Origin: a virus
Strand: one strand, 5' to 3'
DNA length: 22,211 bases
Virus record (IMG/VR): IMGVR_UViG_3300009509_000109
Location: 1-22,211 of that record
In this document: piece after piece, positions 1 to 22,211 of the stretch
Numbering within the stretch: position 1 is the first letter of the stretch
Layout: the number at the start of each line of letters is the position of its first letter
Position numbers and translations under genes: made by a program
The notes under the pieces: model-generated
Seen by the model: the letters and a program-made list of their open reading frames with translations, nothing else
What the model was told of the DNA's origin: nothing
Database searches by the model: none

Positions 1-519
1 CCGGCGGCCCTCGTTGTGCAGGCCGGCAAAGGCCTCGGTGTTGTTCTCGGACCAGGGCACCAGGTCGATGCGCCAGTTCTTCTCGTGCGCCGGATCCGCG
101 CTGAAAAACGCGGTAGCGGTGAACTTGAACAACTCGCGCGTCATGCTGAGTGCATGCCACTTGGCCAGCTCGGGCCAGGTCTTGCCCTTCAGCTGCGCCT
201 CGGTGTTGGCGGTGACCACGCCACGGGTGTCGACCATGGTGGACATGGCCCAGTCGATCAGCCAGGCCACCAGTGCTGATTTGCCGATGCCGTGGCCCGA
301 TCGCCTGGCGTACTGCAGCACATCACCAACGCCAGCAAACTCGTTCATCTGCAGCCGGACGCCGATGTCCTTGAGCACCACGAGCTGCCACTCGTGGGGC
401 TGTTTGCCCTCCAGCCGGCCGGATCCCCAGGGGTAGTTCCACAGCACGAACCCCAGGGGATCGTGCCGGAACTCGATCGCTCGCTCCTCCAGGGTCAGCT
501 GGCGTGCCGGCTCACCCAT
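1..519 (-). CDS. terL: Terminase large subunit, N-terminal ATPase part (runs off left edge)
   Basis: The large terminase is the ATP-driven motor that pumps phage DNA into the prohead and cuts it with a C-terminal nuclease. Reading the minus strand from the ATG at 519 gives 173 codons still open at base 1, so only the N-terminal ATPase portion is present. The early residues include PHEWQLVVL (about 41-49), which resembles the adenine-binding segment before the motor domain. The Walker A motif SGHGIGKS is at about 74-81, followed by RGVVTANTEAQ, a typical strand after the P-loop in this family. Walker B and the nuclease would lie beyond the window. The start codon overlaps the stop of the upstream small-terminase gene (TAATG), which implies translational coupling. 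The assignment is firm; the exact terminase subfamily is not determined. Confidence 0.9.
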   Translation of the reverse strand, partial: MGEPARQLTLEERAIEFRHDPLGFVLWNYPWGSGRLEGKQPHEWQLVVLKDIGVRLQMNEFAGVGDVLQYARRSGHGIGKSALVAWLIDWAMSTMVDTRGVVTANTEAQLKGKTWPELAKWHALSMTRELFKFTATAFFSADPAHEKNWRIDLVPWSENNTEAFAGLHNEGRR

Positions 520-908
520 TACTGTAGGAAGTCTTGCATATCGTCAGGCATCAGCTTGCTCTGCAGCTCGGCGCTGAAGCTGCCGGCGCCCATACGGCGC
601 AACCGCTCCTCGGCCTCGAGCATGCGCTCAGTGGCCGTGTTGTCGACAGCCACCTCGACCCGCTGCCCCGGCCGGCCATCCAGCCGGTTGGCCAGCTCCT
701 TGATCGCCTCCAGGTCGCCCTCGGCCGCGGCCACCAGTAGCTTCAGGACCGCGATGTCCATCAGCTGCCGGCCGGTCAGATCCTTGCGGACCTGCTGCCC
801 GGTCTCGTCGGTCAACAGCACCTTGTTCACGCGCTTCATCGCACGGTCGATCGCATCGCGCCAGGGAGCGCCCTTCACCGCGTTCCTGTTACCCTTCGGT
901 GCAGCCAT
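519..908 (-). CDS. terS: Putative terminase small subunit (129 aa)
   Basis: The small terminase subunit recognises the packaging site and loads the large subunit on DNA. The call rests mainly on position: it lies directly upstream of terL with a TAATG overlap. The N-terminus MAAPKGNRNAVKG resembles the lysine/asparagine-rich start of many phage small terminases. The body is charged and helical, with a basic segment near residues 13-25 and an acidic Glu-rich C-terminal third, fitting an oligomeric DNA-binding protein. The frame is open upstream to 1070, but I chose the ATG at 908 because it has a GAGGG Shine-Dalgarno eight bases upstream on the minus strand and begins the recognisable N-terminus. 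It could be another packaging accessory protein, since sequence similarity alone is moderate. Confidence 0.7.
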   Translation of the reverse strand: MAAPKGNRNAVKGAPWRDAIDRAMKRVNKVLLTDETGQQVRKDLTGRQLMDIAVLKLLVAAAEGDLEAIKELANRLDGRPGQRVEVAVDNTATERMLEAEERLRRMGAGSFSAELQSKLMPDDMQDFLQ

Positions 909-991
909 TAACACAACCCTCAAAGTACTGTACGCCCTGAATCTACACATCACCCCAGCCACAAGTAAACCTGCGGCCCCGCCGCCCGGCC

Positions 992-1039
992 CAGTCGTTT
1001 CCCGCACTGTATATAAGCACCAGTCATTTTTCGCACTGA
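992..1039. promoter_or_regulatory. Two operator-like 19-bp repeats upstream of terS
   Basis: CAGTCATTTTTCGCACTGA at 1021-1039 and a diverged copy at 992-1010 (15 of 19 positions equal) start 29 bp apart. Each is bounded by CAGT and ACTG, giving an outer dyad. On the minus strand they flank a TATATA that could be the -10 of a late terS promoter, although I see no good -35. A third copy lies at 1350-1368 beside early promoter P1. Binding sites for a phage regulator are the likeliest role, which is inference. Confidence 0.45.
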
Positions 1040-1096
1040 AATACTGAATACCATGGAAATCTCTCCACAATTACTCCAACACTACTTGGCCCGTCC

Positions 1097-1132
1097 CCCA
1101 CTCTCTCCCTCTAAAAAGGGAAGAGATGTGGG
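1097..1132. other. Bulged stem-loop next to the iteron array
   Basis: CCCAC, TCTCT and CCCT on the left pair with AGGG, AGAGA and GTGGG on the right. This gives 14 base pairs with two single-base bulges and an A-rich loop. No T-tract follows on either strand, so it is not a standard intrinsic terminator. Its place between terS and the iterons suggests an origin or control structure. A role is not established. Confidence 0.35.
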
Positions 1133-1149
1133 AGGGCAGTAGCCAAAGT

Positions 1150-1312
1150 CGGAGCAAGGAGCGGAGTCGATCGGAGTAACAGCCGGAGCAGCTCATTATG
1201 TTGAAAATCAGTCGGTTACGAAATCTCCCAAAAAGTCCGGAGCAGTTCGGAGTAAAGTCGGAGCAGCGCAAAAAATGGGCCGGAGCAGGTTTGGAGTAAA
1301 TGGTCGGAGTAA
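1150..1312 (+). repeat. Iteron array CGGAGCAR / CGGAGTAA, candidate replication origin
   Basis: Ten same-strand copies of an 8-bp unit begin at 1150, 1162 (CGGAGTCG), 1172, 1184, 1238, 1248, 1259, 1281, 1292 (TGGAGTAA) and 1305. The variants are CGGAGCAA, CGGAGCAG and CGGAGTAA. Starts within clusters are 10 to 13 bp apart, close to one helical turn, so a protein could load side by side on one face of the helix. An inverted copy, TTACTCCA, lies at 1071-1078. The array ends one base before two DnaA boxes and is followed by an AT-rich stretch. That is the layout of an iteron-type origin. The region codes for nothing convincing. A multi-site operator is the alternative. Confidence 0.7.
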
Positions 1313-1313
1313 G

Positions 1314-1334
1314 TTATCCACAGACTTATCCACA
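1314..1334 (+). promoter_or_regulatory. Two perfect DnaA boxes (TTATCCACA)
   Basis: TTATCCACA occurs at 1314-1322 and again at 1326-1334, 12 bp apart in the same orientation. This is the high-affinity consensus of the host initiator DnaA. The tandem pair directly abuts the last iteron and precedes an AT-rich stretch (1351-1395), which could serve as the unwinding element. Together this suggests DnaA-assisted opening of an origin, as in plasmids. The boxes are read directly; origin function is inferred. Confidence 0.75.
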
Positions 1335-1349
1335 GGACGACTGGGCCCT

Positions 1350-1368
1350 CAGTTATTTTTCGCACTGA
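1350..1368 (+). promoter_or_regulatory. Third operator-like 19-bp repeat, just upstream of P1
   Basis: CAGTTATTTTTCGCACTGA differs at one position from the copy at 1021-1039 and lies 13 bp upstream of the P1 -35 box. The same factor could therefore act on both the leftward late side and the rightward early promoter. Confidence 0.5.
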
Positions 1369-1381
1369 GTGAAATTATGTG

Positions 1382-1409
1382 TTGACAATACATCCTGAGC
1401 TGCTATGCT
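1382..1409 (+). promoter_or_regulatory. Promoter P1 for the first rightward operon
   Basis: A perfect -35 box TTGACA (1382-1387), a 16-bp spacer and an extended -10 TGC-TATGCT (1401-1409) form a strong sigma70-type promoter. It precedes the gene at 1449 by about 40 bases. The -35 sits in an imperfect dyad (GTGTTG-A-CAATAC). The whole promoter is closely matched by P2 near 7.9 kb, so both are probably controlled together. Confidence 0.8.
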
Positions 1410-1448
1410 GATCTCGAACACCAGCCAACCGACACGAGGAAGACTGAC

Positions 1449-1658
1449 ATGAGCCGATACAGAACAGCACGAGAGAAGAGCCGCGCCGCCTGGTTCGCCG
1501 ACTACGAGCACCGCGTGGTGTCCGCCGGCACCTTCCTGCCCGGCCGCGTGGACTGGGACCAGGCCACCTACTACTGGCACCAGGGGTTGACCGCCGAACA
1601 GGCCGCCCGGGAGGCCGCGGAGACCGTAGCCGAGGAAGCGCAGGAAATTGCCATTTAA
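1449..1658 (+). CDS. Small hypothetical protein (69 aa), first gene of the early operon
   Basis: The function is not recognised. The 69-residue product is basic at the N-terminus (MSRYRTAREKSRAAWF) and strongly acidic and helical at the C-terminus. It is rich in aromatic residues around 15-45 (WFADYE, WDQATYYW). No membrane segment or metal site is visible. The ATG has a GAGGAAG ribosome site about eight bases upstream and lies about 40 bases after the P1 -10 box, making it the first gene expressed from P1. The next gene follows after about 30 bases. Confidence 0.65.
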   Translation: MSRYRTAREKSRAAWFADYEHRVVSAGTFLPGRVDWDQATYYWHQGLTAEQAAREAAETVAEEAQEIAI

Positions 1659-1689
1659 TTGCGGATTTGACAAACAGGGGAGAATAGAC

Positions 1690-1968
1690 ATGAACGCATT
1701 CGCACAGCTCATCGACTACGAAGAGGGCCTGCTGCCCGAGGACGACACCATCGCCATGGTGCAGGCCCTGATCGACAGTGGTGACGCCTGGAAGCTGCAG
1801 GGCAGCTACGGGCGCATGGCCATGGGCATGATCGAGTCCGGGCAATGTGTCCTGGGCGAGGTCGGCCACCGGGACTACTGGGGGAACTATGTCCCCTCCC
1901 GGTACGAAGTGAAGCCCGGCACCAAGGGCAGCCTGGAATACCAACAACGCATGCAGGAGGATCTGTAA
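1690..1968 (+). CDS. Conserved phage protein with LQGSYGR motif (92 aa, DUF7417-like)
   Basis: The central stretch [19 protein letters not shown] followed by IESGQCVL matches, from memory, a short family common in phage early regions. Its hallmark is a helix, then W-x-LQGSYGR, then a Leu/Ile-x-x-G-x-C-x-L ending. Its biochemical role is unknown to me. I chose the ATG at 1690 rather than 1648 because AGGGGAG lies at the right distance upstream and the product then starts with the typical MNAF. The stop TAA overlaps the next ATG (TAATG), so this and the RadC-like gene are probably translated together. Confidence 0.75.
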
Positions 1969-2447
1969 TGAGACTCTACATACAAGACAATGACGGCCAA
2001 TACCGCGTGGCCTCCGACCAGGAGGTCCGATACGAGGCCCGCAAGGCCCTGTCCCGCAAATTCCGCCGCGGGGCTACGCTCTCCTCGCCAGCTGAAACCG
2101 CTGAGGCACTGGCGCACCAGTTCGCTGACTTGGAGCACGAGGTTTTCGCCTGCCTGTTCCTGGACAATCGGCACCGGGTGATCGCCTTCGAGGAGCTGTT
2201 CCGCGGCACCATCGACGGTGCCAGCGTGTACCCGCGCGAGGTGGTGAAGCAGGCCTTGGCGCACAACGCCGCCGCCGTGATCCTGGCCCACAACCACCCG
2301 TCCGGCGATCCCGAACCGAGCCAGGCGGACCGGACGATCACCACCCGGCTGAAGGATGCACTCGCGCTGGTGGATGTCCGGGTGCTGGACCACATCGTGG
2401 TCGGTGGGGCCGAACACATCTCATTTGCTGAAAGGGGATTGATATGA
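1968..2447 (+). CDS. RadC-like JAB/JAMM domain protein (159 aa)
   Basis: The product is the JAB-type metalloprotease-fold domain of the RadC (UPF0758) family without the N-terminal helix-hairpin-helix of chromosomal RadC. The zinc site is readable: H108-N-H110, then S118 and D121 within [14 protein letters not shown], with an upstream Glu at about 75-76 in FEELFRG as likely catalytic acid. The family motif F-x-G-T-x-x-x-x-x-YPREV is also present at about 79-92. Despite its name, a DNA-repair role for RadC is doubtful. Phage and mobile-element copies have been suggested to act in anti-restriction or recombination, without a settled activity. It starts in the TAATG junction with the preceding gene and ends in an ATGA junction with the next. 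Confidence 0.88.
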
Positions 2448-2944
2448 ACCGTGAGCAGGCAGTACAACGACTGATCGAAGAGCAGCACGAGAAGCGCGGC
2501 ATCTACGCGCCGGAGGTCGCCCGCATCGAGGACGTGGTGACCTGCGTCGAGCTGCGCGTATCACCAGGCGGCACACCTACCACCCCCCGCGTCGGCCTTC
2601 CCGTGTTCCTGAAGAACCTGGGCGGCTATCGCTCGGCGTACCGGGGCGACACGCATGTCCGGTGCTGGACAGCCGGCTACGTGGATGTCACCCCGGGGTT
2701 CCGGGAGGCGGTTGCGCCAGGCTTGTTCGAGGCCCTGTCGGTCCTGGAGTTCATCCCCTGGCAGGGGCGCTACGCCGGTTTCGGGCTGCTGGTCGGCGGG
2801 GACCGCGGCATGATCGCGCACCCCTGGCTGACAGTGCTCGAGACAGAGCCCACCCTGGCCTGGTTCGAGACCACCCGGGACTGGCTGTGGCAGCAGTTCC
2901 TGGACACCCGGAATCCGCAGCCCCGGGAGGACCTGGTGTCATGA
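2444..2944 (+). CDS. Hypothetical protein (166 aa)
   Basis: I do not recognise this family. The protein has an acidic and basic N-terminal helix ([19 protein letters not shown]) and a middle rich in Gly and aromatic residues. The C-terminal half has repeated Trp residues ([30 protein letters not shown]), suggesting a compact soluble alpha/beta fold. No catalytic motif, signal peptide or membrane segment is evident. It overlaps the genes on both sides by ATGA, so it belongs firmly to the early operon and is probably made in step with the RadC-like protein. Confidence 0.6.
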
Positions 2945-3270
2945 GGTACCGCTACCGCTGCCACCGCCGGATCCCGGGCAAGGGTCTGGACCAGTCAGGA
3001 CACCGCAACCACTGCGGCGGCCGGCGCACGCTGACCCGGATGATCGAGTTCTACGTGCGCCGGCCACACTGCCCGAACTGCGGCGCCGACTCCCTCACCC
3101 TGGACCGGCACCGCATGGCCCGCGAGGTGGGGCGCTGGGCACCGACCTGCCGCTGCGATGGCTACCCATTCCCACACCGGGAGGGGAGCAAGTGGTGCCG
3201 ATCGTACCAGGGCACCTATACGGAGGAAGATATGCGCGACTACTATTACCAGACACCAGGAGCATGCTGA
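2941..3270 (+). CDS. Zinc-ribbon-like phage protein (109 aa)
   Basis: Cysteines in CPNCG (44, 47), CRCDG (70, 72) and W-C86 form a probable zinc-ribbon. The segment CDGYPFPHREGSKWC matches, from memory, a small family common in Gram-negative phages in which Y-P-x-PHR-x-GSK-x-C is nearly invariant. The N-terminus [10 protein letters not shown] is highly basic, which suggests nucleic-acid contact. The role is unknown. The ATG at 2941 overlaps the preceding stop. A longer in-frame extension exists upstream but lies inside the preceding gene and has no ribosome site. Confidence 0.75.
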   Translation: MRYRYRCHRRIPGKGLDQSGHRNHCGGRRTLTRMIEFYVRRPHCPNCGADSLTLDRHRMAREVGRWAPTCRCDGYPFPHREGSKWCRSYQGTYTEEDMRDYYYQTPGAC

Positions 3271-3473
3271 TGGACACCAGGCTATATGGGGAGTGCCGGT
3301 TTTGCCACCGCACCGTCCCGCTACACGCTCGCACACAGAAGGTGATGCGACACATGAACAACTACGCCGGGGAGAAGTGCGAGGGGTCCGGCAGGCCCCC
3401 GGTGCACCGGCTACCAGTAGCAGGGGATGGCGATGACGCCCTTGGACTTACATCCACCCGGAGGGGGAAGTGA
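3270..3473 (+). CDS. Small zinc-finger-like protein with CEGSGRPP (67 aa)
   Basis: C9-x-x-C12 near the start, H28 and C37 form a candidate zinc site. The site is followed by GSGRPP, an ending typical of a short single-finger family found in phages and actinobacteria (C-x-x-C...H...C-x-GSG-x-PP). The C-terminal tail of about 25 residues looks disordered. The start at 3270 is set by a TGATG overlap with the previous gene. The stop overlaps the next ATG in the same way. A role in nucleic-acid binding is a guess from the fold. Confidence 0.65.
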   Translation: MDTRLYGECRFCHRTVPLHARTQKVMRHMNNYAGEKCEGSGRPPVHRLPVAGDGDDALGLTSTRRGK

Positions 3474-3655
3474 TGGATAAGCGCCGCACATTCAACGGAA
3501 CGATACCAGAGCATGTGGACACCGTGCTTGACCTGGTGAACCGCATCGACCGGCTTGAGCAGGAGATCAAGCGCCAGCAGCGCATCAACCGGATGCTATG
3601 CCGGGTGATAGAGGATCAGGCTATCAAGGTAACTTTGAAGGGGGTAGAGGGATGA
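3473..3655 (+). CDS. Small coiled-coil protein (60 aa)
   Basis: No family is recognised. Residues about 15-50 form one long amphipathic helix with heptad spacing (VLDLVNRIDRLEQEIKRQQ), so a coiled-coil oligomer is likely. A GTG at 3470 would add one residue, but the ATG at 3473 is preferred because it forms the TGATG overlap with the preceding gene and lies just after GGAGGGGG. It ends in an ATGA overlap with the next gene. Confidence 0.6.
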   Translation: MDKRRTFNGTIPEHVDTVLDLVNRIDRLEQEIKRQQRINRMLCRVIEDQAIKVTLKGVEG

Positions 3656-3891
3656 GCAACGAGCTATTAAATGCGTATATCAGTTTCGGCGAGCCAAACG
3701 GAGATGACCTCGACTTCTCACAAATTGCAGATTGGGCAGGTTATCTACTTCAAGAACAGCGCGAACGCATTGCCGAGATTGAGGCTGAGAACCATCGGCT
3801 GCGGGATGCGCTTGAGGAAGTACGCGATATGATGGGAACGAATTTAGACTACACAATGGTAGCCATGCAAGCACTGGAGAAAGAGACATGA
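3652..3891 (+). CDS. Small acidic coiled-coil protein (79 aa)
   Basis: The function is not recognised. A short N-terminal region is followed by a predicted coiled coil at about 33-60 (LLQEQRERIAEIEAENHRL). The last residues MQALEKET nearly repeat the end of the next protein (TKALEKET), because the DNA around the junction is duplicated. The gene starts an AT-richer stretch compared with its neighbours. It overlaps the genes on both sides by ATGA. Confidence 0.6.
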   Translation: MSNELLNAYISFGEPNGDDLDFSQIADWAGYLLQEQRERIAEIEAENHRLRDALEEVRDMMGTNLDYTMVAMQALEKET

Positions 3892-3892
3892 G
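3869..3892 (+). repeat. Gene-junction repeat, copy 1
   Basis: A 24-bp block spanning the last codons, ribosome site and start codon (ending GAGAAAGAGACATGAG) is repeated exactly at 4153-4176. A shorter form lies at 4581-4598. Confidence 0.85.
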
Positions 3893-4175
3893 CATAGATG
3901 AACTGATTGTTGCTATAACAAGCCATGATATGGGCGATGGGTACTTTGACGCTGCAAATCTTGTATCCAAATTGCTGCCGATCAAATATCACGCGCAGTT
4001 AAAACAGCTATTCAATGGCCCGGTCTGGGACGGTGATGTAATAAGCAAATCATACCGGGACGCTTTACTCAGTTACGGACTAGCAATACGTGTCTGCGTG
4101 AAATCAGAACAGGGATATACGGGGCTGACATATTTTGGTGGCACAGTAACCAAAGCACTGGAGAAAGAGACATGA
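3888..4175 (+). CDS. Hypothetical protein (95 aa) in AT-rich cassette
   Basis: This family is not recognised. The product is a small soluble protein with a helical first half (MSIDELIVAITSHDMGDG) and a probable beta segment near the end (GLAIRVCVKSEQGYTGLTYFGG). The gene is clearly AT-richer than the surrounding operon and uses AT-ending codons (ATA, AAA, TTA), which suggests more recent acquisition. Both its start and its stop fall in copies of the 24-bp junction repeat, as if it had been inserted as a unit. It overlaps its neighbours by ATGA. Confidence 0.6.
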   Translation: MSIDELIVAITSHDMGDGYFDAANLVSKLLPIKYHAQLKQLFNGPVWDGDVISKSYRDALLSYGLAIRVCVKSEQGYTGLTYFGGTVTKALEKET

Positions 4176-4176
4176 G
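4153..4176 (+). repeat. Gene-junction repeat, copy 2
   Basis: Identical over 24 bp to 3869-3892 and placed in the same way across an ATGA stop/start overlap. The two copies enclose one complete gene. Confidence 0.85.
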
Positions 4177-4597
4177 TAATTTAGTTGAACATGCAAGAAT
4201 GGAGTTTGAAGCACTTGGCTGGCCGGGTGAAGATAAAATGCAGCAGTTGATCTGTGAAAACATAATAGAATTGCTTGAAGCATTTGCTGCTCAGGGCCAC
4301 AGTGGATCATCGGCTCATTATGCATTAAACCTTTTTGAAAAGCTCGTTAGGTTTGATCCAATATCTCCGCTCACAGGTAATGATGATGAGTGGGAAGATG
4401 TTGGTGACGGCTTGTATCAGAACAAACGCGATAGTGAGGTATTCAAAGAAGATGGAAAGGCGGCATACTGGATAAGGGGAAAAGTCTTTCGCGAGCCTAA
4501 TGGAACTTGTTTCACAAACAGTGATAGTCATGTATCAGTGGAGTTTCCGTGGACAAAACCAGAGACGGAAATTATTGAAGTGGAGGAAGAGACATGA
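4172..4597 (+). CDS. Conserved phage early protein with TGxDDEW motif (141 aa)
   Basis: I recognise the pattern from many unrelated phages, although no function is known to me. The N-terminal half is helical and ends in FDPISPLTGNDDEWEDV. The second half reads QNKRDSEVFKEDGKAAYW, then KVFREPNG, then DSHVSVEFPWTKP, predicted beta-rich. The conserved Asp/Glu/Trp cluster and the QN-x-R-x-S-x-VFK-x-x-G motif define the family. The gene shares the AT-rich composition of its upstream neighbour and is bounded by the junction repeat (start) and its shortened copy (stop). It is translated from an ATGA overlap on both sides. Confidence 0.7.
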   Translation: MSNLVEHARMEFEALGWPGEDKMQQLICENIIELLEAFAAQGHSGSSAHYALNLFEKLVRFDPISPLTGNDDEWEDVGDGLYQNKRDSEVFKEDGKAAYWIRGKVFREPNGTCFTNSDSHVSVEFPWTKPETEIIEVEEET

Positions 4598-4794
4598 GCG
4601 CATTTGATGATTGGCTTGAATCGCTAGACTTAAGACCTGAGGAGAATGTCACTCTGAATATGGCCTACATAGCGGGCCGCGCCTACCAGCGGGAGGAGGA
4701 TGCGAAGATTGCCGAGACTATAGATAGTGTTCCTTTTGTAGAGCTACGAGAGACGATTGCCCAAACAATCAGGGAGCAAAAGATAGATGATTGA
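4594..4794 (+). CDS. Small acidic hypothetical protein (66 aa)
   Basis: No family is recognised. The product is acidic and mostly helical, starts MSAFDDWLESLDLRPEEN and ends in a charged helix. The start lies in an ATGA overlap with a good GGAGGAAGAG ribosome site, which is the truncated form of the junction repeat. The end overlaps the next, very short, gene by eight bases. Confidence 0.55.
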   Translation: MSAFDDWLESLDLRPEENVTLNMAYIAGRAYQREEDAKIAETIDSVPFVELRETIAQTIREQKIDD

Positions 4795-4864
4795 GGACCT
4801 GTTCTATGCCCTGCTAGGAGTGCTCGCGTTCCTGTTGCTGCAGATATTGGTAGGATCCGTATAA
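4787..4864 (+). CDS. 25-residue single-span membrane peptide
   Basis: The frame from ATG 4787 to TAA 4862-4864 encodes an acidic start (MIEDLF) and then about 17 hydrophobic residues with one Gln (YALLGVLAFLLLQILVG), a clear single transmembrane helix. The start overlaps the preceding stop by eight bases, like the other junctions in this operon, and GGGAG lies about ten bases upstream. Tiny phage membrane peptides can act in lysis control or superinfection exclusion. No specific function can be read here. Confidence 0.5.
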   Translation: MIEDLFYALLGVLAFLLLQILVGSV

Positions 4865-5019
4865 CACTGGCCGGCGGATCTTCCTTACGGGCTCCCGGGC
4901 GGGGGGTCCCAGCCAAAGCTGACCTCGATGGCCGCCGGCCCAGCGGGCCCAGCCCGTCGTTCATAGTAACCTCGTAAGGTCAGCAGCCCCGCCCCTTCAC
5001 ATCAACCAGGAGAACAGAC
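4865..5019 (+). other. 155-bp GC-rich spacer with nested inverted repeats
   Basis: No gene is visible. The spacer holds GGCCGGCGG (4869-4877) pairing with CCGCCGGCC (4932-4940), GCTGACCT (4918-4925) pairing with AGGTCAGC (4977-4984), and a small hairpin CGGGC-CCA-GCCCG (4944-4956). It is the only sizeable gap in the early operon. No T-tract is present, so it is not an intrinsic terminator. A structured leader or small RNA is possible but unproven. Confidence 0.3.
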
Positions 5020-5244
5020 ATGCCAGAATACCGAAACGCTACCGTAGCGAGGACACAGTGGTGCCCAATGATCCGGGTCACATCTAACACGGACCAAGAC
5101 GGCTCGTACGAAGTAACGAACCGGATGGAGTCCAACCCCGGCTGTCACGAATGCTGCTGCCTCGCGGACGATTGTGCATGGTGGGTCAAATCGCAGGCCC
5201 ACCCGGACAGGGGGTACTGCGGCCACCTCCACCCGGAGACGTAG
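5020..5244 (+). CDS. Cysteine-rich small phage protein (74 aa)
   Basis: Seven cysteines occur in 74 residues: WCP near the start (C15), CHECCC (C42, C45-C47), then C52 before AWW and C67 in RGYCG. The order WCPM, C-rich cluster, C-A-W-W and GYCG matches, from memory, a small metal-binding-type family seen in Pseudomonas phages. Its function is unknown. The start ATG follows CAGGAG by about seven bases. It is the last gene of the early operon, with a strong terminator beginning just after its stop. Confidence 0.65.
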   Translation: MPEYRNATVARTQWCPMIRVTSNTDQDGSYEVTNRMESNPGCHECCCLADDCAWWVKSQAHPDRGYCGHLHPET

Positions 5245-5254
5245 CAAAAGAAAA

Positions 5255-5284
5255 CCCCGGACCAGTCACCCGGTCCGGGGTTTT
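5255..5284. terminator. Strong bidirectional intrinsic terminator
   Basis: A perfect 9-bp stem (CCCCGGACC at 5255-5263 with GGTCCGGGG at 5272-5280), an 8-base loop and TTTT on the right form an intrinsic terminator. An A4 on the left (5251-5254) makes it work in both directions. It sits between the converging early operon and the leftward helicase operon and can end both. Confidence 0.9.
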
Positions 5285-5365
5285 AATCTGACAAGGCCAC
5301 AGGGGGAGCGGACCAGATCAGCACATCAACGTGAGTATGTTACCCCGTAACACACCGTAACACAA

Positions 5366-5734
5366 TCAACGCACCTCTATCCCGAACCGGTCCAGCTGGC
5401 TGCGCAGGTACCCGTACTCCAGCCCCAGCAGCTCGCAGTCTGCAAGGCAATTCACTCCGGTCAGGTATGCCACCCCGGTGCCGTAGTGCTTGTCCTCGGG
5501 GTCCAGCATCACCACGTCAAACACGGCCTGGCTGATAACCGCCAGCAGCAGCTGTTGCTCCGGGTACGTGGTGTCAATCATATCAGCGATGGTGCGCATG
5601 CAGGTCCGGTGCAGCAGCGCCAGTATCCGCAGTTCCTGCTTGCGGGGCTTCATGGCGGCCCAACGCTTGGGGTTGTCGGAGGCGGCAATTGTTACCGCGG
5701 CGTGGAACGCCTGCCCCCCTCCCACCATACTCAA
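5366..5734 (-). CDS. Small conserved phage protein downstream of the helicase (122 aa)
   Basis: The function is unknown. The product is helical, with MKPRKQELRILALLHRTCMRTIADMI in the first half. It then has LLLAVISQAVFDVVM and a C-terminal part resembling a small family in Pseudomonas phages that ends in a Y-L-x-G ... C-x-L-x-G-x-x-x-x-Y-x-R pattern. It starts in an ATGA overlap with the primase-helicase stop, so it is probably expressed with it and may assist replication or its control. The stop lies about 80 bases before the bidirectional terminator, which closes the operon. Confidence 0.6.
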   Translation of the reverse strand: MSMVGGGQAFHAAVTIAASDNPKRWAAMKPRKQELRILALLHRTCMRTIADMIDTTYPEQQLLLAVISQAVFDVVMLDPEDKHYGTGVAYLTGVNCLADCELLGLEYGYLRSQLDRFGIEVR

Positions 5735-7782
5735 TCGCCCCCCAGCATGTTGCGCATGTAGATCAGGGCATGCTCCCCGGAGTGCGCCTGCTCCAGCACG
5801 CCCCGATTGATCAGCCTGTCGATCGACCGCTTGATGTTGCCCTCTCTCCTGTTAGGCGCCAGCAGGTGTATGCGCCCGGCCAGCTCCTCCAGTAACAGCG
5901 GCTCGCTCGGCCGGAATTTCTTCCAGTGCTCGGTGTAAATCGTCTTCGCGAGATCGTACACCGCCTGTTGGTCCTGGGTCAGTTTCGCCTGCGCACGGGC
6001 GGTCTGGATCTCTTCCTCCGCCGCGCCCTGCAACCGGTCCAGGGTCATCTCGCTGACCGGCTGGCCATCCTCATCCACCACGCCCATGATGTAGTTCAGC
6101 CGGCCCTCGAAGATCAGCGGACGGGATGGCTCGGGCGCACCCTTCAGTTTTTCGATGAAGGCCTGCGTCAGAATCCGGGTACCACTGCCGGCCACGCGCT
6201 CCATCCGGACCCGGAAGTCGGTGTTGGCCAGCAGCGCCGAGCTGCCGCGCGCGCTGCGGTTGTTGGACTTGCTGGCATGGTGCACCAGGACAATAGTAAC
6301 GCCCCACTCCTGCGCCAGGTCGTGCAGGATCTTGATCAGTAGGGACACATCCTTTGCGCTGTTCTCGTCCAGGATCGCGTTGGTGGACATGGTGTCGATG
6401 ACGATCATGCCCGGCCGATCGAGGCCCCACTGGGTCACCATCGATCGCAAGAACTCCAGGTGCGAGGGGTCCATCAGGTTTAGCCCGCGGGACGAGAGCC
6501 ACAGCTTCTCCAGGTCCGCGTGCCAGTAGCCCCGCTGCTGCCGGAGTGCCTCCAGCCGGCGCCACAGGATCATGTTCCCCTCGCCGGCCAGGAACCACAC
6601 TGGGCCCGGGTTCACGATCCTGTGCCCGTGCCACTCCTGACCGGTGGATACCGCCGCGGCCAGGTCCAACATCAGGTAGGACTTGAGGGACTGCGAGTCC
6701 CCGTACAGGATCCCGACCTGGCCCTTCTCCAGGATCCCCTTGACGAGCCAGGAGGGGGCCATGGACGCGTGACTGACACCGATGTCGGCCCGCACCAGGA
6801 ACGACTTCAGGGCGTCCTCGACAGACGTCTCCCGGCCCGCTGCCGGCGGGGCGTGCTCCTGGAACCCGGGCACCGGGTCGAACACCTTGGTCGGGTCAAG
6901 GCTGGTGGCCTGTGTGACCATCTTGCCGATGCCGTACTTCCACAACCAGTCGCTCACATTACCAAACGGGCGGTGCCGCTCGGCGCAGGCCCAGGCGTAC
7001 GGGTTCGCGGACATCATGCCGAACACCAGCCCTGCATCCTGCAGCCGGCACTGAAGCGCGCCCGCGGTGTTGTGAATCGCCCGGGACTCGTCATTGCCCC
7101 AGGCACTGGCGTCACCGCGGTCCAGGTAGTTGAGGTACTTCTGGTCGAGGTTGAGGGTGTGGTAGTCGGGAAGTTCTTCGGGGATGTCGGGTGATTCTAC
7201 GGTGACGGTGCGGCTGTCGTTCGACCAGTCACTGCAGGCCTGCGCGAGGCGTGCTGCCGGCGGCAGGACTGACCCGTCCTGGGCCCACTGGTACATGCCG
7301 ACCCCGTTGATGGTGCTCGGCGCTGCGACGATGTAGCCACCATCCGTTCGCATGTCGAGCCCGCCGAAGTCGCCCTTGTGCGTGAAGTTCCTGAAGCCCG
7401 GCGTGTAAGCGAGGATCAGGTGCTGGCCACCGGTCGGGGTCTGTTGCACGGGACCATGGAAGGTTTCCTGCGCGATAGCCTGGTAACTGCGCAGGCCGTC
7501 CTGCCCGTTCTTCATGTCGATGTCCAGGGCGATGATCCCGGACTCGGCGCCCATGACCAGACCGATGTTGGCCCCCGGCCAGGTCTGCCACCAGGACCGG
7601 ACAGTCTCGGGGTCGTTGGTGGCGATCTTCTTCCAGGACCAGCCCCGCATTGGTAGCTTGGTGCCGGGTTGTAAGGGGAAGACCCGGATCCCCTGGCTGG
7701 CGTACCAGAGGGCGGCGTCCATCAGAGACATCGCGTTCGTTAGCGAGAATGACGCGGACAGGACCCGTGCTGCCACGGTCAC
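5731..7782 (-). CDS. Bifunctional primase-polymerase / AAA helicase fusion (683 aa)
   Basis: This is a one-chain primase and helicase of the phage/plasmid replication type. The N-terminal prim-pol domain (about 20-185) shows the YASQGIRVFPL start and the catalytic acids D87 and D89 in ALDID. It also has TGGQH (117-121) and YIVAAPS (150-156). The RepA-like ATPase follows: Walker A variant GDSQSLKS (361-368), Walker B IVIDT (459-463), and VHHASKSNNRSARGS (500-514), the His/Arg signature of this family. It should unwind DNA and lay primers, probably at the iteron/DnaA origin. The start is uncertain. GTG 7782 overlaps the stop of an upstream leader peptide (GTGA), while ATG 7731 (MSLMDAALWY) fits the usual domain start better but lacks a ribosome site. 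Confidence 0.9.
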   Translation of the reverse strand: MTVAARVLSASFSLTNAMSLMDAALWYASQGIRVFPLQPGTKLPMRGWSWKKIATNDPETVRSWWQTWPGANIGLVMGAESGIIALDIDMKNGQDGLRSYQAIAQETFHGPVQQTPTGGQHLILAYTPGFRNFTHKGDFGGLDMRTDGGYIVAAPSTINGVGMYQWAQDGSVLPPAARLAQACSDWSNDSRTVTVESPDIPEELPDYHTLNLDQKYLNYLDRGDASAWGNDESRAIHNTAGALQCRLQDAGLVFGMMSANPYAWACAERHRPFGNVSDWLWKYGIGKMVTQATSLDPTKVFDPVPGFQEHAPPAAGRETSVEDALKSFLVRADIGVSHASMAPSWLVKGILEKGQVGILYGDSQSLKSYLMLDLAAAVSTGQEWHGHRIVNPGPVWFLAGEGNMILWRRLEALRQQRGYWHADLEKLWLSSRGLNLMDPSHLEFLRSMVTQWGLDRPGMIVIDTMSTNAILDENSAKDVSLLIKILHDLAQEWGVTIVLVHHASKSNNRSARGSSALLANTDFRVRMERVAGSGTRILTQAFIEKLKGAPEPSRPLIFEGRLNYIMGVVDEDGQPVSEMTLDRLQGAAEEEIQTARAQAKLTQDQQAVYDLAKTIYTEHWKKFRPSEPLLLEELAGRIHLLAPNRREGNIKRSIDRLINRGVLEQAHSGEHALIYMRNMLGGD

Positions 7783-7808
7783 GGCGTGCCCATAGTAGTG
7801 TTATGCAT
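7779..7808 (-). CDS. Nine-codon leader minigene before the primase-helicase
   Basis: On the minus strand ATG 7808 is preceded at ideal distance by AGGGGA, the only good ribosome site ahead of the helicase gene. It reads MHNTTMGTP and then TGA, which overlaps the GTG at 7782 as GTGA. Ribosomes starting here would end exactly where the helicase frame can begin. It may be a translational coupling leader, or a sign of a frameshift that separated the original start from the gene. Confidence 0.45.
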   Translation of the reverse strand: MHNTTMGTP

Positions 7809-7877
7809 GATAGTTCCCCTGTGTTGAGTTGATGTGAAAAACCTCCCGAGGATAACGCAAAACCCGTGAGTCGACTA

Positions 7878-7897
7878 GGGGCAAAATTTTCTGCCCC
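7878..7897. promoter_or_regulatory. 20-bp dyad in the divergent intergenic region
   Basis: GGGGCAAAATTTTCTGCCCC is a near-perfect inverted repeat (GGGGCA/TGCCCC arms around an A/T core). It lies between the leftward helicase gene and rightward promoter P2, where a dimeric regulator could control both. I found no convincing -10/-35 for the leftward gene. Confidence 0.45.
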
Positions 7898-7915
7898 CAA
7901 AATCGAAATAATGTA

Positions 7916-7943
7916 TTGACAATACCTCCGGCAGTGCTATGCT
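7916..7943 (+). promoter_or_regulatory. Promoter P2 for the replication operon
   Basis: TTGACA (7916-7921), a 16-bp spacer and an extended -10 TGC-TATGCT (7935-7943) match P1 in both boxes and spacing. Over 36 bp, 29 positions are equal to P1. The -35 box lies within a perfect odd dyad GTATTG-A-CAATAC (7913-7925), a likely repressor site. It is placed to transcribe from the gene at 7980 towards 16564. Confidence 0.8.
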
Positions 7944-7979
7944 TACCGTGCATCAACAAACCAACACAGGGGAAACAAC

Positions 7980-8264
7980 ATGAACACCTACAATACAATC
8001 GACCGCCTTGGATACATCCGCGCTCAGATTGCTGACCTGCAGGAGCAGGCCAAGGCCCTGGAAGCCGAGCTGAAGAACACCGGCCCTGGCAGCTACGAGG
8101 GCAACCTCTTCCGCGCCACCGTCTCAGACGTGGAGCGCAAGCTGACCGACTGGAAGGCCATCGCCGCCAAGTTCGAACCGTCACGCCAGCTGATCCAGGC
8201 GCACACCAAGCTGTCACACAGCATCACCGTCCGCGTCACCGCTCGCAAAAGAGCAGCGGCGTAA
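7980..8264 (+). CDS. Conserved phage protein with coiled coil and GSYEGNLFRATV motif (94 aa)
   Basis: The first 45 residues form a coiled-coil helix (YIRAQIADLQEQAKALEAEL). Then comes GPGSYEGNLFRATVSDVER, a motif I recall from a small family widespread in phages of Gram-negative bacteria. A basic C-terminus follows (ARKRAAA). No activity is known. The start has AGGGGAAAC ideally placed, and the gene lies directly behind P2. It is followed by an intrinsic terminator, so it may be made in greater amount than the rest of the operon. Confidence 0.7.
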   Translation: MNTYNTIDRLGYIRAQIADLQEQAKALEAELKNTGPGSYEGNLFRATVSDVERKLTDWKAIAAKFEPSRQLIQAHTKLSHSITVRVTARKRAAA

Positions 8265-8270
8265 CCAACC

Positions 8271-8300
8271 CGAGCCCCCGGCAACCCCGGGGGTTCGTTT
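8271..8300 (+). terminator. Intrinsic terminator or attenuator after the first P2 gene
   Basis: CGAGCCCCCGG (8271-8281) pairs with CCGGGGGTTCG (8287-8297), an 11-bp stem with one G-U pair and a 5-base loop, followed by TTT. The T-tract is short, so leakage into the replication genes downstream is likely. No other promoter for them is visible, which makes partial read-through or antitermination plausible. Confidence 0.7.
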
Positions 8301-8314
8301 GCCTGGAGGGCTGT

Positions 8315-8533
8315 ATGGAATACGCACTATTGATTGAATGGCTGTTGATCTGCCTTGTGGCTATCGTGGCGTACTTGGCCGGGGAGTACCACGGTCGGCG
8401 TAGAGCGGAGAGCGAGTATCTGGACCAGGTTCAAAAACTCTCCCGTGATGTCGAGCAGGCGCGCATCAACATGGATCACATCATCGCCGCAGCTATGCGG
8501 AGCGATTACGAAGAGGTGTGCGGGCGTGGCTAA
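8315..8533 (+). CDS. Small membrane-anchored protein (72 aa)
   Basis: Residues about 5-24 (LLIEWLLICLVAIVAYLAGE) form one membrane span. They are followed by a basic stop-transfer patch (HGRRRAES) and a charged cytoplasmic helix. The likely topology is N-out/C-in. The GGAGG ribosome site is well placed at about 8305. No family is recognised. Its place right after the terminator, at the head of the replication genes, gives no direct clue to function. Confidence 0.6.
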   Translation: MEYALLIEWLLICLVAIVAYLAGEYHGRRRAESEYLDQVQKLSRDVEQARINMDHIIAAAMRSDYEEVCGRG

Positions 8534-8756
8534 CGCACTTGACGTCCTGCGCGACCGACTTCTGGCCAAGTCGGACGACACGGCCATCATCGAGCAGCAG
8601 TTCGGCGGGGGCTGGGTCCCGGTCGCCCGCATCGGCCCCTCTCGTGAAGATTTCTACATCCCCGCTGAAGCCCTGCACTACGGGGGCTCCCTCCGGGTCC
8701 GGTACCTGGTGCCGGAGGACAGCGGCAACCTTGAGGGCACACCCCATGACCAATGA
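8526..8756 (+). CDS. Hypothetical protein (76 aa, GTG start)
   Basis: The family is not recognised. The product starts MANALDVLRDRLLAK and then has a probable beta-rich region (GGGWVPVARIGPSREDFYI). GTG 8526 is chosen because no ATG occurs in frame before the next gene. It has GAAGAGG upstream and overlaps the preceding stop by eight bases, the same junction type seen elsewhere here. Its stop overlaps the start of the following gene by 11 bases. Confidence 0.5.
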   Translation: MANALDVLRDRLLAKSDDTAIIEQQFGGGWVPVARIGPSREDFYIPAEALHYGGSLRVRYLVPEDSGNLEGTPHDQ

Positions 8757-8940
8757 CAGCAAGATCGCAACCATGAACTTCAGGCTATCGAAACGCCTGA
8801 AGACCGGATTCAACAGGGCCTGCCGCCGGCACAAGCTGGAGCAGAGCACCACCTGCCGGGTACTGATGGCCATGTTCACCGCGGGCGAGATCGACGTCAC
8901 CCGCGTCGAGGAACTCCGGGACCAGAACCCCAGCGATTAA
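8746..8940 (+). CDS. Putative ribbon-helix-helix DNA-binding protein (64 aa)
   Basis: The pattern IATMNFRLSKRLKTGFNRACRR, then SxxCRxLMxxF, fits a short ribbon-helix-helix (Arc/CopG-like) fold. In that reading a strand (ATMNFRL) contacts DNA and two helices dimerise. Similar small phage proteins keep FRLxxxLK-x-x-F and S-x-x-CR-x-L. It may regulate phage transcription, for example at the dyads near P1 and P2, which is inference. The C-terminal end NPSD and its stop lie in the first of two 48-bp direct repeats. Confidence 0.55.
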   Translation: MTNDSKIATMNFRLSKRLKTGFNRACRRHKLEQSTTCRVLMAMFTAGEIDVTRVEELRDQNPSD

Positions 8941-8971
8941 CCCACCACAGAGGACCACCACCATGTCGTTA
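8924..8971 (+). repeat. 48-bp direct repeat, copy 1
   Basis: It covers the end of the ribbon-helix-helix-like gene, the intergenic ribosome site and the first three codons of the excisionase-like gene. It matches 9192-9239 at 47 of 48 positions (G8933 versus A9201), with a period of 268 bp. Confidence 0.9.
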
Positions 8972-9193
8972 CCAATCCGAATGAGAAGCCCGCGGCAAAA
9001 CACCGCGCCGCGCACCGATGCCGACGATTTCACAGTCCGGGAGCTTGCGGCCGCCCTGCGCGTCCACAACCAAACGATCTACAAAATGCTGGCACGCGGA
9101 GCACTCCGATCCTACAAGGTCGGACACGCCCGCCGCATTCCCCGCGAAGAGTTCGACAGGATCCGCGGGCAAGCCCGCCAGCGCCGAAACTAG
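8963..9193 (+). CDS. Excisionase-like helix-turn-helix protein (76 aa)
   Basis: Residues about 23-67 (FTVRELAAALRVHNQTIYKM, then ARGALRSYKVGHARRIPREEF) match the MerR-like winged helix of the excisionase/HTH_17 family. A helix-turn-helix is followed by the characteristic beta-wing ending in G-x-x-RRIPREE-x-x. Such proteins bend DNA as excisionases or act as small transcription regulators. No integrase is present in this window, so regulation is equally likely. The first 22 residues are unlike the family. The DNA for them is made of pieces duplicated from the downstream gene, so the 5' end looks chimeric. A GAGGACC site lies before the ATG. Confidence 0.8.
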   Translation: MSLPIRMRSPRQNTAPRTDADDFTVRELAAALRVHNQTIYKMLARGALRSYKVGHARRIPREEFDRIRGQARQRRN

Positions 9194-9239
9194 AACCCCA
9201 ACGATTAACCCACCACAGAGGACCACCACCATGTCGTTA
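9192..9239 (+). repeat. 48-bp direct repeat, copy 2
   Basis: It begins within the stop of the excisionase-like gene and reaches the first codons of the next gene. It carries a fossil of the end of the ribbon-helix-helix gene (the AACCCC-ACGATTAA stretch) that is not translated here, showing that the segment was duplicated. Confidence 0.9.
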
Positions 9240-9680
9240 GAGGAACGCATTGCACAGCTCACCGCGGCTGTCGAAGAGAACAACCGCCTGCTGCAGGCCA
9301 GCCTGGGAGGGAACACCACCGCCCCGGATGAGAAGCCCGCGGCCCCCAAAAAGAGCCGCAAGAAGGCCGCCAAGACCGCAGCCCCGCCGGCAACCGAGGA
9401 ACAGCAGCAGGCAGCTCCACCGCCACCCCCAGCCCCACCAACCGCTCCGGCCACCGCCGCGGTACTTGCTGAGCCCGGCATGGACGTGACCGCGCTCAAC
9501 GTAAAAGTGAGCGAGGCTGTCCGGGTCCTGGGCCCTCGGGCGGGTGAGGTGCGCGACCTGGCCATGCGGTTCATGACAGCACAGGGCGCCCCGGTCACCC
9601 GTCTACCGGACCTGCAGCCGCAGGACTACGGCACCTTCATCCAGCAGCTGGACGCCATCGTCAAGAGCGCGCAGTCATGA
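9231..9680 (+). CDS. Phage protein with coiled coil and Ala/Pro/Lys-rich linker (149 aa)
   Basis: Three parts can be seen. There is an N-terminal helix (MSLEERIAQLTAAVEENNRL, about 1-25) likely to oligomerise. A disordered basic then Pro/Ala-rich linker follows (about 30-85, KKSRKKAAK and a run of prolines). A C-terminal helical domain (about 88-149) ends in FIQQLDAIVK. I recall similar proteins just upstream of DUF2800 genes in Gram-negative phages, so a role in recombination or replication is likely but unspecified. The stop overlaps the DUF2800 start by ATGA. Confidence 0.65.
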   Translation: MSLEERIAQLTAAVEENNRLLQASLGGNTTAPDEKPAAPKKSRKKAAKTAAPPATEEQQQAAPPPPPAPPTAPATAAVLAEPGMDVTALNVKVSEAVRVLGPRAGEVRDLAMRFMTAQGAPVTRLPDLQPQDYGTFIQQLDAIVKSAQS

Positions 9681-11005
9681 GCCACGCCCGCCTGGCCCCG
9701 AGCGGGGCCGATCGCTGGATCACCTGCCCGGCGTCGGTGTCGCGGGAGGAGCAGTACCCCGACACCACGTCCGAGGCGGCCGACTGGGGCACGGCTGCGC
9801 ACGCCATCCTCGAGGCCGCGCTCCTGACCGCCACCCACCCGAAGGACATCAACCTGGACGATACGGTGGTGTCCCAGGACGAGCCGCACGAGTACGCGCC
9901 GGAGTACCGGCTGATCCACCGCTGGGGCGCTGATGACCTGCAGGAAATGCGGGACACGGCGGCCGTTGCGTACGACTACGTGCAGGGCCTGCTGATCTTC
10001 GGGGCCACGGTCAAGGCCGAGAGCAAGGTCCACCCCGGTCGCGCGATCGGCAGGGACGACTGCTTCGGGACCGCCGACGTCACAGTACTGAGCCACGACA
10101 ACACCTGGCTGGAGGTGATCGACCTCAAGGGTGGGCGTGGTGTCGTGGTGGAACCGGACACGGCGCAGCTGAAGTTGTATGGGCTGGGGGCCCTGATTGG
10201 CGTCCCGCTGGAGGGCACCACACTGGTCGCGGACCCGGCGCAGTTCACCATCCGTCTGACTATCGTGCAGCCACGAGCCCCGCATACGGAAGGTCCTATC
10301 CGGACCCTGGTGACCTCGGCCGCTGACCTGTATAACTGGTCGGAGACGGTGTTCGAGCCGGCAGCCCTGGAGACCGACAACCCGCTCGCCGTTGCGGTAC
10401 CCTCTGAGAAGGGATGCCGGTTCTGCCGTGCGAAAGGCGCGTGCCCTGAGTACAGCAACCAGGCTGCCGCGGTGTTCCAGACCAAGTTCCTGGACGCCAA
10501 GGGGGCCAGTGATCGCAACACCATCGCCGCTGCCCTGACCGAGGATCCAGACAAGCTGCCGCTGGAGCGCATCGCGTTCATACTCGAGCACGAGGCCCTG
10601 ATCACCGGGTGGCTGAAGGCCGTGCGGGACTACGCCATGGGGCAAGCCAACCAGGGAGTCCGGATTCCGGGATTCAAGCTGGCGGCCGGCAGGAGCAGCA
10701 GGAAGTGGACCGAGGACCCGGACGCACTGTTCGAGCGGTTCAAGGGTCTGACCAAGCAGGACCGGAAGAAGATCACCCGGGCCGACTTGTTCACCGAGTC
10801 CTTCATCTCCCCGGCCCAGGCCGAGAAGCGGCTCAAGTCGGTCCTGTCAAAGCAGGGCTGGGAGATCATGGAGGGCTACATCGCCACCATGGCCGGGTCC
10901 CCGACACTGGTGCCCGAGACCGATTCACGCCCGGAGATCAACCGGGATTACGCTGCCGTTCTGACCGCCGCGGAGAACCCGCTCGGCCAGGACTTTTTTA
11001 GTTAA
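9677..11005 (+). CDS. DUF2800 RecB/Cas4-like PD-(D/E)XK nuclease (442 aa)
   Basis: DUF2800 proteins are predicted exonucleases of the RecB/Cas4 type acting in phage recombination or replication. The opening RLAPSGADRWITCPAS (5-20) is the family signature. H42 and E46 (GTAAHAILE) match the first catalytic motif, D134 the second, and D149-L-K151 in VIDLKGG the PD-(D/E)XK core. Q159 or Q160 in AQLKLY provides the fourth motif. C17 with C247, C250 and C256 (CRFCRAKGACP) reproduces the four-cysteine iron-sulphur cluster of AddB/Cas4 nucleases. It overlaps the preceding gene by ATGA. The next gene, a DUF2815 ssDNA-binding protein, is its usual partner. Confidence 0.88.
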   Translation: MSHARLAPSGADRWITCPASVSREEQYPDTTSEAADWGTAAHAILEAALLTATHPKDINLDDTVVSQDEPHEYAPEYRLIHRWGADDLQEMRDTAAVAYDYVQGLLIFGATVKAESKVHPGRAIGRDDCFGTADVTVLSHDNTWLEVIDLKGGRGVVVEPDTAQLKLYGLGALIGVPLEGTTLVADPAQFTIRLTIVQPRAPHTEGPIRTLVTSAADLYNWSETVFEPAALETDNPLAVAVPSEKGCRFCRAKGACPEYSNQAAAVFQTKFLDAKGASDRNTIAAALTEDPDKLPLERIAFILEHEALITGWLKAVRDYAMGQANQGVRIPGFKLAAGRSSRKWTEDPDALFERFKGLTKQDRKKITRADLFTESFISPAQAEKRLKSVLSKQGWEIMEGYIATMAGSPTLVPETDSRPEINRDYAAVLTAAENPLGQDFFS

Positions 11006-11019
11006 CCCAGGAGCACATC

Positions 11020-11895
11020 ATGACCACAGAAGCAGTCATCTACGGCATTGCCAACTACATCAACGTCAACGAGCCCACCCCGGTGAAGCCGGGCGCGGAG
11101 CCGAACTACCGCATGCGGTTGTACATCGACACCAACCAGACCGACATGAACGCGGTGCAGGCCGCCGTCAACCTGGCTACCCAGGAACAGTTCGGCGCGA
11201 ACCCGCCGGCAAACCTGGCCATGCCGTTCCACCCCAGTGACGAAGACGGTCTGCCGGGCTGGTGGCACATCAACACCAAGAGCAGTTCCAAAGTACCGCC
11301 CGCGCTGTTCAACCAGGCCCGCGTCAAGGTGGCCGCACTCCCGCCGAACGAGATGCCGGCCGGCTGCCGGGTGGCCGCGGTGGTCAAGTTCAAGGGGTAC
11401 CGCAACGGCACCAACGTCGGCGTCGGGACCTACCTGCAGGCCGTACAGCTGATCGACGCCAGCAACCCAGTACACCTGCTGACCGGCCGGGACTACAGTG
11501 ACTGCTTCCACGCGGTCCCCGGAGCCCCGCAGGAGCTGGCCCCGACCATGGTGTCCCAGCCGCAACAGCAGCAGCCGATGCAGCAGCCACAGCAGCCGGG
11601 TGGCTATTACCCCCAGCAGCCCCAGCCGAACCCGATGCAAGTCCCCCAGGCGGCGCAGATGGGAAACGGAGTAATGCCCGGCGCACCCGCTATGAGTGCC
11701 CCGGGCCAGGTCCCGACTACTGCCCCACAACCGGCGCCCACTGGTGTCCCGGGGATGAACCCGCCGGCCGGCTATGCACCGAGCCAGGATGCTCTCGCAC
11801 AGATCCCTGCTGCCCCTCCTGGCCCGGGTGCGCCTGCGCAACCTGCTGCGGGATACCCTTCTAACGGGGGCGGCCAGTGGCCGTACCAGCAATGA
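11020..11895 (+). CDS. DUF2815 single-stranded DNA-binding protein with long disordered tail (291 aa)
   Basis: DUF2815 proteins resemble T7 gp2.5 and bind single-stranded DNA during phage replication and recombination. The first 175 residues contain the fold: an RMRLYIDTNQ strand, the PFHPSDEDGLPGWWHINTKS region and AAVVKFKGYRNGTNVGVGTY. After that, about 115 residues are low-complexity Gln, Pro, Gly and Ala repeats (QQQQPMQQPQQPGGYYPQQP). The end GGGQWPYQQ is not acidic, unlike T7 gp2.5 or bacterial SSB. A CCAGGAG ribosome site precedes ATG 11020. Neighbours are the DUF2800 nuclease and DNA polymerase, as expected. Confidence 0.87.
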   Translation: MTTEAVIYGIANYINVNEPTPVKPGAEPNYRMRLYIDTNQTDMNAVQAAVNLATQEQFGANPPANLAMPFHPSDEDGLPGWWHINTKSSSKVPPALFNQARVKVAALPPNEMPAGCRVAAVVKFKGYRNGTNVGVGTYLQAVQLIDASNPVHLLTGRDYSDCFHAVPGAPQELAPTMVSQPQQQQPMQQPQQPGGYYPQQPQPNPMQVPQAAQMGNGVMPGAPAMSAPGQVPTTAPQPAPTGVPGMNPPAGYAPSQDALAQIPAAPPGPGAPAQPAAGYPSNGGGQWPYQQ

Positions 11896-12146
11896 TCGTG
11901 GAGCCGCGGGCCCCAACGATGGAGAGGGTCCTTGAATGCCCCGTGTGTGGGTCCCTAGAGCAGTATGAGCTGCTTGCGGGTACGGGCATCCAGGGTGTTA
12001 TCGAGGGATGCCCCGCTTGCGGGGCGGTCTTTGCGCTACAGTACGGCACCTTCACTGTCCAGCGGTTTGAATATCGGGCGTTCCCGGTATCGTTCAACAG
12101 TAGCGAGCCCTTTAAGGTCCTCGACCCGCCGAGGACCCTGGAATGA
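11892..12146 (+). CDS. Zinc-ribbon protein (84 aa)
   Basis: CPVCG (C16, C19) and CPACG (C40, C43) are separated by 20 residues and form a classic four-Cys zinc ribbon. A beta-rich C-terminal half follows. I do not recognise the specific family. The ATG at 11892 overlaps the preceding stop (ATGA). A GTG 15 bases further upstream is less likely. A role near the ssDNA-binding protein, such as binding nucleic acid or a polymerase subunit, is only suggested by context. Confidence 0.65.
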   Translation: MIVEPRAPTMERVLECPVCGSLEQYELLAGTGIQGVIEGCPACGAVFALQYGTFTVQRFEYRAFPVSFNSSEPFKVLDPPRTLE

Positions 12147-12433
12147 ACGGCCGGAAAGCCAGAGCACTCCGCCAGGCTGCTCAACGGGCAACCGTTGGGC
12201 GGCCGGAGCGGGACTACATCACCAAGCAGGCCCTGAACAACGACGGGGCGCCGGCGGTGCGGGCGTTTGCCAACGCAACACCGGGGGCCCCGCCGTACCT
12301 CGTGCCCAGCATGGTGACGACGATGGACCGGAAGTGCACGCGGTCGGTGTACAAGCGTTTGAAGCGGGCCTACCGGGCCGCGATGTCGTATGACAGGGCA
12401 AGTAACAGGGCGACGCTGGCTGGTAGCCTCTGA
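12143..12433 (+). CDS. Small basic conserved phage protein (96 aa)
   Basis: The protein is rich in Arg and Lys, starting MNGRKARALRQAAQRA and with CTRSVYKRLKRAYRAAM in the last third. I recall small proteins with T-R-x-VYR-x-LKR motifs at this same position, between the DUF2815 and polymerase genes, in other phages. The charge suggests DNA or RNA binding. No function is known. It is linked to its upstream neighbour by ATGA and to the downstream one by TGATG. Confidence 0.6.
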   Translation: MNGRKARALRQAAQRATVGRPERDYITKQALNNDGAPAVRAFANATPGAPPYLVPSMVTTMDRKCTRSVYKRLKRAYRAAMSYDRASNRATLAGSL

Positions 12434-12672
12434 TGGACTGGTTTACATCAACGATACTTGTTCTCGGCATCGGCACTTGCGACGGTGCTGGAGACTACTG
12501 TGTTCGTCCAATGGGTGAAGTCCGCATCGAGCAGTCGATTGTTGAATCAGGCAAGCACTCTACATGGGTCACTGCAACGCACTTCTCTGAACCTGGAAAC
12601 GAGACTGACGTTCAGGATAGGGACTATGGCGCGAACATCTTCATGGTTGAATACCGGTACAAGATACGATGA
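12433..12672 (+). CDS. Hypothetical protein (79 aa), probable insertion before the polymerase
   Basis: This family is not recognised. It starts with a short hydrophobic stretch (MDWFTSTILVLGIGTC), too short to call a confident signal peptide or membrane span. It ends in a likely beta segment (NIFMVEYRYKIR). The DNA is AT-richer than the flanking replication genes, and the gene sits at a spot where phage modules often carry extra small genes. It may therefore be an acquired cargo gene. The start overlaps the previous stop as TGATG. Confidence 0.5.
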   Translation: MDWFTSTILVLGIGTCDGAGDYCVRPMGEVRIEQSIVESGKHSTWVTATHFSEPGNETDVQDRDYGANIFMVEYRYKIR

Positions 12673-12702
12673 AGGTTAACCTTCTGCCACTGGGCGCCAG
12701 TG
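12671..12702. promoter_or_regulatory. Two adjacent palindromes ahead of the polymerase gene
   Basis: GAAGGTTAACCTTC (12671-12684) is a perfect 14-bp palindrome. CACTGG-GCG-CCAGTG (12688-12702) is a 6-bp stem with a 3-base loop. Both lie in the 49-bp gap before the polymerase start, the second ending a few bases before its ribosome site. An operator or RNA hairpin controlling polymerase translation is possible. Confidence 0.4.
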
Positions 12703-12721
12703 CCTACGCCGGAGACAGTGT

Positions 12722-14764
12722 ATGACCATCGTTGTGCACCACGACTTCGAGACCTTCTCGCGAGTCGACATCAAAAAGGCCGGCGGCCACAAGTACGCGA
12801 GGGATCCGAGCACCGAGGTTCTGATGCTCGCGTACGCCGTAGGCCGAGACCGCCCGCAGATCTGGGTGCCGGCAGAGGGCGAACCGATGCCGGTGGACCT
12901 CTTGGAGTTGACCACCGATCCGGAGGTCGAGTGGCATGCCTTCAACGCCCAGTTTGAGCGGTTGATATGGTGGCATGTTATTGGGCGCACGATACCCCTC
13001 GAACAGTTCCACTGCACCATGCAGCATGCCTGGAGCCTGTCCTTCAGTGGAGGGCTGGCGCAGGTCGGGGAGCAGCTCGGGCTGCCGGACGCCAGCCGCA
13101 AGATGGCCCGCGGTCACAAGCTGATGCTGAAGTTCAGCACCCCGGCTCCAAAGAACCACCTGGCCGATCGCTACACGCACGAGAACGCGCCGGAAGACTG
13201 GGCGGACTTCAAGAGATACTGCCTGCAGGACGTCATTGCCGAACGCGAGATCGAAATGCTGTTAGCCGGCTATCCAATACCCCGGCAGGAGCGGGACCTG
13301 TGGCTATGGGATCAGGACGTCAACGACCGCGGTGTGCCGGTTGACCTGTCCCTGGTGAACCGTGCGGTACACGTCAACAACGAGGCCAAGGCTGCGGCCC
13401 GCGAGGAGCTGGAGAGCATTACCTACCTGAACAACCCGAACAGCAACGCGCAGCTGCAGGCCTGGCTGTTCGCCCATGGTGTTGATGCCCCGAACATGCA
13501 GGCTGACACTTTGCGAAAGATCCAGTCCGAAAGCCAGGACCCAGCAGTGCGCCAGGCGCTCGATCTGAAGATGCAGCTCGGTAAGACATCGGTCAGCAAG
13601 TGGAACGCGTTCAAGGCGGCGACCTGTGACGATGGCCTGGTGCGAGGCATGTTCCAGTTCGCCGGAGCACAACGCACCCAACGGTGGGCCGGACGCATCG
13701 TGCAGCTGCACAACCTGAAGAGCCCGACCATCGAAGACCCGGTGACCGCAGCTGAAGACCTGTACCTTGAGTCCTCCCTGATCGAGCTGCTGCACGGCAA
13801 CCCGCTCGACTTCCTGTCGGAGGTCATCCGGTGTGCAATCACCGCGCCAGACGGGTGCGTGCTGACACCCGTGGACCTGTCGTCAATCGAATCCAGGGTA
13901 CTCGGGTACATCGCCAATTGCGCGCGCATTAACGCCACCTTCGCCGCCGGGATGGACACCTATAAAGATTTCGCGTCTGAGTACTACGGGGTCCCCTACG
14001 CACAGGTCACCGGGGCACAACGGAAGTTCAGCAAGCCCCCGGTGCTCGGGTGCGGGTACATGCTCGGTGCCGGGAAGCGGCCAAAGGAAGACGGCTCGCC
14101 GCCGGGCAAGCAGACCGGCCTGATTGCGTATGCCGAGGGGTACGGGGTGGACATGTCCTACGAGGACGCCAAGCGCGCCGTGGACACCTGGAGGGCCATG
14201 AACTGGGAGGTGGCCGACATGTGGTCCTGGCTCGGGAATGCGTGCCAGGACACCACCGAGCACTGGACCGTGCACGAGGGGTATTGCGTCAGGACCCACC
14301 GGGACAAAAACTTCCTGATGATCGACCTGCCGTCCGGCCGCAGCCTGCACTACTATGTCCCGATGGTGCTCGCAAAGATCCCACCGTGGGAGCAGGACCG
14401 GATAGATGCGGGGGAGATCAAGCCGGCAGACGCGAAGACCCGGCCGACCCTGACCTACATGGGTATGAACCAGAACGTGGGTAAGTGGATGCGGCTGACA
14501 ACGCACCCCGGGAAGATCACCGAGAACATTGTCCAGGCCATCGCGAGGGACGTGCTGTCCTTCCACATGCTGCGGATCGAATCAGACCTGGGCCCCATCA
14601 TCCGGGCCCATGTCCACGACGAGGCGGTGCCCCTTGTGCCGGAGAGCGAGGCGCGCGAGTACCTGGCGCACTGTGAATCAGTCATGCGCATCCCGCCCCC
14701 TTGGGCACCAGGGATACTGCTCGACGCCAAGGGTTTTATAACCAAGAGATACACCAAGGACTGA
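12722..14764 (+). CDS. Phage family A DNA polymerase with 3'-5' exonuclease (680 aa)
   Basis: This replicates the phage genome. The N-terminal proofreading exonuclease shows D8-F-E10 (Exo I), HAFNAQFER (Exo II, about 72-80) and Y-x-L-x-D in RYCLQDV (Exo III). The polymerase part has motif A VDLSSIESR (384-392, catalytic D385). The O-helix runs from R434 through K438 to Y446, and motif C is HVHDEAV (catalytic H632-D633-E634). At the O-helix site equal to E. coli Pol I Phe762 it has Leu442. No 5'-3' exonuclease domain is present, as usual for this phage group. GGAG lies about eight bases before the ATG. Confidence 0.95.
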   Translation: MTIVVHHDFETFSRVDIKKAGGHKYARDPSTEVLMLAYAVGRDRPQIWVPAEGEPMPVDLLELTTDPEVEWHAFNAQFERLIWWHVIGRTIPLEQFHCTMQHAWSLSFSGGLAQVGEQLGLPDASRKMARGHKLMLKFSTPAPKNHLADRYTHENAPEDWADFKRYCLQDVIAEREIEMLLAGYPIPRQERDLWLWDQDVNDRGVPVDLSLVNRAVHVNNEAKAAAREELESITYLNNPNSNAQLQAWLFAHGVDAPNMQADTLRKIQSESQDPAVRQALDLKMQLGKTSVSKWNAFKAATCDDGLVRGMFQFAGAQRTQRWAGRIVQLHNLKSPTIEDPVTAAEDLYLESSLIELLHGNPLDFLSEVIRCAITAPDGCVLTPVDLSSIESRVLGYIANCARINATFAAGMDTYKDFASEYYGVPYAQVTGAQRKFSKPPVLGCGYMLGAGKRPKEDGSPPGKQTGLIAYAEGYGVDMSYEDAKRAVDTWRAMNWEVADMWSWLGNACQDTTEHWTVHEGYCVRTHRDKNFLMIDLPSGRSLHYYVPMVLAKIPPWEQDRIDAGEIKPADAKTRPTLTYMGMNQNVGKWMRLTTHPGKITENIVQAIARDVLSFHMLRIESDLGPIIRAHVHDEAVPLVPESEAREYLAHCESVMRIPPPWAPGILLDAKGFITKRYTKD

Positions 14765-14766
14765 CT

Positions 14767-15174
14767 ATGACTGATCCAACTGTCCCGGAGTTCACCCCTA
14801 CCCTGGTGTCCAAGCTGAAGCGGCGGGCCAAAGCTCGGACGTCTGCGGATCCCCTGGAGGCGACCATCGAGGCCCGGGTGTGCTCATACGCCAAAGAGCG
14901 GAGCGTGGACCACCGGAAGTACGTGACGCCAAACTACGCATCGTCCCCTGACCGGGTGTTCTACCCGGGGCACGGGCTCGCGTTCTTCATCGAGTTCAAG
15001 CGCAAGGGGCGGGTGGCGACACCAAAGCAGGAGAGGGAGCACGCCCGCCTGCGCAACCGGGGCTTCGATGTGTACGTGGTCGACAACGTGGAGGACGGCA
15101 TGCGCGTCATCGACTTCTGGGTAACGCACACCAAAGCCCTGTACGGCTCGGTACCGGAGCTGCCCAGTGCGTAA
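14767..15174 (+). CDS. VRR-NUC domain nuclease (135 aa)
   Basis: A stand-alone VRR-NUC domain, a PD-(D/E)XK fold that acts on branched DNA, with Holliday-type junctions a likely substrate. Motif residues are visible: an N-terminal helix with E31/E35 (EATIEARV), D62 in SSPDRVF, E76-F-K78 in FFIEFKRKG, and Q88 in the following helix (TPKQEREHARL). Length and order are typical of phage single-domain members. The start ATG lies five bases after the polymerase stop codon. The stop overlaps the SNF2 gene by eight bases. VRR-NUC next to an SNF2 helicase is a recurrent phage pair, suggesting a joint role in branch processing. Confidence 0.9.
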   Translation: MTDPTVPEFTPTLVSKLKRRAKARTSADPLEATIEARVCSYAKERSVDHRKYVTPNYASSPDRVFYPGHGLAFFIEFKRKGRVATPKQEREHARLRNRGFDVYVVDNVEDGMRVIDFWVTHTKALYGSVPELPSA

Positions 15175-16564
15175 GCAGCTCACCCCCTATGACTTCCACG
15201 GGTACCAGAACGAGGCCATCAAGCACGGGCTGCACCACCCGCAGGCGATGTACTGGCTGGACGTGGGCCTGGGGAAAACCACCATAGCCCAGACGATCAT
15301 CCTGGAGCGCATCGAGACCATGTACTCCATGGGTGTGCTGGTGTTCGCACCGAAGCGGGTGTGCCGCATGGTATGGCGACAGGAGCCGCAGCACTGGGCG
15401 CACCTGGACCGCAAGCTGCGCTTCTCGCTGGTGGACGGTACACGCAAGCAGCGCGAGTACGCCCTGCGCAAGCCGGCCGACGTCCACCTGGTGAACTACG
15501 AGTTCGCGGTGCAGGCGGTGGACATCATCATCGACGTGTGGCTGTCGAGAGGGGAGTACCCGCCGTGGACCACGATCATCTATGACGAGGTGGACAAGCT
15601 GAAAGATCCCACTAGTCAGAGGGCGACCGCGTTGCGGGACATTCTGGGTTTCTTCCCGTATCGAATCGGTATGACCGGCACCCCGGCGAGCGAGGGGTAC
15701 CGGGACCTGTTCGGTCAGTACCTGATGGTGGATGGTGGTGCCCGTCTCGGCACCAGTGAGACCGAGTACCTGAGCACCTACTTCAGGAAGGCCGGCTACA
15801 AGTACGAACTGCTTCCCGGTGCGGATGACCAGATCAAGGCGCTGATCGGGGACATCACCTTCCAGCATTCGCAACGGTTTGCAGAGAAGCCACTCGTCAA
15901 CGACATCTGGGTCGAGCTACCGCCCAAGGCCCGGGCTCAGTACGACAAGCTCGAAAAAGAGATGTTCATGGAGATCGAGGGCGGCGGGGCGATCGAGGTA
16001 TTCAACGAGGCCAGCAAGGTCAACAAGTGCCTGCAGGCTGCTGCCGGCCACCCGTACCTCGCGACCGACACCAAGGAGTGGTACAAGCTGCACGACGAGA
16101 AGCTGAACGCCCTGCAGGACATCGTGGACGAGAGCAACGGCCAGCCGATCCTGGTCGGGTACCAGTTCACTTCAGACCGGGACCGGATCCTGGAGAAGTT
16201 CCCCCGCGCGGTGTACCTGGGTGGCAACCTGACTGAGCGGGAGGAGCGCCGCATCCAGGACGACTGGGACAGCGGCAAGATCCAAATGCTGGTCGGGCAC
16301 CCGGCCTCGATGGGTCACGGGCTGAACCTGCAATATGGTGGCCACATCGCGGTGTGGTTCGGTCTGAACTGGAGTCGCCGGCTATACATCCAGCTGACCG
16401 GCCGGCTGGACCGCCAGGGCCAGGAGAGCCTGGTCATTCTGCACCGGATCCTGGCCCGCAACACGGTGGACCTTGTTCAGCTGATGGCACTGGACGCCAA
16501 GGAAGGCATCGAGGTGGACCTCAAGGAGACCATCAACCAGTACCGCACCGGGGCCTTTGGGTGA
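15167..16564 (+). CDS. SNF2-type (superfamily 2) helicase/translocase (465 aa)
   Basis: An ATP-driven DNA translocase of the SNF2 family, as found with VRR-NUC in phages. The Q-like opening YDFHGYQNEAI is followed by Walker A DVGLGKT (32-38), Walker B/DEVD (140-143) and motif III MTGTPAS. In the second lobe, HPASMGHGLNLQ and QLTGRLDRQGQ (motif VI, arginines R413 and R416) complete the set. The start is GTG 15167, within the preceding gene, with GGAG upstream. No ATG is available near it. It is the last gene of the rightward operon and its stop abuts the stop of the opposing tail-fibre gene. Confidence 0.92.
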   Translation: MRKQLTPYDFHGYQNEAIKHGLHHPQAMYWLDVGLGKTTIAQTIILERIETMYSMGVLVFAPKRVCRMVWRQEPQHWAHLDRKLRFSLVDGTRKQREYALRKPADVHLVNYEFAVQAVDIIIDVWLSRGEYPPWTTIIYDEVDKLKDPTSQRATALRDILGFFPYRIGMTGTPASEGYRDLFGQYLMVDGGARLGTSETEYLSTYFRKAGYKYELLPGADDQIKALIGDITFQHSQRFAEKPLVNDIWVELPPKARAQYDKLEKEMFMEIEGGGAIEVFNEASKVNKCLQAAAGHPYLATDTKEWYKLHDEKLNALQDIVDESNGQPILVGYQFTSDRDRILEKFPRAVYLGGNLTEREERRIQDDWDSGKIQMLVGHPASMGHGLNLQYGGHIAVWFGLNWSRRLYIQLTGRLDRQGQESLVILHRILARNTVDLVQLMALDAKEGIEVDLKETINQYRTGAFG

Positions 16565-18292
16565 TTACAGGTACCGCCACCCGGTGATGTAGAGATCTGC
16601 CGACGCGTCATTGCAGAAGTAGTACAGCTGGTTGTTTGGGATACCCCGTAGAGTGAAGCTCCAATACACAGTGTGGGACGCGTAAAACCCACCGTAGGTG
16701 GTGGCGCCCCCTGCTTGGGTGGTGCAAAAGACCTCTGGAATCACAGGGCCCCACAAGGCGGAGTATCCTGCGGCAACCGCCGGGTACGGGGTGGTGGTAT
16801 CTAAGCCGAACAAGCCCCAGACCTCTTCAAAATATATCCCGGGGACCATCCCGGACAGGCTCAAATTCGCCCAGCCTGTAGTTGTAAAAGATCCGGACTT
16901 GGCGAGGCGCACTTCACGCGGGTATACGCTTTTACCCTTTTGATAAAAAGGTCTGAGCTTGGAAGAGCCGTCTGTTATGACAAACCCTACCCGAGCTTTG
17001 TAGGTGTACCCCGCAGGGACCGTTGGATTTGTAAAGCTAGTGGAGAACAAGCCCGCTGAAACGTCGGTAGTTGGGTTGTATATAACCCAGATCGAATACC
17101 ACTTATTGAGGGTCACAGACCCAGTGTCCAGCCCGTTTGCACCACTCACAGTTATGTCAGGCGTTAGCCCTCCGCCACCGATAGACTTCGCTATACTCTG
17201 CAGGGCGGTGTTTTTAAGAATCAACCGCGTGCAAAGTATGGTTAGGGTGTCAACGCCACCGGTGGCGCAGTCAATCGAAAGATCTTCAAACGTGCCAACC
17301 GGGGTGAGGTCTTCCACGGTGGGTACCACGGTGGCCCCAGACGCCCGGTGGTACGCCGTCATGCGCCAGTCACCCGCCGCGTACTCGGTGAACTCGGCCA
17401 CGTCGTTGGCTTCGGTGGTGATGTTCGCCTTGCCGATCAGGGGCAGGTTGGTGGCGTTGTGGGTGAGCACGTTACCGCCGGCGCTGAAGTGAATCTGGAT
17501 CCGGGCGTTCCCTCCCAGAGTGGTGATCTCGGCGAAGTTGGTGCCATCGGTGAAGTCATGGAAGTTGCCGTCATCCGGGAGGGTCAGCACCCCGGCGGCC
17601 ACGTCCGCAACAGTCAGGTTGGCCCCCTTCTGCAGGGCTACGGTGCTCTGAAAGTCATTCTTCCCGGTGAACACGTTGTTGGACGACAGACCAACACCAC
17701 CGATAGCAGCCAGTACCGCGGCGCCGTTGGCCGCGTTGAGGATGTTGTTCTCGATCCAGCTCGAAATCGTGACCGTGGTGGCGTCTACATTCTGGGCCAG
17801 GGTAAGCCCATCACCTGCTGAGTTTACCGCCAGGTAGTAGTTGGCAATCAGGGTGGGCAGGTCTGTTGCGGCACCAGAGGTATCCGACAGGCGCAACTGG
17901 ATCGCGCGGGACACGGCCTCCGACACTTCCTGCAGCTGGGTGGCCAGCACGTCCATGGCCGCTTCGACTGACTCCTCACTGAAGTTGCCGCCGAACGTGA
18001 ACGCGGTGGCCTGGGTCTTCGGGCTATCGCGCACCACCTGCACCTTGTACGCGGAGGTGATCGCTGCTGCCACCACGGGGTACGTTATCGTACCGCCGGG
18101 GCTGGCTTCCTGGTCCGGGTTCAGGCTGACCGAGAAGTCGGTGAGAACCTGTGCTACGTCACCCGTGGCTACGGTGACCAGGTACACCTTCAGGTCACTG
18201 GCGTTGTACACCGGGAAGGTGAACGGCCAGGCCTTGTTGGACCCGTTACCGACGGCCGGTGTGGTCTTGCGTGCAGTGGTTGATACAGTCAT
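16565..18292 (-). CDS. Tail fibre protein with T7-like N-terminal domain (575 aa)
   Basis: Tail fibres bind the host receptor. The N-terminus (about 1-130) matches the T7 tail-fibre attachment domain: VGNGSNKAWPFTFPVYNASD, then LKVYLV, and FTFGGNFSEESVEAAMD. A shaft-like middle follows, with coiled-coil and Asn/Ala repeats, then a C-terminal part after about residue 335. That part includes GANGLDTGSVTLNKWYSIWV and AGYTYKARVGFVITDGSSK, a domain I recall from many fibre tips. The tip DNA (16565-17290) is AT-richer than the rest. GAGGA lies upstream of ATG 18292, and the giant virion gene is ten bases upstream. Confidence 0.85.
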   Translation of the reverse strand: MTVSTTARKTTPAVGNGSNKAWPFTFPVYNASDLKVYLVTVATGDVAQVLTDFSVSLNPDQEASPGGTITYPVVAAAITSAYKVQVVRDSPKTQATAFTFGGNFSEESVEAAMDVLATQLQEVSEAVSRAIQLRLSDTSGAATDLPTLIANYYLAVNSAGDGLTLAQNVDATTVTISSWIENNILNAANGAAVLAAIGGVGLSSNNVFTGKNDFQSTVALQKGANLTVADVAAGVLTLPDDGNFHDFTDGTNFAEITTLGGNARIQIHFSAGGNVLTHNATNLPLIGKANITTEANDVAEFTEYAAGDWRMTAYHRASGATVVPTVEDLTPVGTFEDLSIDCATGGVDTLTILCTRLILKNTALQSIAKSIGGGGLTPDITVSGANGLDTGSVTLNKWYSIWVIYNPTTDVSAGLFSTSFTNPTVPAGYTYKARVGFVITDGSSKLRPFYQKGKSVYPREVRLAKSGSFTTTGWANLSLSGMVPGIYFEEVWGLFGLDTTTPYPAVAAGYSALWGPVIPEVFCTTQAGGATTYGGFYASHTVYWSFTLRGIPNNQLYYFCNDASADLYITGWRYL

Positions 18293-18302
18293 GTCTAGGT
18301 CC

Positions 18303-21300
18303 TCACTTCGGTGCGCCGAACGCTACCGCTGCCGGGTTGTTTGTCTCGCCTGTTGCTAACGCCGTGATGCCTTGCACCGTGTACTCCACCTGTCCTGCGG
18401 GGTAGTGGAACAGGACGCCGGCCGCACCATTGAGCGCCTTGAAGAACGCCTCGTCCAGCTCGCCCTGCGCAACCTGGTCCCCGAGGCGGGACGCGGCCTC
18501 CATGAACCTCACGCCGGCCGGACCGCCGTACCCGTACCCGGTAAACGCCGAGGTCAGTTCACGCGCTCCAACAATGGTGCCCAACACGTAGGACGCCTGG
18601 TCGGTTGCAATCTTTTTGGCAATGCACTCCGGCTCTCCGCTACAGCGCCCCCGGAGGCCTTCGTACATCAACGTCGCCAGCACCGAGGGAATCACGTTGA
18701 GGAGCATCAGGTCAATACCGAGCATGCCGATACTGGCCGGGCTCTTGTAGTTGGTGCGCTTGAAGGCCTCTACGTTGCGGTTGTAGGTCACGTTGAAGTA
18801 GCTGTAGAAGTTGGTCCACAGCTTGAGCAGCGGGCTTCCGCGCTGGATGGCCGCGAGGTCCTTGACCTGGCCGCCGCCCTGCGAGTCCAGGACCGCCTGG
18901 TCTGCCAGGGCCACTGCCTGTTCTTCGGATACGCCTTGCGCCATCGACTTCTCGTACTGACCCAGCCAGGTCGGGACGTCTGCCACCATCTGCATCTTGA
19001 CGATGAACAGGAAGTAGGTGGAGGCCATGTCCGGGGCCTGCTCCATGCCTATCGCCCGGGCCGCGGCGTTCACCTGGTCACGGAACCAGGACTCGCGCTG
19101 AATCCGGTTGCGGATCTCGCTGATCTCGCGCTGCAGGGTCTTGCTACGCAGCCGCATGAAATCAGACTTGCTATGGATCCAGGCCACGGTGGCCTCGCTA
19201 TCTGCAGAGCTGCGCAACCAGCGGGACATCCCCCGGGCCACCCACTTGGTGCCGATGCGGGACATCGACTGCGTGAGGCCCAGGGGCTGCAGGGACGCGG
19301 TGGTCAGCTTCCACGCCATGCCGGCGATAGACGCGCCGACGCGCAGCCAGTTCAGCCCGTGCTCGAACGCGTTGGTCGCCGGCACGTCTCCCATGGCCAC
19401 ATCAGTCATGGCGTTGGTGAGCTGCTTGTATACCTGGTGCCCGTAGTTCTCCAGGATCGCCCCTTCCATACGAGCATCGTTTAGCACCCGGTTCTGGTCG
19501 ATCAGGTACTCATGCAGCGCAAGGTCGTGGATGACCTGCTCCAGGTGGCCAAAGATAACCCCGAACGAAAGGTCCAGCGGACGCTTCACTTCTTCCACGC
19601 GCTGTTCCAGGTGGCCCCTCCGGGTTGCGGCCCGGGTGAACGCCCCGCGCATCATGAGGCGCGCAGTCTCCGCGACCTCCTGCTTGAAGGCCTTCGGGGA
19701 CTGCTCCTTGTCATACTTGATCGGGAAGTACCCGCCACGGTACTCGCCGAACGGGGTCACAACAGGCACCGCCTGGACACCCTCTGGTGCCACCCCGGTG
19801 ACCCGCTTTTCCTTTGCCTGTATCAGCGGCCAGAAGCTGCCGATGTGGTCCCAGATAGCCTGGACGAAATCCCAGTCTTCCTTGGTCAGGGTACTGGTGA
19901 CCGCGTCGATCTTCTCCGGGGTCCAGCCGCTATCGTTCAGGCGTTTGCGATTAGTGTCGTTACCCAGGTTCAACGCCACCATCAGTCGACCCATCTTGGT
20001 CATGGGCGGGACGCCGGCCCCGACCTCGGTCTTCTGGTACAGTCGGCCCCGGTCGTGCAGTTCCTGGAACAGCTTGTTGAGCACGATGGTGGACTCCTCG
20101 CGCATCACGGCTTCCATGTTCAGAGCGTCATTGAGGGGGCGCATGAGCAGGTTCCACATGGCACCATTGTCCTGCCAGCCGTCCATCTCGCGCAGCAGGT
20201 CAGCCAGCTTGCGGTGCATCGCGAAGAACTCCCCGATGCCTTTGCGCAGCTTGTCCTGCGGCAGGTCGGTCTCGACGCTCTGGGGTTTCTTGCCCCTGCT
20301 GTTCGCCTCAATGCTGGCCACCGCGGCATCGATGATCGCATCGAACTCGCGCTGGTCCTTGGCGGTCAGCAGTTTCTTTTTCAGCCGGCCAAGGTGGTCG
20401 ATGCTCTTGATTGCATCCCGCAGGCCGCGGAACTCGTCCAGCGTCATCTGGGTGTAGTGCTGCTTCTGGGCCTGGTCGATCAGCTTCTGCGGGATAGCCG
20501 GCACCAGGCCCGCCTCGGCCTGCCGATCGACCCAGGCCTTCAGCGACGCGCGCTCCCGCAACTCATTCAGGGTGACCGACTTGCGCAGGTCGTACCGCTC
20601 CAGCAGCTGGTCGATCTGGTCCAGGTAGTCCTGCGATAGTTTCTTCCGTACGCCCGGCTTCTCGAACTTGCGCAGGAACCGGAGTGCCTTCTCGATCTCC
20701 CGGCCGGCCTCGGTGGCCGCGCGGTGGAAGTGGGCGTTGAGCAGCTGGGCGCGCTTGTGCTCGGCAGCCTGCTGGATGTCATCGGCCTGCATGGCCGCCA
20801 GCGCCGCCTTGCCGGCGCGGATCTCCGCGGCCTGGTACTCGGCTGTACGTGGTGCCTCGCGTACCGTCTTGCGGGCGATGGCCTGCTCGGCGTAGTCCTT
20901 GGCCGCGGCGGCCAGCACGTTGTAAGTGATCTTGCGCCCCTTCACGTCAGTTCGACCGGTGTCCCCACGCGCCTTCAGCAGGCTGTCCAGGGCCTTCAGC
21001 TCGGTCGCAAAGAACTTCAGCCGGGCCTCGCTATGCACCGCCTCCTCGGCCGCCTCCTGGAGCTTCTGGGGAGACGTCAGGTCACCATACCTCTCCAGCA
21101 TCAGGTTGTCGGTCATCTCTTCGATGACCTCTTCAGGGGGCCGGGCCTCGAGTAGCTCGCGCACCAGCTGGTCACCCGCATTCGGACCATAGCCGAACAG
21201 CTCCGCCAGCTCGTTGGGGTGGATCCCCTCCTGGGCCATCATCCCGCGCTTGCCGGTCGGCAGGTACCGCCATGGTGCCGCGGGGCCGTCACCATACATA

Positions 21301-22211
21301 TCCAGCAGGGACTCTTTGGACAGCTTGTGGTTTTCCTGCGAGAGCGCCTGAGCGAGCCTGCGAGCGGCCTGGTTGCCGGCCGGGGGCTCTCTATCCCCGT
21401 GGGTCAGATAACGCCGTACGGCGTACAGGCGGTCCTCGTACAGCAGATCCTCGGCTTCCTTCCGGACCTCGGCCCTGCGAGCCTTCACCTCACGCTGGAG
21501 CCGCTTCAGCTCCTTGGCCAGGGCCTTGTCGGTCCACTTCAGGTCGCGCAGTGAGCGGCGCTCCAGGGCGTCTGCAGCCTGACTGGTGGCCTCGGACCCC
21601 AGGGCCTGGTACTCGGCCCAGTCCTCGGTGGACATGCCGGCCCGGTCGATCGACTCGAACAGGGGCAGGTACTGCCGCAGAGTTTCGGCCGCCTTGATCT
21701 CGTCCTCGCTGGCCAACATGCGGTCGAACACGCCCTTGACTTCGTCGGTCAATGCAGCCTTGGGCCCGCCCAGCGCCCGGTAGACGTGGCGCAGCCAGGA
21801 CGCGAACGTCTGGAACAGCTTGCGCAGGCCCAGGCTGGGGGCGTCACCCCCGAACAGGTACTGCTCGAACGCCTCCGCCACCTTCTCGTGGCCGGCACGG
21901 CGCTCCTCCGGGGTCATGGTGTTCCAGGTCTCGAGGTCCGGGACACCAACGAACTTCAGCAGGGCCTGCATGTCGGCCAGGATCTGCGGGTCCGCATCCG
22001 GCTGGCTGGCCAGGTCCCGGTACACCTCGAAGAAAAAGTGCCCCGACTCGTGCAGGAAGGTGGACAGGTCCGCGGTCTCCAGGAGCGCGATGACACTGGG
22101 CGCCTGGGTGATGTCCGCCGGGAACCGGATGGAGCCGCGGTTCTGTTGCTCGAGGGTGGTGGACGCCTCGGGCTGCAGAGCCTCGAACACCGCGGACACC
22201 AGACCCATGCT
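18303..22211 (-). CDS. Giant virion-associated protein with HESGH metallopeptidase motif (partial, at least 1302 codons)
   Basis: The frame is open to the right edge, so the true start probably lies outside; an internal Met occurs at 22208. About 50 residues from there is FLHESGHFFFEVYRDL, a zincin motif (H53-E54, H57) of the metallopeptidase domain found in large phage polyproteins. Long charged helices follow (about 200-620), then a region of mixed fold. A C-terminal part has a hydrophobic stretch (GMLGIDLMLLNVIPSVLATLM), which could insert in membrane. Such proteins in podoviruses are internal, DNA-ejection-type virion components. The stop is ten bases before the tail-fibre start, consistent with one late operon. 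The exact role is inferred. Confidence 0.75.
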   Translation of the reverse strand, partial: SMGLVSAVFEALQPEASTTLEQQNRGSIRFPADITQAPSVIALLETADLSTFLHESGHFFFEVYRDLASQPDADPQILADMQALLKFVGVPDLETWNTMTPEERRAGHEKVAEAFEQYLFGGDAPSLGLRKLFQTFASWLRHVYRALGGPKAALTDEVKGVFDRMLASEDEIKAAETLRQYLPLFESIDRAGMSTEDWAEYQALGSEATSQAADALERRSLRDLKWTDKALAKELKRLQREVKARRAEVRKEAEDLLYEDRLYAVRRYLTHGDREPPAGNQAARRLAQALSQENHKLSKESLLDMYGDGPAAPWRYLPTGKRGMMAQEGIHPNELAELFGYGPNAGDQLVRELLEARPPEEVIEEMTDNLMLERYGDLTSPQKLQEAAEEAVHSEARLKFFATELKALDSLLKARGDTGRTDVKGRKITYNVLAAAAKDYAEQAIARKTVREAPRTAEYQAAEIRAGKAALAAMQADDIQQAAEHKRAQLLNAHFHRAATEAGREIEKALRFLRKFEKPGVRKKLSQDYLDQIDQLLERYDLRKSVTLNELRERASLKAWVDRQAEAGLVPAIPQKLIDQAQKQHYTQMTLDEFRGLRDAIKSIDHLGRLKKKLLTAKDQREFDAIIDAAVASIEANSRGKKPQSVETDLPQDKLRKGIGEFFAMHRKLADLLREMDGWQDNGAMWNLLMRPLNDALNMEAVMREESTIVLNKLFQELHDRGRLYQKTEVGAGVPPMTKMGRLMVALNLGNDTNRKRLNDSGWTPEKIDAVTSTLTKEDWDFVQAIWDHIGSFWPLIQAKEKRVTGVAPEGVQAVPVVTPFGEYRGGYFPIKYDKEQSPKAFKQEVAETARLMMRGAFTRAATRRGHLEQRVEEVKRPLDLSFGVIFGHLEQVIHDLALHEYLIDQNRVLNDARMEGAILENYGHQVYKQLTNAMTDVAMGDVPATNAFEHGLNWLRVGASIAGMAWKLTTASLQPLGLTQSMSRIGTKWVARGMSRWLRSSADSEATVAWIHSKSDFMRLRSKTLQREISEIRNRIQRESWFRDQVNAAARAIGMEQAPDMASTYFLFIVKMQMVADVPTWLGQYEKSMAQGVSEEQAVALADQAVLDSQGGGQVKDLAAIQRGSPLLKLWTNFYSYFNVTYNRNVEAFKRTNYKSPASIGMLGIDLMLLNVIPSVLATLMYEGLRGRCSGEPECIAKKIATDQASYVLGTIVGARELTSAFTGYGYGGPAGVRFMEAASRLGDQVAQGELDEAFFKALNGAAGVLFHYPAGQVEYTVQGITALATGETNNPAAVAFGAPK

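Follow-up and report, generated by a model that had tools for sequence, protein, structure and literature searches.

For most environmental phages it is not known where replication starts, and the question raised by the present locus is whether a cluster of short repeats in a phage genome fragment is such an origin or instead a site of transcription control, packaging or partition. The window, that is, the whole stretch of DNA that was analysed, is the entire IMG/VR record of 22,211 b, a fragment without known ends. The repeats are placed in a 540-bp gap between terminase genes that run leftward and early genes that run rightward. The left edge of the gap is formed by the presumed small terminase gene (519..908, minus strand), which adjoins TerL and whose product has no family match and a single distant phage match. 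The original prediction took the repeats, together with two adjacent DnaA boxes, for a plasmid-type origin in a phage genome. The sequence evidence described here suggests that the region 1071-1400 is probably a phage replication origin, which resembles a hybrid of the origins of iteron plasmids, RSF1010 and pRN1.

The array consists of eight exact copies of the 8-bp unit CGGAGYAR and two degenerate ones, all in the same orientation on the plus strand between 1150 and 1312. The first group of units (1150..1191) contains CGGAGCAA at 1150, the degenerate CGGAGTCG at 1162, CGGAGTAA at 1172 and CGGAGCAG at 1184, while the second (1238..1312), which is set in an 11-bp phase, contains CGGAGCAG at 1238, 1259 and 1281, CGGAGTAA at 1248 and 1305, and TGGAGTAA, with one mismatch to CGGAGYAR, at 1292. 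The ten units of the original prediction are real and located as claimed, although only eight are exact, and the two forms that were said to alternate are both present but mixed, without strict alternation. Outside the array the exact unit occurs once on each strand of the window (at 11667 on the plus strand and at 5555 on the minus strand), and in 300 genomes generated by an order-3 Markov model the maximum was two exact units per 180-bp stretch. The spacings between units, which are 10-13 bp and multiples of these, fit an 11-bp period with R 0.91, and this phasing was matched by 0.08% of random spacings (p ~0.0008), which bears out the near-helical spacing that had been predicted. The phase is maintained even across the 54 bp that separate the starts of the units at 1184 and 1238.

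No relative carrying the same unit was found in the collections searched. Collection scans for three CGGAGYAR units within short gaps were discarded, the inspected matches being mainly coding repeats, as was a scan for two units and a DnaA box, which returned unrelated T4-like loci and a collagen-like coding repeat. The T4-like contigs share the pattern CGGAGTATTAACGGAGTATAAACG(G/A)(A/C)TTATCCACA upstream of a gene, and the likeness of this pattern to the window motif is coincidental.

The repeats are followed, as predicted, by two perfect DnaA boxes, TTATCCACA at 1314..1322 and again at 1326..1334 on the plus strand. These are the sole DnaA boxes with no more than one mismatch in the window, and they keep the register of the iterons (R 0.90 when both are included). 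The two iteron groups are separated by a 47-bp spacer, in which the sequence AATCAGTCGGTTA (1206..1218, plus strand) is a perfect match to the IHF consensus WATCARNNNNTTR, of which it is the one example in the 22 kb window against 0.36 expected; IHF may bind there. The AT-rich stretch that had been reported beyond the boxes (1335..1400) is AT-richer than the window and of low stability, but the difference is modest (55% AT versus 38%) and the stretch overlaps an operator-like repeat and an early promoter, which leaves it a weak candidate for an unwinding element. An alternative candidate is the AT-rich DNA beyond the hairpin described below (1038..1075, with 67% AT over 1040-1075). The ten least stable 50-bp segments of the window include those at 1038, which ranks third, and at 1348.

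A long imperfect hairpin, which spans 87 nt of the minus strand (1071..1157) with its loop near 1112-1117, can be formed at the left end of the array. In its outer stem TTACTCCAAC, the inverted unit at 1071-1080, pairs with GTCGGAGCAA, the first direct unit at 1148-1157. The inverted unit that had been noted at 1071 is present as TTACTCCA (1071-1078) with one mismatch, and it doubles as one arm of the hairpin. The original list of elements is thus confirmed in its repeats and boxes, but it omitted the hairpin, the IHF consensus and three copies of the repeat CAGTYATTTTTCGCACTGA that are considered below. The minus strand folds as DNA with -22.3 kcal/mol and a z of -5.36, a value equalled by 0 of 200 shuffles, the plus-strand fold of the hairpin region has a z of -2.70, and once GC content is corrected for, no other 97-bp segment of the window is as extreme on the strand that was tested. 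An Rfam search of the window gave no match.

Iteron origins combine iterons, DnaA boxes and a DNA unwinding element, and sometimes an IHF site (PMC4980987). The region is read as a probable origin because its arrangement (hairpin, iterons, IHF consensus, iterons, two DnaA boxes, AT-richer DNA) fits the parts known from iteron origins, and because the hairpin and the encoded enzymes recall RSF1010 and pRN1. The GC-skew, which had been proposed as a check, proved uninformative: its sign flips at the array (from -0.12 to +0.06), but transcription switches there too. The cumulative skew reaches its extremes elsewhere, at 4.9 and 11.9 kb, and those of the relatives do not mark their arrays consistently.

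The main rival to an origin is an operator array, in which a phage regulator would bind the repeats cooperatively and decide between leftward expression of the terminase genes and rightward transcription from the promoter at 1382, with DnaA acting as a transcription factor. Such a function would suit the position of the array between divergent gene sets, and it is suggested also by the surrounding sequence. The repeat CAGTYATTTTTCGCACTGA, which has CAGT...ACTG ends, occurs in three copies with at most three mismatches that flank the array, where 0.01 would be expected: a degenerate copy, CAGTCGTTTCCCGCACTGT, at 992..1010, a second, CAGTCATTTTTCGCACTGA, at 1021..1039, and a third, CAGTTATTTTTCGCACTGA, at 1350..1368, all on the plus strand. 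The third copy is 13 bp upstream of the -35 hexamer of an early promoter (1382..1409, plus strand; TTGACA-16-TATGCT), which is itself 70 bp from the last iteron. These repeats are probably the operators of a phage regulator, and in that capacity they already provide a regulatory element separate from the array. A second early promoter at 7916-7943 is near-identical to the first (TTGACAATACNTCC...TGCTATGCT), but only the promoter at 1382 has an adjoining array and DnaA boxes; since the twin manages without any array, an array is no obligatory component of this promoter type. Repression, moreover, needs neither perfect DnaA boxes in register with the repeats nor an IHF site nor a hairpin closed by iterons, and arrays of the same build are found after helicase genes in unrelated phages.

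The nearest syntenic phages (DSL-LC05, Thiohalocapsa phage MD04, and Vibrio phages 1.185, 1.021 and MZH0603) supply evidence on both sides. Arrays of short units are found in the same gap between terminase and early genes in DSL-LC05 (AGTGGGTCA), MD04 (CGGGTTGT) and Vibrio phage 1.185 (TTTGACACT), which favours an origin, whereas the absence of perfect DnaA boxes from all three speaks against one. The gap repeats of DSL-LC05 occur also as palindromes inside or beside promoter-like sequences, which is operator-like and favours control of transcription. When the points on both sides are weighed, an operator array is an unlikely explanation of the window, though the one among the rivals that has to be taken most seriously. 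In the MD04 record a stretch with CGGGTTGTC repeats, which contains the array of that phage, is present at both ends (43050-43454 and 1-127), and this terminal duplication is probably an artefact that arose when a circularly permuted genome was assembled.

The replication proteins attributed to the window in the original prediction are all encoded there. The gene at 5731..7782 on the minus strand specifies a 683-aa fusion of a PrimPol and an RSF1010-RepA-like helicase (Pfam Prim-Pol 8e-36 and AAA_25 6.5e-31; RSF1010 RepA 1g8y, E 2.8e-5), in which the Prim-Pol domain is N-terminal to a helicase of the RecA/RepA-like AAA_25 type, not of the SF3 type, and which is a candidate for initiator, helicase and primase in one. 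A gp2.5-like single-stranded-DNA-binding protein (SSB) is encoded at 11020..11895 and a family A DNA polymerase (PolA) at 12722..14764, both on the plus strand, and protein searches of the window place a DUF2800 exonuclease, a VRR-NUC-type nuclease and an SNF2 helicase in the same gene set. The initiator would be the PrimPol-helicase or a small DNA-binding partner, and an alternative iteron-binding candidate is the HTH_17/excisionase-type DNA-binding protein encoded at 8963..9193 on the plus strand. The early region also contains, at 1968-2447 on the plus strand, a gene for a RadC/JAB-domain protein (E 2.3e-48), immediately preceded by that of a DUF7417 protein. Among the early genes there is in addition an anti-defence gene of the Tad3 type (4172-4597, plus strand), whose 141-aa product matches the type I Thoeris inhibitor Tad3 (Pfam PF25185, E 1.1e-42).

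The suggestion that the fragment comes from a plasmid prophage is not supported by its gene content. Among the proteins scanned in this 22-kb fragment, neither a plasmid Rep initiator of the Rep_3/RepA_N type nor a RepC-like protein was recognised, nor were a ParA-type ATPase or partition gene, and the fragment yielded no recognisable plasmid-maintenance or linear-prophage genes. Origin function itself draws good support from the anatomy and from the phages with similar helicases that are described below. The scan results bear also on the reading of the array as a site for partition (centromere), incompatibility or copy control in a plasmid-like prophage. Its short direct repeats, spaced at 11 bp, do resemble plasmid centromeres, and a possible ribbon-helix-helix protein that might bind them was read by eye in the 64-aa product of 8746-8940 on the plus strand. 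That product matches no DNA-binding family, however, no partition gene accompanies it among the scanned window proteins, and the DnaA boxes and the IHF site fit an origin better, so that a partition site is highly improbable.

An origin in the window would share its features with several known replication systems without coinciding with any of them. Like the origins of the iteron plasmids P1 (oriR), RK2 (oriV), F and pSC101, it has direct repeats in phase, adjoining DnaA boxes and, to a modest degree, AT-rich DNA, together with an IHF consensus such as occurs in some of these origins (PMC4980987). It differs from them in the unit, which is 8 bp at a spacing of about 11 bp instead of 17-22 bp, in the number of copies, which is ten and not 2-7, in the large hairpin that is built in, and in the possession of a helicase, primase and polymerase of its own with no plasmid-type Rep recognised.

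In RSF1010, RepC binds the iterons, RepA unwinds the DNA and RepB' primes at stem-loops (PMC4234260). The oriV of this IncQ plasmid has in common with the window the homologous hexameric helicase, a primase of the AEP type, and iterons together with one or more stem-loops. Helicase and primase, however, are a single polypeptide in the window, where no RepC was recognised, and RSF1010 is not described with the DnaA/IHF arrangement of the window. The iterons of RSF1010 are 20 bp long, as against 8 bp here. The fusion of PrimPol and helicase is found in ORF904 of pRN1 and in phages of the BIP-1 type, where a winged helix follows an SF3 helicase. The pRN1 protein requires a stem-loop of about 100 nt (PMC4234260), a size comparable to the 87 nt of the window hairpin, but the window helicase is of the RecA/RepA type, its hairpin is joined by iterons, DnaA boxes and an IHF site, and the candidate origin is away from the replication gene. 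The satellite phage P4 also has short iterons (ori1/crr), which are recognised by its primase-helicase alpha, a protein with a C-terminal winged helix (in part PMC4234260); the primase of alpha is of the Toprim type, and the P4 iteron sequence is absent from the window.

The closest parallels are found in other phages with a RepA-type helicase. In those scanned, a noncoding array of 6-8-bp units is positioned directly 3' of the helicase gene. A hairpin usually accompanies it, either alongside or closed by inverted copies of the unit, and in some cases a DnaA box is present. The units are TGGGACA in ct3Oc712, GGTACA in 1N2-2, GGTTCA in PB15, TTTATAC in CRP-831 and GGAAGTA in EBPR siphovirus 5. 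These five phages share with the window the length of the iterons, a spacing of about 9-13 bp, and a hairpin that inverted copies either close or adjoin; they differ in the sequence of the iterons and in the location of the array, which in the window is in the gap between terminase and early genes, 4.4 kb from the helicase gene, a distance that counts against an origin. The Salicola phage CGphi29 has a strong hairpin and copies of GGGACA after its helicase gene, and in ctyzp037 and phi673 repeat clusters are present within the helicase gene itself. In the PrimPol-RepA family of the ct3Oc712 type, which is large in IMG/VR and shares DnaA boxes with the window, GGAC-type (GGGACA) iterons and an iteron-flanked hairpin follow the helicase stop codon in 33/33 IMG/VR loci, these being the loci with enough downstream sequence and including many close kin; a hand count gave a perfect DnaA box in 25 of the 33, and two boxes in 3. 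This conserved region would constitute a candidate class of origin. For the C-terminus of the ct3Oc712-type helicase, structural modelling predicts a winged helix (pLDDT 88) whose nearest solved folds are mostly winged-helix DNA-binding domains (Z 6-7), and such a domain would be a sensible one for binding an origin. For the C-terminus of the window helicase, a single-sequence model had no meaningful PDB match and hhalign gave no profile link, and a winged helix may be supposed there by analogy.

Searches of IMG/VR and GTDB contigs with the PrimPol, PolA and DUF2800 proteins of the window found no close relatives, and later scans yielded one distant DUF2800 locus and 16 distant SNF2 loci. A profile built from seven helicases was too diverse and was dropped as a scan query.

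The location of the arrays also bears on the remaining rival, a packaging (pac/cos) site. The small terminase would bind such a site, and the presumed gene for this protein starts about 160 bp to the left of the hairpin. The array adjoins the terminase genes, and small terminases are known to have repeated sites close to their own gene, as in lambda cosB. DnaA boxes are not known to play a role in packaging, however, and the arrays are away from the terminase in most phages of the helicase family. A weak argument comes from the IMG/VR loci with 42-72% identical large terminases, none of which has DnaA boxes or this array near the terminase; these loci do not conserve the presumed small terminase either. 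A packaging site is, if anything, even more improbable than a partition site.

If the region is a replication origin, a mechanism can be proposed that uses all of its elements. A phage initiator, for which the PrimPol-helicase or a small HTH protein that partners it is the most economical candidate, would bind the ten CGGAGYAR iterons, which at 11-bp spacing would present themselves on one face of the helix. IHF would bend the 47-bp spacer and thereby bring the two iteron groups together, host DnaA would fill the two adjoining boxes, and the neighbouring AT-rich DNA would open. One strand could then extrude the hairpin, with the first iteron and the inverted unit at its base, as a site for priming and loading, at which the RepA-like ring would be loaded and the PrimPol domain would lay primers, with elongation by the phage PolA and SSB.

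A more general proposal, to which slightly less than even confidence is attached, is that the window belongs to an undescribed class of origins common to phages in which a RepA-type helicase is fused to a PrimPol or Toprim primase. Such origins would be composed of 6-8-bp iterons in helical phase and a hairpin closed by inverted iterons, often with DnaA boxes, and the sequence of the iterons would be swapped between lineages. The window, with its IHF site and its two DnaA boxes in register, would be the fullest version known, shifted into the gap between terminase and early genes.

The locus would give the phage a self-contained start for the copying of its genome, of a kind better known in plasmids than in phages. 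If the module of iterons, hairpin and DnaA boxes does mark the origin in phages with RepA-type helicases, then sequence alone would suffice to locate their origins, many phages would be linked as a group to the way in which RSF1010 and pRN1 replicons work, and the fast turnover of iteron sequences would make the co-evolution of initiator and iteron testable.
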